64,000 bases of DNA from Chryseolinea sp. H1M3-3 (GTDB taxonomy: Bacteria > Bacteroidota > Bacteroidia > Cytophagales > Cyclobacteriaceae). Position 1 is the first letter of the stretch; each line of letters opens with the position of its first letter. Shown here one piece after another: positions 1 through 64,000 of this stretch. The translations under genes and the position numbers were made by a program. The stretch covers positions 1,488,001-1,552,000 of the forward strand of contig NZ_JARKMY010000001.1 of the NCBI RefSeq assembly GCF_029360725.1. Reading direction: 5' to 3'. The notes under the pieces are model-generated. The model saw only the letters and a list, made by a program, of their open reading frames with translations, made no database searches and had not been told where the DNA came from.

Positions 1-2
1 AT

Positions 3-176
3 TTTGAGATCTCTGCTCACGCTGTAAAAAAACAGTTAAGGGTATTCAAGAGCGTGCTCAAACTCGATAAGAATTTTCATATTTATATACACGGTAATCG
101 CCAGTTGATTGAAAAGGGTTTCGATGAGGACATAAAAAAACATTACTACAAGATTTACTTCGACGAGGAAACTTAG
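3..176 (+). CDS. C-terminal end of nucleoid-associated protein (NA37/NdpA/YejK-like), partial
   Basis: The window opens inside this gene; 57 codons and a TAG stop remain. The visible tail contains IYIHGNRQLIEKGFDED followed by HYYKIYF and an acidic end, which I recognise as the C-terminus of the 37-kDa nucleoid-associated protein family in Bacteroidota. Family members bind DNA and associate with the nucleoid, but the N-terminal part that would confirm membership lies outside. The next gene follows on the same strand after 65 bases and could be co-transcribed. The call rests on a short C-terminal match only. Confidence 0.6.
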   Translation, partial: FEISAHAVKKQLRVFKSVLKLDKNFHIYIHGNRQLIEKGFDEDIKKHYYKIYFDEET

Positions 177-241
177 ATGCTTCGGCTCCCGGAAATATCA
201 GATTCTATTGAGTATCTTTAATAACAACACAATTCAAGTTT

Positions 242-661
242 ATGGAAGTAGAAAGTTTCGGCACCCGGGTTAAAAGAACATCAAAAAAAGTTATGAAAGT
301 CATTGGAATTTCATTGCTGCTCATCGCGATCGTAGTGTTTAGTTTTCTGTATTGGGCTACTTACGAAGAAGGTGTTATGGCAGGGAAAGTTTTACGTGTA
401 AGTGAGAAAGGAATGTTGTTCAAAACATACGAGGGTAAAATCAATCTCGAAACTTTTGGTGCCCTAAAGGGAACCAGCCCGATTGCAGAATCTTTCGATT
501 TTTCAGTTTATAAAAGCGATACTGACCTTATTAAGGAACTCCAGCAAGTTTCGCTTAGCGGTGAACGGGTTAATCTTTATTTTGAAAAACATTATATGAC
601 TTTCCCCTGGCGAGGTGACACAAAATATTTTGTTACCCGCGTCGAACGGTTGGGGCATTAA
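242..661 (+). CDS. small single-pass membrane protein, unknown function
   Basis: 139 residues. A basic N-terminus (many K/R before residue 18) is followed by one strongly hydrophobic segment at about residues 20-40, so the protein is probably anchored in the inner membrane with the C-terminal 95 residues outside the cytoplasm. The rest is a mixed alpha/beta soluble region without cysteines or recognisable catalytic motif. Bacteroidota genomes carry similar short proteins, sometimes mislabelled as 6-phosphogluconate dehydrogenase; nothing here supports an enzyme. ATG start, with a bidirectional terminator 60 bases after the stop. Confidence 0.65.
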   Translation: MEVESFGTRVKRTSKKVMKVIGISLLLIAIVVFSFLYWATYEEGVMAGKVLRVSEKGMLFKTYEGKINLETFGALKGTSPIAESFDFSVYKSDTDLIKELQQVSLSGERVNLYFEKHYMTFPWRGDTKYFVTRVERLGH

Positions 662-723
662 TTATAAGATCACACCCGTTTGTGATTTAATATTTGGTCG
701 ATCTTGGCAATCAACTATAAATG

Positions 724-758
724 AAAAGCCCTTACTCCGTTTGAAGTAAGGGCTTTTT
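724..758. terminator. bidirectional intrinsic terminator
   Basis: A 12-bp stem (AAAGCCCTTACT / AGTAAGGGCTTT) around an 8-base loop is followed by a T-run on the plus strand and flanked by an A-run that gives T's on the minus strand. It sits between the convergent ends of the membrane-protein gene on the left and the zinc-ribbon membrane protein on the right, and can end both transcripts. Confidence 0.85.
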
Positions 759-778
759 TAATATTTTATTTTACTGAC

Positions 779-1528
779 TTAAGCAGTTGCAGCGGATGAC
801 TCCTCGAACTTCTGGGATACACGCAACACAACAGTCTTCTTTGCTTTGTAACCACAGTAACCGCATTGGAAGTGTTTCAGCAATTGACCTTCTTCAAGGC
901 CCATTGGAGCTTTCAAAATCTCTTCGCGAACAACTTTGAATGTTTGGTAATTACATTCAGGACATTGGAGTGCATGTAAGTGACCTGAATAACGTTCGAT
1001 CTTAACATATCCTGTTTCTTCGTCTTTCCACACATCATAGTCGATAGAGAATACTTGCTCTTCAGCTTGCATACCTTCGTCCAGGTAAGCATCTTCTTCC
1101 GACTCGCCTAATAGTTTCATAGGTTTTCCTGTTTTCGGAGAAACCCGTGGTTTGTAGCGAAGTGCTTTTAATCGTTTCTCGATGAAAAAAGGATAATAGA
1201 ACTTTAACATGTTTTGCACGATGAGGGCAACGATCATACCCATGGCGAACGTCGTGAAACCACGAACAAAAATCCAAAGTGTGCTCAATTTGTCAATGGT
1301 AGAATTTGCGAAAAAGCAGCATCCTACAATAAGTACGATGGCAGCGATCCATAACGTTCTGATTTCTGTTCTGTTAATAAAATCATACTTAGCCTTCGCA
1401 TCGCCCATTGTGGCTAAGCGGAAAACGTGATACAATACTATCAAAATAGAGATCGCCCATGCTACAAAGGCTACATTTCGAGCCATTGCATTCCATGCGT
1501 CATAGTTTTGGGTAGCAATATCTTCCAT
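779..1528 (-). CDS. membrane protein with C-terminal zinc-ribbon-like domain
   Basis: 249 residues, family not recognised by name. Three hydrophobic segments are visible at about residues 17-38, 57-75 and 83-105, followed by a cytoplasmic region. The C-terminal third carries two Cys pairs (CPEC near residue 190 and CGYC near residue 223), the spacing of a zinc ribbon. The protein may be a membrane-tethered nucleic-acid or protein-binding adaptor, which is inference. It appears monocistronic: a terminator lies downstream and a 145-base gap separates it from the alpha/beta hydrolase upstream. Confidence 0.7.
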   Translation of the reverse strand: MEDIATQNYDAWNAMARNVAFVAWAISILIVLYHVFRLATMGDAKAKYDFINRTEIRTLWIAAIVLIVGCCFFANSTIDKLSTLWIFVRGFTTFAMGMIVALIVQNMLKFYYPFFIEKRLKALRYKPRVSPKTGKPMKLLGESEEDAYLDEGMQAEEQVFSIDYDVWKDEETGYVKIERYSGHLHALQCPECNYQTFKVVREEILKAPMGLEEGQLLKHFQCGYCGYKAKKTVVLRVSQKFEESSAATA

Positions 1529-1673
1529 AGTTACGGATTGGTTATTTTTATTCTTGATAACAAATATAAAGTACTACTTTAATTAAACCTAGCTTTCCAG
1601 CGGGGTTTAGGGAGGCACAATTTAGCAAGGAATTTGGGACATAATCAAAAGCGAAAAGGGCCTTGCCGAGAAT

Positions 1674-2438
1674 CTACGTGTTAGATTTCATTACGAAACC
1701 TTTGATTTTTGAGGCCGTTTCTGCTGGTTTTTCAAACATGCCCATATGGGCCACCTTCTCAAAAATATGAATTTCCGGTTTTTGGCACGAAGCGGCTTGT
1801 TTTCGAATCGAATCAACGGGAATGCCCGGATCGCTCTCGCCGGCCAAAAAGAGCGTAGGATTTTTAAAGCTTTCCAATGTTTTAATTTGATCTTTTCGCT
1901 CCCGCATGGCTACTGTGTACCCGATAACAGCCTCCGCCGTCGCTTGACTTGCTATTTCGGTTACCTTTTTGATAGCGGGATGGGTTGGATCTGCAAAGAG
2001 CGGTGGAATAAATCCACTGGTAAAAGGTAGTGCGCCATTTTTTCTCACGAAATCTATAACCTTAGTTCGTGACTCTTTTTTTTCATCGCTATCGGCGTAG
2101 GCCGTTGAATGAAATAACACCAGCGATGAGAATAATTCAGGACGTTTTTCCACCATGGCTAATGCCACATAACCACCAAGTGAGTGCCCCACAATGGATA
2201 ACGCATTGAGGTTTTTACTTGCAATGAAACTTAATAACGTGTCGGCTACCTGACCGAGACTAAAAGGTGATGGCAGGCTTGGACTTTTGCCAAAGCCAGG
2301 CAAATCAACAGTTAAAACTCTGAACGAATCAGAAAGCCTTCCAACATACTCCTCCCAGATCAGCTGATGAAACGGGAAACCATGGATAAGCAGAATAGGT
2401 TCTCCACTTCCAGTGTCCGTCGAGGATAGGTTGATCAT
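1674..2438 (-). CDS. alpha/beta-fold hydrolase
   Basis: 254 residues with the full alpha/beta hydrolase signature. The oxyanion HG motif follows strand beta3 (LLIHGFPFH, residues 17-24), the nucleophile elbow is GHSLGG with Ser86, the acid is Asp203 (GESDPGIP) and the general base His231 (VAHMGMFEKP). Substrate cannot be predicted; relatives include esterases, C-C hydrolases and haloperoxidase-like proteins. The start codon overlaps the dxs stop by four bases (ATGA), so it is translationally coupled to dxs, although no isoprenoid role is known for this family. Confidence 0.85.
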   Translation of the reverse strand: MINLSSTDTGSGEPILLIHGFPFHQLIWEEYVGRLSDSFRVLTVDLPGFGKSPSLPSPFSLGQVADTLLSFIASKNLNALSIVGHSLGGYVALAMVEKRPELFSSLVLFHSTAYADSDEKKESRTKVIDFVRKNGALPFTSGFIPPLFADPTHPAIKKVTEIASQATAEAVIGYTVAMRERKDQIKTLESFKNPTLFLAGESDPGIPVDSIRKQAASCQKPEIHIFEKVAHMGMFEKPAETASKIKGFVMKSNT

Positions 2439-4363
2439 GTCAGCGATTTTGTAACGGGTTCTAACATTTCCAGAGCGGTTCTTTCAATTCCTTCGGGATC
2501 GAATCCACACTCGTGTTGAAGTTCGATTTGCTCGCCATGTTCGACCACTAGGTCGGGGATACCAAGTCTTCTGATTTCAGAAAAATAATTATGCTCTGCC
2601 ATGAATTCTACGACTGCACTTCCGAATCCGCCCTGAATGCATCCATCTTCAACAGTAATAATCTTCTTAAACTTTTGAAAAATCTGATGCAGCATCACTT
2701 CATCCAACGGTTTGACAAAGCGCATGTCGAAGTGTGCAACATTTATGTTTTGTTTCGCAAGACTTTCACAAACTTGTACAGCATAATTTCCAATGTGACC
2801 AATGGTCAGGATTGCAAGATCTTCGCCGTCTTTGATCATTCGACCAGTGCCAAATTTAATTTCTTCCATGGGAAGCTTCCAATTTGGCATTACACCCTGC
2901 CCGCGGGGATAGCGGATAGAGAATGCTTTTTCTTTACGCGGCAACTGTGCCGTAAACATCAGGTTTCGTAATTCCACTTCGTTCATGGGAGCAGCAACGA
3001 TCATGTTGGGAAGACAGCGGAAATAGGCGAGGTCATACGCGCCGTGATGCGTAGGCCCATCGGCACCGGCAAACCCGGCACGGTCCAAACAAAAATTAAC
3101 AGGCAAATTCTGGATGCAAACATCGTGTATAACTTGGTCATAGGCCCGTTGCATAAACGTGCTGTAAATATTGCAGAAAGGAATAAGACCCTGTGTGGCT
3201 AAACCAGCAGAAAACGTGACTGCATGTTGCTCAGCAATGCCGACATCAAAAGCACGGTCAGGCATTTCCTTCATCATGATATTCATAGAAGATCCTGAAG
3301 GCATTGCGGGTGTTATCCCGATAATTTTATCATTAACTTTTGCCAACTCAACCAACGTGTGCCCAAAAACATCCTGATAACGGGGTGCCTGGGGGTTATC
3401 GTAAACCTTCTTGTATATCTCTCCCGAAATTTTATCGAAAGTTCCTGGCGCATGCCATGTGGTAGCGTTGCCCTTTTCAGCTGGCGCATAACCTTTTCCC
3501 TTCGTGGTTATGCAGTGAAGTATCTTCGGTCCTTTAATGCTCTTTAGATCATTGAGTATAGTCACCAAATGATTCACATCGTGCCCATCTACAGGTCCGA
3601 AATACCGCAGGTTCAGCGATTCAAATAAATTGCTTTGGCTGAGTAAAGTCGCCTTGATACCACTTTCAAGTTTAGAAACAATTTCCTGTGCACTCTTACC
3701 AAACATAGAAAGCTTGCCTAGCAAATTCCAGGCTTCATCTTTCAATTTGTTGTACGTCTTGCTCGTTGTAATATCCGTTAGATAATCTTTTAGCGCACCG
3801 ACATTTGGGTCAATGGCCATGCAATTGTCATTGAGGATGATTAGAATATTCGTATCAGAAACACCTGCATGATTGAGGCCCTCAAAGGCGATACCTCCTG
3901 TTAAGGCTCCATCACCTATCACGGCAATGTGTTGTTTGTCTTCGATATTCAAATATTTGGAGGCGGCGGCCATTCCAAGGGCTGCAGAGATGGAGGTAGA
4001 GGAATGCCCTACACCAAAAGTATCGTACACACTTTCACTTCTTTTTGGGAACCCTGAAATCCCCTTGTATTGACGGTTAGTATAAAACTCGTCTCGGCGA
4101 CCTGTTAAAATTTTATGTCCATAAGCCTGGTGTCCTACATCCCAGACCAGCTGATCATATGGCGTGTTAAAAACGAAATGTAGAGCAACGGTTAGTTCGA
4201 CAACACCCAGACTTGCGCCAAAATGACCCCCATAAACAGACACATTATCAATGATAAAATGGCGAAGGTCGTCACAAAGCTGAACCAATTGCGCTTGATC
4301 CAGCTTCTTAACATCGTCTGGACTGTTGATGCTGGCTAAAATTTTTCCAGGTGTTATAAGCAT
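2435..4363 (-). CDS. dxs: 1-deoxy-D-xylulose-5-phosphate synthase
   Basis: 642 residues, full length for DXS. The enzyme condenses pyruvate with glyceraldehyde 3-phosphate in a thiamine-diphosphate-dependent reaction, the first step of the MEP isoprenoid pathway, in the cytosol. The sequence shows the thiamine-diphosphate/Mg site (GDGALTGG near residue 150 with the downstream NDN), the His-rich substrate region (HVGHQAYGH type, here DVGHQAYGHK), the catalytic Glu in VGIAEQHAV, and the transketolase C-terminal domain. It leads a two-gene unit with the alpha/beta hydrolase. Confidence 0.97.
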   Translation of the reverse strand: MLITPGKILASINSPDDVKKLDQAQLVQLCDDLRHFIIDNVSVYGGHFGASLGVVELTVALHFVFNTPYDQLVWDVGHQAYGHKILTGRRDEFYTNRQYKGISGFPKRSESVYDTFGVGHSSTSISAALGMAAASKYLNIEDKQHIAVIGDGALTGGIAFEGLNHAGVSDTNILIILNDNCMAIDPNVGALKDYLTDITTSKTYNKLKDEAWNLLGKLSMFGKSAQEIVSKLESGIKATLLSQSNLFESLNLRYFGPVDGHDVNHLVTILNDLKSIKGPKILHCITTKGKGYAPAEKGNATTWHAPGTFDKISGEIYKKVYDNPQAPRYQDVFGHTLVELAKVNDKIIGITPAMPSGSSMNIMMKEMPDRAFDVGIAEQHAVTFSAGLATQGLIPFCNIYSTFMQRAYDQVIHDVCIQNLPVNFCLDRAGFAGADGPTHHGAYDLAYFRCLPNMIVAAPMNEVELRNLMFTAQLPRKEKAFSIRYPRGQGVMPNWKLPMEEIKFGTGRMIKDGEDLAILTIGHIGNYAVQVCESLAKQNINVAHFDMRFVKPLDEVMLHQIFQKFKKIITVEDGCIQGGFGSAVVEFMAEHNYFSEIRRLGIPDLVVEHGEQIELQHECGFDPEGIERTALEMLEPVTKSLT

Positions 4364-4504
4364 GTAAAAATCATTAATGCCATTAACAAGCGTTTGACCT
4401 CTAGGGTTCTAAACCGCTTATTTAATATCAAATAAACCATAAAGGTAGTTATTTCCTAGATGTCACCATTTTTTAAGGGATTATAAATAAATTTGCGGGC
4501 CACT

Positions 4505-5269
4505 ATGACAACACACGAAAATTTTGAGGTAAAACTCCCCCTTTTTGAAGGTCCTTTTGACCTTTTGTTGTTTTTCATTGAACGCGACGAATTGGACATC
4601 TACGATATACCTATTTCTAAGATCACCAACGATTTTCTTGATTACATGCATCACATGGAGCAACTTGATATTGAAGTGGCCAGTGAATTTATCCTTGTGG
4701 CGGCGACGCTGATGCGTATTAAATCGAAAATGCTGTTGCCAAGGCCTCAGTTGGATGGGCAAGGTAATGAAATTGATCCTCGAGAAGAGCTTGTGCGTCA
4801 TTTGCTTGAGTACAAGAAATATAAGTCGGTCATAGAAAGCTTCCATAAACTGGAAGAAACGGAGCTGATGAAAGAGCGCCGTGGAAATATTATGAAGGAA
4901 CTTAAAACATTGGCGGAAAGCACCAATGTGGAAGCCGAACTTCAGGACGTGACCATCTTCAAATTAATGACGGTCTTCGAGAAAATCTTAAAGCGTCAGG
5001 AGGCTGAGAAAAATAAACCCGTTCACCACGTTATCCAATACCCCTACACGGTTGAAGCGCAGAAGAAACATTTGCTGGAAGAACTCACTAAAAAACCGAA
5101 GCTTTCATTTACTGAATTGATTGCTGAGTATCCTACGCGAATGGGAGTGATCTTTAATTTCCTGGCAATCCTGGAAATGCTGGCATTGCAGGTTCTTACT
5201 ATTCAGATAGGAGAAGGATATGGCAACTTTTGGATTTCGAAGGCGGAACCCACGGAAGCTATTCTTTAA
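4505..5269 (+). CDS. scpA: segregation and condensation protein A
   Basis: ScpA is the kleisin subunit of the SMC-ScpA-ScpB condensin that organises and segregates the chromosome. The N-terminal helix motif (LPLFEGPFDLLLFFIERDELDIYDIP, read in two parts) is the classic SMC-binding signature, and the C-terminal winged-helix region ends in a short hydrophobic stretch. I chose the ATG at 4505 rather than an in-frame TTG four codons upstream because MTTHENFEVKLP fits the family N-terminus. The 254-residue product has the usual length. No scpB lies nearby. The 3' end overlaps the convergent creatininase-family gene by four bases. Confidence 0.93.
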   Translation: MTTHENFEVKLPLFEGPFDLLLFFIERDELDIYDIPISKITNDFLDYMHHMEQLDIEVASEFILVAATLMRIKSKMLLPRPQLDGQGNEIDPREELVRHLLEYKKYKSVIESFHKLEETELMKERRGNIMKELKTLAESTNVEAELQDVTIFKLMTVFEKILKRQEAEKNKPVHHVIQYPYTVEAQKKHLLEELTKKPKLSFTELIAEYPTRMGVIFNFLAILEMLALQVLTIQIGEGYGNFWISKAEPTEAIL

Positions 5270-6027
5270 GCATAGAGATCTTTACGGTCGACTTTCGCCA
5301 CTTCTGTAAAGAACTTACCCACTTTTTCCGTCACTGCTTTAAAATAGCGCATACCTTTTTCTGCGGTGGCTTGGCGTGGGTCGCCTACGCCGGTGTCTTT
5401 CGTAACTTGCATCCATTTACGTTCGGCCCATGCCCATCCTTCGCGTATGCCAGTTATCCTTGATTTTTTTGACGCGCCATCACCTGCTTCAGAAAGAGGC
5501 TTTACCAATCCGGGTGTTAGATGCATCATCACACTGGTCTCCATTTCTCCGGCATGGTCATCCTTATTCTCGAAAAAATCTTTCTGATCTACAGCCTGAT
5601 ACCAGTTGCAGGCGCTTAAAAACATATTAGGAAATTTCAGTCCTAATTCCCGAATCATGGTTTTAAAGTCATTTCCACCATGGCTGTTAAGGATGATGAG
5701 TTTATAAATTCCTTGACGATTCAATACTTCTACCACGTCTTTCAATACCGCGAACTGCGTACTTGGATTCATATTCATGTCAAGCATCACATCAAACTGA
5801 CCTGTGTTAACGCCAAACGGAATAGTTGGCAATACAATAACTTTTGAGCCGCTCTCCCAGGCAATCCGCGCAGCTTCAGCCGCCACGTTGTCGGCTTCAA
5901 TGATGTCGGTGCCATAGGGAAGGTGATAGTTGTGGGCCTCACAAGCACCCCACGGTAGAACAGCTACTTCGAAGACAGTTTCTTTGATGTTCTTCCAATT
6001 ATTCTCAGCAAGGATATACGGACGCAT
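5266..6027 (-). CDS. creatininase family protein (metal-dependent amidohydrolase)
   Basis: 253 residues of the creatininase/MftE family. Visible metal-site residues are Glu30 and His32 in the GACEAHNYHLP block, Asp41 in GTDIIEAD, and the His in the NSHGGN motif near residue 118, followed by a second acidic site (HAGEMETS). Family members hydrolyse creatinine, cleave formamide-type rings in riboflavin/F420-related pathways, or trim mycofactocin peptide; the substrate here is unknown. It stands alone, convergent with scpA, and its upstream region separates it from arsS by about 80 bases. Confidence 0.9.
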   Translation of the reverse strand: MRPYILAENNWKNIKETVFEVAVLPWGACEAHNYHLPYGTDIIEADNVAAEAARIAWESGSKVIVLPTIPFGVNTGQFDVMLDMNMNPSTQFAVLKDVVEVLNRQGIYKLIILNSHGGNDFKTMIRELGLKFPNMFLSACNWYQAVDQKDFFENKDDHAGEMETSVMMHLTPGLVKPLSEAGDGASKKSRITGIREGWAWAERKWMQVTKDTGVGDPRQATAEKGMRYFKAVTEKVGKFFTEVAKVDRKDLYA

Positions 6028-6108
6028 GATTTTAGATAATCAGGTACAAATGACGACGAAGTTAACAGTTATCATGGAGATCGAAAACACATTCACCTTG
6101 ACCTGTAC

Positions 6109-7164
6109 TTATGCTGTACTTCCCTGGCAACTGCTTCCTGCACCCGCAGTGCACGCAAAACAATGTTGTCCAATAATAATCTCCCTCGATTCAAGCTGGG
6201 AAAGGTCAAATGTGCTGATATGTTGGCCTGCTGATTTTGACGTTTTAAGTCCAAGCATTTGGTTGAAATCACAATCGTATAGGTTGCCTTGCCAGTCGAT
6301 GGAGATTGTATTTCGGCACATTACGCCCTCCACAGCCGATGGGTTAAATGCAGTGATAAGTTTTTCCATGTAGTCTTCATAGTTGCCAGATTCGATAAGA
6401 AAATCAAGGAATCGACTAATTGGAATATTGGTGATGGTAAATAAACTATTGAAGTCAACGTCGAAATGATTCTTCAATTCAATTTTAAAGTCGCGCTGTA
6501 ATTGTTCTTGATTACCAGGAAGAAAAGCACCTGAGGGGTTGTACACTAAGTCCAGTATCAATCCTGTTTCAGGAATTCCATAACCCACTTCATTCAGCAT
6601 CCGCAAGCCTTGTATGGATCTTTCGAAAACACCTTCCCCGCGTTGGCGGTCAGTTTTGCCGGCGTTATAAAAAGGTAACGATGAGCATACACGCACATTA
6701 TTAGCTTTAAAAAATTCCGGAAGTGAATGATATTTGGGATTAGCTGTGAGAATGGTGAGGTTAGACCGGACAATAATTTCACCAACACCTGATGCATGTG
6801 CCTGCTCGACAAACCACATGAAGTCGGGATTCATCTCCGGGGCACCACCGGTAATGTCAAGGGTTTTGATTTTTGTTGCAGCCAGAACGTCAACACATTG
6901 CTGCATCGTTTCACGGGTCATTATTTCAAGTCGGTCTGGGCCCGCATCGACATGACAATGCTTGCAGACCTGATTACACATATATCCCACATTCACTTGA
7001 AATATTTCAATCCTGGAAGGTTTTAAAGAATGATACCCTGTGGATTCAAGCTTCTTCCGGAAGGTTGGAAATTGCCCTGATTTAAAAATGCCATTCTCAA
7101 GGATTTCCAGTTGCCGTTGCTGATTCGCCAGCTGATGATGTCGTGCGTGAAGCGACTTGATCAT
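6109..7164 (-). CDS. arsS: arsenosugar biosynthesis radical SAM protein ArsS
   Basis: 351 residues. The radical-SAM cluster motif CNQVCKHC (CxxxCxxC) lies near residue 60, followed by the SAM-binding GGAPEMNP segment. The C-terminal DUF3641 part ends in CFACTAGAGSSC, typical of ArsS. The family is proposed to add the 5'-deoxyadenosyl group to methylated arsenic in arsenosugar synthesis. Some relatives are selenoproteins; here all these positions are Cys and no in-frame TGA is present. The peroxidase-like partner lies 5 bases upstream in the same direction. No arsM methyltransferase is seen in the window. Confidence 0.92.
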   Translation of the reverse strand: MIKSLHARHHQLANQQRQLEILENGIFKSGQFPTFRKKLESTGYHSLKPSRIEIFQVNVGYMCNQVCKHCHVDAGPDRLEIMTRETMQQCVDVLAATKIKTLDITGGAPEMNPDFMWFVEQAHASGVGEIIVRSNLTILTANPKYHSLPEFFKANNVRVCSSLPFYNAGKTDRQRGEGVFERSIQGLRMLNEVGYGIPETGLILDLVYNPSGAFLPGNQEQLQRDFKIELKNHFDVDFNSLFTITNIPISRFLDFLIESGNYEDYMEKLITAFNPSAVEGVMCRNTISIDWQGNLYDCDFNQMLGLKTSKSAGQHISTFDLSQLESREIIIGQHCFACTAGAGSSCQGSTA

Positions 7165-7169
7165 AACTT

Positions 7170-7502
7170 CTACATGGAAATTTTTTTGGCCTTGTTCATC
7201 ATTTGTACACCATGTACCAAAGATGAACCTCCGCGAATGGCAGCGGCAACATGAATTGCTTCCATCATCGCTTTTTCAGTTACACCTTTTTCAAGCGTGT
7301 CTTGTGTATAAGCATCGATACAATAGGGACATTGAATGGTGTGCGCGACGGCTAATGCAATCAAAGATTTTTCCCGGGCTGTCAGATCGCCTTCTTTAAA
7401 CACGTCGCCGTACCAATCAAAAAATTTTTTTGCAAGGTTCTCTTCCCATTCTCCGATGTTTCCAAATTTTTTAAGGTCTGCGGGATTGTAATAGGTTTCC
7501 AT
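7170..7502 (-). CDS. arsenosugar biosynthesis-associated peroxidase-like protein (AhpD/CMD fold)
   Basis: The product is 110 residues when started at the ATG at 7502 (METYYNPADLKKFG), which fits the family N-terminus better than a start 26 codons upstream. It shows the AhpD/carboxymuconolactone decarboxylase core with the redox pair CPYC and a following HVAAAIRGG helix. Small proteins of this type are found next to arsS and are presumed to act as a reductase or peroxidase in that pathway; no direct activity is known to me. It lies 5 bases before arsS, forming a two-gene operon. Confidence 0.85.
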   Translation of the reverse strand: METYYNPADLKKFGNIGEWEENLAKKFFDWYGDVFKEGDLTAREKSLIALAVAHTIQCPYCIDAYTQDTLEKGVTEKAMMEAIHVAAAIRGGSSLVHGVQMMNKAKKISM

Positions 7503-7571
7503 AATAAAAGGTTTGACTCCAAAAGTAAGAAAGGCCCGCAACATTACTTTAGCGGGTGGGCGACAAATAAA

Positions 7572-7597
7572 GAACATCAAATCAAAGTTTGATGTTC
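7572..7597 (-). terminator. perfect 10-bp hairpin between transglycosylase and arsenosugar pair
   Basis: GAACATCAAA and TTTGATGTTC enclose a 6-base loop. On the minus strand a short T-rich tail (TTTATTTG) follows. It probably terminates the transglycosylase transcript before the arsS operon. The perfect symmetry would also suit an operator for the arsS pair, whose start lies about 70 bases further. Confidence 0.5.
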
Positions 7598-7615
7598 ATA
7601 TCGGAGCAATTTTTA

Positions 7616-8557
7616 CTAGGATGGTATCGCTATGCGATAGCTTTTACCCTTTTTTACAGTAAGACGGTCTTCTCGCAGCCAGGGATTATGGCGTTTTAAC
7701 AACTTGTAGTTTGTCCCATGCGATTTTGCAAAAGTTACCAGGTCTTTTACCGTTTCGTTAACTTCTATATATCGCAACGGTTCTTGTTTGTATAAATGAT
7801 CTTCTTCAATTCGAAAACCATATCGCAGAGGATTCTCAGCGATTTCCTTTATGGCCAGAATTCTAAACACGTAGCGAGACGTTTCGTCATTAAGATATAA
7901 GTCGTAGTAAGAGTCAACGGACTGATCTTCAATTGCACGTTCTATTCCGCCCATGCCGCGGTTGTAGGAGGCCGCAACCATCGTCCAGTTTCCAAATTTT
8001 TTATACGCTTTCTTGAGGTATTTGCAAGCCGCCTCAGTCGCTTTTAAAGGATCATAACGTTCGTCTACCTCATCCGTAATCTCTAGATCCAATTCCTTGC
8101 CAGAAGTTTTAAGAATTTGCCAATAACCAACAGCATCCCGATGAGAAGTTACATTCAACAAATTGCTTTCAATGAGCGGTAAATATTTGAAATCTTCCGG
8201 TATGCCATGTTTCTCTAAGATTTCTTGCATCTGGGGCAACCAACGATTAGCTCTTTTAATAAGAAAGATCGTATTGCTGTGGAGGTAGCAGTTTATCTGA
8301 AGTTCTTTGTCAAGGCGCTCGTGTACATCAGGGATTTGTAAAGGGACGGGTTCGTCTGCGAAGGAAATTTTTTGGGGGACATTAAAAGATATTGCTGGCA
8401 ATCGTTGATCTGAAGCTGTTTCAAATTGAACTTCGAAAACTCCATTATCAGAGATTTTATCTTTGCTGGGTTTTAAAGACCATTCCTTGTAAGAAATATA
8501 CCCGAACAGTATAATCAATGAACAGATTGATAGAAAGTTTGAGAGGTGAAATTTCAT
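7616..8557 (-). CDS. membrane-anchored lytic transglycosylase (MltD-like, SLT domain)
   Basis: 313 residues from the ATG at 8557 (MKFHLSN), chosen because it gives a clean signal anchor (hydrophobic residues 8-22). The SLT domain follows at about residues 105-230, with the catalytic Glu in PLIESNLL, then GYWQI and the AASYNRGMGG motif typical of family-1 transglycosylases. A degenerate LysM-like region ends the protein (LLKRHNPWL). It would cleave the MurNAc-GlcNAc bond of peptidoglycan in the periplasm. It lies 34 bases after mnmH, so both may share a transcript. Confidence 0.88.
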   Translation of the reverse strand: MKFHLSNFLSICSLIILFGYISYKEWSLKPSKDKISDNGVFEVQFETASDQRLPAISFNVPQKISFADEPVPLQIPDVHERLDKELQINCYLHSNTIFLIKRANRWLPQMQEILEKHGIPEDFKYLPLIESNLLNVTSHRDAVGYWQILKTSGKELDLEITDEVDERYDPLKATEAACKYLKKAYKKFGNWTMVAASYNRGMGGIERAIEDQSVDSYYDLYLNDETSRYVFRILAIKEIAENPLRYGFRIEEDHLYKQEPLRYIEVNETVKDLVTFAKSHGTNYKLLKRHNPWLREDRLTVKKGKSYRIAIPS

Positions 8558-8591
8558 ATTCAATACATTCAATTTGTGAGAGGATAGCGCG

Positions 8592-9617
8592 TCACGCAAA
8601 GGTAGAGAGCGTCGTGGCTTCCTTTATTAATTGCCTTGCATAAACATGTACGTCTGTACCATTCCATGAAGAATAAAGTTTTATTCGCCTTTTTTTCTTC
8701 TCGATTCCATTGCGGTAGGCCTTATCGTAATAGGAGAGAAGTATATCAATTACAGAACTCATATCGCCCTCTAAAAGTTTTTCCTTCGCCGCGATGTAGT
8801 GCTGTCCGCCTAGTTTTTTGGTAATTTTTGTCATAGCCTCAAGAAATTTCTCCCTATCTGCATGGCCATATTCTTTCACCAGTCGGTTGATTCGAATTTC
8901 TTTCGGCACATTAATCTCCATCAGTGTGCTTGTGGTCATTTGTTTCCAAAAAGGTTCTGGAAGAAATATTTCACCTACGGCAATGGATTCATCTTCAATC
9001 CAAATTCTTTTAGAAAGATCTAACTTGAGAATTTCCTCAAACAAATTATTTTGAAATTGTTCCGTAGTGGGTTGGGGAGGCATCATTAATCCCCCAAACA
9101 CAGAACCTTTATGATGAGCAATTTTTTCCAGATCCAAAATCTGCTCACCTTCATCAGCCATGGCGCGAAGAATCTCCGTTTTGCCACTTCCTGTAAAGCC
9201 TGTTAATGAAAATAATTTGAATGGTTTTTTGAACGACTCCACCGCGACTTGCCTGTAAGCTTTATAGCCTCCTTTCAGCTGATGCGTTTTTATTTTTGTC
9301 ATGCTGATGAACTGACAAAAATTAGACGATCGCATGCCGCCGCGCCAACAATGGACGATTAATTCATTGCCTATTACTTTAGTATTTTCAATAATATCTG
9401 CCAGACGTGGGCCTACCAGACGAAATCCACTCATGATGGCCTCTTGTTGCCCTTTTTGCTTGTATGTAGTGCCCACAACGACGCGCTCCTCGTTGTTAAG
9501 CAGTGGAATATTTATGGCAGATATAACGTGCCCTGCTTCATATTCACCTTCAGACCGCACATCAATAACAGGGAGTTGGTTTCGAAGATAAAGAAAGTCA
9601 TCAATCGTGAGGATCAC
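8592..9617 (-). CDS. mnmH: tRNA 2-selenouridine synthase (MnmH/SelU)
   Basis: 341 residues. The N-terminal rhodanese domain carries the active-site Cys90 in HCWRGGMRSSNF; the P-loop domain has the Walker A GFTGSGKTE at about residues 140-148. MnmH converts 2-thiouridine at the wobble base of tRNA (Lys, Glu, Gln) to 2-selenouridine, using selenophosphate and a geranylated intermediate. Its presence implies selenophosphate synthesis (selD) elsewhere in the genome; none is visible here. Length and both domains are standard. Confidence 0.93.
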   Translation of the reverse strand: MILTIDDFLYLRNQLPVIDVRSEGEYEAGHVISAINIPLLNNEERVVVGTTYKQKGQQEAIMSGFRLVGPRLADIIENTKVIGNELIVHCWRGGMRSSNFCQFISMTKIKTHQLKGGYKAYRQVAVESFKKPFKLFSLTGFTGSGKTEILRAMADEGEQILDLEKIAHHKGSVFGGLMMPPQPTTEQFQNNLFEEILKLDLSKRIWIEDESIAVGEIFLPEPFWKQMTTSTLMEINVPKEIRINRLVKEYGHADREKFLEAMTKITKKLGGQHYIAAKEKLLEGDMSSVIDILLSYYDKAYRNGIEKKKRRIKLYSSWNGTDVHVYARQLIKEATTLSTFA

Positions 9618-9735
9618 GTTATTTTAAATTTGTCCCAAAATTAAAGAAAGTAATTGAGCTATTACGCAATGTCGGTGGTTCGGGGGAAATGTCGCCAGCT
9701 TTTACTTTTAGTATATTTATAAGCAAATTGGCAAT

Positions 9736-10566
9736 ATGTTTGACTTCATCAAAAGAAAACTTCAAAAGCTAAAGTTAAAGCGAACGTTCAAAGAGTATGG
9801 TTATGAATTAAAAACATTTGAGGTCGATGGCATTGGTACCGTTGAATATGCTCAATGGTTACATCCTTTTGAGCAGCAGAAGTCAATAACGAACTCGAAC
9901 ATTAATTTTTACAGAAAGCTTGCCAGACCTGGTGCTATGATTATTGACATCGGCGCGCATACGGGTGATACGTCAGTACCCATGGCGTTGGCGGTAGGGA
10001 AACAAGGTCTGGTGGTGGCATTGGAGCCTAACAAGTTTGTGTATAAAATTCTTGAAAAGAATGCGGCTTTAAACCGTGATTATACAAATATCAAAGCGCT
10101 ATGTTTTGCCGCAACGAAAGAAGACGGGGATTTTGTTTTTAACTATTCGGATGCCTCGTTTAACAATGGCGGCTTTCTATCAGAAATTCATGTGAAGAAT
10201 CATCATCATGATTACACCTTGAATGTACAAGGCAAAAACGTTGAACGTTATTTGTTAACTCACTTTCGAGATCAATTGGAAAAATTAGACCTGCTCAAGA
10301 TAGATGCAGAAGGTTATGACAAAGAAATTCTAAAAACCATACCTGAAATCCTAAAGCAGTATAAACCGAACCTGATGGTAGAGTGCTACAAAAGGCTGGA
10401 TGAAAATGAAAGACATGAGTTGTATGATATTATTCACGACCATGGTTATAATCTTTACTACCTTGAAAATTTCGAGGAAACAGGCAACAAGATTTTGGTC
10501 GAAAAGAAAAACATGACAGACCGAAAGCATTTCGAGATGCTGGCTATTCATCAAGACAGGCTATAA
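9736..10566 (+). CDS. FkbM family SAM-dependent methyltransferase
   Basis: 276 residues. The SAM-binding GxG strand is MIIDIGAHTGDTSVPM (near residue 70), followed by the acidic strand-2 end (VVALEPNKF) and the FkbM signature LKIDAEGYDKEIL. Family members O-methylate sugars or other small molecules, often in surface-polysaccharide contexts, but no polysaccharide cluster is near. It has its own promoter region and is convergent with the DUF5686 gene. Confidence 0.88.
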   Translation: MFDFIKRKLQKLKLKRTFKEYGYELKTFEVDGIGTVEYAQWLHPFEQQKSITNSNINFYRKLARPGAMIIDIGAHTGDTSVPMALAVGKQGLVVALEPNKFVYKILEKNAALNRDYTNIKALCFAATKEDGDFVFNYSDASFNNGGFLSEIHVKNHHHDYTLNVQGKNVERYLLTHFRDQLEKLDLLKIDAEGYDKEILKTIPEILKQYKPNLMVECYKRLDENERHELYDIIHDHGYNLYYLENFEETGNKILVEKKNMTDRKHFEMLAIHQDRL

Positions 10567-10599
10567 TCATGGGTTTGAGCACGTGTTGCAGTGCCGCAA

Positions 10600-13284
10600 T
10601 TAGTTATCAGAAAAATTCGCTGTAATGTAGGATGCTATTCCGATTCTGAATCCGTAGTTCAAATACCGTCCGTCCTGAAAAGCAGCCGCTGCTTCAAGCC
10701 TGAAAATTCTTAAGATGCCATCAATGGAATAACCTACTTCGGTATAATTCTTAGATGTTGGGGTGGCAAGATAGTTAACAAACACATTTTCGCGTACGCC
10801 AGCCAATCTAACAAGCGGGATATTTGTAATAAGCAGTTTTCGGAATTGGTAGTGAAAATTGCCGGCGAAGTATTTGTCCGATGTGCTGAACTTATAGTAA
10901 TCGAGCAATCTGAAACTGCCAACAGGATCATTCGTGATAAATGGCGTTTGATTTCCCTGGAAATGTTTGTAGTCCATGAAATACATTTTGTCGGCATTCA
11001 AAAATAATCCTCCTCGGAGCGCAACATCAACATTGCCTCTAATGCCGATCTTAAAGCCGTGTTTAAATCCCAATTCAAGTTGATCAAAGCTTACATCACT
11101 GTTCAAAACGTCCTTGAACCCTCGGCGATAGTCAAGGGAAATGATTGGAGATGAGTTAGGAACTTCAAATTGCCGGTCGTTCCTGATGGTATATTTGATC
11201 CAGGGGCGCGCTGTTAATCCGATTGATCCTATGAATGCCTGATGTTTAGGAAAGGATGTATCTATTAATTCTTCATTGAAGGGTCTGTTTTCAGTATACC
11301 CTTCGATTTTTCTCCGGTTGACAATTTTGAAATCCGTCGTGTTGGTTAATTCCCGTCGTTCTGCCCATGACCAATTTGTGTTTATTGTAAAATATGTACT
11401 CAATTTTCTGCTGAACGAGAGGTCGAGGTAATCCCTTTCATAAATCTTCATCAGGTTCTTTTCTAAAAACAAGGTCATCAGACTATTCACTACCGGAAGG
11501 ATAGGTTCATCAGGATTATATTGTTTAATGAACCTGCCGCCTTGCACATCCATTCTGTAATTTTTATTCCGTGCTGAAAAGTTTAAATATCCTGAAGCAA
11601 CCTCCCGGGAAAATGCATAACGGAAAACAGGAGTAAGGGTAAGTCTTGTCTTGTTGGTATCCTGAAGTATTGTGCCGAATGAAACCTTATAATTAAAATT
11701 CCATCCATCCACCGTGTTGAATCCGGGTATTGGAAAGTAAATTTTGAAATTCGAATGCTTGGAGATCTTGTAATTGTCGCCGATGATTAAATCCCACGGT
11801 TGAAAGCCTTTATGCTTCGATGCTTTCAGCGTGTCACCCGCTTCCTTTTTACGCTCAATTTCGGCGATGCTGTCGGATTTATGATATCCCTTTACTTCTT
11901 CTTTTGTTAATGGCACCGGCCTTACAGACGCCCAATAAGCCGAATCTTTTTTGTAAGCCCCACTGTCAATTTTAAAAATGGAATTGGAAATTATTTCCGG
12001 AGCTTCCAATTGTTTTACCTCTGCTTTTTCGTATTCCTTGATGATGGTATTGAGTTCTTTTCGTGTAATTTCCTTTCCTTCAGCTAGTCGCTTCTGCAGT
12101 TCTTTTGTTTGGTCCTGCTTCACCTGTGCCCTTTTAGAAAGGGGTTTAAATTTTTCCTCAATTTCTTTCGCGGTTTCTTTTTCTATTTTTTCATCGATTA
12201 CTTCCATCTTGTCGCTTTCCACATATAACTCCGGATTGAGTTGAATTTTATAATCGCTTACAGTAGCCAGGTAGTTAAATTCGAATTCAAAGCCAAAAAC
12301 TTTTCCATCCACTTTAAAGCGATGGGATACGGGCATCCAGGCTTTTTCTTCTATGGGCGCATATACTGCTCTGATATTAACATCGATCCCCAGTTTTGAA
12401 GTATGAATGTCCATGCTGTGAATGCTCCACCAATCTTCCACTATATAAATCACACCATCGATAACGTCATCCCCTTTCGAGCGCGGAATAACTTTAATTC
12501 TACTAACTTCATAATTCCGATCCTTGAATGTTCCCATATACTCGAACTTGTAGTAGGAGAATGATTTCGGAGAAAGTGGCGAAATAGTTTCTGCAACTTC
12601 CGGTTCGTAAAAGCTTCCGAAGATGTAGGGGTTCGGAGAAGTATTGTTGTCATTCCCGTCGCTTCGAATTGAAATCACCTTCTCCTCAAATTTCCCAGGC
12701 CTTGTATATTTTATATCGCTGATTGATTCCGAGACGAAGACTCTACCTTTCTCAATTCCTTCTTTCTCCAGCCGGCGCTTAGCCAGCCATGGATAATCTT
12801 TTAATTGCCCGGAGCCCTTGATGTAGACCCGCGCGGAATAACTGTCCAGTTGTTGTAAATGGTACTGGGCTTTGGCAATGGCTTTTCGCATAATCGTATA
12901 TGCCGGGTCTTCTTCTCCGGCCTTAATTGTTACCGTTTGCAAAACGGTCGCCTGTGTACGAAGCGTAACATTCACTTCGACAAATTCTGAAGTGATATCA
13001 ACTTCTCGGGTGATTGTTTCGTAGCCGAGATACTGATATACCAATTCATAATGCCCAGCCGCCAAACCAATTTCATATTCGCCGTTTACGTTAGTAGTTG
13101 TTCCGCTGCCGGTTTGTTTTACGAAGATGGTTGTATAGGCAAGGGGTTCGCCATTTTCGTCTTTAACAAAACCCCGCACCCCCGCTCCCTGTGCCATGGT
13201 AAAGACGCCGAGTAGAAGTAGGATAGTAAATAGAAATGGATTTCCGCCAGGTGTGAACTTGTCAGGTAACGATTTTAAACGCAT
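10600..13284 (-). CDS. DUF5686 outer-membrane protein with carboxypeptidase-regulatory-like domain
   Basis: 894 residues. A signal peptide (hydrophobic to about residue 33, ending in AQGA) precedes a carboxypeptidase-regulatory-like beta-sandwich (residues 36-115, with the YQYLGYET motif). A long DUF5686 region follows; its second half has alternating beta-strands and aromatic residues typical of an outer-membrane barrel, ending in an N-terminated strand. A charged coiled-coil-like insert lies at about residues 390-450. The family is common in Bacteroidota and of unknown function, probably in the cell envelope. It is the last gene of the sigma/anti-sigma/gmk/nadD run. Confidence 0.88.
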   Translation of the reverse strand: MRLKSLPDKFTPGGNPFLFTILLLLGVFTMAQGAGVRGFVKDENGEPLAYTTIFVKQTGSGTTTNVNGEYEIGLAAGHYELVYQYLGYETITREVDITSEFVEVNVTLRTQATVLQTVTIKAGEEDPAYTIMRKAIAKAQYHLQQLDSYSARVYIKGSGQLKDYPWLAKRRLEKEGIEKGRVFVSESISDIKYTRPGKFEEKVISIRSDGNDNNTSPNPYIFGSFYEPEVAETISPLSPKSFSYYKFEYMGTFKDRNYEVSRIKVIPRSKGDDVIDGVIYIVEDWWSIHSMDIHTSKLGIDVNIRAVYAPIEEKAWMPVSHRFKVDGKVFGFEFEFNYLATVSDYKIQLNPELYVESDKMEVIDEKIEKETAKEIEEKFKPLSKRAQVKQDQTKELQKRLAEGKEITRKELNTIIKEYEKAEVKQLEAPEIISNSIFKIDSGAYKKDSAYWASVRPVPLTKEEVKGYHKSDSIAEIERKKEAGDTLKASKHKGFQPWDLIIGDNYKISKHSNFKIYFPIPGFNTVDGWNFNYKVSFGTILQDTNKTRLTLTPVFRYAFSREVASGYLNFSARNKNYRMDVQGGRFIKQYNPDEPILPVVNSLMTLFLEKNLMKIYERDYLDLSFSRKLSTYFTINTNWSWAERRELTNTTDFKIVNRRKIEGYTENRPFNEELIDTSFPKHQAFIGSIGLTARPWIKYTIRNDRQFEVPNSSPIISLDYRRGFKDVLNSDVSFDQLELGFKHGFKIGIRGNVDVALRGGLFLNADKMYFMDYKHFQGNQTPFITNDPVGSFRLLDYYKFSTSDKYFAGNFHYQFRKLLITNIPLVRLAGVRENVFVNYLATPTSKNYTEVGYSIDGILRIFRLEAAAAFQDGRYLNYGFRIGIASYITANFSDN

Positions 13285-13302
13285 TGAAATTCTTTAGCCG
13301 TT

Positions 13303-13887
13303 TTAATCCTGATAGAAGCCTTTAGCACGGATTCTTTCTTCAACTGCATCAGGAACAAGATAACGTACCGATTGTTTTTTCTTGATGCATGATCGAATAA
13401 AAGTTGCCGAAATATCAAGCATAGGCGCTTCTATACATGTAACGTTAGGATGCGATCTGAGTTCAGAAAGTTGCGTGTTAGGTCGGGGATAAACATATAA
13501 TCCGTAGTCGAGCAAGATCTGCTGATAGTTTTTCCATTTGGCAAAGTTCACCAGGTTGTCCTCGCCGATGATTACTTTAAAGTCCTTTTCGGGATGTTTT
13601 TCTCTGAGGTGGACCAGTGTGTGAATGGTATAACTGGGCTTTGGAAGATTGAACTCGATATCCGAAGCTTCCAACTTATAATTGTCAAAGATTGCTGCGC
13701 GTACTAAATCGTAACGGTCAAATTCGTGAAGCAGGCCTTTACTTGGTTTAAAGGGATTTTGCGGAGAGATAACAAACCAAACTTTTTTTAAATCGGTCGT
13801 TTCCACCATCAAATTAGCGATGATAAGATGGCCCATGTGAATGGGATTAAAGGAACCAAAAAAAAGTCCGATCTTCTGTGCGCTCAT
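13303..13887 (-). CDS. nadD: nicotinate-nucleotide adenylyltransferase
   Basis: 194 residues with the nucleotidyltransferase signature GSFNPIHMGHL near the N-terminus and the C-terminal SATFIRSCI motif (ISxTxxR type). NadD adenylates nicotinate mononucleotide to deamido-NAD in de novo and salvage NAD synthesis. It lies 30 bases after gmk and 18 bases before the DUF5686 gene on the same strand, so it is in the middle of the operon. Confidence 0.95.
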   Translation of the reverse strand: MSAQKIGLFFGSFNPIHMGHLIIANLMVETTDLKKVWFVISPQNPFKPSKGLLHEFDRYDLVRAAIFDNYKLEASDIEFNLPKPSYTIHTLVHLREKHPEKDFKVIIGEDNLVNFAKWKNYQQILLDYGLYVYPRPNTQLSELRSHPNVTCIEAPMLDISATFIRSCIKKKQSVRYLVPDAVEERIRAKGFYQD

Positions 13888-13917
13888 ACTTGTGAAGATA
13901 GTAAAAAAGCGAAGGGC

Positions 13918-14487
13918 TTACTTCGTTTTGAATTCCTCATAAAGCCGTTGTGCTTCTTTGAGAGATTTGTGAAGATTTTCATTGACCAGTACAACATCAA
14001 ACTGATCTTGAAAAGACATTTCAAAATTTGCTTTGAACAGCCGGCGGGAAAGACTTTCAGGAGATTCGGTACCGCGGTCATTTAATCGTTCTTTAAGAAT
14101 ATCCAGTGACGGAACTTTGACAAATATGGCCAATGCTTTGTCACCAAAATATTTTTTCAGGTTGAGTCCGCCTTTCACATCTACATCGAAGATCACATTT
14201 TTTCCTTGCTTCCAGATCCGATCAATTTCCGATTTCAACGTGCCGTAAAAATTTCCTTCATATACTTCTTCCCATTCAATAAAATCGTTGTTATCAATCT
14301 TCTGCTTAAAATCTTCGGGCGTGAGGAAATAATAATCGTGACCGTGAGCTTCCGTACGTCCTCTTTTATCACGTGTTGACGCAGAAATAGAAAAACCTAA
14401 ATCAGGATTTTTTTCGAGAAGATGTTTTACAATAGTGGTCTTGCCTGAACCGGAAGGAGCAGAAAAAATAATGGCTTTACCTTCCAT
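13918..14487 (-). CDS. gmk: guanylate kinase
   Basis: 189 residues. The P-loop [11 protein letters not shown] is at residues 8-18, the GMP-binding segment ([18 protein letters not shown]) follows, and the lid region has SRRLFKA. The enzyme phosphorylates GMP to GDP with ATP. Its start abuts the anti-sigma stop with no spacer, suggesting translational coupling. The order sigma, anti-sigma, gmk, nadD puts two essential nucleotide enzymes under the same transcript as a stress sigma factor. Confidence 0.96.
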
Positions 14488-14775
14488 CTATCGAGACAAG
14501 AAATTAGGAATCACTTTAGCTTTAATGCTATCGATCAGCTCCTGCGGAGCTTGGCCTGTGCAATTTGTTTTAAGAAGTTCACGTACAGTTAACTCTAAAT
14601 GATAGTTCTTGTAGCAAGGAATGCAGTCTTCTAAATGATGCATTAAAAAGTGTTCTTTCTGATCAGGTGAAGCTTCTCCGTCAAGAATCAACTGAAGCAT
14701 TTCCATACATTCTCGTTGATTTTGACACTCCTGCTTCTTTTCGTTTTGGTCGGGATTACTCATAGGCTCAGGCAT
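14488..14775 (-). CDS. anti-sigma factor with ZAS zinc motif
   Basis: About 95 residues from the ATG at 14775 (MPEPMSNPD), which overlaps the sigma gene by eight bases; an ATG at 14763 is an equally possible start. The zinc-binding anti-sigma motif HxxxCxxC is visible (HLEDCIPC). It is soluble, with no membrane segment, like RsrA-type redox-responsive anti-sigmas. It presumably binds the sigma factor encoded immediately upstream, with thiol oxidation as a possible release signal (inference from the family). Confidence 0.82.
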   Translation of the reverse strand: MPEPMSNPDQNEKKQECQNQRECMEMLQLILDGEASPDQKEHFLMHHLEDCIPCYKNYHLELTVRELLKTNCTGQAPQELIDSIKAKVIPNFLSR

Positions 14776-15367
14776 TTTTATAACCCATTTGTTTAGCGTA
14801 TTCACTTAATTTTTCTTTCAGCAGGTTGCGCGCCCGATGCAATCGGCTTCTTACGGTCCCGATAGGGATGTCTAATATCTTAGCCATTTCATCATACTTA
14901 AATCCTTCTAAATCGCACAATATTATTACTGTTCTGAAATCTACATCAAGAGCGTTTAAGGCATTCGAAATCTCATCACCGATCATATCTTTCAGCGCCT
15001 CCACACGCAGATCGGGAGTTATTTGCCTGTCAACCTCTTCGGAGTTATAATAGCTTTCTACCTCTTGATAATCCACCTTCGAAGGCTCTTTGCTCTTCTT
15101 CCGGTAATCATTAATAAAGCTGTTTTTTAAAATTCGGAACAGCCATGCTTTAGCATTAGTTCCTTGTTGAAAAGAATCAATGAAGCGATACGCTTTTAAA
15201 TAGGTGTCCTGAACGAGATCTTTTGAGTCATCCTGATCGAGTGTTAACCGATAAGCAAAGTTGTACATCGAGTTAATATGAGGCATAAACTCGTTATTAA
15301 AGATGTTTTCTTTCTCTTTGTCGGAGTATTGCTGCTTGGGTGACTCTTCTAATTCCATGTGGTCCAT
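14768..15367 (-). CDS. ECF-type RNA polymerase sigma factor
   Basis: 199 residues. Region 2 is visible at FAYRLTLDQDDSKDLVQDTYLKAYRF and the aromatic AWLFRILKNSF (read as separate motifs), region 4 at YDEMAKILDIPIGTVRSRLHRAR (motif positions about 160-182). It is partnered with the ZAS anti-sigma downstream and probably responds to oxidative or envelope stress. The ATG at 15358 is an alternative start three codons inside. The unusually long N-terminal tail is charged. Confidence 0.93.
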   Translation of the reverse strand: MDHMELEESPKQQYSDKEKENIFNNEFMPHINSMYNFAYRLTLDQDDSKDLVQDTYLKAYRFIDSFQQGTNAKAWLFRILKNSFINDYRKKSKEPSKVDYQEVESYYNSEEVDRQITPDLRVEALKDMIGDEISNALNALDVDFRTVIILCDLEGFKYDEMAKILDIPIGTVRSRLHRARNLLKEKLSEYAKQMGYKNA

Positions 15368-15486
15368 GTGGGTCTAAAAATAGTTAAAAAAAGCTTTACG
15401 CTTGTTGCGCCTATCTATTCTCAAACAAGAAATTAGCCAAAGTATCTTTTGCGCCGACGGCTTTTGTATGTATTTCTGAAAAGACA

Positions 15487-16263
15487 TCACGTGCGCGATA
15501 GGGGCTTTTTTGTGGTCCTATTCAATTCCAAAAGCTTGGCGTACTTATAAAACACTCCGTTTGCATTAGAAACGGAGATGAGGAGGCCTTCGTAACCATC
15601 CCAGATTCCTCCCTTTAGAAAGTAGCTCTTGAAAAATGAAAATACGGTTTTATAAATGATTTTAAATGTTGTAACATGTTGTTTGTGCATATGCTCTTTT
15701 GCAAACAAGTCGGCATACTGCTGCTGCATCTTGTTTATCAGCTGCGAGGCATTGTCATACGCCAAGTGCAGAAGATCGCCTTTCAATTGAATGACTTTTG
15801 TTTCAGCCCGCATAACAACAGTCTCATGAACCAATCCTCCACCCCACGTACCTTTTCGTCTATCCCATAACCTGATTTTTCGATCCGGATACCAGCCGCA
15901 TGACTTAATCCATTTGCCGGCATAGCTGTTCAACCGGTTCATGCTATAGCCATCTGCCTGCCAATTTAACTTTGCGCTTAATATTGAGTCTTGTAATGTT
16001 GTTGATAGATACTCATCAGCATCGAGCGCCAATATATACTCATGTGATGCTTGTGCAACAGCAAAGTTTTTTTGTGCTGTGAATCCTTCAAATTTATGTT
16101 CCACAAATCTTGCCCCTTTGGATAAACAAATAGCACGAGTATCATCAGTGGAAAAGGAATCGACCACCACTATTTCATCCGCCAAGTTTTTTACAGAATC
16201 TATACAACGGCTGATATTTTTTTCTTCGTTGAATGTGATGATGACCACACTTAAACTGATCAT
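15487..16263 (-). CDS. family 2 glycosyltransferase (LPS core type)
   Basis: 258 residues from the ATG at 16263 (MISLSVVIITFNEEKN), where the GT2 fold begins; ten extra codons upstream do not fit the family. The nucleotide-sugar site shows EIVVVDSFSTDDT and the DxD-like ALDADEYL. The overall pattern (RIRLWDRRKGTWGG and VHETV) resembles the WaaE/KdtX beta-1,4-glucosyltransferases acting on lipopolysaccharide core. The exact sugar is unknown. A hairpin terminator separates it from the vWA gene upstream. Confidence 0.88.
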   Translation of the reverse strand: MISLSVVIITFNEEKNISRCIDSVKNLADEIVVVDSFSTDDTRAICLSKGARFVEHKFEGFTAQKNFAVAQASHEYILALDADEYLSTTLQDSILSAKLNWQADGYSMNRLNSYAGKWIKSCGWYPDRKIRLWDRRKGTWGGGLVHETVVMRAETKVIQLKGDLLHLAYDNASQLINKMQQQYADLFAKEHMHKQHVTTFKIIYKTVFSFFKSYFLKGGIWDGYEGLLISVSNANGVFYKYAKLLELNRTTKKPLSRT

Positions 16264-16313
16264 GAAAGTTTTATGTTTCCCCGCAAGTAACACAAGACTA
16301 TCCTAAAACGGAA

Positions 16314-16347
16314 CAGGTCCTTTCGAAAATGTAATTCGAAGGACCTG
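16314..16347 (-). terminator. hairpin terminator after the vWA gene
   Basis: CAGGTCCTTTCGAA and TTCGAAGGACCTG form a 13-bp stem with one bulged T and a 7-base loop. On the minus strand a short tail containing TTTT follows. It lies 20 bases after the vWA gene stop and before the glycosyltransferase. Confidence 0.7.
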
Positions 16348-16367
16348 CCAAACACCAACTACTACAA

Positions 16368-18215
16368 CTACTTACGGCTTGCTACGGCCCCAAAAGATTT
16401 CACCATATTGATAAACTCAATACGATAACCTTCTTTGTCTTCACCTCTTGCATGCTGTGCCATTTGCACCACCGCATCGTAGTTGAAATTTTTAATGTAT
16501 TCAGAATCTCGTAACAACATTCCGAAGGCTGCAACGGAAGCGGACCACCGGAAATTATCAGAGGTTTTTGCTAAGATCGTGTTGGCATCAATTAATGGAT
16601 GCACGATCAACTTACTCACGTCGCCATCGGGTTTCTTGTACCTGAATTTTATTGTCATCAGCTCTTTTGATTTTTCTGCTTTGGGATCAACCTTTGTATT
16701 TTGGTATTTAAGGTCATCGATTTTAAAGAATTCACTCTCAACACCGACAGGTATGATTTCGTACAACGCGGTGACTGTATGCCCTGAGCCTAAATCGCCT
16801 GCATCTTTCTTGTCGTTATTGAAATCTTCATTTTTTAGCATTCTATTTTCATAGCCAATGAGTCGGTAGGCTTTCACTTTTGCAGGATTAAATTCGATTT
16901 GAAGCTTGACGTCTTTCGCGATGGTGAAAAGCGTTCCGCCAAATTCATTCACCAATACTTTTCTTGCCTCTGTTATGTTGTCGATATAAGCATAATTGCC
17001 ATTTCCTTTATCGGCCAGGATTTCCATTTTCGAATCTTTATAATTCCCCATCCCAAAGCCGAGCACAGTTAAAAATATGCCGTCTTTTCTTTTTTCTTCG
17101 ATCAATCTTTCCATGGATGCATTGCTTGACTCGCCAATGTTGAAATCACCGTCGGTGGCAAGGATCACCCGATTATTTCCTTCTTTCTTAAAATGTTGTT
17201 TGGCTATTGCATAGGCGAGGTTAATTCCCGCGCCACCTGCCGTAGATCCCCCAGCCTGAAGTTGGTCCAACGCGTCCAGAATTTTTCGTTTATCATTTCC
17301 TGCTGTTGGCTCAAGTACAAGTCCTGCCGCACCAGCATAGACAACCATAGCAATATGATCCTGAGGACGCAGTTGTTCTACTAGCATTTTGAAAGAACTT
17401 TTAAGTAGCGGAAGTTTATTCGGCTCATCCATTGATCCGGATACATCAATTAGAAATACCAGATTTGAGGGTGGTAACTGATCTGTCGGGATGGTTTTTC
17501 CTTGCAACCCAATGTGTACCAGTTTATGTTTGTTGTTCCAGGGCGCTGTCGAGATTTCAGTGTGAATGGCAAACGGATCTTCACCTTTGGGTTGATCATA
17601 ATCGTAATCAAAATAGTTGACGAGCTCTTCAATTCGAACTGCATCTATAGGGGGGCGTTGACCATTGTTTATGAACCTTCGTATGTTGCTGTACGAGGCA
17701 GCATCCACATCAATTGAAAAAGTTGATAAAGGATTTTTAAGCGCTTCGCGGAAAATATTTTCTTCAATAGCATCATATTCTTCTGTATTCCATTGAGGAC
17801 GTTGATAATCTTGCGCAGGGGCGTATGCCATCGCCTTTGACTCCTCGGCTGCCGCAAAATCTTTTTTGGATCTTCTTGATATGCTATACCCCGTAACTAC
17901 AACTTCTTGCAAGGATTGAACATCTTCCTCGAGACTTATATTAAGGATTGCTGAGTTTCCAATCTTTACTTCTTTGGTTACATAACCTATATAAGAGAAC
18001 ACAAGGGTACGTCCCGGAGTCGAGGTAATTGAATAGAAACCATTTACATCTGTTGAGGTTCCGTTTTGCGTGCCTTTAATAATAATGCTTACACCAGGTA
18101 TTGCATTGCCATCTGACTTTGCCGTTACCGTACCTGTGATGGTTCTGCTTTCTTGTGCTGTGAACCCGAAGGTTAGCAAAGTGAAAACAGCAAGAATCCA
18201 AAGTGACTTTTTCAT
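16368..18215 (-). CDS. secreted vWA-domain protein with carboxypeptidase-regulatory-like domain (YfbK-like)
   Basis: 615 residues from the ATG at 18215, which gives a standard signal peptide (MKKSLWILAVFTLLTFGFTA). A carboxypeptidase-regulatory-like repeat follows (residues 25-105, ending in the LQEVVVTGYS motif seen before TonB plugs). Next come the YfbK-type N-terminal region, a von Willebrand A domain with a full MIDAS (DVSGSMDEP, TAGG, ATDGDFN) at about residues 255-430, and a DUF3520-like C-terminal part. It is probably a periplasmic or surface metal-dependent binding protein. It is divergent from the sigma/TonB operon at 18302, and an analogous repeat occurs in that operon. Confidence 0.88.
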   Translation of the reverse strand: MKKSLWILAVFTLLTFGFTAQESRTITGTVTAKSDGNAIPGVSIIIKGTQNGTSTDVNGFYSITSTPGRTLVFSYIGYVTKEVKIGNSAILNISLEEDVQSLQEVVVTGYSISRRSKKDFAAAEESKAMAYAPAQDYQRPQWNTEEYDAIEENIFREALKNPLSTFSIDVDAASYSNIRRFINNGQRPPIDAVRIEELVNYFDYDYDQPKGEDPFAIHTEISTAPWNNKHKLVHIGLQGKTIPTDQLPPSNLVFLIDVSGSMDEPNKLPLLKSSFKMLVEQLRPQDHIAMVVYAGAAGLVLEPTAGNDKRKILDALDQLQAGGSTAGGAGINLAYAIAKQHFKKEGNNRVILATDGDFNIGESSNASMERLIEEKRKDGIFLTVLGFGMGNYKDSKMEILADKGNGNYAYIDNITEARKVLVNEFGGTLFTIAKDVKLQIEFNPAKVKAYRLIGYENRMLKNEDFNNDKKDAGDLGSGHTVTALYEIIPVGVESEFFKIDDLKYQNTKVDPKAEKSKELMTIKFRYKKPDGDVSKLIVHPLIDANTILAKTSDNFRWSASVAAFGMLLRDSEYIKNFNYDAVVQMAQHARGEDKEGYRIEFINMVKSFGAVASRK

Positions 18216-18301
18216 ACCGTAATAGATTTGTTTGACAGTGAGATGCTGTTCGCCATCGGATTCCATACGCTACCAAGATATTTTTTTACTATTTTTCAAA
18301 A

Positions 18302-18865
18302 ATGCTTTCTGGAAAAGACCATAACACATTATCGGATACTGAGCTCGTATCTCAATATAAAGTGTCTGGCGACCTGGCGCTGGTTGGCGCATTGTTTAAC
18401 CGTTACATGACTTTGGTGTATGGGGTTTGCAAGAAATACTTCAAAGACCGTGAGGCAAGTCGTGATGCGGTGATGCAAATCTTTGAAAAGCTGATAGTAA
18501 GCCTCAGGGAGCACGAAGTCACACACTTTAAGAGTTGGTTATACGTCACCAGCAAAAATCACTGTTTGATGGCCCTCCGCGCGAAAAAAGGAAGGAATTT
18601 CCAGGTTATTTCTTCAGATTTTATGGAAAATGAGTCGTTTATACATCTTCAGGAGGAGCCGGAGATGGAAACAAATCTTGTTAAATTAGAAAGGTGTATT
18701 GAAAAATTGGTAACGGAACAGAAAGACTGTGTAACGTTGTTTTACATGCAACAGAAGTGCTATAAAGAAATTGTTGAAATCACAGGATTTGACGATAATA
18801 AGGTTAAAAGTTATATCCAGAACGGCAAGCGGAACCTGAAGCTGTGTATGGAGCGAAATGAATGA
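18302..18865 (+). CDS. RNA polymerase sigma factor, sigma-70 family (ECF-like)
   Basis: 187 residues. Region 2 spans FNRYMTLVYGVCKKYFKD and the SWLYVTSKNHCLM helix; region 4 has CYKEIVEITGFDDNKVKSYIQNGKR. It begins a three-gene run on the plus strand and overlaps the TonB-domain gene by eight bases. That gene has an anti-sigma-like N-terminus, so it is probably the regulator of this sigma factor (inference from the overlap and domain order). Confidence 0.9.
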   Translation: MLSGKDHNTLSDTELVSQYKVSGDLALVGALFNRYMTLVYGVCKKYFKDREASRDAVMQIFEKLIVSLREHEVTHFKSWLYVTSKNHCLMALRAKKGRNFQVISSDFMENESFIHLQEEPEMETNLVKLERCIEKLVTEQKDCVTLFYMQQKCYKEIVEITGFDDNKVKSYIQNGKRNLKLCMERNE

Positions 18866-20240
18866 TTATAAAAACGATATTGACAAATACCTGAAAGGAG
18901 AGCTCACTCCGGCGCAGATGCATGCCTTGGAAAAAAAGGCATTGGACGATCCATTTCTGGCGGATGCATTGGAAGGATTTCAGCAACTTCCCCCGGAAGA
19001 TTTCGCGGCGGATATAAAGGCGTTGGAGGCAAGTCTTAACAAACGTGTTCACAAAGGTAATAATCATAAGTGGGTATGGCTGGGACGCATAGCGGCGGGG
19101 TTATTATTGATGGCCGTGTCAACGTATGTCATCGTTTTACTTTCTAATCGTTCGGAAAAAGATTCAGCGGATCATTTGGCAGTGAATAAGCAAAAAGAAT
19201 TAGCACCCCCCAGCCCTTCTGAAAACCCTGCTGCTGCGTTCAGCGATTCTGTTTATTCTGAAAATGAAAAATCAGCTGAGCCTTCATCGATTCAGGAAGA
19301 GAAGAAAAAAGATGAATCTGAACTAACACCACCCATTACCTCCCGCAGTGGCGGAGAACAAGCAATAGCGGAAATTCCAGAAGAGCGCAGTGAAGCAGAT
19401 GAGGCGCCTAAAGTTGAAGAGAAGCCTGTAGCAACTACGGAAGATATTTCAAAGGAACTTGACGCGGGAGAAAAAATTGCCGCTGAGCAACAGCCAGGCC
19501 CCGCGAATTCAGGCGCGGCAGACAGAACATCAGAAAGGATACTGAAGAATGACGATCTCGCATTGGCCAGAAAAAAAACTGCGCCGGCAGCTGCGAAGGC
19601 GCCATCGAATGCTTACAACGAAAACAGGAAGGTAATACGTGGAAAAGTAACTTTTGCTGATGATGGAACCGGCTTGCCCGGAGTGAATGTCCTTGTCAAA
19701 GGATCAAATGAAGGAACGGTTACAGACGCCAATGGCAACTATCAGATTCCTGTTGCCGACGATCAAAGCACACTGCTTTTTTCTTTTATTGGGTTTGCGA
19801 GTAAAGAAGTTGAGACGACTGATGAAACTACAGACGTACAGTTAGAAGCAGACGTTTCTGAATTGAGTGAAGTTGTGGTGGTGGGTTATGTAAGTGCAAG
19901 CGAAGCAAATAGTCTTTCTTCTCCTACGCCGCCCGTCATGGAACTTGCCGCACCGGCTGGAGGACGGAGATACTTTAAAAAATACCTGGAAGAGAATCTT
20001 CGCTATCCGGAACAAGCATTAAAAAATGAGGTGGAAGGAAAGGTAACGGTACAATTTTCAATCGGCACCACGGGACAATTGTCTGATTTTAGAATTATTC
20101 GCGGAATTGGTCATGGATGCGACGAAGAAGTGATTCGACTTATTAAAGAAGGGCCGAAATGGGCACCTACCAAAAGGAACGATGAGCCTATACGGGATCG
20201 TGCAAGGGTTCGGATGCGTTTTTCATTACCTAAGAAATAA
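18858..20240 (+). CDS. anti-sigma-like N-terminus + transmembrane + carboxypeptidase-regulatory-like + TonB C-terminal domain
   Basis: 460 residues with an unusual domain order. Residues 1-65 form a cytoplasmic helical region of the type seen in Bacteroidota anti-sigmas (YLKGELTPAQMHALEKKALDDP). A single membrane helix lies near residues 72-92. A Pro/Glu/Ala-rich linker (about 95-245) follows, then a carboxypeptidase-regulatory-like repeat (255-345, ending in LSEVVVVGYV), and finally a TonB C-terminal domain (YPEQALKNEVEGKVTVQF onward). It could couple sigma release to outer-membrane or periplasmic signals. That coupling is inference; the domains are visible. Confidence 0.85.
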   Translation: MNDYKNDIDKYLKGELTPAQMHALEKKALDDPFLADALEGFQQLPPEDFAADIKALEASLNKRVHKGNNHKWVWLGRIAAGLLLMAVSTYVIVLLSNRSEKDSADHLAVNKQKELAPPSPSENPAAAFSDSVYSENEKSAEPSSIQEEKKKDESELTPPITSRSGGEQAIAEIPEERSEADEAPKVEEKPVATTEDISKELDAGEKIAAEQQPGPANSGAADRTSERILKNDDLALARKKTAPAAAKAPSNAYNENRKVIRGKVTFADDGTGLPGVNVLVKGSNEGTVTDANGNYQIPVADDQSTLLFSFIGFASKEVETTDETTDVQLEADVSELSEVVVVGYVSASEANSLSSPTPPVMELAAPAGGRRYFKKYLEENLRYPEQALKNEVEGKVTVQFSIGTTGQLSDFRIIRGIGHGCDEEVIRLIKEGPKWAPTKRNDEPIRDRARVRMRFSLPKK

Positions 20241-20264
20241 TATCTTTAGTACAAATTCACCTGC

Positions 20265-20915
20265 ATGTTTACGAATCGTAAGCTTTTTTTAGTTACTGTA
20301 TTCCTCGTTGTTGTAAGTATTACCGCATACATGCTGGCGGTGTACATTCCTTCTCAGATTATGGAACGGAGTTATGAAGGAGCAAAACAAATTGGCCACG
20401 ATATCGCGCAGGTCTTCAACGTCACACCAGAAGTTACCGTTAACCACACCGTTGTTTTACAACAACAAACTCCCATTCTGGAGTTAGCTACGGTCTCTCA
20501 AAAATTTCAGCATCGCTATGACTGGACCAACACCTGGTTAGGCAGCACTAAGAAAATTAATATTGCCGGGAGCTTCGAAGCGAAAGCCGGGTTCGATCTT
20601 CATAAAAAATTTTTAGTCGAGATAGCCAATAACAAGGCTGTTGTCACCTTGCCGAAGCCGCAATTGCTGTCAATGGAGCCCTTGGGTGATGTGACCTTCC
20701 GGGATGAGAATGGAGTTTGGAACTGGGTAGATGCGGACGATCGGGCGAAAGCGATGAATGCATTTACCACTGATGCGCGTAAATATGGACAGCAAGCCCA
20801 ATTTGTAGATCATGCGCGCCTTGAGATGGAAACCAAACTACGGGAAATCTTTTCGGTTCACGGGATGCCGGTGGAGATTCGATATGCAGATGGAGAACGC
20901 GTGAGACCTTTTTAA
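20265..20915 (+). CDS. DUF4230 domain protein, membrane-anchored
   Basis: 216 residues. One N-terminal membrane helix (residues 7-27, FLVVVSITAYMLAVYIP) is followed by a DUF4230 region. This is a beta-rich extracytoplasmic domain with the typical segment LELATVSQKFQHRYDW and the GSFEAKAGFDL strand. Function is unknown in the family. It lies 24 bases after the TonB-domain gene on the same strand and could be its third operon member. Confidence 0.8.
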   Translation: MFTNRKLFLVTVFLVVVSITAYMLAVYIPSQIMERSYEGAKQIGHDIAQVFNVTPEVTVNHTVVLQQQTPILELATVSQKFQHRYDWTNTWLGSTKKINIAGSFEAKAGFDLHKKFLVEIANNKAVVTLPKPQLLSMEPLGDVTFRDENGVWNWVDADDRAKAMNAFTTDARKYGQQAQFVDHARLEMETKLREIFSVHGMPVEIRYADGERVRPF

Positions 20916-20925
20916 AAATGATAAT

Positions 20926-20962
20926 CAGCAACGGGTAGGTGCTTATCGATCACCCGTTACTG
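20926..20962. terminator. hairpin between convergent genes
   Basis: CAGCAACGGGT and ACCCGTTACTG pair around a 15-base loop, between the DUF4230 gene on the plus strand and the LytTR regulator on the minus strand. There is no clear T-run, so its efficiency as an intrinsic terminator is uncertain. Confidence 0.45.
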
Positions 20963-20985
20963 AATATCATCGGATAACTATTGAT

Positions 20986-21729
20986 CTAAACGACTTTCTT
21001 ACGAATTAACTTCGCGTAGGTACGACTGACAGGGAAGCTTTTGCCATTGAGCATTTTTACAACCATCCCGCCATTGAAATGTTTTTCAATTTCTTTGAGA
21101 CTGTTGATGTTGATAATTGTGCTTCTGTGAACACGGATGAATGTCTCAGGATTTAAAATTTCTTCCAGCTTGCCAATGCCGGATGAGCTAACGAACTGAT
21201 CATTCTTTGTAGAAAGAATGGTATAGTCGCCGGATGCCTCCAGGTATACAATTTCGTCAACGGGGAGGTTAAGCAGTTTTTCAGACTTCTGAACAAAAAT
21301 ATGTGAGTCGTATGACGTCTTGTTTTCGGTTTTCATGTTCCTCAACAATTCGCCCACGTTATTCTGCTCCAGCTTCATCCTGTTGATGGCGCGCTCCACA
21401 CCTTGTTTGAAACGTTCTTGGTCGAGGGGTTTCAGGATGTAATCAACCGCATTTTTTTCAAATGCTTTAATAGCATATTGGTCATAAGCAGTACAAAATA
21501 TTACATAAGGATCATGGGTTATTTCATCCAAAACATCAAATCCTGTCATGCCCGGCATTTGAACATCGAGAAATACCAGGTCTGGTTTTAATTTGTCAAT
21601 CATTTCAACGGCATCCTTACCCTTCGAGCATTCACCCAATACCTGAATGTTGGGCATCTGTTGAAGGTATTCTTGGAGTAAGTCGCGTGCTAATTTTTCA
21701 TCGTCAACGATAACGCAGGTAATGTTCAT
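20986..21729 (-). CDS. LytTR family response regulator
   Basis: 247 residues. The receiver domain has the acidic pair DDE at the N-terminus, the phosphoacceptor Asp55 (FLDVQMPGM) and the conserved Lys in ILKPLDQ. The LytTR DNA-binding domain occupies about residues 140-245 (IVYLEASGDYT, FIRVHRSTIIN). It overlaps the histidine-kinase gene by four bases, forming a LytS/LytR-type two-component system. Targets are unknown; the adjacent divergent carboxypeptidase-regulatory-like gene is a candidate. Confidence 0.94.
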   Translation of the reverse strand: MNITCVIVDDEKLARDLLQEYLQQMPNIQVLGECSKGKDAVEMIDKLKPDLVFLDVQMPGMTGFDVLDEITHDPYVIFCTAYDQYAIKAFEKNAVDYILKPLDQERFKQGVERAINRMKLEQNNVGELLRNMKTENKTSYDSHIFVQKSEKLLNLPVDEIVYLEASGDYTILSTKNDQFVSSSGIGKLEEILNPETFIRVHRSTIININSLKEIEKHFNGGMVVKMLNGKSFPVSRTYAKLIRKKVV

Positions 21730-22862
21730 ACGGCTTTATTTAGTTCTTTTACTGATACTGATTCATGGTTTGCGTCTTCGAAAGGTATAAAGAAGCTAAC
21801 AGTATATCCCCATTCATTAGACAATATCCGGAGGCCTGACCCAGGTCCGAAAATACTCTTTAAGCGTTTATCAGTGTTGGTAAGTCCTACACCGCCGCTT
21901 GGAGTTCCATCCATTACTTTCTTCGCGTTAGATCCCAGTCCGTCATCTTTAACCTCGAAATAAATCATATTGTTAAAGCGTTTTACGGTCAATATAATTG
22001 TACCTCCGTCATCTTTCGGAGCAATGCCATACTTCACAGAGTTTTCAACCAGGGGCTGAAGAATCATAGGAGGAATTTTCACACTCAAACATGAGAAATC
22101 TACTTGTTTCACAAACTTCATTCTGTCCCCAAAACGTACTTGCTGTATACGAATGTAATTATCGATGAAATCCAGTTCGTGAATAAGCTTCACCATCTGG
22201 TCTCCATGCGAGTCCAACGCATAGCGGAAAATGTCAGAAAGCTGGGTGATTACTTTTCGCGCCTGCTCTTTACTAGAGCCAATTAAGGTGTTGATAGAGT
22301 TTAATGTATTGAATAAAAAGTGCGGATTGATTTGCGACTTGAGCAACGAAATTTGCATCTCACGATTTTTGAGTGTGAGTTCGCTCTTCTCCATTTCCTG
22401 TTTTTGTAACCCTTGAAAGTACCGAATTACATAATAGACACCAACGGTAATGATATACTGATCATGAAAGTGCAGCCCTTCCGTCCCTAATAACATGATC
22501 AGATGATCTTGCCAAATATCCCAACCGATGTAACCTTCGACATAATTTTCCAAATAGTATGATAAGGTGCCCATCATGAAGAAATGCAGCATCGCTCCAG
22601 CCAGGTGGCCAGTTATCTGTACATAGACACTAAATTTGAAAAGCCAATTAGAATAAAAAAAGACACCTATTATTAAAAGGCATAGTGCCTGGAATAGTCG
22701 TAAGGCATTCCAAAAAACATATGTGTGATGGGTGTTTAACTCGTAATCAATAAATGCACCGACGCCATAATTAAGGGCGTACCAGAAGCAAAGCCACAGG
22801 TAGGCGCGCTTCCAAATTCCGGGGATATCATCAAAAAATTTCAAGCCGGTAAAATTGAACAA
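21726..22862 (-). CDS. sensor histidine kinase, His_kinase (PF06580) family
   Basis: 378 residues. Four or so hydrophobic segments fill residues 20-150, then a short coiled region leads to the phosphoacceptor His181 in INPHFLFNTLNSIN. The ATP-binding GHKL domain has PPMILQPLVENSVKYG and GLGSNAKK (G1-like) followed by GVGLTNTDKRL. It pairs with the LytTR regulator just downstream. The membrane part has no recognisable sensor domain, so the signal is unknown. Confidence 0.93.
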   Translation of the reverse strand: MFNFTGLKFFDDIPGIWKRAYLWLCFWYALNYGVGAFIDYELNTHHTYVFWNALRLFQALCLLIIGVFFYSNWLFKFSVYVQITGHLAGAMLHFFMMGTLSYYLENYVEGYIGWDIWQDHLIMLLGTEGLHFHDQYIITVGVYYVIRYFQGLQKQEMEKSELTLKNREMQISLLKSQINPHFLFNTLNSINTLIGSSKEQARKVITQLSDIFRYALDSHGDQMVKLIHELDFIDNYIRIQQVRFGDRMKFVKQVDFSCLSVKIPPMILQPLVENSVKYGIAPKDDGGTIILTVKRFNNMIYFEVKDDGLGSNAKKVMDGTPSGGVGLTNTDKRLKSIFGPGSGLRILSNEWGYTVSFFIPFEDANHESVSVKELNKAV

Positions 22863-22992
22863 TAAAGTTACGCAATGAAAATTAAAACCGATTAGAAAAG
22901 GTTTATGGCGCTAAATCTTCGTTTTATGGCAATATCCTACAAACGGTTTGAAAAAATCCGTCGATTAGCCAACTTGAGCTTCCAATTTAATT

Positions 22993-24198
22993 ATGAGAGC
23001 TTTATTCACAATGCTATTTTCTATAGCGGTGTTTTTTGCTCACGGGCAAAAGATAACGCTGTCAACGCGTGTTTTGGATAGAGTAACGTCCGAGCCATTG
23101 CCGTTCGCATCTGTAGGCATTAAAGGAAAAGCCATTGGCACGGTTACTAATCTTCAGGGCGAATTCGATTTTCATATCCCTGCCGAATATCGCAATGAAA
23201 TTTTGGTGATCAGCATGTTGGGTTACCAAAACTTTGAGGCACCTATTTGGTCGCTGCTCGAGAGTAAACCTGAAAACATCGGCATGGAAAAATCAACAAC
23301 GGTCTTGCAAGAGGTTGTTGTAACAGATTCTCTTTTAGGAGGAGAAATTGTAAAAATTGCGTTGAGCCGGATCGAGAAAAATTTTCCGATGGAACCTTTT
23401 CTAATGGATGGATTTTATCGCGACGTTAAGAAAGTAGCCGGGACCTCCGTTGCATTGTTGGAAGCGGCCGTGAAAATCTTCGACGAAAATTATATTGCAC
23501 CACGAAACCAATCAAAATTAAGGGAACGTGTCAAGTTAGTTGAAGTGAGAAAAAGCCTTGGATACGATAACAAGTTCACGCCTTTTTTCCGGCAGAAGAA
23601 TTTGTTAGAAGATCTCTTGCTTCACAATAACATTCGATATCGGCAAATCGATGATACGGAGGGATTCTTTGCAAGCTTGAAACGCGAACCGGACTCCTAT
23701 TATAATGGGCATGAAATTTTCGTGGTATCGCATACAGAAGATTTTCATTTTAAAATATTCATTGATAAAGAAAACTATGCTGTTAATCATCTTGAGTTTG
23801 AAATCAGCGGCGACAACCACGAACGAAAGAAGGATCTGGTAAGCAAGCACGTCACCTATCGTAAAACCATCGATTTTAAACCATTTAAAGGGACGATGTA
23901 TTTAAACTATATCACCGTCACGACAAAAGAAAAGTGGTATGATGAAATAACCTCAGAATTCAGATTCGAGACGGAACTTCAGCAACACTTGCTTATCAAT
24001 GAAGTAAATCCAAATACAAAAGAACGCATCACTTCGACTGATAAAATGCGAAATTATGGACTGCAGTTCCAGGATTATCCTTATAACAAAGAATTTTGGG
24101 ACGGATACAATGTCATCAAAGAAACTCCGGTCGATAAGGAAATTCTTGCCGACCTTGAGCGACTTGCACCACTGGAAAAGCAGTTTGAAAATAATTAA
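22993..24198 (+). CDS. carboxypeptidase-regulatory-like domain protein, secreted
   Basis: 401 residues. The signal peptide ends near residue 19 (FFAHGQ). The beta-sandwich repeat at residues 22-100 contains LPFASVGIKGKAIGTV and MLGYQNFEA, followed by the LQEVVVTDSLL linker typical of Bacteroidota outer-membrane proteins. The remaining 270 residues are a soluble domain found in DUF5686-like relatives but without the barrel half. Function unknown, envelope location probable. It is divergent from the LytTR system and may be its target. Confidence 0.78.
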   Translation: MRALFTMLFSIAVFFAHGQKITLSTRVLDRVTSEPLPFASVGIKGKAIGTVTNLQGEFDFHIPAEYRNEILVISMLGYQNFEAPIWSLLESKPENIGMEKSTTVLQEVVVTDSLLGGEIVKIALSRIEKNFPMEPFLMDGFYRDVKKVAGTSVALLEAAVKIFDENYIAPRNQSKLRERVKLVEVRKSLGYDNKFTPFFRQKNLLEDLLLHNNIRYRQIDDTEGFFASLKREPDSYYNGHEIFVVSHTEDFHFKIFIDKENYAVNHLEFEISGDNHERKKDLVSKHVTYRKTIDFKPFKGTMYLNYITVTTKEKWYDEITSEFRFETELQQHLLINEVNPNTKERITSTDKMRNYGLQFQDYPYNKEFWDGYNVIKETPVDKEILADLERLAPLEKQFENN

Positions 24199-24242
24199 AC
24201 CTCAAACCTAGCTTCAGAAAAAACGGGGTTCTCACCACCTAC

Positions 24243-24277
24243 AAAAAAAGCAAGGCACCTAACCTTGCTTTTTTTTT
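24243..24277. terminator. bidirectional intrinsic terminator
   Basis: AAAAAAGCAAGG and CCTTGCTTTTTT pair around a 7-base loop and give runs of T's on both strands. It lies between the convergent ends of the carboxypeptidase-regulatory-like gene and the aminotransferase. Confidence 0.85.
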
Positions 24278-24339
24278 GGGTTCACCAATGATGCTTATAG
24301 TCGGGTAAGTTATTTACACGACCGTAACTTGCTAAAATT

Positions 24340-25536
24340 TTATTTCAGCGTCGCCAGCGTCTCTTTAATTCTCTTCAATGCTTCTTTTAAATCTTTTTCA
24401 GATGCAGCATAAGAAAGACGTACGCATTTCTCATCACCAAAGGCACCACCGGGCACTAGAGAAACGTGCGCTTTCTCTAACATATAGTAACAAAAATCAT
24501 CACCGGTTTTTATGGTGAACGTTCCATCTGACTTACCGTAATAAGCACTTACATCAGGGAAGAAATAAAATGCTCCTTCAGGATAATTTGCCTTGATCCC
24601 CGGTATTTCCTTCAAAAGATTGTAAACGATTTCCCGTCTGCTCTTATATTCCTCTACCATTTTCAGGGTAGGGGTGATGTCGCCGGTAAGCGCTGCAAGT
24701 GCAGCACGTTGCGCAATGGAGCAGTTAGCCGAAGTGATTTGCCCTTGAACTTTATTGCAACCATCGGCAATCCATTTTGGTGCTGCAATGTAGCCAACTC
24801 TCCAGCCTGTCATGGCAAATCCTTTTGCAAAACCATTCACGGTAATTGTGCGATCGAACATACCAGGAAAAGACGCAATACTTACCTGTTCGCCGGTAAA
24901 GTTGATGTGCTCATAGATTTCATCAGCGATGATCATCAGGTCAGGATGTTTCAATACCACCTTTGCAATCGCTTCGAGTTCTTTTCTGGAAAAAACTGAA
25001 CCGGTAGGATTACAAGGCGATGAGAAAATAATCGCCTTTGTCTTTTTAGTAATCGCCTTTTCCAGTTGGTCTGCCGTTACTTTAAAATCATTTTCAATGC
25101 CGCCTTTGATGATAACGGGAACTCCTTCAGCGAGACGGACCAAAGCATCATAACTTACCCAATATGGAGAGAACACAATTACTTCATCGCCTGCGTTGAT
25201 CAATGCAAGCATGGTGTTGGCAATGGATTGTTTTGCTCCATTGGATACAACAATATTTTCAGCCTTATAAGGTACCTTATTTTCCTTCTGATATTTCGCA
25301 GCAATCGCTTCACGCAAATCCTGATAGCCGGCTACCGGAGGATAAGCAAAGTACTTACCGTCATCAATGGCCTTCTTGGCAGCCTCACAAATGTGTTGGG
25401 GCGTTTTAAAATCAGGCTCCCCCAGGCTTAACCCAATAACATCAATTCCTTTTGTTTTGAATTCACGGGCTTTGGCGGCCATCGCCAAAGTTGCCGATTC
25501 TTCAATTGCTTCAATTCGATCTGATAGTTTGTTCAT
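24340..25536 (-). CDS. pyridoxal-phosphate-dependent aminotransferase (aspartate type)
   Basis: 398 residues of fold-type I aminotransferases. Visible motifs: SLGEPDF near residue 37, SNGAKQSI near 98, the CNPTGS loop near 175, DEIYEH near 205, and the PLP-binding Lys238 in NGFAKGFAMTGWRVGY. It matches class-I aspartate/prephenate aminotransferases of the thermophile type (AspC/AatA), transferring the amino group between aspartate and 2-oxoglutarate. Substrate breadth cannot be read from sequence. It is monocistronic. Confidence 0.93.
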   Translation of the reverse strand: MNKLSDRIEAIEESATLAMAAKAREFKTKGIDVIGLSLGEPDFKTPQHICEAAKKAIDDGKYFAYPPVAGYQDLREAIAAKYQKENKVPYKAENIVVSNGAKQSIANTMLALINAGDEVIVFSPYWVSYDALVRLAEGVPVIIKGGIENDFKVTADQLEKAITKKTKAIIFSSPCNPTGSVFSRKELEAIAKVVLKHPDLMIIADEIYEHINFTGEQVSIASFPGMFDRTITVNGFAKGFAMTGWRVGYIAAPKWIADGCNKVQGQITSANCSIAQRAALAALTGDITPTLKMVEEYKSRREIVYNLLKEIPGIKANYPEGAFYFFPDVSAYYGKSDGTFTIKTGDDFCYYMLEKAHVSLVPGGAFGDEKCVRLSYAASEKDLKEALKRIKETLATLK

Positions 25537-25737
25537 GGTTGTATTAAAAACGGGCCAAAGAAAATAATTAAAAACGGAAGTTGGAAGGATTGGTTAAGAG
25601 AAGATTAAAATGACCTCTCATTCGACCGCCTCTGCGGCCATAGCAATTGTAAAGAGGAATAAAGGACTGTTTTAAAAGAAGAAATAATATTGCCGTCGAA
25701 ATGACGGACGACAGACACACTAACGGAAGGTAGGCAC

Positions 25738-26346
25738 TTAGTTGAAGAGTGTTCGTCCAAGAATGCTTCTTCCCAAAGTAATTTCATCTGCGTATTCCAA
25801 ATCACCGCCAACAGGAACCCCCCTTGCAATAACTGTTATCTTTCCTGTCAGATCTTTAATTCGTTTGTTGATATAGAATGCAGTTGTATCGCCTTCCATG
25901 GTGGGACTTAGTGCAAGAATTACTTCTTTCACTTCGGATTGTTCCTGATTCAACCTGCTCACCAACGATTCAATTTTTAAATCGGTAGGTCCGACGCCAT
26001 TCATGGGAGAAATGACCCCGCCAACGACGTGATAAACGCCATTGTATTGCGATGTATTTTCAATGGCCATCACATCTTTGGCATCTTCTACAACGCATAA
26101 AATTCTGCGGTCGCGCTTATGACTGGTGCAAATGAAGCAAAGGTCGGTATCCGAAATATTATGACAACAATTGCAAAACTTTATACTCGATCGCAGTTTG
26201 TTTAGCGCCTGCGTTAATGCAAATGTGTTTTCCTCTTTATTTTTTATCAGGTGCAATACGAGTCGCAATGCTGTTTTCTTCCCTATCCCCGGAAGTTTGG
26301 CAACTTGATTAACAGCATCTTCAATTAATTTGGAAGGATAGTCCAC
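25738..26346 (-). CDS. recR: recombination mediator protein RecR
   Basis: 202 residues when started at the GTG at 26346 (reading MDYPSKLIEDAV), which gives the standard RecR N-terminus and length. A longer frame from 26451 would overlap clpS and add about 35 unrelated residues. The HhH motif (LPGIGKKTALRL), the zinc finger (CNCCHNISDTDLCFIC) and the Toprim domain (LCVVEDAKDVMAIE) are all visible. RecR works with RecF/RecO to load RecA at gaps. It lies 31 bases after clpS on the same strand. Confidence 0.93.
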   Translation of the reverse strand: MDYPSKLIEDAVNQVAKLPGIGKKTALRLVLHLIKNKEENTFALTQALNKLRSSIKFCNCCHNISDTDLCFICTSHKRDRRILCVVEDAKDVMAIENTSQYNGVYHVVGGVISPMNGVGPTDLKIESLVSRLNQEQSEVKEVILALSPTMEGDTTAFYINKRIKDLTGKITVIARGVPVGGDLEYADEITLGRSILGRTLFN

Positions 26347-26377
26347 AGCACAGCACGTTTGAGCGAAAAAAGATAGA

Positions 26378-26659
26378 TTATAAAATGCGGGCATCAATGC
26401 CAGCTTCACAAATGGCCTCTCGCATAGGACGCAGAAAGTCAAATGTTCCATTCTTTACCTGGCATTTCCCCTTGTAATGGATGATCATCGTGCATTGTTC
26501 CGCTTGTTCCGGTGTATGTTTGCATACTTTGATGAGCGTACGGATAACATGCTCAAATGTATTAACATCATCATTGAACACCACGAGGTCCATTAGATCT
26601 GTTGTCTCTACAGCATCTAAAACATCCACTAATTCGTCTTCTTGATATTGTGGTTTCAT
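26378..26659 (-). CDS. clpS: ATP-dependent Clp protease adaptor ClpS
   Basis: 93 residues. The N-degron pocket motif is visible as VVFNDDVNTFEHVI, with MIIHYKGKCQV and the C-terminal REAICEAG typical of ClpS. It delivers N-end-rule substrates to ClpAP. A Bacteroidota-type -7 element (TAGCTTTG on the minus strand, 26692-26699) lies about 33 bases upstream, though I could not place a well-spaced -33 element. It is followed by recR. Confidence 0.93.
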   Translation of the reverse strand: MKPQYQEDELVDVLDAVETTDLMDLVVFNDDVNTFEHVIRTLIKVCKHTPEQAEQCTMIIHYKGKCQVKNGTFDFLRPMREAICEAGIDARIL

Positions 26660-26791
26660 AAATGCAATTTCTTAACGTCAGATTTTACTTGCAAAGCTAC
26701 TAATTTCATTCTTTTACGCGAAGCAACAAAATGACAACGATTTGGATTTTAGATTAATTCCTGATTCTTTGCTCCGTTAAATAGAAAACAC

Positions 26792-28255
26792 ATGAGTCCA
26801 ATCCTGGTTCTAACAATTTTGACAGGTTATTTCGCGATGTTAATCCTGATCTCAGTGGTGACATCAAAAGGTGCCGACACCAATACATTTTTTACCGGGA
26901 ACCGCCAGTCACCGTGGTATCTGGTGGCGTTTGGTATGATCGGCGCTTCACTTTCGGGACTTACTTTCATCTCTGTACCAGGCAACGTCGGAAAGGTCGG
27001 ATTTGGTTATTTTCAAGTAGTACTAGGGTATCTGTTAGGATATTGGGCAATCCTGGGCGTGCTCATGCCTTTATATTACAGGCTTAACCTTGTTTCTATT
27101 TATACATACCTTGAGCATCGCTTTAGTTTCTGGTCTTACAAAACCGGCGCATTCTTTTTTCTCATCTCTCGTACCATCGGTTCTTCTCTCAGGCTCTATC
27201 TCGCTGCTACCGTATTACAACTATTTCTTTTTGACGCATGGAATGTTCCATTCTTTGTTACAGTAGCCACGACAATTGCGCTGATCTGGATATATACATT
27301 TAAAGGTGGTATTAAGACAATTGTATGGACGGATACCTTTCAAACTTTTTTTCTGGTTACAGCAGTCATTATTACCGTTTGGCAGATAACCAATAAGCTG
27401 GGCATGTCATGGTCCGAGATGGTGTCGGCTGTTGAAGCCAGTAAATACTCGCGCATATTTTATTTCGATGACGTCAACTCCCCGATGTATTTCTGGAAAC
27501 AGTTTTTAGGAGGTGCATTTATTGCGTTAACAATGACGGGGATGGATCAGGAGATCATGCAAAAAAATCTCACCTGCAGAAGCTTGGGAGATGCGCAGAA
27601 GAATATGTTCTGGTTCAGTATTATCATGGCCATCGTTAATTTGTTGTTCCTGGTGTTAGGTGCCTTACTGTATCTATACACTGAAAAGTTCAATATTCCG
27701 ATACCAGCCGCAACGGACGAGCTATTCCCAAGACTGGCATTCAATGACCTAGGCCTGTTAGTCGGTATATTTTTCCTGCTGGGAATCACGGCTTCATCGT
27801 ATGCAAGTGCAGACTCCGCATTAGCGGGTTTGACAACTTCCTTTTGCATTGATTTTTTGAATTTCAAAGAAAAAAGTGAAGCACAGCGCGGACGGCAAAA
27901 GTTTGTGGTTCACTTAAGTTTTTCGTTGTTATTTCTTGTCATCATTGTTGTGTTTAAAGAAATAAACGAGCGATCGGTAATCGATGCTGTACTGAACATT
28001 GCCGGTTACACGTATGGACCTTTGTTAGGATTATTCTCTTTCGGTGTACTCACAAAACGCGTAGTAAACGACAAGCTGGTTCCTCTCATCTGTGTTATCT
28101 CTCCCATCCTTTCCTACCTGGTTAGTTTAAATAGTGAAAAACTTTTTGGAGGATATAAAATCAGCCTGGAGATTCTGATCATCAATGGGCTGATAACATT
28201 CATCGGATTGTGGATAATATCGAAGCGTCCAGTGCAGGCGTTGGAAAAGGCATAA
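26792..28255 (+). CDS. sodium:solute symporter (SSS family)
   Basis: 487 residues with about 13 hydrophobic segments. The N-terminal block NTFFTGNRQSPWYLVAFGMIGASLSG and the SGLTFISVPGNV motif identify the SSF family. The ASYASADSAL segment near residue 330 corresponds to the conserved Na2-site helix. It couples sodium import to uptake of an unidentified organic solute. It stands alone with its own upstream region. Confidence 0.92.
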   Translation: MSPILVLTILTGYFAMLILISVVTSKGADTNTFFTGNRQSPWYLVAFGMIGASLSGLTFISVPGNVGKVGFGYFQVVLGYLLGYWAILGVLMPLYYRLNLVSIYTYLEHRFSFWSYKTGAFFFLISRTIGSSLRLYLAATVLQLFLFDAWNVPFFVTVATTIALIWIYTFKGGIKTIVWTDTFQTFFLVTAVIITVWQITNKLGMSWSEMVSAVEASKYSRIFYFDDVNSPMYFWKQFLGGAFIALTMTGMDQEIMQKNLTCRSLGDAQKNMFWFSIIMAIVNLLFLVLGALLYLYTEKFNIPIPAATDELFPRLAFNDLGLLVGIFFLLGITASSYASADSALAGLTTSFCIDFLNFKEKSEAQRGRQKFVVHLSFSLLFLVIIVVFKEINERSVIDAVLNIAGYTYGPLLGLFSFGVLTKRVVNDKLVPLICVISPILSYLVSLNSEKLFGGYKISLEILIINGLITFIGLWIISKRPVQALEKA

Positions 28256-28332
28256 AAAGGAAAAGGCCGCCAGTGGCGACCTAAACCCGATTAAAACCAA
28301 CCCCGCTTTTTTAGAGCCTCATGTAAGTGCTC

Positions 28333-28641
28333 TTATTTTTTCATGTATTGGAACTCTTTTTTTGAAGAGCCCTTTACGATTTTGATGGTATACATGCCAA
28401 ACATAGCATCACCAAAATCGATTATCATTTTTCTTTTTTGCAAACTTTGAGACGTAATCAATTCACCCTTTGAATTGTAAATCTCCACTTGCGCTCCTAC
28501 CAAATCCTTTTGTGTTTTAAGAACAAAAAGATTTTTTGCTTTTGGAGGCTCAATGTCATGCCCATTTGTCGATGTGGAGGCATACAAGCCTGTCGATAAA
28601 AAAAGTAAGGAAACGAACAGAAATTTTAAAGTTATCTTCAT
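28333..28641 (-). CDS. small secreted protein with C-terminal sorting-like domain
   Basis: 102 residues. A signal peptide (MKITLKFLFVSLLFLSTGLYA) is followed by a small beta-domain with VEIYNSKGELI and GMYTIKIVKGSSKKEFQYMKK. This pattern (a short Ig-like sandwich ending in a G-x-Y-x-I/V-K-V strand) resembles Por-secretion-system C-terminal tails and DUF3244 proteins. It may be a stand-alone periplasmic beta-protein. No partner gene is obvious. Confidence 0.7.
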   Translation of the reverse strand: MKITLKFLFVSLLFLSTGLYASTSTNGHDIEPPKAKNLFVLKTQKDLVGAQVEIYNSKGELITSQSLQKRKMIIDFGDAMFGMYTIKIVKGSSKKEFQYMKK

Positions 28642-28768
28642 GGCTCAGTTGCGTTTTGTTCTTATACCAACTCTATGCCATTTATTTTGCAGGTGAAAAT
28701 TTTACAGGCTTGGCGCTTCTTCCGATCAATTCCGATTCATTTTGGGATGAACTTTTCTTAGATCGGAT

Positions 28769-29119
28769 TTATTTTACTTTTAACTCACGGGCGGGATCCC
28801 AAAAAACGGACTTAAAGTTCTGAATTTTATCTTTCATGATAACAATGCCTTCTTTCTCTAACCGCGATTGCATCGTGTGTAATGTGTCAAAATGATGTTT
28901 GCCGGTCAAAAGGCCAGCGCTGTTTACCACGCGGTGCGCAGGAAGTTTGGAGGGGCAGCCATGCATTGCCCATCCTACCATTCGTGCGCTCGATTTTACA
29001 CCTAAAAAATTTGCAATGGCACCATAGCTGGTCACCCTTCCTTTGGGAATTAGTTTGACAACATCGTACACATCGTCAAAAAAAGTAGGTTCGTCGTGCT
29101 TCTTTTTCAATCGGGGCAT
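28769..29119 (-). CDS. alkyltransferase-like protein (Ogt/MGMT fold without catalytic Cys)
   Basis: 116 residues when started at the ATG at 29119 (MPRLKKKHDEP). The DNA-binding winged helix shows PKGRVTSYGAIANFLG, and the active-site block reads PAHRVVNSAG where true O6-alkylguanine transferases have PCHRV. The catalytic Cys is therefore Ala, as in ATL proteins, which bind O6-alkylguanine and hand it to nucleotide-excision repair. Many ATLs carry Trp at this site; Ala is also known. The GCA codon is read directly from the sequence. Divergent from the Ig-like gene at 29168. Confidence 0.85.
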   Translation of the reverse strand: MPRLKKKHDEPTFFDDVYDVVKLIPKGRVTSYGAIANFLGVKSSARMVGWAMHGCPSKLPAHRVVNSAGLLTGKHHFDTLHTMQSRLEKEGIVIMKDKIQNFKSVFWDPARELKVK

Positions 29120-29167
29120 GTTCACAAAATATGATCTGTTAAATTTACGTTTCAACTTATTAAAAGA

Positions 29168-30709
29168 ATGCTCAAATATATTTTTCTTGTTCCGCTTATG
29201 ATGATGGGCCTAACAGCCTTTGGCCAAACAGACTCCTCTTTTTTTATATTCCCGGATTCATCAGGATGGAACGTGCTTCGAGAAAATGAAGTTTTGTCCT
29301 TTCAACTTAAAAGCGCCTACGCCGACAGTGTGGAGTTTGGGCTCGAGGGTGCTGAAGGACTGGAAATAAAATTTGATTCCATAGGATATTTTAACTGGAA
29401 TCCATCCTTTAACCTTGTGGACCGTGTTTCCAAAACAAAGGACTTTACGGTTGTTTTTACAGCGGAGCTTAAGAATGGGAAACGTGAAAAACAACCGGTT
29501 ACGTTCACAGTAAACCATGTAAATCAGCCGCCGCACATAGAGGAGCTTCCGATTTTTTATGTTCGCCAATCCAACGCCAACACATTTCAAATTCCGGGCG
29601 AATATGTGTATGATGCCGATGGTGACCCGCTTGTATTCAAGTCGATACCTTCACAAATGCCGGAAGGAGCGTCGCTATCCTCCATCGGACAATTTAGCTG
29701 GACACCTTCGCGAACACAGTTTGCCCAGTTAAAAAATAATCCGTTGCTGGTAGAATTTATTGTTCAAGACCAGCCTGATAAAGCAGAGGCGCGGGGCAGA
29801 ATCAGAATTGCACAAACCCAGCAAGATTTGCCTTCTGAAATTTTAATTGTTCCTGGTGATTCGTTGTTTTTAATCAAGGAAGATGAAACGATAAATTTAA
29901 AAATATACATCTCTGACCCGAATGGTGATGACAACGTACGGAGTACTGGTTTTATCCCATCCGATGTTCGCGTGCCAACGCAGTCGCTAAAGGAAAATAC
30001 CCATCTGCAATATGAATTTACTTGGATGCCGGGATATGATTTTGTCGATGACACGCAAACGGCACTCACCACGGAAGTGACTTTTTTTGTGTTGGATAAG
30101 TCGAATAATCGCACTCAGAAAAAGATTAAAATAAAAGTAGCAGAAACGGAGAACCTTGTTAAGAAAGACGCGCTTCAGTTCCAGAAGTATCGCAGTAATC
30201 TGGTGGAAGCTTATTTATTGATTGAGCAACTCGACGTCAATCAACGCGCGCTGAATCAGGATTATAAAAAAGCTAAGAAGGGGAAGAAAAACCGTTCCAT
30301 TGTAAATGCATCTCTTGGTGCTGTTACCGGATTTACACCAGTATTTGTAGAGGGAGACCAGTCTAAAGTTGTTTCGGGTATTGGAGGGACAACCGTGCTA
30401 ACGCTTGGTACACTGGAAGCAACGGAGGTAATTGGCCGTTCGAAGGAAAATATTTTAGAGAAGATTAAGATCGGCATTGATATTCGTAACCGGGTACAAT
30501 CACAAGGCGATGAATTTGCGAGAAAGTATGCATTGAAGTCAGCTAGAAGGACATACGAATTTGAAAAAGACATTGAGAAATTTCGAACGGTATTGAATGA
30601 CCAGCGCATTGTTTTGTTGGAATTGGATGCCTATTCAAAAAACGCTGCCAAAGTCAGCGATCGTGATCTTAAAAAAGGATTTGTTGATTATGCTGACGAC
30701 GGGCGATAG
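29168..30709 (+). CDS. secreted protein with putative Ig/cadherin-like repeats and helical C-terminus
   Basis: 513 residues. The signal peptide ends near residue 19 (GLTAFGQ). Three or so Ig/cadherin-like repeats follow, each with the YDADGDPL or SDPNGDD calcium-type turn and a W-containing strand (FSWTPSR, FTWMPGY), over residues 25-325. The last 180 residues are mostly helical and charged. It is likely a periplasmic or surface protein. The function is unknown, and the gene is the last core gene before the tRNA-Ser/integrase boundary. Confidence 0.75.
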   Translation: MLKYIFLVPLMMMGLTAFGQTDSSFFIFPDSSGWNVLRENEVLSFQLKSAYADSVEFGLEGAEGLEIKFDSIGYFNWNPSFNLVDRVSKTKDFTVVFTAELKNGKREKQPVTFTVNHVNQPPHIEELPIFYVRQSNANTFQIPGEYVYDADGDPLVFKSIPSQMPEGASLSSIGQFSWTPSRTQFAQLKNNPLLVEFIVQDQPDKAEARGRIRIAQTQQDLPSEILIVPGDSLFLIKEDETINLKIYISDPNGDDNVRSTGFIPSDVRVPTQSLKENTHLQYEFTWMPGYDFVDDTQTALTTEVTFFVLDKSNNRTQKKIKIKVAETENLVKKDALQFQKYRSNLVEAYLLIEQLDVNQRALNQDYKKAKKGKKNRSIVNASLGAVTGFTPVFVEGDQSKVVSGIGGTTVLTLGTLEATEVIGRSKENILEKIKIGIDIRNRVQSQGDEFARKYALKSARRTYEFEKDIEKFRTVLNDQRIVLLELDAYSKNAAKVSDRDLKKGFVDYADDGR

Positions 30710-30765
30710 AAAGTTATATTCAGGATTTGTCAGAAAGGTAGAAACGTATACATTTGCACTCCCAA

Positions 30766-30783
30766 TCCCGATAGCTGTCGGGA
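30766..30783. repeat. 18-bp dispersed palindrome, copy 1
   Basis: TCCCGATAGCTGTCGGGA, an almost perfect palindrome. Further copies occur at 30873-30890 and, with one change, at 60246-60263. I recognise this as a type of short palindromic repeat common in Cytophagales-type genomes (from memory, not searched). Confidence 0.7.
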
Positions 30784-30851
30784 TGTTGTTTAAGCGTAAG
30801 ACTAGGAGCTTTTGAGTACAAGCAGCTCGATAGCTACTTGACGTTTTAAAG

Positions 30852-30897
30852 GGACAGATGGCAGAGCGGTCGTCCCGACAGTTATCGGGAGCGGCGG
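30852..30897 (+). pseudogene. tRNA-Ser 5'-half relic interrupted by a palindromic repeat
   Basis: The segment repeats the 5' half of the intact tRNA-Ser 60 bases downstream: TGGCAGAGCGGTCG (30859-30872) and GCGGCGG (30891-30897) are identical. The three bases AAT between them in the intact gene are replaced by the 18-bp palindrome at 30873-30890. The anticodon, T-arm and 3' acceptor strand are absent, so it cannot make a tRNA. It looks like a partial duplication into which the palindrome inserted. Confidence 0.7.
30873..30890. repeat. 18-bp dispersed palindrome, copy 2 (inside the tRNA-Ser relic)
   Basis: TCCCGACAGTTATCGGGA, two substitutions from copy 1. Its exact replacement of three D-loop-proximal bases of the tRNA-Ser relic suggests that the palindrome moved as a unit. 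Confidence 0.7.
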
Positions 30898-30914
30898 ACG
30901 AAGAAAATTAAAAC

Positions 30915-30999
30915 AGAGGAGTGGCAGAGCGGTCGAATGCGGCGGTCTTGAAAACCGTTGAACCGCAAGGTTCCGGGGGTTCGAATCCCTCCTCCTCTG
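30915..30999 (+). tRNA. tRNA-Ser (anticodon UGA)
   Basis: The acceptor AGAGGAG pairs with CTCCTCT, with discriminator G at 30999 and no encoded CCA. The D-arm contains GCAGAGCGGTC, the anticodon arm CGGTCTTGAAAACCG carries TGA, the long variable arm is AACCGCAAGGTT, and the T-arm is GGGGG-TTCGAAT-CCCTC with one G-T wobble. The long variable arm confirms class II serine tRNA. A terminator follows at 31023. An integrase pseudogene begins 246 bases downstream, so this tRNA is a likely insertion site. Confidence 0.93.
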
Positions 31000-31022
31000 C
31001 TGAGTATCAATCAAAGAGCATC

Positions 31023-31057
31023 AAAACCTCGAATTCGTAATGGATTCGAGGTTTTTT
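31023..31057 (+). terminator. intrinsic terminator after tRNA-Ser
   Basis: AACCTCGAAT and ATTCGAGGTT form a 10-bp stem followed by TTTTTT on the plus strand, 24 bases after the tRNA 3' end. Confidence 0.85.
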
Positions 31058-31103
31058 GTTTTTCAGACCACCCCAAAAGAGTCATATTTTTCCATTCGTG
31101 AGG

Positions 31104-31174
31104 TGGAGATTCGGGAGCCGGACAAGAGCCTCGAAGTTTACTCCCGAATTTTGAGGCTAATTCGTTGATCTCCA
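31104..31174. repeat. nested inverted repeats upstream of the integrase pseudogene
   Basis: An outer pair TGGAGAT/ATCTCCA (31104-31110 and 31168-31174) encloses an inner pair ATTCGGGAG/CTCCCGAAT (31109-31117 and 31141-31149). The arrangement could be a recombinase-binding region, an attachment-site arm or a regulatory structure. It lies between the tRNA-Ser terminator and the integrase start. Confidence 0.5.
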
Positions 31175-31245
31175 ACTGGTTCAATCGTTGGACATCTTGA
31201 TTTCCGGTTCCGGACTAAATACATTTTCCACCTAAACAATTTTTT

Positions 31246-32475
31246 ATGAGCACATCAATGAGTGTATTGTTCCTGATTCGCAAGGACAAGGGGAATCATC
31301 AAAGTGAATCGGCCATTTACATGCGTGTTACCATCGCAGGGCAACGATTTGAGGTAAGTACAAAACGTTCGGTACATCCAGCAAACTGGTCTGCTGAAGC
31401 CGGTCGTGTCAAAGGCATAACCTCCAGTGCAAAGTCGGTTAATAATTTTCTTGAGTCTCTGCTTTCAAAAGCATACAGTCATCAGCGACAGATTCTCAAT
31501 GAAGGCAAAGAGTTTTCAATGACCGAATTTAAAAACAGATGGCTTGGTGTCTCAACCGAACGAATCTACATGCTGATGGAAATTTTTGAAGAACACAACA
31601 CGCAGATGAAAGCTTTAGTCGGTCATGAATTTTCTCCGCTCACACTGGAGCGATATACAACTTCAAAAAAACACACGCAGGAATTTATGAAGTGGAAGTA
31701 TAAAGTGGATGACATGGATATCCGGAAACTGAATTACCAATTCATGACGAATTATGAATTCTGGTTGAAGTCAGTTCGCAAGTGTGATCACAATACCTCC
31801 ATGAAATACTTGTCCAACTTTAAGAAGATCGTGAACATTTGCATTAAGAGCGGATGGCTTGACCGTGATCCCTTTGTTGGCTTCAAAATGACTAAACGCG
31901 AAGTCAAGAGACCATTCCTTGTTGAAGAAGAATTGAACAGGATCATTGAGAAAACATTTCTCATGCCTCGCATGAGCCAGGTGAGAGATATTTTTATTTT
32001 CTGTTGCTACACCCGCCTCGCTTATGCCGATGTTGAAAAATTAACGCGCGAAGAAATCACTACAGGGATCGACGGTGAAAAATGGATCTGGACCAGGCAG
32101 ACAAAAAACGGAACCAACAACACGCATTCCTTTGCTTCCGCCGGCACTTGAAATTCTTGATCGCTATAAAGATGATCCGCAATGTTTGATTAAGAAAAGG
32201 TTGTTGCCGGTGCTTAGCAATCAAAAGATGAACACGTATTTAAAAGAGATTGCTGATGCTTACAATATCACAAAGAAGATGACCTTCCATACTGCACGGC
32301 ATACTTTCGCTACGACTGTGACTTTAACGAATGGGGTTCCAATTGAAACCGTAAGTAAGATGCTTGGTCATCGTAATCTTAAAACGACGCAGCATTATGC
32401 GAAAATTCTGGATTGAAAGTGAGTACCGATATGAGCGTGCTTCGTATGAAATACAAGAAGGAACCAATCGGATAG
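31246..32475 (+). pseudogene. tyrosine-recombinase integrase, broken by two frameshifts
   Basis: The first frame (31246-32151) has the Bacteroides-type N-terminal arm-binding and SAM-like domains (SVLFLIRKDKGN, CDHNTSMKYLSNFKKIV) and the first catalytic Arg region (FCCYTRLAYADVEKL). Near the A-run at 32103-32108 one extra base shifts to the second frame, which carries HTARHTFATTVTL and MLGHRNLKTTQHYAKILD with the HxxR and Tyr residues. A second shift of the opposite sign near 32413 leads to a normal C-terminal tail (VSTDMSVLRMKYKK) and the stop at 32475. Intact, it would be about 405 residues. Two compensating errors argue for decay rather than programmed frameshifting, though sequencing error is possible. 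Confidence 0.88.
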
Positions 32476-32705
32476 AAATGCGGATCGAGAAAAGATGTTA
32501 TAAAGCCCCACTGAATCTTAGCCTTCTTTATTTAGGTACCCTGAGCACCTAAATTCCATCTTTTTGAGTTGTCTTAAGTGGGGTAGTTGGCAAGCTTTGG
32601 GATATAGGTATTAGGTATTATAATATGTAATATATTAATATAAGTATTTGATATATAGTGTTTAATGTACTAATATTACGTATTATAATATGTAATACTT
32701 AGAAT

Positions 32706-33224
32706 ATGAAGCTGCAACAGGCATCAATGAGCCCACAGGATGTGGTGATTTTACTAAAGATCGCCAGCTATGAGCAGAATCAATGGAACCAGGTGAAATT
32801 AGCTGAAGAACTGAGTTTAAGTCAGCCGGAAATCAGCAATTCATTGGCACGGTCCCGCTATGCTGGTCTGTTGGATGAATCGGGAAAAAATGTTCGTAAA
32901 CTGGCGCTGATGGATTTCCTGCAATATGGAATAGCTTATGCCTTTCCGGCCAAACCAGGCCCCATTGTGCGTGGCGTACCTACTGCCCATTCCGGACCTC
33001 CGTTAAATACTTTAATACAATCAAATGGTGATGAATATGTATGGCCATCCGCAACGGGACACTTACGGGGTCAGGCAATTTCTCCTTTATACAAGAATGT
33101 CGTGAAGGCAGTAAAAGGTGATCATGAATTACATGAATTGTTGTCGCTTGTGGATGCTATTCGAGTAGGACGAGTACGAGAAAAAAATTTGGCTGTAGAA
33201 GAATTGAAAAAACGGTTAGTGTGA
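32706..33224 (+). CDS. winged-helix DNA-binding protein, probable antitoxin of a nucleotidyltransferase pair
   Basis: 172 residues. An N-terminal helix-turn-helix is visible (WNQVKLAEELSLSQPEISNSLARSRYAGLL, residues 27-56), followed by a conserved middle segment (FPAKPGPIVRGVPTAHS) and a helical C-terminus. The next gene starts in the TGATG overlap of this stop. This arrangement matches wHTH proteins paired with DUF6036/AbiEii-type nucleotidyltransferases, where the regulator is thought to act as antitoxin and autorepressor. The upstream 150 bases are AT-rich with repeated TATTATAATATGTAATA-like tracts. Confidence 0.7.
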   Translation: MKLQQASMSPQDVVILLKIASYEQNQWNQVKLAEELSLSQPEISNSLARSRYAGLLDESGKNVRKLALMDFLQYGIAYAFPAKPGPIVRGVPTAHSGPPLNTLIQSNGDEYVWPSATGHLRGQAISPLYKNVVKAVKGDHELHELLSLVDAIRVGRVREKNLAVEELKKRLV

Positions 33225-33910
33225 TGCTGACGAACAAGACCATCAACATGGGTGTGGTAAAAAAAGTAGCCATAGCTCTCGGAGAACTGAATGACGAAGT
33301 TGCTTATGTGGGTGGAGCAACGGTTAGTATTTACGCCAATGATCCAACAGCTGAAGATGTTCGTCCTACAAAGGACATTGACATCATGCTTCACATTATT
33401 TCATTTTCTGAACTTACTGCTTTACAAGATAAACTGGCTCAGAAAGGCATCCTTCCTGATCCTGAATCCAAAATCAATTGTCGATTTAAATACGAAGATG
33501 TACTCATCGATGTTATGTCAACGAAAGAAGTGGGATGGGCACCTTCGGATCCATGGTTCGAGCCAGGATTCAAAAATCTGATCAAGTTTAAATTAGATGA
33601 TGAAACAACGATCCGTGTATTTCCTGTCGCCTATTTTCTGGCAACCAAATTTTCAGCCTTTCATGACAGAGGAAATGACCCCAGGACGAGCAAAGACTTT
33701 GAAGACATTGTGTACGTGCTTGATAACAGACTGGATATAGCGAATGAAATAAAACAAGCGCCTGATGATGTGAATACTTATTTGAAAAATCAATTGAAAG
33801 AGTTCCTAAAAGAAGCGATGAGTGAAAATATCGCCTGTCATCTTAGTCCATTTTCAGCAGAAGAAAGATTAGAGATGTTAAGAGACAAGGTTAAATTCAT
33901 TCTCGATTAG
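33224..33910 (+). CDS. nucleotidyltransferase (DUF6036/AbiEii-like), probable toxin
   Basis: 228 residues from the ATG at 33224, which shares one base with the previous stop (TGATG). The polymerase-beta-type nucleotidyltransferase motif is visible: YVGGATVSIYA, then RPTKDIDIML with the paired Asp residues, and a later acidic position in VLIDVMS. AbiEii-type enzymes act as toxins by adding nucleotides to RNA such as tRNA acceptor ends. The toxin assignment here is inference from motif and partner. Confidence 0.75.
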   Translation: MLTNKTINMGVVKKVAIALGELNDEVAYVGGATVSIYANDPTAEDVRPTKDIDIMLHIISFSELTALQDKLAQKGILPDPESKINCRFKYEDVLIDVMSTKEVGWAPSDPWFEPGFKNLIKFKLDDETTIRVFPVAYFLATKFSAFHDRGNDPRTSKDFEDIVYVLDNRLDIANEIKQAPDDVNTYLKNQLKEFLKEAMSENIACHLSPFSAEERLEMLRDKVKFILD

Positions 33911-34043
33911 AACGTATGGTGCGATCAAATAGTTTTAAAAAAACGAGCGATCCCTGAATTCCATGGAAACTTCAAGTTCGTCTCCAGTGGGCAAGCCAAC
34001 GAAAACAACTTTGTGTATTTGCAAAATTGATTGCCATGGGTGA

Positions 34044-34973
34044 CTAGTTAATAATCAACATTGCTTTTTGACTTGCTGTACCGATTTCAACCTTAGTTCC
34101 TGAATTAAAGTTGATAAAGTCTGTTTCAATTCCATCACTGAAGATTATTCCATTCGACGGCATGAACGATTCTATCGTTAATTTTTCATTTGTTTTTATC
34201 ATTCCTGCTGACAAATCAATTTTTGAATATTTACTTTGAAACGGTTCTCTCACGACGTATACCAGTTGGTTGGTGTCCCATGGCAGTGAAAAATTTACTT
34301 TGCCCGGTTGACTTTTACTGAAAGTGTTTTGAATACCATTGGCCATGTTTAAAAGTGAACTAAGCCAGCCCGTTGACCCTGCGCCTGTAGAAACAATTAT
34401 ACCACTCGAACTTTGTTCTTCTGTTTTGTTTTCATAAGTGATTTTATAACGCGCAGAAGTGTGTGAACCTGGTCCAATGAATAAATCATTGAAAGCAAGT
34501 AAACGCTGGCCATCATTTGTTTTGGCTTCGGCTAATGTTACATTTTTAAATTTTGCTTTACCCCTCAGGACGTTTTCGAGACCAAGTTTGAAATTGGTTA
34601 CTTCAAACGGCAACAGGAAGCCATCATACCGATTTTTATCTGGATTCACTCCGAAAATCGGAAGACCATTAACATATTTCGCTGCATTTGCAACCAACCC
34701 ATCTTGACCCACAACAACAGCAACATCTTTTTCGCTAAAGAGAAAATTGGGTACGAATTTCCTTTCAAGAACTTTTAATTTCAATTGGTCATGGACGGTT
34801 TCAATCACTTTATCAAGAGAGCGATGAAATATTTCATGCTCACGTTCATAATCGCTAAAATCCCCACCGGCATGTTCAATATAAAATTTCGCCTGGGCCT
34901 TTGTATTGAATCGTTCGATAAGAGCTTCAAGCCGTGTTTTATTAATGATAACAATGGCGTTTTCAATATTCAT
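34044..34973 (-). CDS. NAD kinase-like protein (diacylglycerol/NAD kinase superfamily)
   Basis: 309 residues. The N-terminal half contains DVAVVVGQDGLVANAAKY where NAD kinases have GGDGT, followed by PIFGVNPD; the C-terminal beta-domain has IIVSTGAGSTGWLSS, the equivalent of the STGSTAY loop. It is diverged from housekeeping NadK, so phosphorylation of NAD is likely but unproven. It is the last gene of a run with an SPFH protein, DUF4291 and a NrtR-like NUDIX regulator, which points to NAD or nucleotide metabolism. Confidence 0.72.
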   Translation of the reverse strand: MNIENAIVIINKTRLEALIERFNTKAQAKFYIEHAGGDFSDYEREHEIFHRSLDKVIETVHDQLKLKVLERKFVPNFLFSEKDVAVVVGQDGLVANAAKYVNGLPIFGVNPDKNRYDGFLLPFEVTNFKLGLENVLRGKAKFKNVTLAEAKTNDGQRLLAFNDLFIGPGSHTSARYKITYENKTEEQSSSGIIVSTGAGSTGWLSSLLNMANGIQNTFSKSQPGKVNFSLPWDTNQLVYVVREPFQSKYSKIDLSAGMIKTNEKLTIESFMPSNGIIFSDGIETDFINFNSGTKVEIGTASQKAMLIIN

Positions 34974-34995
34974 GATGAAACACTTTGAATCGAAC

Positions 34996-36015
34996 TTATT
35001 TTGCTTTTTGATTCTTAATGACTGACTCTAAAAAGTCCGGTGTAATGTTCAGCGTTCCAATCTTGCCTGCATTTTCGGCCAGTTCGCGAAAAGCGAATCC
35101 GATGTTATCTACAGCGGAAATACCTTTGGCATTTATAGCCATGAGCGTTCTCCAATCAAACTGTTTGTACGGGTTCAAGGTTTTTTCTAATGTGTAACCC
35201 TTTGCATCTGCGGTCTTTCTTTCGTTTTCCACTTGCATCTCAATTAGCTTGGTTTTTTGCTCTTCAACAGAAAGGTCTGCAGCGATTGTCATCTCGCGAA
35301 GTTTCCTAGCATTTTCTGCCTCATTAATTTTGAGCTCAGCTTGTTTTTCATGGATTTGCTTCTTTTTCTCTTGAACCGCTATTTCGGTATTCAATTCGCT
35401 TTCCTTAATTCTCCGTTCTTGTTCAACGGCGAAGTTTCTTCTTTCATAAATTGCTTGATCCGCTTCGCGCTGTAAACTTTCCTTCATTTCCGTTTCAAGA
35501 GCCTTGGCCATTTCCGGTGTGGGCTTAATGGCCAGCACGTCTACGCTAAGGATACTTACACCAAGAAGCCTTACAGCATCAGACTCTTTTAGTCCCGTTT
35601 CAATGGTGCTGCTGATAGGTTTAGCGCTTCGAAGCGTTTCCTTGAGGCCGAGTCCTTGAATAAATGCTGAAGCCGCAGTCTGAGCTTCGTTATTTAGTCT
35701 CTGATTTAATTTTTCGAAATTCGTTTCGTTAACCTTTTGCTGCTTATTTAATGTGAAATCCAACATTTCAGAAAGCTGTTTGGGATTTTCAATGGCATAA
35801 GTTATTTGACCTTGAATCGTAATGGTTTGAAAGTCTTTGGTTGTTTCGCTGAAAATGAATTGAATATCCTTGCTGCCTAAAGGGATCGCAGTAATGGATG
35901 AAGTTGGAGAGTAATAAAAGAAAGATAATCCTCTGCCTTCTCTTTTTGCATTTCCATGGGCATAATGGATAGCGTAAGTCATGGAGTCGAACTTGATGTA
36001 ATTAATTCCGAACAT
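34996..36015 (-). CDS. SPFH/band-7 domain protein
   Basis: 339 residues. An SPFH domain fills residues 5-190 (TIQGQITYAIENPKQL and SVDVLAIKPTPEMAKALE). It is followed by a long charged coiled coil (190-275) rich in E, R and K, and a short C-terminal cap. There is no N-terminal membrane helix, unlike most stomatins or flotillins. SPFH proteins form ring or scaffold assemblies, often at membranes. It sits 22 bases upstream of the NAD-kinase-like gene and 47 bases after DUF4291. Confidence 0.82.
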   Translation of the reverse strand: MFGINYIKFDSMTYAIHYAHGNAKREGRGLSFFYYSPTSSITAIPLGSKDIQFIFSETTKDFQTITIQGQITYAIENPKQLSEMLDFTLNKQQKVNETNFEKLNQRLNNEAQTAASAFIQGLGLKETLRSAKPISSTIETGLKESDAVRLLGVSILSVDVLAIKPTPEMAKALETEMKESLQREADQAIYERRNFAVEQERRIKESELNTEIAVQEKKKQIHEKQAELKINEAENARKLREMTIAADLSVEEQKTKLIEMQVENERKTADAKGYTLEKTLNPYKQFDWRTLMAINAKGISAVDNIGFAFRELAENAGKIGTLNITPDFLESVIKNQKAK

Positions 36016-36062
36016 ATTGGTAAAGTTTAAGTGATTTGTTTAAAGCTGTTTCGTGGAATGTG

Positions 36063-36701
36063 TCAATCAATCCCAATCTTGTTGATAATGGAAGGGTCAG
36101 AGGGCTTATAAATACGTTCTATCGGAACCAAAAGACTATCCAATGTTTTGTTTTGTACATGCTTATATTGTTCGATTGAAAAATCAGTAATATCCTGAAT
36201 GGCTACAATATTTTCGGTGGCATATTTTCGAAGCATTGATCCCTTAAGTCCCAATTGTAAGGCCCTTCTTTCAATAGGAGTTCCATAAGGATCATGGTCG
36301 GGATCCCATTGGAGCCTGACTTCCTTTGAAGCCAAATCCTCTTTCCATCTATCTTTTTCTTTGTAGCCACTTTTCTCGAAAGAAGACATAACAGACTCTT
36401 CTAGTATCATGTCTAAAAAGCTTTGCTTAATCCAAATGGCTAATATTCTTTCTTGACCTTCCTTGGTAGCCCATCCACTCCTAAACATCATCCATAAAAA
36501 GTTTGGCTTAATCCAGGACATACGGTTGAAACCAAAATCGACCCCTCCGAATTTTTGATGTTCTACCGCAAAATCAGCTATCGATTTTCTATAGGCTTGA
36601 TACACGATGATATCATCGCCTTGCGTTTGGGCCATAATGTGATTCCCTGTCGAAGGGTAATTCAAGTTATTGTACGGTTCAAATTTTAACGTAAACTTCA
36701 T
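36063..36701 (-). CDS. DUF4291 domain protein
   Basis: 212 residues. The conserved DUF4291 blocks are present: YPSTGNHIMAQ near the start, IIVYQAYRKSIADFA, RMSWIKPNFLWMMFRSGW, LQWDPDHDPYG and RRALQLGLKG. The family is widespread and uncharacterised; the conserved Arg, Trp and His residues suggest an enzyme or nucleotide-binding protein. The ATG at 36701 is supported by the conserved N-terminus. Two repeated palindromes lie between this start and the NUDIX regulator upstream. Confidence 0.87.
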   Translation of the reverse strand: MKFTLKFEPYNNLNYPSTGNHIMAQTQGDDIIVYQAYRKSIADFAVEHQKFGGVDFGFNRMSWIKPNFLWMMFRSGWATKEGQERILAIWIKQSFLDMILEESVMSSFEKSGYKEKDRWKEDLASKEVRLQWDPDHDPYGTPIERRALQLGLKGSMLRKYATENIVAIQDITDFSIEQYKHVQNKTLDSLLVPIERIYKPSDPSIINKIGID

Positions 36702-36776
36702 TTGCGTAGATTATACACAAATATAATTAGATGCTTTCAATCATCAAAGTCAATTTGCGTATTTTTTACGCTAATT
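36701..36776 (-). promoter_or_regulatory. tandem operator-like palindromes before DUF4291
   Basis: Two imperfect palindromes share one design: TTGCGTA, 5 bases, then TACACAA (36702-36720) and AATTTGCGTA, 5 bases, then TACGCTAATT (36752-36776, 9 of 10 positions pair). Both sit in the 82-base gap between the NUDIX regulator and DUF4291. They are likely binding sites for a dimeric regulator, with the adjacent NrtR-like protein the obvious candidate. No copy is seen before the regulator's own start. Confidence 0.55.
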
Positions 36777-36783
36777 ATAAATA

Positions 36784-37467
36784 TTAGAAGAAAATATCGA
36801 AGTTATAGCCCTTTTCTTTCAGCTCGAAATACTTCTTTTTATTGAATTTAAAGAGCCGGGCTGGTCTTCCCGCTTTGCGTTGAATGGTTTCATCTAACTC
36901 TTCCAAAATGCCGAGACTGACGATTTTCTTTTTGAAGTTTCTGCGATCAATTTCCTGATCCAACAGGGTTTGATAGAGTTTTTCTAAATCGGAAAACGGA
37001 AATTCCTTTTCAAGAAGTTCAAAGCCTACTGGTTCATAAGTGATTTTTCCACGTAGTCGTTTGATTGCAACATCGATAATTTTTTTGTGATCAAAGGCCA
37101 GCTTAGGTAGCTTCTTAATATTATACCAGGCAACATCCTCAGCGTCCGTTTGCGCTGCAATTTGAAAATCTTGTGGTCTTACAAGTCCAAAGTAAGAAAT
37201 CGAGATCGCATGATTCCGTGGATCTCTATCAGGAGAGCCAAAGGTATACAGCTGTTCCAGGTAGTTAACGTCTATTCCTGCCTCTTCTTTTAATTCCCGA
37301 GTCACTGCGTCATCAAGGGATTCGTGATTAAGCACAAGGCCACCTGGTAATGCCCACATTTTTTGAAAGGGTTCATTTTTACGTTTAATCAATAAAACGG
37401 AAATTCCCTTTTCCTGGTCGTAACCAAAAACAACAGCGTCTACTGATACCTTGATATCTTGCTTCAT
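36784..37467 (-). CDS. NUDIX hydrolase / NrtR-type transcriptional regulator
   Basis: 227 residues. The NUDIX domain spans residues 8-140, with WALPGGLVLNHESLDDAVTRELKEEAGI (Nudix box, positions about 40-67). A winged-helix domain follows (RRNFKKKIVSLGILEEL and RKAGRPARLFKFNKKKYFELK), the NrtR architecture. NrtR proteins sense ADP-ribose and repress NAD-salvage genes. The Nudix box keeps its REXXEE-like core, so hydrolysis cannot be excluded. It heads the DUF4291/SPFH/NAD-kinase run. Confidence 0.88.
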   Translation of the reverse strand: MKQDIKVSVDAVVFGYDQEKGISVLLIKRKNEPFQKMWALPGGLVLNHESLDDAVTRELKEEAGIDVNYLEQLYTFGSPDRDPRNHAISISYFGLVRPQDFQIAAQTDAEDVAWYNIKKLPKLAFDHKKIIDVAIKRLRGKITYEPVGFELLEKEFPFSDLEKLYQTLLDQEIDRRNFKKKIVSLGILEELDETIQRKAGRPARLFKFNKKKYFELKEKGYNFDIFF

Positions 37468-37677
37468 TTAGTAAAAATAGTAAAACCAAGAAGAACACTT
37501 TCTTAAAGCAAGTTGTGTAGTAGGTTAAAATTTGTCGATGTCAACGTTCCAACGAAAGGAACCGTGGGGTACTAATTCAATTACAAAGTCCCAAAATAAG
37601 TATTTAAGGTATGCACGGTCGTCAGCCGCCAAACATCAAATGCCAGTTGGTTACATACCGCATGATCGATCTCCAAA

Positions 37678-38811
37678 CTACTTCTTCGTCACCAAATCCT
37701 CCTTTGCCGCCCACATTGCAATATCTTGTTTACTTAAAGCCGTGGCCATCAGTTCAGGAAATTTATCAGGAGTACAGGCGAACACTGGAATACCCAATGA
37801 CGCCATATATTCGGCATTGCCATGATCATAGCCAGGAGCTCCATCATCATTTAATGCTAAAAGCACAATTACCTGAACACCTGCCTCGATCAAAGCCTTG
37901 GCACGTTTGCGCATCTCTGTCGCATCTCCACCTTCATATAAATCGGTGATCAGCACGAGCACAGTATCAGCAGGACGTTGGATAATCTGCTGACAATATG
38001 TGAGCGCTCGGTTGATATCCGTACCACCCCCAAGCTGTACGCCGAATAATAACTCGACGGGATCATCAAGTTCATCGGTAAGGTCTACCACATTGGTGTC
38101 GAATACAACCATCCTGGTTTGGATGGCTGGAAGAGAAGCCATGACTGCTCCAAAAATTCCAGAGTAAATCACAGATGCTCCCATGGAACCACTTTGGTCC
38201 AGGCACAAGACAACATCTTTCAATGAATTCCGCCGTTTGCCATAACCAATTCGTGTTTCAGGAATTATCGTCTTGTACTCTTCTTGATAATGCTTTAGGT
38301 TTTTCAAGATGGTGATATGCCAATTGATTTCATTATGGCGCGGCCTCCGGCTGCGGGATGAACGATTAAGACTACCCATAATGGCTTGTTGTGTGGGCTG
38401 AGAAAGTTTTTTCATCAGTTCATCGACCACCTTTCTTACAACCTGCCTCGCGGTGTCTTTGGTCTTTGATGGAATAACACGGCTCAAAGTCATCAATGTC
38501 GCAACAAGATGCACGTCAGGTTCTACGTTTTCAAGCATCTCTTTTTCAAGGAGCATAGAGGTGAGATTGAGACGTTTCAACGCATCTTGCTGCATTACTT
38601 TTACAACGGTGTTGGGAAAATAAGTCCTGATATCTCCCAACCAGCGGCTAACGTTTGGAGAGGATGGTCCAAGTCCTCCCGTCCGCTCGGTATCATAAAG
38701 CGCTTCCAGTGTTTTATCAATTTGAAGATCAACATCATTCAACGAATAACCTGTTCCATCGTTCTGATCTCCTCCTAGTATCATTCTCCATTTCCGCAGA
38801 TGATTTTCCAT
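37678..38811 (-). CDS. vWA-domain protein of the MoxR/SWIM cluster
   Basis: 377 residues. The first 190 are helical (DLQIDKTLEALYDTERTGGLG), and the C-terminal von Willebrand A domain has an intact MIDAS: DQSGSMGAS near residue 205, GGGTD near 265 and a TDLYEGGD site near 290. vWA proteins typically bind metal-bridged partners and work with MoxR ATPases as chaperones for metal insertion or complex remodelling. It lies 9 bases after the DUF5682 gene, the last of five genes in the same direction. Confidence 0.88.
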   Translation of the reverse strand: MENHLRKWRMILGGDQNDGTGYSLNDVDLQIDKTLEALYDTERTGGLGPSSPNVSRWLGDIRTYFPNTVVKVMQQDALKRLNLTSMLLEKEMLENVEPDVHLVATLMTLSRVIPSKTKDTARQVVRKVVDELMKKLSQPTQQAIMGSLNRSSRSRRPRHNEINWHITILKNLKHYQEEYKTIIPETRIGYGKRRNSLKDVVLCLDQSGSMGASVIYSGIFGAVMASLPAIQTRMVVFDTNVVDLTDELDDPVELLFGVQLGGGTDINRALTYCQQIIQRPADTVLVLITDLYEGGDATEMRKRAKALIEAGVQVIVLLALNDDGAPGYDHGNAEYMASLGIPVFACTPDKFPELMATALSKQDIAMWAAKEDLVTKK

Positions 38812-38820
38812 ATCCTGGCT

Positions 38821-41082
38821 TTAAGTCGAAATTTCATTTTTCTTTTTTTGTATCCCCAATAGTTGTGCGACTACGGGCAAGGCATTCATCGCACGCGCTT
38901 CATCCAAATTATCCAGTGAGGTTTCTGTTACTTTAACTGTTATCTCGCCGCCACCTTTTTTTGCTTTCTCACCAATCTTTCTTCTTTCAGCGTGTGAAAA
39001 TTGAGAAAACGTCCTGCGCATCAATGGGAGCAAAGCAATAAAATCTTCCTCGCTCAGGTGCTGCACCCATTGGTCTACCAACGACCATAGTCTTTCATCA
39101 ATAATGAGAATTGTACCGCTTCCCTTCAAGAATCCCTCTATCCAGGAGGCGCTCTCCGAAACATTTCCTGAACGTGATAAAGCAAAATTGAATTTGACAG
39201 CGAGCATGTCGCCTTGATAAACTTTAGCATCTGACAAAATGCGCGTGCAGTACCCTGCTATTAACGGAGCTGTATGCTGATGATCACAGATGAGATGTAG
39301 GGTGTCATACCATTCCTTTCGTTGCGCTTCCTGATTTAACAACGAAACCGATTCGTTTAGTTGGTAAATATGTCCTGTAAGCGCAGATGCAGATTCTTCA
39401 TCTATTCCAACACAAGCAGTAGGGATGCTCACAAAAACACGGGCAATCATTGAATTGACAATGCTCAGCATCATCGTCTCGTCTGTCTGTCTGACATTAC
39501 CATATCGCGAAATGGAGACCAGCGAGGGCAACGCTTCAAGTAATTGCACCACATCGTTGGTGGCCGCTGCGAGGTTATTGATTTGGGTGATTAGCGATTC
39601 GACAGCCTTTGGAAGATCGGATGGTATTACCTTTTCAAGCAGCACGCAAACAACCTGGAGGCTGGATGCTTCTTTGGCCTGGTGAGAAGCAAAATTTGCG
39701 GAGGCTTCTTCCAATGTGTTTCCCCAATTCCCCCTCTCTATTATGCTGATGGAAAATTCAGGTTCCCATTTGAGCTGCCATGACTCCTTGAAAGTCCCTT
39801 TGCTTCTTACATTAAGTGGATGCGCCCATACAATTTCTATTAACAATAAGCGATGCAGAAATACACTCCGTTCCAGTTGTAGCGCTTCACGTAAATCCAA
39901 AGTCAATTCTTTTATTCCCGCCTCGGCAGGTAGGCGAAGGCGCTTTTGCGTTTTTTCTACATCCTGCAACAACGGTGGCTTTGGAACCTCATAAGGTACG
40001 TGACCAATTTTATCACTTACAATAAGTTCTTCCCGGATGAGCTGAAGCAATATGTCATCGCCATTACACAGCACAGCGAGCGTCGCTTCGTTCAACTCGG
40101 CTAATCCAATCTTACTAAGTCCCCTTAATGAAGTTAACGATTCGGCTAGCCGCACCGCCTCAATAACATGGGCCACCGACGTGTCCATATCTTTGCTTCG
40201 AAAAAGCTTGGCAATTTTTGCCATCCACAATGTACCATCATCAGCCGGATGGTGCCACACGTGATCGTACCATCCGGGAGACTGAATGCCTGCTCCATAT
40301 CCGCTGGCAAACGTTAGACGGTTGTATGTCCAGGGAATCCAGGTAGTTTCAACCTTGACTTTTGCAAGACCTTTAAGCAGATCGGTATCTTCTTTCTGCT
40401 TTGGCATGTTTACGAGCACCGGTGCATGCCACGCGCCACAGATTACAGCAATGTTATTGTATCCATCCTTCTCTGCCTGGCGGATTATTTTCCGCATATA
40501 CGCTTCGCGAAGTTTTTCAACAAGATTATCTTTCTCTGGAATTTCCGTTCGCAAAGTTTGGATGGCTTCATGCACTGCGTCAAATACGCCATCATTATTT
40601 ATACGATGCTCAAACATGGATTCCCACCAACGCTCACCATCATCAAAGCCTGCGGCCTCGGCGAGATAGCGTAGCGGATCCCTGTACACCTCGGCGTTAG
40701 CTGCAGCATTACTGGTGCATGTGTAGTTTGAAATGTTATCTTCTTTCTTTTCTTCTTTTTGTTCTAATGCAAACTTGTGACTCAAGGGTAGATCCATGAA
40801 ACGGACTGGCACATTGTTGTGTGCTCCAAGATGAATCGCTTGCCATTCGGGAGAAAATTCAGCGAAGGGATAAAATACGGCACGATTTGGTTCATCGGGG
40901 CGGTAAGCTAAAATGGCAACGGGAGGTTTTAATTCGCTGTGAGCGGACCATCGTAAAAGTTCATCTCCTTCCGGGGGACCCTCCACGAGGATAATGTCTG
41001 GCTTCGCCTGCTGTAAAAAAGTTTTTACATTTCTCGCTGAACCTGGTCCGTGATGCCGTATACCGAGAACATGAATACTCAT
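38821..41082 (-). CDS. DUF5682 family protein (TIKI/TraB/EreA-like fold)
   Basis: 753 residues. The N-terminus shows HVLGIRHHGPGSARN and IILVEGPPEG, and later ICGAWHAPVL. This His/Glu/His pattern resembles the erythromycin-esterase/TIKI/TraB metal-dependent superfamily and suggests a hydrolase or protease-like site. The C-terminal 450 residues are helical. It overlaps the MoxR gene by four bases and belongs to the MoxR/vWA/SWIM cluster. I recall the combination as recurrent in bacteria, with no established function known to me. Confidence 0.8.
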   Translation of the reverse strand: MSIHVLGIRHHGPGSARNVKTFLQQAKPDIILVEGPPEGDELLRWSAHSELKPPVAILAYRPDEPNRAVFYPFAEFSPEWQAIHLGAHNNVPVRFMDLPLSHKFALEQKEEKKEDNISNYTCTSNAAANAEVYRDPLRYLAEAAGFDDGERWWESMFEHRINNDGVFDAVHEAIQTLRTEIPEKDNLVEKLREAYMRKIIRQAEKDGYNNIAVICGAWHAPVLVNMPKQKEDTDLLKGLAKVKVETTWIPWTYNRLTFASGYGAGIQSPGWYDHVWHHPADDGTLWMAKIAKLFRSKDMDTSVAHVIEAVRLAESLTSLRGLSKIGLAELNEATLAVLCNGDDILLQLIREELIVSDKIGHVPYEVPKPPLLQDVEKTQKRLRLPAEAGIKELTLDLREALQLERSVFLHRLLLIEIVWAHPLNVRSKGTFKESWQLKWEPEFSISIIERGNWGNTLEEASANFASHQAKEASSLQVVCVLLEKVIPSDLPKAVESLITQINNLAAATNDVVQLLEALPSLVSISRYGNVRQTDETMMLSIVNSMIARVFVSIPTACVGIDEESASALTGHIYQLNESVSLLNQEAQRKEWYDTLHLICDHQHTAPLIAGYCTRILSDAKVYQGDMLAVKFNFALSRSGNVSESASWIEGFLKGSGTILIIDERLWSLVDQWVQHLSEEDFIALLPLMRRTFSQFSHAERRKIGEKAKKGGGEITVKVTETSLDNLDEARAMNALPVVAQLLGIQKKKNEIST

Positions 41083-42161
41083 ACACCAAGATCACGGCAA
41101 GCTCTATAAATGTCTTTCCATTCATCGCGGGGCTTTACGACAGTTTCCAGATATTCCTGCCAAACAATTTTATCCTGAACCGGATCTTTCACTACCGCAC
41201 CAATGATGCCGGCAGCAAGGTCGGCAGCCCTTAAGGAACCATCACCAAAATATGCAGCCATCGCCATACCACTATTCACAACTGAAATTGCTTCGGCAGT
41301 GCTCAAGGTACCGGATGGAACTTTGATTTTGGTTTTACCATCTTGTGTGACGCCGGATCGTAGTTCTCTGAAAATTGTGACGATCCTTTTTATCTCAGCT
41401 ACCGCCGGAGGTTCAGCAGGAAGCTCCATTATTTTTTCAAAGCTTTGAACCCTTCGTTTTACAATATCAATCTCTTCGTCCATGTCATCAGGCAACGGTA
41501 GGATTACTGTATTGAACCTGCGCTTCAATGCTCCAGACAATTCATTCACACCTTTGTCTCTATTATTTGCTGTAGCGATAATATTAAATCCTTTTATCGC
41601 CTGAACCTCCATATTTAATTCTGGAATGGGCAGTGACTTTTCCGACAAGATGGTAATCAATGCATCCTGTACGTCAGAGCCGATACGCGTTAACTCTTCG
41701 ATGCGCACGATCTTTCCATCCTTCATCGCTTTCAGTACCGGCGTTTCAACCAATGCTTTTTCAGAAGGACCTTCCGCTAATAGACGTGCGTAGTTCCAGC
41801 CATAGCGAACTGATTCTTCACTTGTTCCTGCGGTTCCCTGAACGATCATTGTGGAGTCTCCTGAAATGGCGGCAGAAAGATGTTCTGATACCCATGACTT
41901 TGCTGTTCCGGGCAATCCATATAATAGCAGGCCGCGATCCGTTGTTAACGTAGCAACGGCTATTTCAATGAGTCTTTTTTTACCAATATATTTTGGTGAG
42001 ACTTCAAATCCATTTTTTAGTTTGCCGCCAAGCAAGTAAGTAACAACCGCCTGCGGCGATAACTTCCAGTTGGGCGGACACTTATCCTTATCATTTTTCT
42101 TAAGCTCTTGAAGTTCTTCAGCAAAGAGTTGCTCGGCGTGTTGTCTTAGTAATGTACTCAT
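41079..42161 (-). CDS. MoxR-family AAA+ ATPase
   Basis: 360 residues. Walker A is GLPGTAKS (near residue 82), Walker B-like IVRIEELTR, sensor I FNIIATANNRD and the arginine-rich LKRRFNTV segment. MoxR ATPases remodel protein complexes together with a vWA partner, and such a partner lies two genes downstream. Four-base overlaps on both sides (with DUF5682 and DUF5691) show tight translational coupling. Confidence 0.92.
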   Translation of the reverse strand: MSTLLRQHAEQLFAEELQELKKNDKDKCPPNWKLSPQAVVTYLLGGKLKNGFEVSPKYIGKKRLIEIAVATLTTDRGLLLYGLPGTAKSWVSEHLSAAISGDSTMIVQGTAGTSEESVRYGWNYARLLAEGPSEKALVETPVLKAMKDGKIVRIEELTRIGSDVQDALITILSEKSLPIPELNMEVQAIKGFNIIATANNRDKGVNELSGALKRRFNTVILPLPDDMDEEIDIVKRRVQSFEKIMELPAEPPAVAEIKRIVTIFRELRSGVTQDGKTKIKVPSGTLSTAEAISVVNSGMAMAAYFGDGSLRAADLAAGIIGAVVKDPVQDKIVWQEYLETVVKPRDEWKDIYRACRDLGV

Positions 42162-43651
42162 GCGGTAAAGGATTGCAGGGTTTGTTGTTTTATTGTTAGA
42201 AGGCGTGCCAATTCATCCGATTGATTTTTCCAGTAAACTTTCTTTTGTTCTTCCGTTGGAGTAAATGATTCAAGGATTTCTAAAATCGCTACAGGAATGA
42301 GGGGCGCAGCAGGGCGATAAAAGCTACGGTTATAATTATAGATTTCGTTGGATGTATAGTGGATGATAAGCTTTGCCAGGTCCAAACTCCACTCTTCTTC
42401 CTGATCAATCATTACTTGTATGATCTCACGTGGCTTTTCTTTTAGAAATTTCCGTGCATATCCATCGCGATCTTTACCCGATAAACTATTTATCATTGGG
42501 GCGACTGAACTATCGATAATGGTAGGGTCAGCATGATCGAGAATACTTTTGCTCCAATTTATGTCCTTGAACTTTATTGAAGCGATGGCTAAAGCGGGAA
42601 TATAAAACGCGGTCTTCTTTTCCTTTTGAAACAACTCAATGATTGCTTCCGCCGACAATTGAAGATGATCGTTCCAGAACGAGGGTGGGACGGCTGATAT
42701 CAGTTGAGCAAGTATGTACTGATTATCAGAAACATTTTTGTCGCTGCTTAATTTTTCAACACCTGATTTAAACACGATGTCTGGAATGGTGAGATTATCG
42801 CTCACATCCAAATTGGTTTTATTGACCATTCCCAATAATGCTTTTCCTTTTTTGATGTTAATCGCATTTTTTAAAACATTGGAATACTCTGCCACGATTG
42901 AAGAAGTAGGAATTGATTTCATTAAATCCAGGACGGCCGCATTAACTTTTTGCCCCTTTTCTTTCAAACTCTCGAGCCAGCTGAGATCACTTTGCGACAA
43001 ATTAATTCGAAGGATTTCAAGGTACGTCAGTTTTTCATTTGCTCCCTCTGTCGCCCACGTTGTTTTAAGTAATTCAAGCGCCTCACCTGGATTGTTTGTT
43101 CGAAGATCGCGCAATAATTCTTTTCGCTCCTCTGAATTTCCCGTCTCCCAAACAGCATGTTGATCCGTTGATGATGAATTGAAATTCCACCGGAGATTTA
43201 ATTTGCAGAGCCACTCCCCTCTCTTCCCGCTAATATCACGGATCAATTTTCTAAATTCCTTTTTCCGTAAAGCAATGTCTAATAGCGCAGGAATCAATTC
43301 GGGTGTTACGATCAATTCTTTCGAGGCACACTGTTTGATCCATAATTTTAAAAAGGGCATGAGATCTTCTTCCAAGATGGTATTTAGTACACCACTAGCT
43401 TTTGGAGAGCAATAAGATTTAATCTCCAATTCAGCTTCAGCATGAGCAATATGTTGGAAGTTCAAGGGCAAAGAACCTGCTCGTCTATATTGATAGATGA
43501 GCGATGAGAAGCGTAAAAAATCTTCTTCCGGATCTTGCGAGTCGAACACCTCATATTTCTGTGTAATGATCTCAGGAATATCCGAAGATTTTAAAGGCAG
43601 CTTTCCGCTACCCAACGTGGCCTTATTGATAATGTCTTCCCACAACTTCAT
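42158..43651 (-). CDS. DUF5691-like helical repeat protein
   Basis: 497 residues, predominantly helical with repeated units of about 40 residues (for example LLRDLRTNNPGEALELLKTTWATEG), resembling a HEAT/TPR-like solenoid. No catalytic motif is visible. Its place between SWIM and MoxR genes, with four-base overlaps on both sides, identifies it as the DUF5691 member of this cluster. It is probably a scaffold or adaptor for the ATPase (inference). Confidence 0.68.
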   Translation of the reverse strand: MKLWEDIINKATLGSGKLPLKSSDIPEIITQKYEVFDSQDPEEDFLRFSSLIYQYRRAGSLPLNFQHIAHAEAELEIKSYCSPKASGVLNTILEEDLMPFLKLWIKQCASKELIVTPELIPALLDIALRKKEFRKLIRDISGKRGEWLCKLNLRWNFNSSSTDQHAVWETGNSEERKELLRDLRTNNPGEALELLKTTWATEGANEKLTYLEILRINLSQSDLSWLESLKEKGQKVNAAVLDLMKSIPTSSIVAEYSNVLKNAINIKKGKALLGMVNKTNLDVSDNLTIPDIVFKSGVEKLSSDKNVSDNQYILAQLISAVPPSFWNDHLQLSAEAIIELFQKEKKTAFYIPALAIASIKFKDINWSKSILDHADPTIIDSSVAPMINSLSGKDRDGYARKFLKEKPREIIQVMIDQEEEWSLDLAKLIIHYTSNEIYNYNRSFYRPAAPLIPVAILEILESFTPTEEQKKVYWKNQSDELARLLTIKQQTLQSFTA

Positions 43652-44958
43652 ACGAGCAACTTATATTGATTATCAATCCAGGCGCCTAGCGGCTCAAAAT
43701 TATTCTCCCTGCCCACTGCAAATATCCGTAGAGGCTTACCTCCGCTTAGAGACATTAGCTTCCAGGAATTTTGAAAGCCGTGATCGATTATAACTCCATT
43801 ACCGTGCTCATCTTTTAATAGCCATTGATTATTGGTAATAACGGGCACAACATTTTCAACGATCGCGGGCAGATGATTCATCCATGGATTGACGGCATGA
43901 ACGCGACTTGCATACTCAGAAATTTCTTTCCAGTTTTTGAGACCTTCAATAGATGTTTCAGAGGTTACACTAAATTGTTCTTTCACCAATGCTCTTAAAG
44001 GGTTAGCACCCTTAAAATAGACGAGCTCCGCATCCACACAAGAGCCTGGAAGAAGATTTACCTCGGGTAGTTGTCCTTTTACATAGAACTGCAAGATCAA
44101 CCCATAACGCTTTGATTTCTGTCCATAAAGCCAATTGCGTTCTTTAGTGAGATTCTCTTCCTTATCTACACGTTTTGCTAATACAAACCAATCATCACGA
44201 ACACCAGCTTCAGCTTTTATTTCCTCCTGACTTTGTGTAAACCCTACGAGTGTCATCAGCTCCTCTTGCAACGCGCCAGATAAATTAGACATGCGTGGAA
44301 AACCTTCGAGGACAAGATAAATTCGCAAAAGCTGGTCTAAAAAATTGGTCTGCCATCCTTCTTGGTAAAAGTTGGTACCCTGAAGTGATCGGATCATCGT
44401 TGCAAGACCTGGCGCCTGGGCGTCCACCATCCGTTTAGCGATGGTCTCGAAATACGAAGAATCTTTTCCTGGAATATTTAGCAATCCATTTCGGACGATG
44501 TCCTTTATCCAGAGCCGTAAGTCCATCATTCCGTCTTCGACGCGTTTCAGTCTGTTCTCCTGACGTTTTGCTTGTGACGCGGGATCGATCTTTTTCTCCT
44601 TTTCTTTTTTCTCTAATTTCTTTTCATCCCGTTCACCGCGTTTATCCAGCCACCCAGTAACCCAATCTGGTTCAGTAGCCGATGAGAATATTTTCTTATC
44701 CCGAGCGTACAGTAATAGCAGTCCGAGGCCATGCTTGCACGGAAACTTGCGACTTGGGCATGAACATTTAAAGGCGACATTGATTAAATCGACCTGTGTT
44801 TGATAAGGAAGTTTTCCACTTCCTTGACATTCGCCCCACAATGCTCTTTCGCTTACTTCGCGCTTTACCCATTTGGATTCATTCGCTAATTCCTTTCCTG
44901 ATTTTTTGGAAGATTCATCAGGGGCCATCGAAAGAATCTGTTCTTCGGAAAAATTCAT
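43648..44958 (-). CDS. SWIM zinc-finger protein
   Basis: 436 residues. The SWIM finger CxCx(n)CxH is visible near residue 70: CSCPSRKFPCKH. A Lys/Glu-rich linker (about 115-145) follows, then a helical region and a beta-rich C-terminal domain ending near the stop. SWIM domains bind DNA, RNA or proteins. It is the first gene of the five-gene set SWIM, DUF5691, MoxR, DUF5682, vWA, so the promoter should lie in the 400-base gap upstream. Confidence 0.85.
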   Translation of the reverse strand: MNFSEEQILSMAPDESSKKSGKELANESKWVKREVSERALWGECQGSGKLPYQTQVDLINVAFKCSCPSRKFPCKHGLGLLLLYARDKKIFSSATEPDWVTGWLDKRGERDEKKLEKKEKEKKIDPASQAKRQENRLKRVEDGMMDLRLWIKDIVRNGLLNIPGKDSSYFETIAKRMVDAQAPGLATMIRSLQGTNFYQEGWQTNFLDQLLRIYLVLEGFPRMSNLSGALQEELMTLVGFTQSQEEIKAEAGVRDDWFVLAKRVDKEENLTKERNWLYGQKSKRYGLILQFYVKGQLPEVNLLPGSCVDAELVYFKGANPLRALVKEQFSVTSETSIEGLKNWKEISEYASRVHAVNPWMNHLPAIVENVVPVITNNQWLLKDEHGNGVIIDHGFQNSWKLMSLSGGKPLRIFAVGRENNFEPLGAWIDNQYKLLV

Positions 44959-45028
44959 TAAGACAATGGATCAGATATCATAACAATGATATTGAAAAAA
45001 ATCAGAAAAGAATACTGCTAGAAGATGT

Positions 45029-45307
45029 CTAGTGATGATTGTACGTCTGAATACCTGCGTCGGCTCTGCGTGCTCGACAGCTTCTTTTAATAACAATAAT
45101 ACCCCGGGTTTCCAAGGGTTTGACTTGCTGTTAACTCTTTCGGTGTATTCCTTTAGATGTCAATTGATTTTTTACTTGTCTTTCAATGTGCAACTCCATA
45201 GGGGCCGTATTGATCTTCTCCCAAAATTTGGTTGAAAGAAAGACGATTGTGCTAGCCACGTCATCCCGAAGAGTAGATAGCGATGAATCCACGTTGAACG
45301 GGCGTTT
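45029..45307 (-). other. intergenic region with an open-frame relic
   Basis: The gap 44959-45367 holds no convincing gene. In one minus-strand frame from 45307 to 45029 an open stretch without a start (NVDSSLSTLRDDVASTIVFL and onward) is interrupted by a single TAA near 45134 and then continues to a TAG. It looks like the tail of a decayed gene. I do not recognise the family. The promoter for the SWIM cluster would also lie in this gap, but I see no clear element. Confidence 0.35.
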
Positions 45308-45367
45308 TTAATTTCCACCAGTAACTTCCGTCATATCAGAAGATCTACAATCATCGAATCAATCGAA

Positions 45368-47389
45368 TCATTCAAGCGTTTTTAATTGCTCTTTAATAAT
45401 TCGATTAAACTGATAGTATTCTTCTTTTTTAATAAATCCGTTTTCTTCAATCCAATCTTCTATGCTGTATTTGCGAACAAACAATTCAATGGTTGAGCCT
45501 TCCATGCGGGAATTTGAAGTCAGGTATTCAGCCATTTTCAATAGTAATAATTTGTTCCGTTGCAAAATTTCAAATGCTTGTGCCTCGCAATCTTTAATGA
45601 TTTTGATAGCTTCAACGGCATGTTTCTGAGAGTTGAAAAAAGCATTTTCATTCTGAGTAGATTCTACAGCGAGGTGAATAGGGTCGGCCCCCATGGCGTA
45701 TTTGCGTATCGCCTTGTTTGCAAGTGCAGATGCTTCTTCAATATCACTATAAACGCCAGACGAAGTAAGCTCTTCTCCAAAAATCATTTTCTCTGCTACA
45801 TAACCACCTAACGTTATAACAATATCTTTCTTCAGGCTTTCCCGGGTCATGGGTCCTTTTGGAAAATTTATCAGGCAAAAGCCTTCTGCCTCCGATGCCG
45901 TTCTTGAAACCACTGCCGATGGAATGATCCGCAAAGTGAGCGCAGCCAGGATAGCGTGAGCCGCTTCATGCACAGCAACGTGGGCCTGAATTTCCGGATC
46001 AATACTTTTTCTCAAATTTTCCAATTTGAGCTTGGCCTCGTCTGAAATAGTTGAGACCGCGTCACCATTTTTATCCTTAATGGTATAAATAAAACTACCA
46101 TCCTTATAAATCCAAATAATTTCGGCTATTGGCAATTGATACTCAAGAATGGAAACGACAAGATTGCTTATCCTGGATTCGATCAAGTTTTTAACGGTGG
46201 TCAAAACGGGTCTCGTGCCTTGCGCTGGGTAGACTCCTTCGGCATACACGATGTCAACAACTGATTCATCAAATGTCATTTTCCATCCGAACCGGTGTAT
46301 CACAAAAGCAGCTACTCTTTTTAATTCTTGCCTTATTAAAAGCCGGAATTGTGCATTGTTAAAAGATTTATAAACCACATGGTTATTACCTAATCTGGCA
46401 ATCTGCTCAGAGCGGAACCTTTTACGCAGAGCTCTTTTAATATGCGCAATCGTGATTTTTGAAGTTGCCTCATGAAATTCGTCAGCGCTTATATCAGGGT
46501 TCATGCTATGACTCATAGCATAAGCTTCGTCCAGATTTCCCAGGATAAATATTAAAGCACGAGACAAATCCAATTCTTTAGTTGCCGGCCTTGAACGCAT
46601 GCCTTCCAAAATAAATACTTTAAGATCCGACACAGAACAAGTTTTTACGCGCTCTTTGATTTGATCTTTTGAATAATCATCGTTATCAAATAAACAAAAT
46701 AAGCCTTCGATAAAATCTTCTGAAAGGAAATATGCTTTGTCTAAAGCCACACCATCACGACCAACGTTCTCGAAATAGAAACCATCAAAGAGCTTCGTGA
46801 ATGTTTCGATACCATTAACAACTTCTCCATTTTCCAATAGTACTTCACTTTTGATAAGTTTATCTAACCTTTTAATACAATGATCAGCTCTGAAAAGATA
46901 ATAAGTACTATGCCCTGGGATATAATCAATCTTCCCGGAGTCCAACAGATCCCATATCACTCTTAACTTATCCTTTCCCAATTCATTTGCGTTGCTATCT
47001 AATGTTTTTGCAAACTGAAATTCATCAAGGCAAATTAAAGCCGGCTTCTGATGAAAGAAATCAAGATCATTCGTGAGAATGTTTTTTATCCATGACGCCG
47101 AGTCGGATTCAAATTCGCCCATGTCAATGTGCGTATAGAACCTACGATAATCCAGAAACTCAACAATGCTTTGTACCAACGCAGTTTTACCTGAGCCTGT
47201 AAGACCCCAAAGGTTAATGACGGTTGGTCTCAACTGAGCTTCGGGAAATAGATACCAAGGCATAATCAGGGACATAACTTCATCAATGATGCTGTCTAAT
47301 CCGAGAAACCGTTCTTTTAGTTTGAGCGTGATTTGTTGCAACGTCTGCTTCTTAACAATCAACTCATTATGTAAAATTTGTGTGTTCAT
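45368..47389 (-). CDS. AAA+ ATPase fused to an FtsH-type M41 metalloprotease domain
   Basis: 673 residues from the ATG at 47389 (MNTQILHNEL). The N-terminal half is a AAA+ domain with Walker A WGLTGSGKTALV, Walker B ALICLDEFQF and a ClpB/HslU-like flavour rather than the FtsH AAA. The C-terminal part has the zinc motif HEAAH (AVHEAAHAILAALTLR) and the SGVYSDIEEASALANKAI segment with the third metal ligand, both typical of peptidase M41. No membrane helix precedes the AAA domain. It starts 4 bases after the rtcB stop, so the protease and the RNA ligase are co-expressed. Confidence 0.87.
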   Translation of the reverse strand: MNTQILHNELIVKKQTLQQITLKLKERFLGLDSIIDEVMSLIMPWYLFPEAQLRPTVINLWGLTGSGKTALVQSIVEFLDYRRFYTHIDMGEFESDSASWIKNILTNDLDFFHQKPALICLDEFQFAKTLDSNANELGKDKLRVIWDLLDSGKIDYIPGHSTYYLFRADHCIKRLDKLIKSEVLLENGEVVNGIETFTKLFDGFYFENVGRDGVALDKAYFLSEDFIEGLFCLFDNDDYSKDQIKERVKTCSVSDLKVFILEGMRSRPATKELDLSRALIFILGNLDEAYAMSHSMNPDISADEFHEATSKITIAHIKRALRKRFRSEQIARLGNNHVVYKSFNNAQFRLLIRQELKRVAAFVIHRFGWKMTFDESVVDIVYAEGVYPAQGTRPVLTTVKNLIESRISNLVVSILEYQLPIAEIIWIYKDGSFIYTIKDKNGDAVSTISDEAKLKLENLRKSIDPEIQAHVAVHEAAHAILAALTLRIIPSAVVSRTASEAEGFCLINFPKGPMTRESLKKDIVITLGGYVAEKMIFGEELTSSGVYSDIEEASALANKAIRKYAMGADPIHLAVESTQNENAFFNSQKHAVEAIKIIKDCEAQAFEILQRNKLLLLKMAEYLTSNSRMEGSTIELFVRKYSIEDWIEENGFIKKEEYYQFNRIIKEQLKTLE

Positions 47390-47393
47390 AATT

Positions 47394-48803
47394 TTAATCT
47401 TTAGCCATCCGCACAATTCGGGGATGAAATTTTCCTTCTACATTTACTAATGTCGTCTGGCTCTTCATAATCAGGTCGATATCTTTATAAGCCACAGGCG
47501 CTTCCTCCGGACTGCCACCGATCAAGATGATCTTCTCGCTTTGCAAAACTTTTTTTAGAGCACTTACTGTAATTGTATTCTTTGCTTTTTGGCGAGACAA
47601 TTTTCTTCCTGCACCATGGGCAGCAGAATTCAACGAAGATTCATTACCCAAACCACACACCACATATCCTGGTGCAGTCATACTTCCCGGAATTATTCCA
47701 AGGACTCCTTCGGCTGCAGGTGTAGCACCTTTGCGATGAATCACATACTCATTTCCGTCGTAAAGTTTTTCCCTCCACGCGAAATTGTGGTGATTCTCAA
47801 CCCTGCTTAAAACAGAAAGTCCAAGTGCATCGCACAAATTTTTATGGATGCGATCGTGACAGGCTTTTGCGTATTCACCTGCCAAGTTCATAGCGATCCA
47901 GTATTCGTTTCCTTCTTCACTATCCAAGTCAAGCCACGCCAGATGCTTTGCTTCTCTTGGAATCTTGCACTTACTCATCGCGATGTTAGTGTAATGCTGG
48001 GCAATATTAGCGCCCAAGCTTCTTGAACCTGAGTGCGATAATATTGCTGCATAATTACCTTTCGGAAGATGAAGATTATTGCTTTTTTCAAGCGATACAA
48101 TTCCAAATTCTACAAAGTGATTCCCCGAACCAGAACTACCTAGTTGCCTAATAGCTTTCCCACGTAACCGTCTAAGCAGATCGGTTAATTGAAAATCCGG
48201 ATGATCTAATACGTCATGCTCTTGTCGTGACTCAAGACCGCCGTCATTACCAAAATGTGTTTCATCATGCAAAACTTTCTTTAATTCATAAGCATGATGC
48301 TCCACATAGCTCCCAGGCAGATCAAGAATACTCAGCGCCATCCGGCAGCCGATGTCCATTCCGACACCATATGGGAGGACTGCATTCTTCGTTGCAAGTA
48401 CTCCGCCAATAGGCAAGCCGTAGCCCTGGTGAGCATCGGGCATCAAGGCACCTTTTTCTGCAATCGGTAGGCGCATGACTAATTCCATCTGCTTCAACGC
48501 ATTTGTTTCAATGTGCTTGTTTCCAAAAACATCAAAATGCTTGGGTTCATCACTCAATTGAAAAACGTTAAATGAATCATTGCTAAGCGTTTTCGAAACC
48601 AGCTTCAGTGCGAGAATTCCAAGCGTACTATGACCTACATATGACTCCGGCTGCTCCAACACCGTGCTAATTAATTTTAGTTTCTCTTCGTTCGGTGTAT
48701 GCTTAAAGTGCCTGTTCATAATATTTAAGGCGAGGCTTCTTGCTACATCCGAAGGAAAATTGACGACTGTTAAATCTTTTATATTAAGTTTTTGTGTGCT
48801 CAT
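47394..48803 (-). CDS. rtcB: RNA-splicing ligase RtcB, copy 1
   Basis: 469 residues. All RtcB signatures are present: MPDAHQGYGLPIGGVLA, the manganese-ligand Cys in GVGMDIGCRM, SGSGNHFVEFG, LSHSGSRSLGA, ENHHNFAWRE and the HGAGRKLSR motif that carries the guanylate-accepting His. RtcB joins 2',3'-cyclic phosphate or 3'-phosphate RNA ends to 5'-OH ends, as needed to reseal cleaved tRNA. It shares an operon with the AAA-M41 protease. The upstream 350 bases have several hairpins but not the TGCGCA operator of rtcB copy 2. No archease gene is visible. Confidence 0.95.
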   Translation of the reverse strand: MSTQKLNIKDLTVVNFPSDVARSLALNIMNRHFKHTPNEEKLKLISTVLEQPESYVGHSTLGILALKLVSKTLSNDSFNVFQLSDEPKHFDVFGNKHIETNALKQMELVMRLPIAEKGALMPDAHQGYGLPIGGVLATKNAVLPYGVGMDIGCRMALSILDLPGSYVEHHAYELKKVLHDETHFGNDGGLESRQEHDVLDHPDFQLTDLLRRLRGKAIRQLGSSGSGNHFVEFGIVSLEKSNNLHLPKGNYAAILSHSGSRSLGANIAQHYTNIAMSKCKIPREAKHLAWLDLDSEEGNEYWIAMNLAGEYAKACHDRIHKNLCDALGLSVLSRVENHHNFAWREKLYDGNEYVIHRKGATPAAEGVLGIIPGSMTAPGYVVCGLGNESSLNSAAHGAGRKLSRQKAKNTITVSALKKVLQSEKIILIGGSPEEAPVAYKDIDLIMKSQTTLVNVEGKFHPRIVRMAKD

Positions 48804-48859
48804 AAGATTAGCACCTCATCCTTTAAAGAAAGTTGAGTGAAGAGAAATGGTTTCTGTTC

Positions 48860-48989
48860 ATGCTTATGTCAAAGCATAGGGCAGAAAATTTCTCAAAGCC
48901 TGTGCGTGGCTTTGTTGTTTAATTAGAATTTACTTTTTTGAATTGACAACAGCGGTTATGATCGGGTAAGTATGCTTACCGTAGCTGTT
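48860..48989 (-). other. structured region upstream of rtcB copy 1
   Basis: The 351-base gap 48804-49154 has no gene. It contains three inverted repeats: ATGCTT/AAGCAT (48860-48876), AAAGCC/GGCTTT with a 7-base loop (48895-48913), and a nested pair with outer AACAGC/GCTGTT (48948-48989) and inner GGTAAG/CTTACC around TATG (48965-48980). They may be a structured RNA leader or operators for the rtcB/protease operon. The TGCGCA-type operator is absent here. Confidence 0.4.
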
Positions 48990-49154
48990 ATTTTGGGATA
49001 TGTAAACTGAAGACCAACATAATTTCCTCTATTTAAATAGAACATAAGAGTGAAATGCTATGCAAAGGTAAGACGAGTTGATGAAATGACAATGACTTTA
49101 ATTACTTTAATACGAAAGTTAGAATTTTTCTAAACAGAGCTATCTTGATTTAGT

Positions 49155-50400
49155 GTGGTCAATACATTTTTTAAAGCCTTAATCTCTTCGCCGCTGATTG
49201 CAATCATGATTCTAATCGTGATGGCTAATGTGAACAATAACTATCAACCTCAGGTCAAATTAGACGATGGCAGAATCGTGAATGGCGATCTTATAAAAGG
49301 AATACGTGGGTTGAAGAATGCACTGAATGCAGATGAAGATCTCGAGATGCAGCGGATGTATCCTGAAGGCTACATGTTTCTGAATGTAATTTATTCCCTC
49401 GCATGCTGTAACCTGCTTGAAGGAGATAAAAGTGCAGAGATTGTGAAGGAAGGGCTCACTGAAATTCAAAAAGCGTGGCAGAAGATCAGCGATTCACGTG
49501 GACGTGCACCTTTTAGCGAAGAGCTTTCTCCACCGTTTGGATCGTTTTATAAAGGTTGGAGCACATATCTGTTAGGGAGGAAGTTAAACCTCGAAGCTGA
49601 ACATCAAAGAGATGAAAAGGAAGTAGCTCAATTCAGATACCAGTGTGAGGAGATTTCGAAAGCTATTCAGGAAAAAGTCTATCCAGTAAGTTACTATGGC
49701 GGGGCGTGGCCAGCGGATGTGCTGGTGTCCGTGGCTTCGTTATCTCTACACGATAAAATCTTCGAAACGAAATATAACCAAACAATCCACGGCTGGTTGG
49801 ACAAAGTTAAAACAATTAGATGTCAATGGGCTGATTCCGCATGCCGTACGGCCATCAGATGGTAGACCAATTGAAAAAGCACGGGGTTCCTCGCAGGCGC
49901 TCATGCTGATCTTTCTTCGCGATATTGATGAGCGCCTGGCAAACGCTCAATTTAAACTGTTCAAAGAAAATTTTATTGACACAAAGTTTGGTTTGACTGG
50001 AATTCGAGAATATTCTAAAGGTGAATTTGGAATGGGTGATGTAGATTCCGGTCGTATCCTTTTTGGTTTTGGCGGTGCTGCGACAATTGTTGGAATGCAA
50101 ACTCTATTTCTATACGGTGAATATGAGTTAAGCATCAAAATAAGAAATACAATTGAAGCGTTCAGTTTTCCTTTTATGAATGGGAACGAAAAAAAATACT
50201 TTTTTGGTATGTTGCCAATAGCAGATGCGTTTATAGCATGGAGTCATTCCCGGGTTTCTCCTGACGTCGCGATAGATCCATCATTTACAAGCTTTCGCAT
50301 ATACAGTATTCTTATTTTTGCATTGCTTTCGATATTCTCTTGGATGTTGGTGGTGTCAAAAAAGTCATCAAAAATGTCTTTGCATATTCTCTGGGATTAG
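49155..50400 (+). pseudogene. membrane-associated protein resembling linalool dehydratase-like enzymes, frameshifted
   Basis: The first frame (49155-49865, GTG start) has an N-terminal hydrophobic helix and an alpha-helical domain with GAWPADVLVSVASLSLHDKIF. Near 49805-49820 (an A-rich stretch) one extra base moves the sequence to the second frame, which continues NGLIPHAVRPSDGRP, ALMLIFLRDID, GMGDVDSGRILFGFGGAATIVG and ends with a hydrophobic helix. The joined product of about 415 residues resembles a Bacteroidota family with an alpha/alpha-barrel of linalool-dehydratase type. It is probably inactive unless the shift is a sequencing error. Confidence 0.65.
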
Positions 50401-50555
50401 AGCGCCAGGAAAACTGATCGGTCAGACATCGACGAGCTGAATAAAATAAGGAAGAAAAAGCGAGGGAGAGGCATTTAGTTCAGAGTGATAAACCCGGTGT
50501 AATAAAATCCACCGCAGTGATGCGCTGTTTCCAAACTGGCTGTTGCCGAATAAAC

Positions 50556-51242
50556 TTATTTCTCGATTTCAACAAATACGTTTTCGGTTTCCATCTGCTC
50601 AATAAATTCTGATATTAATAAATCCCATTCTACAATTTTTAGGGTATTATTTGTTTCAAAGTTTATATTTCTTGTTGGAGGATCTACTTCCCATCCCATT
50701 TGTTTAAGCTCTTGAATACGTTCTTTCGATAATTTTGAATTGTCAATTTTGTCCTCTTTAAATTCTCTTAAATCGAAAAAGTCAAAGTATTTATGGAGGA
50801 CCTTACCTTTTGTAAAAACTTTAAAACTTCTAAAGCAGGAATGTGGTCTTGAGACATACAATTGGCGAGTAGAGTCTGACCTATAAGCAAACGACTCTGC
50901 CTCTTCTGAGAGCAGCTGATCACCATTTGCGTTATAAAAAGCAAAAAAGATTGAATCGATGATTTCAATTGGTCGAAATCTTTGAACTGGGTTTTTGTCA
51001 TATTCTGAATCACTGAATTTTTGAAAAAAAGTTTTATCGTTCTCATACCAGAACAAATACGCAGTCGCAGTAATTCCGTAATTTACACAAGCCATTTTCG
51101 TATAGCCAATCGTGGATATATTTCTTGTTTTATGCTTTTCGATTTCAAGGTCAATTATTGAGTCAATGCTTAATTCAAACTTTTGGCTAAAGGCACTAAT
51201 CGAAATCATTAAACCAGATATTAAAATCAGATATTTTCTCAT
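50556..51242 (-). CDS. secreted hypothetical protein
   Basis: 228 residues. The signal peptide ends near residue 20 (ISAFSQ). The mature part is acidic with no recognisable domain; one Cys pair is widely spaced. It is the last gene after the HAD-like gene (13-base gap) in the run that begins with the two RlaP-like nucleotidyltransferases. A secreted product is unexpected in an RNA-repair transcript, so it may be a passenger. Confidence 0.6.
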   Translation of the reverse strand: MRKYLILISGLMISISAFSQKFELSIDSIIDLEIEKHKTRNISTIGYTKMACVNYGITATAYLFWYENDKTFFQKFSDSEYDKNPVQRFRPIEIIDSIFFAFYNANGDQLLSEEAESFAYRSDSTRQLYVSRPHSCFRSFKVFTKGKVLHKYFDFFDLREFKEDKIDNSKLSKERIQELKQMGWEVDPPTRNINFETNNTLKIVEWDLLISEFIEQMETENVFVEIEK

Positions 51243-51255
51243 TTCACAACTTGGA

Positions 51256-51699
51256 TTAACCCATGTTTAAGGCAGTAAGAATTTGATTTGCCCAAGGCGC
51301 ATCGTCATTGATTATTACGGTTCTAAATTTGAACCGTTGGCCTTCTAACCCAACACCAGGAGAGTCATCTATATGAAGATCAATCCTGAATGCGGGAGGA
51401 TATTTGGAGCAAAGATTTTTCTTCTCCTTTAAAACTTCGTTATGCCTGGTTTGATTGATGACTGAGTGTAAAACAATTCCAAAGGTCCAGAAGGCCAAAC
51501 GAATGGCAAGCGTCTTTCTATACGATGTAGTGTAGATGCAAATCGAATGGCCTTCGGTTTTTAATTGCTTCATTAAATTTATTGTGCCTTCGCGAATACG
51601 CTCAATACCAAGCAATTTTTGAAATGCATTTTGTTTCTCCGTTGGGAAAGCGATACAGCCTGGAATTAAGGTGTCGTCTAAATCAAAGGATATTTTCAT
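51256..51699 (-). CDS. HAD-superfamily phosphatase-like protein
   Basis: 147 residues. The HAD motif I is FDLDDTLIPG, motif II the Thr in ICIYTTSYRK, and motif IV is LHIDDSPGVG. The size fits small HAD phosphatases of the 5'-nucleotidase or polynucleotide-phosphatase kind. In an RNA-repair setting a phosphatase could remove terminal phosphates from RNA ends, but that role is inference. It follows the second nucleotidyltransferase by 36 bases on the same strand. Confidence 0.8.
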   Translation of the reverse strand: MKISFDLDDTLIPGCIAFPTEKQNAFQKLLGIERIREGTINLMKQLKTEGHSICIYTTSYRKTLAIRLAFWTFGIVLHSVINQTRHNEVLKEKKNLCSKYPPAFRIDLHIDDSPGVGLEGQRFKFRTVIINDDAPWANQILTALNMG

Positions 51700-51735
51700 G
51701 TTCTATCCTTCAATCAATAAACAGACCAAATTCCA

Positions 51736-52797
51736 TTACAGATAAAATTTATTACGAATCTCAATGAGGAGACTTTCGGCAAGTATTGGATCCGACGTTT
51801 CTGGGAGATCCGATTTCTGAAACAACTCGTCAAGAACTTGAATCTTCTCTTCAGCCTTCGTCAGCAAATCCTCATATATAAATTCGCCTGCACGGATATG
51901 CAATAGCCATTCACGCTCTGGTCGTCGTACGTTTACTTTTTTCTGACTGGCAATTTCCTCGGCCATGTTCAATAAACGAAATACATGCATCATGTTCTTC
52001 GCATCATAATTTTTGCCATGACTTACCGTATTTTCATATCGTTCTTCATTCCGTTGTTCAACCCATTCCCAATACTGACGATATTCCCTGCAATAAACAG
52101 AGTAGCCATCTTTGTTAAAATACAAAATGGCTTTTGGTTGCAGACCTTCAGGCACTGAGCTTAGTGAAACTTCATCAGCCTCGTGTCCTGAAAAGATTCC
52201 GGAAAATTTCCGGTCCGCTTGAGACTGATGGAACAGCGCATACATATCCCGCATATAATCAATCCTAACAAGACCACAACCTTCTTGAACATACCCTTGT
52301 TCAGCAAGCCATTCCGCAACAGGAACGGAACCTTGTCCCTTAACCACGTGACAAAAATCAAGAATCGTCTTTCTCTTTCGGTCTAATGGATTCAGGATTT
52401 TCTTATTCAGTCCTCTTGCCTTCTTGATTTGTGCGTATGCATATTGACCGAAGGTTTGATTGCAGAGCCTCGACAAGAACATTTCAGGTTTAAGCAGATT
52501 CATCACTGCATGACGATACAATACACAGTCTTCCGGAGTACTCAACAGCTCGAGAATATTCGGATTGTTCTTCAGTAGCAGTTCAACAAACTTCTTGATC
52601 TCATAGTACATGATATCATTTGTTTCATTGTTGATCTGATCAACGTAAGTCAGTCCATAGAATTCATTCTTTGGTAAGATAAAAACACCCTTGATGTCAG
52701 TATCTGAATGTGGTAGAGCCAGACCATAAGCCTGGCTACCACTAATGCACTTTAGCAAGAGATGTGAGGAATTATTTTGAAGATCCTTGAGTGTCAT
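51736..52797 (-). CDS. RlaP-like nucleotidyltransferase, copy 2
   Basis: 353 residues. The N-terminal polymerase-beta-type active site reads KCISGSQAYGLALPHSDTDIKGVFILP, with G-S-x-A and paired Asp residues. The downstream helical region has LLKNNPNILELLSTPEDC and RKRKTILDFCHVVKG. It matches the predicted nucleotidyltransferase family PF10127, named RlaP for its links to RNA-repair ligases. It overlaps the other nucleotidyltransferase by four bases. The two differ in length and may use different RNA ends. Confidence 0.85.
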   Translation of the reverse strand: MTLKDLQNNSSHLLLKCISGSQAYGLALPHSDTDIKGVFILPKNEFYGLTYVDQINNETNDIMYYEIKKFVELLLKNNPNILELLSTPEDCVLYRHAVMNLLKPEMFLSRLCNQTFGQYAYAQIKKARGLNKKILNPLDRKRKTILDFCHVVKGQGSVPVAEWLAEQGYVQEGCGLVRIDYMRDMYALFHQSQADRKFSGIFSGHEADEVSLSSVPEGLQPKAILYFNKDGYSVYCREYRQYWEWVEQRNEERYENTVSHGKNYDAKNMMHVFRLLNMAEEIASQKKVNVRRPEREWLLHIRAGEFIYEDLLTKAEEKIQVLDELFQKSDLPETSDPILAESLLIEIRNKFYL

Positions 52798-53540
52798 GCG
52801 ATAGACTTCTTAAACAGTTTATTTATTTCAGCATCTTCTCCTTTGCTGCTAGCCGCAGGAACTCTCGCTTCACAGTAACGTATACTTCCATCAATATAAG
52901 CATTGAGATCAGAATGTCTTTCAATCATAAAACTTTCATCAACATTCGCCTTAATCGCAAGCAGTTCGTCCACTACACCATCAAATTGTTCAGGCATCAG
53001 CATACGCAGGCTTTTGAAATCCATCGGCGGAACTGACTTAAGGTCAGCGATCCATTTTGCTGCTAGAACAGGCCTCAGCGAATAAAAGTATTTTTTGAGC
53101 CGTACCAATTCACCAGACAATTCGCTTTCCAAAACTCCCTTTGCCATGCTAAGATAGTGATGCATTCCGGCGCGTGCTGAGAAATGACAAGCCATCAGTG
53201 ACCTTATCGATTGCGAAAAGTCTTCGTCCTCGTGATACACTATCGGTGATTGCAACCATTCGTAAAGTGGAGCATTTGATTTCCGGAAAAGCCTAAGTGC
53301 CTTTCTCAGTTCCCATCCGTTGATATCAAGCACATCATTGATCGGAAGTTCAATTACATCACGCTGTTCATCAATAGAAAGATAGTAATCCATCTTGTGA
53401 ACGTAGATGAAACGAACATCAAAATCACTGTTGGGAGAAGCAAAACCCCAGGCACGGCTGCCAGACTCACAGGCATAGAGGATCTTGACATCAAATTGAT
53501 ATTCTATGGATTTGAGTTTTTCGAGAATGATTTCTTTCAC
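52794..53540 (-). CDS. RlaP-like nucleotidyltransferase, copy 1
   Basis: 248 residues from the GTG at 53540, giving MKEIILEKLKSIEYQFDVKI; the TTG further upstream lies inside the -7 element and is rejected. The active site is LYACESGSRAWGFASPNSDFDVRFIY, followed by LDINGWELRKALRLFRKSN, typical of PF10127 (RlaP, RNA-repair pathway polymerase-beta family). It has its own TGCGCA-type promoter immediately upstream. It leads a run of four genes: this enzyme, a second nucleotidyltransferase, a HAD protein and a secreted protein. Confidence 0.88.
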   Translation of the reverse strand: MKEIILEKLKSIEYQFDVKILYACESGSRAWGFASPNSDFDVRFIYVHKMDYYLSIDEQRDVIELPINDVLDINGWELRKALRLFRKSNAPLYEWLQSPIVYHEDEDFSQSIRSLMACHFSARAGMHHYLSMAKGVLESELSGELVRLKKYFYSLRPVLAAKWIADLKSVPPMDFKSLRMLMPEQFDGVVDELLAIKANVDESFMIERHSDLNAYIDGSIRYCEARVPAASSKGEDAEINKLFKKSIA

Positions 53541-53558
53541 GGCTACAACTTTATGATA

Positions 53559-53594
53559 CAATGTTATAGCCGATGTGCGCAGCCTTTTTGCGCA
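53559..53594 (-). promoter_or_regulatory. promoter/operator A: TGCGCA-N7-TGCGCA plus -7 element
   Basis: On the minus strand TGCGCAAAAAGGCTGCGCA (53594-53576) is followed by 13 bases and then ATTG as the end of TAACATTG, a 7-of-8 match to the Bacteroidota -7 element TAnnTTTG (53566-53559). The GTG start of the nucleotidyltransferase follows about 20 bases later. The same layout occurs at 58393-58428 and 61077-61112. Confidence 0.75.
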
Positions 53595-53599
53595 GGGGT

Positions 53600-54157
53600 C
53601 TATTTCTCAGAATTTTTTAGCCGAAACATAATGTCCGTCCTCAAAACATACTTAATGCCTTCAGTTACTTCGGTCCCCTCATGCTCGAGATAGTGATAAA
53701 ATACCAAGGCGGCCCCTTTCGTAGGAGCAACAACGAGATTATTAAATTTTGTTTCTCCACCTTTAAAAGTATCATTCAGGTAAACCATGAAAGTATAATA
53801 ACTTGCCTCTCGATTATTCCGAATATAACTCTGATCCCGATGCTTTCGGAATTGCTGACCAGGTTGATACCTGTAGAATCGAAATAATTCATTCAATCCA
53901 ATTGCCTCGGAATCGCCAATTGCCTTTGGTGCATGTGGCTCAAGCTCCTTCCACAGTTCCTGCGCAAGCATAGAGTCTTTGTACAAAACACGATTGTTAT
54001 TGCGAATGTGGTCGACAACACGTGGCCCGGTGTCAGTCTGAACTGTCGCAGCTTCATACCCTTTGCTTTCAGATTTAGCGATGTATTCATCGCATTTTTC
54101 TACCGACCAGAAATTTTCAACTAGAAAGATATCTTTCGACAGTACAACAGTTTTCAT
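53600..54157 (-). CDS. 2-oxoglutarate/Fe(II) dioxygenase (prolyl-4-hydroxylase-like)
   Basis: 185 residues. The iron facial triad is visible: HRDQS (His-x-Asp near residue 111) and the distal His in HEGTEV, with a basic residue after it for 2-oxoglutarate (YVLRTDIMF). The double-stranded beta-helix fold (FMVYLNDTFKGGETKF) matches P4H-type oxygenases. Substrates in the family range from protein prolines to nucleic-acid lesions. It stops just before operator A, and its start follows a hairpin (54169-54188) after the small upstream gene. Confidence 0.88.
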   Translation of the reverse strand: MKTVVLSKDIFLVENFWSVEKCDEYIAKSESKGYEAATVQTDTGPRVVDHIRNNNRVLYKDSMLAQELWKELEPHAPKAIGDSEAIGLNELFRFYRYQPGQQFRKHRDQSYIRNNREASYYTFMVYLNDTFKGGETKFNNLVVAPTKGAALVFYHYLEHEGTEVTEGIKYVLRTDIMFRLKNSEK

Positions 54158-54193
54158 AAGGAAGATAACCCCGACTTTTCAGTCAGGGTATGT

Positions 54194-54592
54194 TTAATTT
54201 AGAACATTATTAATTTTCTCTGGCATGATGAATTTACTTCCAACGAAGGATTTAGTAACTCTTATGCCATTTACAATTTTGTCATTGAATTGGTCTAACT
54301 CTTCTGCCGGAACCCAAAGCTCCTGGTGGTGATCGAGTCCAACAGTTTGAATTGGGAATTTTCCGAAGTATTCTTCCGGAATTTCGAATTCCGTGACAAA
54401 TCCAACTCCATCGGAATCGGGATCGCCCATATTCCAGCGCTCAGCGATTTCCGCTGCATATTGAAAGTTCAGCACAGGATAAAAGATGGGCTGCCAGAAA
54501 AGACGTGGTGGAAATCTTTTCATTCCACTGTCTATGATCAATGCAAGTTCATTTGCACCGGTTGGCCTATATAAAGTAATATTCTTAATCAT
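54194..54592 (-). CDS. ADP-ribosylation/crystallin J1-like small protein
   Basis: 132 residues. The pattern ITLYRPTGANELALI, FPPRLFWQPIFYPVLNFQYA, GFVTEFEIPEEY and HHQELWVPAEELDQFN matches a small Bacteroidota family commonly annotated as ADP-ribosylation/crystallin J1. The name is historical and no ADP-ribosyl hydrolase site is visible. It lies upstream of the 2OG oxygenase by 36 bases on the same strand. The role is unknown. Confidence 0.7.
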   Translation of the reverse strand: MIKNITLYRPTGANELALIIDSGMKRFPPRLFWQPIFYPVLNFQYAAEIAERWNMGDPDSDGVGFVTEFEIPEEYFGKFPIQTVGLDHHQELWVPAEELDQFNDKIVNGIRVTKSFVGSKFIMPEKINNVLN

Positions 54593-54720
54593 TATTTCGA
54601 ATTCGTTAATATGTCTTTAATCAATGACTCATACTCCATTTTCAATTAACAACAAACTTTTGTTGTAGCGTGAATGCGAGATTCATAGATCGTTTTTCTA
54701 CTGCATTTTCTAAATCATTT

Positions 54721-54754
54721 AAAAAAAAAGCCCGGACTCTAATGCCCGGGCTTT
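54721..54754 (-). terminator. intrinsic terminator ending the rtcB2/HEAT transcript
   Basis: AAAGCCCGG and CCGGGCTTT enclose a 10-base loop, followed on the minus strand by a run of about ten T's. It lies 144 bases after the HEAT-repeat gene and 20 bases after a possible small ORF. It separates the rtcB2 operon from the crystallin-J1-like gene. Confidence 0.88.
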
Positions 54755-54774
54755 CGTGTATTGTATTTGTGATA

Positions 54775-54867
54775 CTAATACGTTCGTAAACGCCAGGCAA
54801 AACAATTTCCTTCATAGGTATGACCTATGAAATCTTGTTCGAGCATATGGCGTTGTACTAACATCAT
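54775..54867 (-). CDS. possible 30-residue small protein
   Basis: An ATG-ATG start at 54867 opens a 30-codon frame (MMLVQRHMLEQDFIGHTYEG, then an aromatic/basic tail) ending in TAG at 54775, between the HEAT-repeat gene and the terminator. The residue composition (Tyr, Trp, Cys, basic C-terminus) looks protein-like. At this length chance is a real alternative. The transcript of the rtcB2 operon would cover it. Confidence 0.35.
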   Translation of the reverse strand: MMLVQRHMLEQDFIGHTYEGNCFAWRLRTY

Positions 54868-54897
54868 GAAGCAAAGGTATAAAAATTTCGAATCCTG

Positions 54898-56475
54898 TTA
54901 ATCATATCTTAAGTAATATCTGATCTCATCCCATAGTTTCTGTCTGGATGGGCTGATTTCAGTTCGGTTGAAAACAGTTTGTTCGTAGTAGCGCGTTGCC
55001 TTATCCATCGCTTCTTTTGGTGGCCTTGTAAAAAGTCGTAACGCCTTATCCTTCCATTTTTGTAGAAAATTCCATGCAAGTTCTTTCACAGTTGAATCTT
55101 TATCAGACGTGGCTTTGATAAGCATGCCGAGTACGTCCCATCCTCCAACGGTGGTATAAAGAGTCAGAATCATCCTCTTCAAAGTAGGATTTGCGTTTTC
55201 GTACAATTGTTCTGTTTCTAGTATTACATCCCGGTCCCAGGTGCGCGAAAGTATTTCAATGCATCTCTTTCTGATTTTGTTTGGTTCATCAGCGAAAAGC
55301 TTAAGTGCAAAACCTTTAGCCTGCTGCACATCAAGTTTCTGAATTCCGACGAGGCAGGCGAGTCGCGTGTTTTTATCTTCAATTTCGATTACAGTTTTTA
55401 GAAAATCAAGGTCATTGGTTGTTGCTACCTCTGCTAGCCCAAGAATACTCCCTACCTTGTGTTCATGTTTCTGGATTCGGTCTTTATATATCTCCCTGAA
55501 ATTTAATTTGTGTGTCCTTAAAAGATACCGGGCCAAGTCTCTGATAGAAGCCGACAAATCTGAGGTTAATTTCAGAATTATATCATAGTACTGAATTGAA
55601 TTGTCTCGCAGATAGTAAAGCGTTTGGAGTCTTACCTGGCTCGATTTATCGTTAAGTAGCTGTAAAATTATTCTGGATTGTTCTGACGGATTGAGTTCGT
55701 TCAGATGCTTTAACACCTGAATCCTTGTCAAAAAACTCTTATCAGAAATCAGAATTTTAGTCAGCTGGGAGTCGATGCCGTTCTTTTCAATGTATTTCTT
55801 GAGATATAACAACCTTGCTTTATCGGTAACAGTGAGCGCACTGTAGCTTTCGGTGTTTAGTTTCTTTTCGAGGATGTGGCCAAGGATCGATTCGTACTCG
55901 GTTGTGAGATCGGTTCTACCAACATTTTTTAGTCCGTCAATATTATCCAGCTCACTGATGAACTGCTCTCTATATTCATCAATAAAATATTTGCGGATGG
56001 AACTAGCCGCGGCTTCACGCACGTTCTTTACCCAATCACTCAAACGTAGGATAAGAAAGCGTATAGCCTGCGGATGCTTTGCTAAAGTTAGTGCTTCAAT
56101 GGCACGCTGCCGAACATAACCGCTGTGATTGAGACTTGACAACGCCAAAAGTTTAACCGAAACGTCGCGCGGGAATGATTTGCTAAAAAAATCTACATCT
56201 GACACATCGACGGGTAGATACTTTAATGAATCGTAAAGCTGGTTTTGAGATTTGAGTTTATCAAACAATGATGTGATCACTCCGGCAGTACGTTGTCGGA
56301 AGATTTCATCATTACTCTTCAAGAATGGAATCAATGCATGGATATTAGATGGCGACCCTTTGGATCGGAATGTTTCAAGACAATCTAGCTTCATTGGAAT
56401 GTTCTCGTCCGTCCCAAACCATTTGGGTTTCAACCTCAGAATTTCAATGCATTTGTTATATTCCGCGTAATCCAT
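54898..56475 (-). CDS. HEAT-repeat protein of the RNA-repair locus
   Basis: 525 residues made almost wholly of HEAT-like helical pairs, with recurring D/N-x-xxVR and LRxLA positions (for example KNVREAAASSIRKYFIDEY, SSQVRLQTLYYLRD and SASIRDLARYLLR). HEAT solenoids serve as protein or nucleic-acid scaffolds, and DNA-glycosylase-like HEAT proteins exist, but no active-site residue is apparent here. It follows the 148-residue gene by 19 bases and shares the rtcB2 transcript. Confidence 0.83.
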   Translation of the reverse strand: MDYAEYNKCIEILRLKPKWFGTDENIPMKLDCLETFRSKGSPSNIHALIPFLKSNDEIFRQRTAGVITSLFDKLKSQNQLYDSLKYLPVDVSDVDFFSKSFPRDVSVKLLALSSLNHSGYVRQRAIEALTLAKHPQAIRFLILRLSDWVKNVREAAASSIRKYFIDEYREQFISELDNIDGLKNVGRTDLTTEYESILGHILEKKLNTESYSALTVTDKARLLYLKKYIEKNGIDSQLTKILISDKSFLTRIQVLKHLNELNPSEQSRIILQLLNDKSSQVRLQTLYYLRDNSIQYYDIILKLTSDLSASIRDLARYLLRTHKLNFREIYKDRIQKHEHKVGSILGLAEVATTNDLDFLKTVIEIEDKNTRLACLVGIQKLDVQQAKGFALKLFADEPNKIRKRCIEILSRTWDRDVILETEQLYENANPTLKRMILTLYTTVGGWDVLGMLIKATSDKDSTVKELAWNFLQKWKDKALRLFTRPPKEAMDKATRYYEQTVFNRTEISPSRQKLWDEIRYYLRYD

Positions 56476-56494
56476 TTAAATACTCAATTGTATC

Positions 56495-56941
56495 TTACTT
56501 TTTTAATAAAGACTTCAGTCTGTTGTATTCATCAATTGGAAAATCATGTTCGATCCACTTCTCTTTATATCCCTCCATTCCATATTTGTCAAGAATCTGC
56601 TTTGCGTTATTAAAGATCTCAGTCGAAAAATTTAAAATGGTGTCTTGGCATTTAAGAACCATTTCAAATTCCTTTTCAGTTATCAGATTCCAGCTAGCCC
56701 AATCTTTGAACCATCTTATCTCAATATCAAGATTTGTCGCACTAAGTGATTGCAGGTGAACAAGGTGCTCACCAGGCTCATCCATAGTGATCACCTTGGC
56801 ATCGGGGGCACCTTTAAGAAGCAGATTCGCTGCTGTTATAAATTCAGCCAACGTATCATGAAGGTATGAGACTGTCATGTTAACTCCTTCACGGCCGTCA
56901 TGCATGTCTACGCTCGCCCAACCATGGTCTCCTAATTGCAA
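56495..56941 (-). CDS. uncharacterised 148-residue protein between rtcB2 and HEAT gene
   Basis: The sequence starts GDHGWASVDMHDGREGVNM and continues YLHDTLAEFITAANLLLKGA and VITMDEPGEHLVHLQ, then a Trp-rich part (IRWFKDWASW) and a helical end. I recognise it only as a small, widespread family whose members share the GWA...YLxDxL and EPGE blocks, with no known function. It begins 26 bases after the rtcB2 stop, so it is almost certainly co-transcribed. Confidence 0.7.
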   Translation of the reverse strand: MQLGDHGWASVDMHDGREGVNMTVSYLHDTLAEFITAANLLLKGAPDAKVITMDEPGEHLVHLQSLSATNLDIEIRWFKDWASWNLITEKEFEMVLKCQDTILNFSTEIFNNAKQILDKYGMEGYKEKWIEHDFPIDEYNRLKSLLKK

Positions 56942-56967
56942 TTGATCTATAAAGCCATCGCGTTCGC

Positions 56968-58374
56968 CTAGTCAACCTCCTGAAATTTCTCATCCCCACA
57001 CATTCTTACAATCTTCGGCATGAAAGAGCCTAGAACTTCCACGAGATCTTTTTGATAGTTCATTACCTGATGTATATCCTTATATGCCATTGGTGCTTCA
57101 TCAAGACCGGAGCCTATCAGTTCAACTCCGGCTTCCTTAAGAAATTTGTTTACGTGTCCTGGAAGAATAGTTTGCTTTGCTTTTGTTCTTGACATCGTTC
57201 GTCCCGCTCCATGTGAAGCGGAGTTTATAGATTCTGCCAAACCTTTACCACGAACGATGAACCCTGGTGTTGCCATCGATCCAGGAATAATTCCGAGAAC
57301 TCCGTTACCTGCGGGTGTTGCACCCTTACGATGAACAATTATCTCATTGCCTTTTACATCTTTTTCTTTCCATGCAAAATTGTGATGGTTCTCGATCATA
57401 GCCAACGGAGTCTCGCGCAACCCTATAGCCATCCGCTCGTGGATTTGATGATGGCATGCGGATGCATAATCTCCGGCAAGATTCATAGCAAGCCAGTATT
57501 CTTGTCCGGCTTCTGTATTGAGATCAAGCCAGGCTAAATGCTTTGCTTCTTGTGGAAGTTTGCAAACATCCATGGCAATCTTGGTGTAATGTCGTGCAAT
57601 ATTGGCGCCTAAGCCACGAGAACCCGAATGTGAAAGCACAGCTACATATTGGCCAGTAGCCACATTAAACTCATTAATGGGATGCAATATCTCTATAATA
57701 CCAAATTCAACAAAGTGATTTCCCCCGCCCGAAGATCCCATCTGTTGCCACGCCCGATCTTTCATTTCCCGTACAATGCTTAGCTCGCTGAATTCTTTCC
57801 GGTCCAGGACTTCATGATCTTTTGGTTTTTTGAAAGTGGCCTGCCCGAACTTTGTATTGTTAATCAACATTTTCTTAAAGTCCTCTTTCTTATCTTCCAA
57901 AAGAGTTGAAGGAAGATTATAAAGTGTCATACACATCCGACAACCTATATCCACGCCTACTCCATAAGGAATAACTGCGTTTTTTGTAGCAAGTACACCT
58001 CCAATGGGAAGCCCATATCCTTGATGGGCATCCGGCATTAACGCACCTGCCACCGTTACAGGCAATTTCATCGCTGTCTCCATTTGCTCAAGGGCACCTT
58101 GCTCGATGGCTTCTGCTCCATAAATCTGATAAGATTTCCCCTCCACATTAAGAGCAATTGTTTCGTCAGCCGGTTTTAATAATTCCGTTGCAACTGGAGC
58201 CAGTATAGTATCATTAATAAATGACGAAGGATTGCTCAGTATTTGCTTCAACAAGGCAAGCTTGTCATCGAAGCTTAAGGTTGCATATTGTTGTTCTACG
58301 AGATCAAGTGCAAGACCTAGAGCCTTGCCTTCTATAACACCAATCTGCTTTAAGTCATTTCCTGTTAAGTTCAT
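56968..58374 (-). CDS. rtcB: RNA-splicing ligase RtcB, copy 2
   Basis: 468 residues from the ATG at 58374 (MNLTGNDLKQIG). It carries MPDAHQGYGLPIGGVLA, GVGVDIGCRM, SGGGNHFVEFG, LSHSGSRGLGA, ENHHNFAWKE and HGAGRTMSR, so all catalytic and metal-binding positions of RtcB are intact. Clearly homologous to copy 1 but diverged, mainly in the N-terminal 70 residues. It has operator/promoter B upstream and leads an operon with the 148-residue protein and the HEAT protein. Its 3'-phosphate/5'-OH ligase activity would be the sealing step of the proposed RNA-repair response. Confidence 0.95.
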   Translation of the reverse strand: MNLTGNDLKQIGVIEGKALGLALDLVEQQYATLSFDDKLALLKQILSNPSSFINDTILAPVATELLKPADETIALNVEGKSYQIYGAEAIEQGALEQMETAMKLPVTVAGALMPDAHQGYGLPIGGVLATKNAVIPYGVGVDIGCRMCMTLYNLPSTLLEDKKEDFKKMLINNTKFGQATFKKPKDHEVLDRKEFSELSIVREMKDRAWQQMGSSGGGNHFVEFGIIEILHPINEFNVATGQYVAVLSHSGSRGLGANIARHYTKIAMDVCKLPQEAKHLAWLDLNTEAGQEYWLAMNLAGDYASACHHQIHERMAIGLRETPLAMIENHHNFAWKEKDVKGNEIIVHRKGATPAGNGVLGIIPGSMATPGFIVRGKGLAESINSASHGAGRTMSRTKAKQTILPGHVNKFLKEAGVELIGSGLDEAPMAYKDIHQVMNYQKDLVEVLGSFMPKIVRMCGDEKFQEVD

Positions 58375-58392
58375 GTTCTTTTTTTGATGATT

Positions 58393-58428
58393 CAAAGATC
58401 GGGAAGTAGTGCGCAACCTTTTTGCGTA
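58393..58428 (-). promoter_or_regulatory. promoter/operator B: TGCGCA-N7-TGCGTA plus -7 element before rtcB2
   Basis: On the minus strand TACGCAAAAAGGTTGCGCA (58428-58410) is followed by 13 bases and GATCTTTG (58400-58393), a 7-of-8 match to TAnnTTTG, then TTTGAATCATC. The rtcB2 ATG follows 18 bases after the -7 element. The arrangement is the same as at 53559-53594 and 61077-61112, including the AAAAAG spacer and the ATCAT that follows. Confidence 0.78.
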
Positions 58429-58462
58429 GCTTGAAGTTATGCGCCTGTCGAATTACTGTTGA

Positions 58463-58810
58463 TTAAAACGCTAAAAAAATAAGAGGATGCTCGCCGGCGC
58501 TGATCCTACGGTTGTTAATATGAGCGGAACATTCAAGGAGCGCAATATAAATATCGTGTGCCTTCATTTTAAGCTCGGCGACATTAACCAGACGAATTAC
58601 AAGGTATTCTCCTTTCCTTATCGAAAAATTAGTTGTCATTCCATGCTCTGGTTTATCCAGATCGCCCATGCAGTCAATCCAGGCATTCATATTTCGTCCA
58701 TAGAAATCGGGGAAACCAAACTTCTTTTGAAAGTAAGAATGGAACGCATTCCAGCTGACTATTTTCGATGCATTGATGTTGACGATGTGTATTCGATTGT
58801 CGGGTTCCAT
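58463..58810 (-). CDS. barstar-like RNase inhibitor
   Basis: 115 residues from the ATG at 58810. The barstar core is recognisable: FHSYFQKKFGFPDFYGRNMNAWIDCMGDL, with the loop that binds barnase-type RNases and the conserved GRNxxAWxD positions. Barstar proteins neutralise guanyl-specific RNases. No barnase-like gene is seen nearby, so the target may be a chromosomal or incoming RNase toxin. It lies between operator B and the slipin gene; whether it is read from the slipin transcript is uncertain because of the hairpin at 58861. Confidence 0.85.
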   Translation of the reverse strand: MEPDNRIHIVNINASKIVSWNAFHSYFQKKFGFPDFYGRNMNAWIDCMGDLDKPEHGMTTNFSIRKGEYLVIRLVNVAELKMKAHDIYIALLECSAHINNRRISAGEHPLIFLAF

Positions 58811-58860
58811 GGGGCGATTTGGGATTGTTTTTCTAACATGCAAGCGTTACGATATAGAGA

Positions 58861-58888
58861 GGAGGACGTCTCAACGTCCTCCCTTTTT
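58861..58888. terminator. hairpin between slipin and barstar genes
   Basis: GGAGGACGT and ACGTCCTCC form a perfect 9-bp stem with a 4-base loop; a T-run follows on the plus strand (CTTTTT) but not on the minus strand. It lies just downstream of the slipin stop, so it may stabilise or weakly terminate the slipin message. Confidence 0.5.
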
Positions 58889-58892
58889 CAAC

Positions 58893-59993
58893 CTACTTCC
58901 GAGGCACGAAGATATCCTTCAACTGATCAATGATCTGGTTACCACCTGACAACGAGATGCTGTTGATCTTATCTGCAATTTTCTCCACGTACTCCATTTC
59001 TTTCAATTTGAACAACATGGAGTTCTCTTCCATCAATTTAGCAGTGTTCAACAAGCTTCTTGTCGAAGCTGTCTCTTCACGCCTCATGATGACGTTGGCC
59101 TCAGCTTTCTTCTGAGCTACCAACACCTGGTTCATGATCTCTTTCATTTCACCAGGCAAGATGATATCCCTTACGCCGCAGTCCCTGATCTCTACACCCA
59201 AGTTGTAAGCTTTGTCTTTCAACGTTGCCAAAACGTAGGATGAGATGGATTCTTTCTTTTCCAACATTTCGTCCAAAGAAAGCGTACCAATGAATTCTCT
59301 CAATGCTAACTGCATCAGGATATACAATTGTTTCTCATAATCCTTGTTCTCAATCAAAGCTTTGATAATATCAACAACTTTGTATTGCGTATAGAAGTTG
59401 ACTCTCAACGCAGCTTTGTCCTTAGTCAGAATTTCCTGACCTGAAACTTCAAGCTGCAATTGTCTCAAATCAGCCTTCAAGACTGAGATCACAACAGCAT
59501 TCTTCCAGAAGTAATAAACTCCGGTATCCAATACTTTTGAGAACTTACCATCGATTAACAAAATACCTTTCTCAAATGACTCAACCGCATATACTCTTAC
59601 GTAAGGCAATATTTCTTTTCGCATGATCGTATTGGTATCGATGTTCTCGGTAACCTCGATCTTGCTCAAATCTGCTTTAATGAATGAGTAGTCAGTTACA
59701 CCTTTCCAGTAAGCATATCTCCCTGGCCCCAAGACGTTCTTGAAGTTACCGTTCTCATACTGCAAGGCGATTTCGTTATCTCTCACCTCCACAACGGTCA
59801 GCATGTGTGCCAACTGTTCATCCTTCACCAGGATATTCAAATCGATGGAAGGATGGAAAGGTTTTGTCAGATCGTACTGGAATACATCCTCATTCGGAAG
59901 CAACCAATACGCGCCTTCCGTAACTATTTTTCTGTAGTTACCATTTCTGAACACCAAACCAATTTTGCCTGTGTTAATTCTGATCCTTTTCAT
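58893..59993 (-). CDS. slipin (SPFH/stomatin-like protein)
   Basis: 366 residues from the ATG at 59993 (MKRIRINTGKIGLVF). The first part contains two beta-rich repeats (RNGNYRKIVTEGAYWLL and NFKNVLGPGRYAYWKG), followed by the SPFH domain (DIIKALIENKDYEKQL, DCGVRDIILPGEMKEIMNQVLVAQKKAEANV) and a coiled C-terminus. There is no N-terminal membrane helix. Slipins of this type occur in RNA-repair operons with RtcB in other bacteria (established context). It is read from promoter C through a long leader that contains the tRNA-like elements. Confidence 0.88.
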   Translation of the reverse strand: MKRIRINTGKIGLVFRNGNYRKIVTEGAYWLLPNEDVFQYDLTKPFHPSIDLNILVKDEQLAHMLTVVEVRDNEIALQYENGNFKNVLGPGRYAYWKGVTDYSFIKADLSKIEVTENIDTNTIMRKEILPYVRVYAVESFEKGILLIDGKFSKVLDTGVYYFWKNAVVISVLKADLRQLQLEVSGQEILTKDKAALRVNFYTQYKVVDIIKALIENKDYEKQLYILMQLALREFIGTLSLDEMLEKKESISSYVLATLKDKAYNLGVEIRDCGVRDIILPGEMKEIMNQVLVAQKKAEANVIMRREETASTRSLLNTAKLMEENSMLFKLKEMEYVEKIADKINSISLSGGNQIIDQLKDIFVPRK

Positions 59994-60245
59994 CTGTCCT
60001 ATTTTTAAATTAAAACGTTCCTTACTATCTAAGTTAGCAGTACCTAATTTTCGCACCCTGTCGTACCGATGGAATGCTCAAGCACAGTCCAATGCTCTTT
60101 TCAAAATTTTTAACGTGAGCATTTCATCGTTATAAAAATTAATTAAATAAAGTCTTTAAAAGAAAGTAGTTCACGACATATCATCCTCTGATAACGGGAG
60201 TGTAATTGAGAATAGCGCTATCTGTTTAGTTTTCTCCACCGCACC

Positions 60246-60263
60246 TCCGGATAGCTATCGGGA
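60246..60263. repeat. 18-bp dispersed palindrome, copy 3 (one change)
   Basis: TCCGGATAGCTATCGGGA, one base from the perfect palindrome TCCCGATAGCTATCGGGA; relatives are at 30766 and 30873. It lies in the slipin leader. Confidence 0.65.
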
Positions 60264-60468
60264 CTTCTTCAAGAGGTCTTGATAGAAGACAGGATTTTAA
60301 TGGAGAAAAGTAAGCTGACTTACCATCCGGTATCCTTACACCTACAAGTTTTCAAATGACTGGTCCTCAGACTAGCCCGTTCCCGAAGGTGACGGATTTC
60401 GACTTAGACCTGACATGCCCCGAACTACTTTCGGGAAACCCTTTTTAGAAGAGGTCAACTTCTTTACC

Positions 60469-60539
60469 ATGGATTAACAGTCCATTGCTCTACCAAACTG
60501 AGCTATCACATTCGAAGTGTGAGGGGGATTCGAACCCCC
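60469..60539 (-). ncRNA. circularly permuted tRNA-Asn-like element (B), anticodon GUU
   Basis: Read on the minus strand: T-arm GGGGG-TTCGAAT-CCCCC (60539-60523), acceptor 3' strand TCACACT (60522-60516), loop TCG, acceptor 5' strand AATGTGA (60512-60506, 6 of 7 paired), TA, D-arm GCTC-AGTTTGGTA-GAGC (60503-60487), A, anticodon arm ATGGA-CTGTTAA-TCCAT (60485-60469). Every spacing is that of a tRNA, except that the T-arm comes first and the acceptor strands are joined by a 3-base loop. The break is in the variable loop. It could be circularised or ligated by RtcB, or act as a decoy. Confidence 0.8.
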
Positions 60540-60544
60540 GCTAT

Positions 60545-60613
60545 CCTGTTGCTCTAACCAAACTGAGCTATCCGCCAGTTGGCGGAGAAGGAATCGAACC
60601 TTCGACCCACAAG
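60545..60613 (-). ncRNA. circularly permuted tRNA-like element (A), broken in the anticodon loop
   Basis: Read on the minus strand: anticodon 3' strand CTTGT (60613-60609), variable GGGTC, T-arm GAAGG-TTCGATT-CCTTC (60603-60587), acceptor 3' strand TCCGCCA (60586-60580), loop AC, acceptor 5' strand TGGCGGA (60577-60571, all 7 paired), TA, D-arm GCTC-AGTTTGGTTA-GAGC (60568-60551), A, anticodon 5' strand ACAGG (60549-60545). ACAGG pairs with CTTGT with one G-T wobble. The anticodon loop is absent, so the ends lie where anticodon nucleases cut. Element B follows after 5 bases. Confidence 0.8.
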
Positions 60614-60800
60614 GTGGTGGAAAACAACATCGAGCTAAGCAGCATGTTATATTGTACAACAACACAACACTATGGCGCCATATAGAAACGCTCATCAGGT
60701 CTTATACTTTCTGTTTCTTCCGCGCTCCCTCCAGACATAGTCATGGAGAAAGATTTTAAGTCCACCAGTTGGCGGACAATATTTTTATCAAAGAACATTT

Positions 60801-60890
60801 GTGGCCTTACTCAGATTCGAACTGAGATTCCTTTGCAGGCAGCATGGCTCTAAATGCGCTTCCCTACTAAACTTCTCCGAGAGGTTTTTC
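60801..60890 (-). ncRNA. degenerate tRNA-like fragment with a T-arm
   Basis: On the minus strand CTCAG-TTCGAAT-CTGAG (60826-60810) is a perfect T-arm, followed by TAAGGCCAC that could be an acceptor 3' strand. Upstream lies AGTTTAGTAGGGAAGC, similar to a D-arm, and a TTTAGAG heptamer that would give a UAG (Leu) anticodon loop. The acceptor 5' strand and the anticodon stem are not convincing, so it is either a decayed tRNA or a diverged relative of elements A and B. Confidence 0.45.
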
Positions 60891-61012
60891 GGTGCATCTG
60901 CAAAATCTATCCGTTATAGCGTATAGCAGTAACGGAATCATCCATGCACTCTACGGAACGTCAATACTTTTACCGTAGGCTTTTCCTTTTAAGCTATAAG
61001 ACCTTTCAAAAC

Positions 61013-61037
61013 CTCTCCTTCCAACTGAAGGAGAGGG
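61013..61037 (-). promoter_or_regulatory. strong hairpin near the start of the slipin leader, attenuator-like
   Basis: CCTCTCCTTC and GAAGGAGAGG form a perfect 10-bp stem with a 5-base loop, followed on the minus strand by TTTTG. It lies about 30-55 bases after the likely start of transcription from promoter C, so it could act as an early terminator or attenuator of the tRNA-like leader. Confidence 0.45.
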
Positions 61038-61076
61038 TGGCACATTCACTTTATCACTTTCACGTAAATGATAATT

Positions 61077-61112
61077 CAAAATTGAAGCCCTACTGCGCAG
61101 TCTTTTTGCGCA
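61077..61112 (-). promoter_or_regulatory. promoter/operator C: TGCGCA-N7-TGCGCA between slipin leader and WYL regulator
   Basis: On the minus strand TGCGCAAAAAGACTGCGCA (61112-61094) is followed by exactly 13 bases and TTTGAATTATC, as in promoter B; the -7 element is CAATTTTG (61084-61077). The asymmetric A-rich spacer has the same orientation as in A and B relative to minus-strand transcription, so the promoter points into the tRNA-like leader and slipin. The same palindrome lies 38 bases before the WYL gene on the plus strand and could also autoregulate it. Confidence 0.75.
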
Positions 61113-61150
61113 GTAAATATTTTTTACGTTTTTTATTAAAAAATTTCAGC

Positions 61151-62878
61151 ATGCCGGTAAACAGGAACGCCCTTATTCGTTATAGAACCATTGACAATTG
61201 CCTCAAAAACAGGAAAAGAAAGTGGACATTGGAGGATTTGATAGAGGCATGCTCGGAGGCGCTCTATGAGTATGAAGGAATAGATAAGGGCGTAAGCAAG
61301 CGTTCTATTCAAATGGATATTCAATTCATGCGAAGCGATAAGCTTGGTTACAATGCTCCAATCGTTGTGTTGGAAAAGAAGTATTATAGTTATGAAGACC
61401 CGAATTATTCTATTACAAATATTCCGTTGACAGAGCAGGATCTGGGAAAGCTAACCGAAGTAGTAGGAATTCTTAAGCAGTTCAAAGGATTTAGCCACTT
61501 CCAGGAATTGAGCGTAATGGTTCAGCGTCTTGAAAATAAAATATACGCTGCCAAGACAAATACTGAACCAGTCATCGATTTTGAAAAGAATGAAAATCTC
61601 AAAGGACTCGAACATATTGAAGCATTGTATCAAGCTATTATTAAAGAATGCACGGTTGAATTATGTTATCAGTCTTTCAAAGCCAGAAGCGCTAACACAT
61701 TCACCTTTCATCCATACTATTTAAAGGAGTATCGAAACAGATGGTTCGTCATTGGCGTGAAAAAAAGAAAATCTCCGATTCTTACGTTGGCACTGGATCG
61801 CATTGTTAGTATCGGGGAATGTGACAAAGCCTATGTGCCGAGGGATAAAGAGTTCGCACTTCCGGAGTTTTTTAAAGATGTTCTGGGTGTTACAGTCAAT
61901 CCCGATGGAAAAACTGAAAGGGTATTGCTTTTTGCCGATAATCAGACCGCTCCATATATATTAACTAAACCCATCCACCATTCTCAACGGGCAGAGGAAA
62001 CACTTCCCAACGGGATGATATTTTCATTACAGGTACAACTTAATTATGAGTTAGAGCGGGAAATACTTGGTTTCGGAGACCATATTAGAGTACTTTCTCC
62101 TGAACGGCTTAAGAGAAGAATAAAAGAATGCCTGACGCATGCCCTTGATCAGTATCAATATGAATTAAGTGAAAACGCCCTGCATGGAGCGATACAGAAA
62201 CTTACATACAAAGGGTTCATGATTCTCCACCATGTTTTTTCAAAAAAGGAGATCAATCAGATTAAATCCCGGATCGACTACTATTTTAAGATCAGGAATG
62301 AGGAAAACGCTCACGCGATTCGAAATGTCTTGGGCGAAATTCCTGAGTTAAAATCTCTGATTCTAAATGCAAACCTTCTACACATATTGAGAAAAATAGA
62401 TCCTAAGCTTTTTTTGACCAAAGCGATCTTTTTTGATAAGACACCGGAGTCCAATTGGTATGTCACCTGGCATCAAGACATAATTATCAATGTGAAGGAA
62501 AAAATAGAGACAAACGGTTTTACAGGCTGGACAAAGAAATCAGGGGTGCATGGTGTATGTCCTCCAGAAGAAATTCTGAGAGATACTATCACAATCAGAA
62601 TTCATCTCGATGACACCGATGAAACAAATGGTGCCTTAAAAGTCGTTCCCGGCTCGCATAACAAAAAACTGTCTGATGAAGAAATAAATTTGATCACTCA
62701 AAATGGGATTCCTTATATATGTGAGGTGGCCGCGTGTGGTATACAGATAATGAAACCTCTGCTACTTCATTCTTCATCAAAAGCCACAAGTCAGAAGCAT
62801 CGAAGAGTAATTCACCTTGAATTTAGTACAATGGATTTACCGAATGGATTGAAATGGGCGGAACGCCAGGAATTGTGA
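61151..62878 (+). CDS. WYL-domain transcriptional regulator fused to a PhyH-type 2OG-Fe(II) dioxygenase domain
   Basis: 575 residues from the ATG at 61151 (MPVNRNALIRYRTID). The longer open frame upstream would run through the operator. The N-terminus is a winged HTH (RKWTLEDLIEACSEAL and SKRSIQMDIQFMRSD). A WYL domain follows (ELCYQSFKARSANTFTFHPYYLKEYRNRWFV, residues about 175-330, with a WCX-like end). The last 220 residues are a phytanoyl-CoA-dioxygenase-like domain with His441-x-Asp443 (TWHQDI), distal His540 (LLHSSSKA) and Arg551/552 for 2-oxoglutarate. WYL regulators commonly control RNA-repair and defence loci. It probably binds the TGCGCA operators, with iron/2OG as a possible second input. 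Confidence 0.88.
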   Translation: MPVNRNALIRYRTIDNCLKNRKRKWTLEDLIEACSEALYEYEGIDKGVSKRSIQMDIQFMRSDKLGYNAPIVVLEKKYYSYEDPNYSITNIPLTEQDLGKLTEVVGILKQFKGFSHFQELSVMVQRLENKIYAAKTNTEPVIDFEKNENLKGLEHIEALYQAIIKECTVELCYQSFKARSANTFTFHPYYLKEYRNRWFVIGVKKRKSPILTLALDRIVSIGECDKAYVPRDKEFALPEFFKDVLGVTVNPDGKTERVLLFADNQTAPYILTKPIHHSQRAEETLPNGMIFSLQVQLNYELEREILGFGDHIRVLSPERLKRRIKECLTHALDQYQYELSENALHGAIQKLTYKGFMILHHVFSKKEINQIKSRIDYYFKIRNEENAHAIRNVLGEIPELKSLILNANLLHILRKIDPKLFLTKAIFFDKTPESNWYVTWHQDIIINVKEKIETNGFTGWTKKSGVHGVCPPEEILRDTITIRIHLDDTDETNGALKVVPGSHNKKLSDEEINLITQNGIPYICEVAACGIQIMKPLLLHSSSKATSQKHRRVIHLEFSTMDLPNGLKWAERQEL

Positions 62879-62898
62879 TTTTTTAAAATAAAAGTTAA

Positions 62899-63564
62899 CT
62901 ACGCCTCTCTCAACAGAATAAAATTCCTGCAACTGTAAAACTTCACGTTCGGCATTATTGGAAGTGTGCTAAAAATCAGATCAGCATTTTTTGCTTCATT
63001 GTCCATTAGGAATTCTTTCTCTGTGATGTACACTTCCAACTGAGAATAGTAAGAACGAAACCAATGTAATTTATTTGTCAATGCCTGCGAGCGAATTTCC
63101 TGCTCAATTGATTGGAAGAATTGTGCAGGGGGAACGAAGTGCTCACCAGCACCTATCGACTTCGGAATAAGGTTGCCAATATAAACTTTCCATGTTCTCT
63201 CATTGACAAGCCACTCTTCAATTTCAACCTGTCTTAAGGTTTCCTGGTCGTGGCATCCAAATGCCGCGAGTATTGGATGCAGACTGCTCAAAGAGAAGTT
63301 TTGAAAGTTTTTGTTTATCGCTTCATCTACAGTACCACCAAAATCTCCAAAACATTCGATAATCTTTTCACCGGTGTCAGTCACTGCCATCACATCAAGA
63401 CGCGAACTAATACCACCGTTGATTTCATGATAGACAAGTCGTGTCTTAAACTTTAGATCATCAGCAAGGCTGGTATTAACAAATTCGTTGTCGACATCAA
63501 CATTCACGCCATGGTTTTTGAGTAAGCCAGCAAGTTGTAGGTTGACAATAATTTCGTTTGCCAT
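62899..63564 (-). CDS. DUF6348 family protein
   Basis: 221 residues. The blocks LLKNHGVNVDVDNEFV, LVYHEINGGISSRLDVMAV, ECFGDFGGTVDEAINKNFQNF and WFRSYYSQLEVYITEKEFL match the DUF6348 family. The function is unknown; relatives are often found in polymorphic-toxin or accessory regions, where they may be immunity-like proteins. It is convergent with the WYL gene, 20 bases away, and follows the XRE antitoxin by about 40 bases on the same strand. Confidence 0.75.
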   Translation of the reverse strand: MANEIIVNLQLAGLLKNHGVNVDVDNEFVNTSLADDLKFKTRLVYHEINGGISSRLDVMAVTDTGEKIIECFGDFGGTVDEAINKNFQNFSLSSLHPILAAFGCHDQETLRQVEIEEWLVNERTWKVYIGNLIPKSIGAGEHFVPPAQFFQSIEQEIRSQALTNKLHWFRSYYSQLEVYITEKEFLMDNEAKNADLIFSTLPIMPNVKFYSCRNFILLREA

Positions 63565-63603
63565 GCTCGCATCTATTCATTCGTGAGACTTTGAGGTTTA
63601 ATT

Positions 63604-63894
63604 TTAATCCTTAATCAATCGCTTCACTCTAATCTTAGTTGCCTCTTTATATCCTTTCGCGAGGTCATAGTTCATCTGCGCCTGTAACCAGAATTCAGGG
63701 GTAGTATCGAACGCCTTGCTAAGCTTGAATGCCATTTCTACAGATACGGAATACTCTCCTTTAATAATAGCGTACAGATTTTTTCGTGCAACGCCCAACG
63801 CACTCGCGACCTCGGTGATTGTCAGATTATGTGGCTTGATGTATAATTCTTCAAGAATCTGACCGGGGTGCGCTGGGCTGTGCATTCGTGGCAT
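63604..63894 (-). CDS. higA: HigA-family antitoxin (XRE-type HTH)
   Basis: 96 residues. The HigA signature HPGQILEELYIKPHNLTITEVA leads into a helix-turn-helix (SALGVARKNLYAIIKGEYSVSVEMAFKLSKAF) and the C-terminal FWLQAQMNYDLA motif. HigA binds and neutralises the HigB mRNA interferase and represses its own operon. A partial upstream gene ends 6 bases before its start and could be the toxin, but the visible part does not look like HigB. Confidence 0.88.
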   Translation of the reverse strand: MPRMHSPAHPGQILEELYIKPHNLTITEVASALGVARKNLYAIIKGEYSVSVEMAFKLSKAFDTTPEFWLQAQMNYDLAKGYKEATKIRVKRLIKD

Positions 63895-63900
63895 AGATAC

Positions 63901-63999
63901 TTAGTTTAATTCCTGTTTATAATCCAACTGTCGTATCTCTCCATCTATAAAGCGGAACGAAAATGTTCCTACTCCGTGAACTCTTAGGCGATAACTGTT
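63901..63999 (-). CDS. C-terminal end of an upstream gene, partial; possible toxin partner of higA
   Basis: 33 codons with a TAA stop at 63901-63903 remain. The visible tail reads YRLRVHGVGTFSFRFIDGEI followed by a charged end. It is co-directional with higA, 6 bases upstream, so by position it is the candidate toxin. The tail lacks the IRINDQWRI-type strand of typical HigB, so the family is unassigned. Confidence 0.45.
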   Translation of the reverse strand, partial: NSYRLRVHGVGTFSFRFIDGEIRQLDYKQELN

Positions 64000-64000
64000 C

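What the first reader, a model, noticed from the sequence alone, without database searches (positions are those of the whole stretch)
60469..60613. Two tandem circularly permuted tRNA-like elements in a bacterial RNA-repair locus
On the minus strand two adjacent elements have tRNA arms in the order T-arm, acceptor 3' strand, 2-3-base loop, acceptor 5' strand, TA, D-arm, anticodon strand or arm. Element A pairs at all 7 acceptor positions and its split anticodon stem (ACAGG/CTTGT) also pairs; element B pairs at 6 of 7 acceptor positions and has a complete GUU anticodon arm. Arm-to-arm spacings are those of true tRNAs, and the two elements differ in sequence. Element A therefore looks like a tRNA cut in the anticodon loop but covalently closed at the acceptor end. 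Permuted tRNA genes are known from some archaea and algae; I do not know of a described bacterial set beside RtcB. Inference: they are substrates, decoys or sensors for RtcB-based repair.
Basis: partly seen in the sequence, partly recalled or inferred. Interest (0 to 1): 0.93.

Follow-up and report, generated by a model that had tools for sequence, protein, structure and literature searches.

The report
Tandem closed tRNA mimics beside RtcB
Upstream of an RNA-repair operon, many Bacteroidota bacteria carry a long structured RNA containing two tRNA look-alikes sealed at the amino-acid end, so they cannot work as ordinary tRNAs; they most resemble the tRNA-mimicking part of bacterial Y RNAs.

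Summary
At 60469-60613(-) two permuted tRNA-like modules lie in tandem. They are conserved, not debris: upstream of Band-7/SPFH genes (the best 80 of 343 relatives found), a model of the pair scores at least 80 bits in 61 of 80 loci, 33 of them not used in training. 36 of 41 base pairs show changes on both sides. In a scan of 395 genomes (own included), 16 of the 17 at 95 bits or more have Band-7 directly downstream. Both modules match the tRNA-like half of Rfam YrlA (bacterial Y RNA; E 1.5e-8 and 3e-6) but not its Ro60-binding stem, and the genome has no Ro60. So "unknown in bacteria beside RtcB" is wrong in kind: Salmonella YrlA sits in an rtcBA operon, and a Band-7-linked "novel tRNA-like molecule" was predicted in 2016 (recalled; paper not held). 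What looks new: a Ro60-free long RNA with tandem modules, the second with a full anticodon arm whose anticodon varies (16 among 27), plus a separate ~200-nt tRNA-like RNA in the same regulon. Likely role: tRNA-shaped scaffold for the Band-7/RtcB machinery. Decoy or sensor roles stay open; permuted tRNA genes and debris are unlikely. No expression data.

The parts
60545..60613 (-). Module A: split anticodon stem (CTTGT/ACAGG), variable loop, T-arm, closed acceptor hairpin, D-arm; layout of the YrlA tRNA-like domain
   Evidence: (RF02553 42.5 bits, E 1.5e-8)
60469..60539 (-). Module B: T-arm, closed acceptor hairpin, D-arm, complete anticodon arm (loop CTGTTAA, GUU); permuted in the variable loop
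   Evidence: (RF02553 34.5 bits, E 3.1e-6)
60616..60701 (-). Conserved domain just 5' of A (GACCTGATGAG..GGCGCCATAGT-stem-ATGCTGCT..GTTGTTTTCCACCA)
   Evidence: alignment of 24 loci (output cut in the middle); motif in 54 of 81 upstream regions at up to 3 mismatches
60150..60468 (-). Conserved 3' part of the leader RNA (AGGATACCG ... CTACTTTCTTTTAAAG)
   Evidence: visible end of the alignment; boundaries approximate
60800..61003 (-). T0: separate ~200-nt tRNA-like RNA in canonical order with a large insert in the variable region; 7 of 7 acceptor pairs
   Evidence: (45 pairs, 28 with double changes)
61093..61113 (-). Palindromic operator-like site CTGCGCAAAAAGACTGCGCAG at the presumed promoter of the RNA
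   Evidence: exact; 0.02 matches with up to 3 mismatches expected per window; 46 of 81 upstream regions, 0.8 in shuffles
58409..58429 (-). Second copy of the operator-like site (2 mismatches), at the start of rtcB
53575..53595 (-). Third copy of the operator-like site (2 mismatches), before the RlaP gene
58896..59993 (-). Band-7/SPFH protein gene directly downstream of the RNA
   Evidence: PF01145 E 6.8e-35; conserved start in A1
58463..58843 (-). Barstar-like protein
   Evidence: PF01337
56968..58416 (-). RtcB RNA ligase
   Evidence: PF01139 E 2.1e-82
51736..53561 (-). Two RlaP-type nucleotidyltransferase genes (52794-53561 and 51736-52797)
   Evidence: PF10127
61151..62878 (+). Divergent WYL regulator fused to a PhyH domain; likely true start at 61151 (inferred), since the ORF called at 60944 runs into the RNA
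   Evidence: a distant homologue begins matching at residue 70

Best explanation
A and B are the tRNA-mimicking core of a long structured leader RNA that belongs to a Band-7/RtcB RNA-repair regulon of Bacteroidota. Each folds like a tRNA whose acceptor stem is sealed by a short loop, so neither should be charged or used in translation. [quoted passage not shown] B adds a whole tRNA with an anticodon arm. Proposed working: when the WYL regulator frees the shared palindromic sites, the RNA is made together with Band-7, RtcB and RlaP. The RNA body binds the Band-7 oligomer, and the two mimics, showing the tRNA elbow, hold tRNA-handling enzymes (RtcB, RlaP, or PNPase as with YrlA) on that platform next to broken tRNAs. 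Shown here: fold, covariation, conservation, Band-7 link, shared site, similarity to YrlA. Inferred: transcription, WYL control, protein binding and the scaffold role.
For: Fold and selection: with acceptor pairing left out of the search, 67 of 93 distinct acceptor pairs have at least 6 of 7 pairs, against 8.2 on average (largest of 2000: 19) when partners are swapped between loci; split anticodon stem (A and B modules together) 35 of 84 with at least 4 of 5 pairs against 13.2, largest 24. In the 29-row alignment 92.6% of cells pair against 70.2% shuffled and 40-51% slid. RNAalifold, unaided, finds nearly the same fold, without B's D-stem. One D-loop G is invariant in each module (the T-loop letters TTC-A were part of the search rule and prove nothing). 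Kind: YrlA matches and at A or B in 8 of 8 further Band-7 loci tested; none at E 0.01 in a tandem tRNA array, L141. Link: 61 of 80 Band-7 loci carry the pair at 80 bits or more; 16 of 17 genomes at 95 bits or more have Band-7 downstream on the same strand, 0 of 13 lower-scoring loci do; RtcB lies in 58 of 80 loci. No Ro60 (TROVE) match in this genome. An SPFH gene also lies in the rtc locus of P. aeruginosa PA14 (PMC13086221, passage). [quoted passage not shown]
Against: No expression or binding data. The scaffold role rests on analogy with YrlA and on gene neighbourhood. The Ro60-binding stem that defines Y RNAs is not matched in the window, so the way the RNA would hold Band-7 is unknown. 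B's full anticodon arm with U33 is not part of the YrlA match and fits a bait better than a tether. 14 of 80 loci have only a partial match, 5 none; four of those five have a canonical-order tRNA-like element instead. RtcB was not found within the fetched stretch in 22 of 80 loci, some of them short. The 80 loci are the best of 343 relatives, so the share in more distant Band-7 genes is unknown.
Confidence: 0.5

Rival explanations
1. Decoy or bait: the modules draw tRNA-cleaving toxins away from real tRNAs, or are cut in B's anticodon loop and re-sealed by RtcB.
For: B keeps a full anticodon arm with a tRNA-like loop (C or T32 in 27 of 27, A37 in 21 of 27; T33 in 20 of 21 B modules scored without asking for it, after dropping 3 of 24 rows that are not B modules), while the anticodon itself turns over: 16 different among 27. 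A barstar-like gene lies in the operon. Competitive inhibition by the YrlA tRNA-like domain was suggested by others (PMC7790460, passages).
Against: A has no anticodon loop to cut. One RNA per operon would have to be very abundant. YrlA fragments were not detected when tRNAs were cut in Salmonella (PMC7790460, passages).
Confidence: 0.22
2. Cis-acting sensor: the leader senses free RtcB or cleaved tRNAs through A (a mimic of a tRNA nicked in the anticodon loop) and sets expression of Band-7 and the repair genes.
For: The conserved RNA lies directly upstream of Band-7; A looks like a nicked tRNA held together by its acceptor.
Against: rtcB and rlaP have their own copies of the operator-like site, so the leader need not control them. 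I did not look for a conserved terminator or a masked ribosome site, so this is weak either way.
Confidence: 0.17
3. True circularly permuted tRNA genes, matured through a circular intermediate made by RtcB.
For: Half order as in algal and archaeal permuted tRNA genes; RtcB nearby; very short intervening sequences exist (1 nt, PMC3978253, passages).
Against: No match to the tRNA splicing endonuclease family in this genome (PF01974, 0 of 1; 4 of 14 control genomes ring, all archaea). A joins to no definite anticodon; its acceptor loop is 2 nt in 13 of 29 rows. Modules sit inside a longer conserved RNA.
Confidence: 0.05
4. tRNA debris: fragments left by tRNA gene recombination.
For: Parts of B resemble genomic tRNAs (B's D plus anticodon arms 87% to two tRNA genes, Phe and Lys); tRNA genes cluster nearby.
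Against: Conservation at a fixed place across Bacteroidota with compensatory change. No other own-genome match to A at E 0.001 (where 8 of 33 candidate places were scored).
Confidence: 0.01

Closest known systems
Bacterial Y RNA YrlA (Rfam RF02553)
   Same: Permuted tRNA-like domain with sealed acceptor hairpin, T- and D-arms, hanging on a helix in place of the anticodon stem; model positions 23-85 align to A and 30-81 to B; some rsr/Y RNA genes lie in rtcBA operons (PMC8394870 and PMC7790460, passages).
   Different: Below the family's gathering score (42.5 and 34.5 against 69); basal Ro60-binding stem not matched in the window; two modules in tandem; B has a full anticodon arm; part of a longer RNA; Band-7 in place of Ro60.
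SPFH/Band-7-cognate 'novel tRNA-like molecule' (Burroughs and Aravind 2016, gkw722; recalled from the abstract, paper not held)
   Same: tRNA-like non-coding RNA tied to a Band-7 gene in RtcB repair loci.
   Different: Could not be compared: I do not know whether they meant A/B, T0 or the tRNA-Tyr-like element, nor whether they saw permutation or tandem modules.
Circularly permuted tRNA genes (algae, archaea)
   Same: 3' half precedes 5' half, short intervening sequence.
   Different: No splicing endonuclease match here, A has no anticodon, embedded in a longer conserved RNA; not expected to yield tRNAs.
tmRNA, including two-piece permuted forms
   Same: tRNA-like domain in a longer bacterial RNA; permutation is known (PMC3978253, passages).
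   Different: tmRNA model scores at most 17.3 bits here (gathering 47).

Membership tests
Bacterial Y RNA (YrlA, RF02553) | tRNA-like domain with T-arm, sealed acceptor hairpin and D-arm | tested here: met
   A 42.5 bits, B 34.5 bits; also in 8 of 8 further Band-7 loci tested
Bacterial Y RNA (YrlA, RF02553) | whole-family match at Rfam's gathering score (69 bits) | tested here: not met
   no match at gathering score in the window or in L021-L029; best score 45.9 bits
Bacterial Y RNA (YrlA, RF02553) | basal Ro60-binding stem at the ends of the RNA | tested here: not met
   model positions 1-22 and 86-114 unmatched for A in the window; in L070 and L097 a match runs 1-114 at 37-40 bits, so not excluded everywhere
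Bacterial Y RNA (YrlA, RF02553) | Ro60/Rsr (TROVE) partner in the genome | tested here: not met
   none in the own genome; 7 of 39 genomes searched have one
Circularly permuted tRNA genes | 3' half before 5' half with pairing acceptor strands | tested here: met
Circularly permuted tRNA genes | processing by the tRNA splicing endonuclease at a bulge-helix-bulge | tested here: not met
   no match to the endonuclease family in the genome; the bulge-helix-bulge motif itself was not searched
Circularly permuted tRNA genes | mature, charged tRNA with an anticodon | not testable with these tools
   needs RNA; A has no anticodon loop of its own
tmRNA | match to the tmRNA model | tested here: not met
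   17.3 and 10.8 bits, gathering 47
Band-7-cognate tRNA-like RNA (2016 prediction) | tRNA-like RNA directly beside Band-7 in RtcB loci | tested here: met
Band-7-cognate tRNA-like RNA (2016 prediction) | same RNA as the one described in that paper | not testable with these tools
   paper not held; wording recalled

The most novel reading that the evidence does not exclude
The RNA carries a fixed pair of mimics, A shaped like a tRNA already nicked in its anticodon loop (the RtcB substrate) and B like an intact tRNA (the product). It would be a Ro60-independent ribonucleoprotein class in which Band-7 plus RtcB or RlaP read or gate repair through this substrate/product pair, with anticodons turning over in an arms race with tRNA-cleaving toxins.
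Probability: 0.12. Interest if true: 0.9.

Novelty: new variant of a known kind. Interest (0 to 1): 0.72.

Why it matters
How bacterial RtcB finds broken tRNAs is largely open (my own knowledge). An RNA spread over Bacteroidota, built of tRNA mimics that should not be chargeable and encoded next to RtcB and a membrane-scaffold protein, offers a direct handle. It also shows that the Y-RNA trick (a tRNA with a sealed acceptor) occurs without Ro60 and as a tandem pair. The covarying alignments and models (A2/R1, A4/R2) could seed new Rfam families: at Rfam's gathering scores only two partial tRNA matches touch the pair and nothing covers T0.

Tried and rejected
Rejected: chance, tRNA debris, ordinary tandem tRNA genes. 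The pair model R1 also rings on tRNA genes: 377 of 395 genomes have some match at E 1e-4, so only high scores were read as the pair; 17 genomes reach 95 bits, one of them (G424, L159) without Band-7, and of the next 13 loci looked at (86 bits down to 71) none has Band-7 within the ~1.5 kb held on each side, two of these loci being cut short. That the lower hits are tandem tRNAs is my reading; I did not annotate them. Two of the 17 are not independent: the own genome, and G375, whose contig length equals that of L068, a training row. A looser permuted-tRNA search gave 55 hits in 60 shuffles, 49 of them with a 4/5 T-stem, and one such hit on the + strand of the window. Single-sequence folding was not informative.

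Led nowhere or left open: a common factor of the loci without RtcB nearby (10 proteins from 5 loci: TPR, AAA/STAND-type and unrelated families); the fold of the domains 5' and 3' of A/B (alignment only, seen in part because the output was cut); the role of T0. Literature searches listed no held paper that I recognised as describing a Band-7-linked or tandem permuted tRNA-like RNA; I saw their listings, and passages or one section of six papers. The library lacks most subscription papers, so this is weak evidence of novelty.

Selection effects: the T-arm search asks for TTC[AG]A, so the T-loop letters are conserved by choice in every count. The 29 rows of A2 come from loci where two T-arms lie 55-95 nt apart (62 of 81) and a 5+7+5 anticodon arm with T33 follows, further picked by eye; so T33 and the B anticodon helix on A2 are not independent. 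The T33 count cited did not ask for T33; of its 24 rows 3 are not B modules (L080 and L081, T-arms; L045 at -752) and were dropped. The 80 loci are the best 80 of 343 and include close relatives (e.g. L090, L092, L093, L102); cells count sequences, not events. T0's 16 rows were picked by a conserved motif and at least 6 acceptor pairs (15 have 7, one has 6), so its acceptor pairing is partly by choice.

Full report
What is there. On the minus strand of the window, between a divergent WYL regulator and a Band-7/SPFH gene, lie two tandem tRNA-like modules with their halves in swapped order. In A the order is anticodon 3' strand, variable loop, T-arm, acceptor 3' strand, 2-nt loop, acceptor 5' strand, D-arm, anticodon 5' strand; in B it is T-arm, acceptor, 3-nt loop, acceptor, D-arm, full anticodon arm. 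A pairs at 7 of 7 acceptor positions and 5 of 5 in its split stem (one G-U), B at 6 of 7. With a perfect T-stem and a loop of at most 3 nt, a search rule met by both gave 1 hit in 60 shuffles of the window.

Relatives. A 961-base query found the region again in 3 of the 5 congeneric genomes at 76-78% identity and, more weakly, in some other genera. With seven Band-7 proteins as query, the best 80 of 343 relatives were fetched from named genomes; their labels are Bacteroidota or its groups, except one Chlorobiota MAG and one labelled only 'bacterium'. T-arm-then-D-arm modules, found without regard to acceptor pairing, lie 250-760 nt upstream of Band-7 in 65 of 81 loci, the window included. Among 93 distinct acceptor pairs, 67 have at least 6 of 7 pairs; when partners are swapped between loci the mean is 8.2 and the largest of 2000 is 19. 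In a 29-row alignment, 36 of 41 pairs have changes on both sides and 92.6% of cells pair, against 70.2% on shuffling and 40-51% when partners are slid. RNAalifold, without being told, returns nearly the same fold (35 pairs, 30 with double changes; it leaves out B's D-stem).

How tightly it goes with Band-7. A covariance model of the pair (R1) reaches at least 80 bits at the expected place in 61 of 80 loci, 33 of them among the 52 not used in training; 14 more have a partial match (36-71 bits) and 5 have none. Of those five, four (L037, L040, L041, L043) carry a canonical-order tRNA-like element with loop CTGTAAA between the operator-like site and Band-7, and one (L096) is cut by the contig end. 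In 395 genomes of the phylum, searched with no reference to Band-7, 17 reach 95 bits (the own genome and one training genome, G375, among them), and in 16 of these 17 Band-7 lies downstream on the same strand; none of the 13 lower-scoring loci examined has it. RtcB is in 58 of 80 loci, 48 of the 64 with at least 5 kb downstream, not always next to Band-7, and a WYL homologue in 42 of 80.

Kind. At a permissive threshold Rfam's YrlA model (RF02553, bacterial Y RNA) matches A at 42.5 bits (E 1.5e-8) and B at 34.5 bits. It aligns the sealed acceptor hairpin, T- and D-arms, and for A the helix in place of the anticodon stem. The same match appears at A or B in 8 of 8 other Band-7 loci tested (E from 4.7e-7 to 0.0052) and twice in the Ro60 locus of G003 (L029), but not at E 0.01 in a tandem array of tRNA genes (L141). 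None reaches the gathering score of 69, and the Ro60-binding ends are unmatched in the window. The own genome has no TROVE/Ro60 match. YrlA is described as a tRNA mimic modified by DusA and TruB, whose tRNA-like domain binds PNPase, and some rsr/Y RNA genes lie in rtcBA operons (PMC8394870, passages; PMC7790460, passages). So the module is of the Y-RNA kind, without being a Y RNA by its defining partner and stem.

What differs. There are two modules in tandem. B has a complete anticodon arm whose loop keeps tRNA manners while the anticodon itself changes freely (16 among 27 loops of normal length; 2 of 29 rows had longer loops by alignment). The pair is embedded in a longer conserved RNA, from a domain just 5' of A to roughly 60-150 nt before Band-7 (24 loci, output seen in part). 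Upstream lies T0, a separate tRNA-like RNA of about 200 nt with a 7-bp acceptor and a large insert in its variable region. T0's model (R2) scores at least 146 bits in 4 of 395 genomes, the own genome included; the other 19 matches at E 1e-5 are at most 33 bits. In the further loci looked at it lies beside Band-7 (L179, L031, L036), beside RtcB (L181), beside the WYL gene (L180, L028) or 1.6-2.1 kb upstream of Band-7 (L038, L051). A palindrome, CTGCGCAAAAAGACTGCGCAG, stands before the RNA and, with 2 mismatches to the pattern, before rtcB and before the RlaP gene; it is found in 46 of 81 upstream regions against 0.8 in shuffles. With the divergent WYL gene this suggests one regulon (inference).

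How it may work. Covariation, an invariant D-loop G in each module and sealed acceptors say that the modules are kept as tRNA shapes, not as tRNAs. [quoted passage not shown] This is inference by analogy and neighbourhood (confidence 0.5). B's well-kept anticodon arm speaks for a bait for tRNA-cutting toxins (0.22), the leader position for a sensor (0.17). Permuted tRNA genes are unlikely: no match to the splicing endonuclease family in the genome, no anticodon in A. Debris is excluded by the covariation.

What is known. A 2016 review (Burroughs and Aravind, gkw722) predicted, as I recall its abstract, that SPFH/Band-7 repair modules have a cognate 'novel tRNA-like molecule'. It is not held here, so I could not see whether it is the same RNA. 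[quoted passage not shown] In P. aeruginosa PA14 an SPFH gene lies in the rtc locus (PMC13086221, passage). Eight searches of the held library listed no paper that I recognised as describing the tandem permuted pair. I therefore file it as a new variant of a known kind.

Noticed in passing
window 60800-61003 (-): T0, a ~200-nt tRNA-like RNA in canonical order with a large conserved insert (core TTTGCAGAWGCACCGAAA...GTAGGGAAGCGCATTTA), 64 of 217 alignment columns invariant; no Rfam family at gathering score.
   Followed up: partly
L037, L040, L041, L043, just upstream of Band-7: Minimal loci: operator-like site, then a canonical-order tRNA-like element with anticodon loop CTGTAAA (GUA) and an odd D-arm, then Band-7; similar elements stand 5' of the pair in other loci such as L048, L068 and L077.
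   Followed up: partly
L029 5900-6600 (-), genome G003: Second locus beside Ro60 (TROVE) with several permuted tRNA-like pieces that look by eye like tandem Y RNAs (two match YrlA at 38 and 32 bits), and a copy of the gene at window 56495-56941.
   Followed up: partly
L141 1524-3644 (just right of the window): Array of ten ARAGORN tRNA genes next to genes that by eye look like those of a conjugative element; a tRNA-like stretch in it carries palindromes such as CCCGATAGCTATCGGG in its D- and T-arm regions, and the same palindrome lies inside T0 of G003.
   Followed up: no
window 47394-48803 (-) and 45368-47416 (-): A second RtcB followed by a long ORF that by eye looks like an AAA+/FtsH-like protein; four RtcB loci are found in the genome in all.
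   Followed up: no
window 61151-62878 (+): WYL/WCX regulator fused to a phytanoyl-CoA dioxygenase-like (PhyH) domain; a 2OG-oxygenase gene lies in the cluster at 53600-54157.
   Followed up: no
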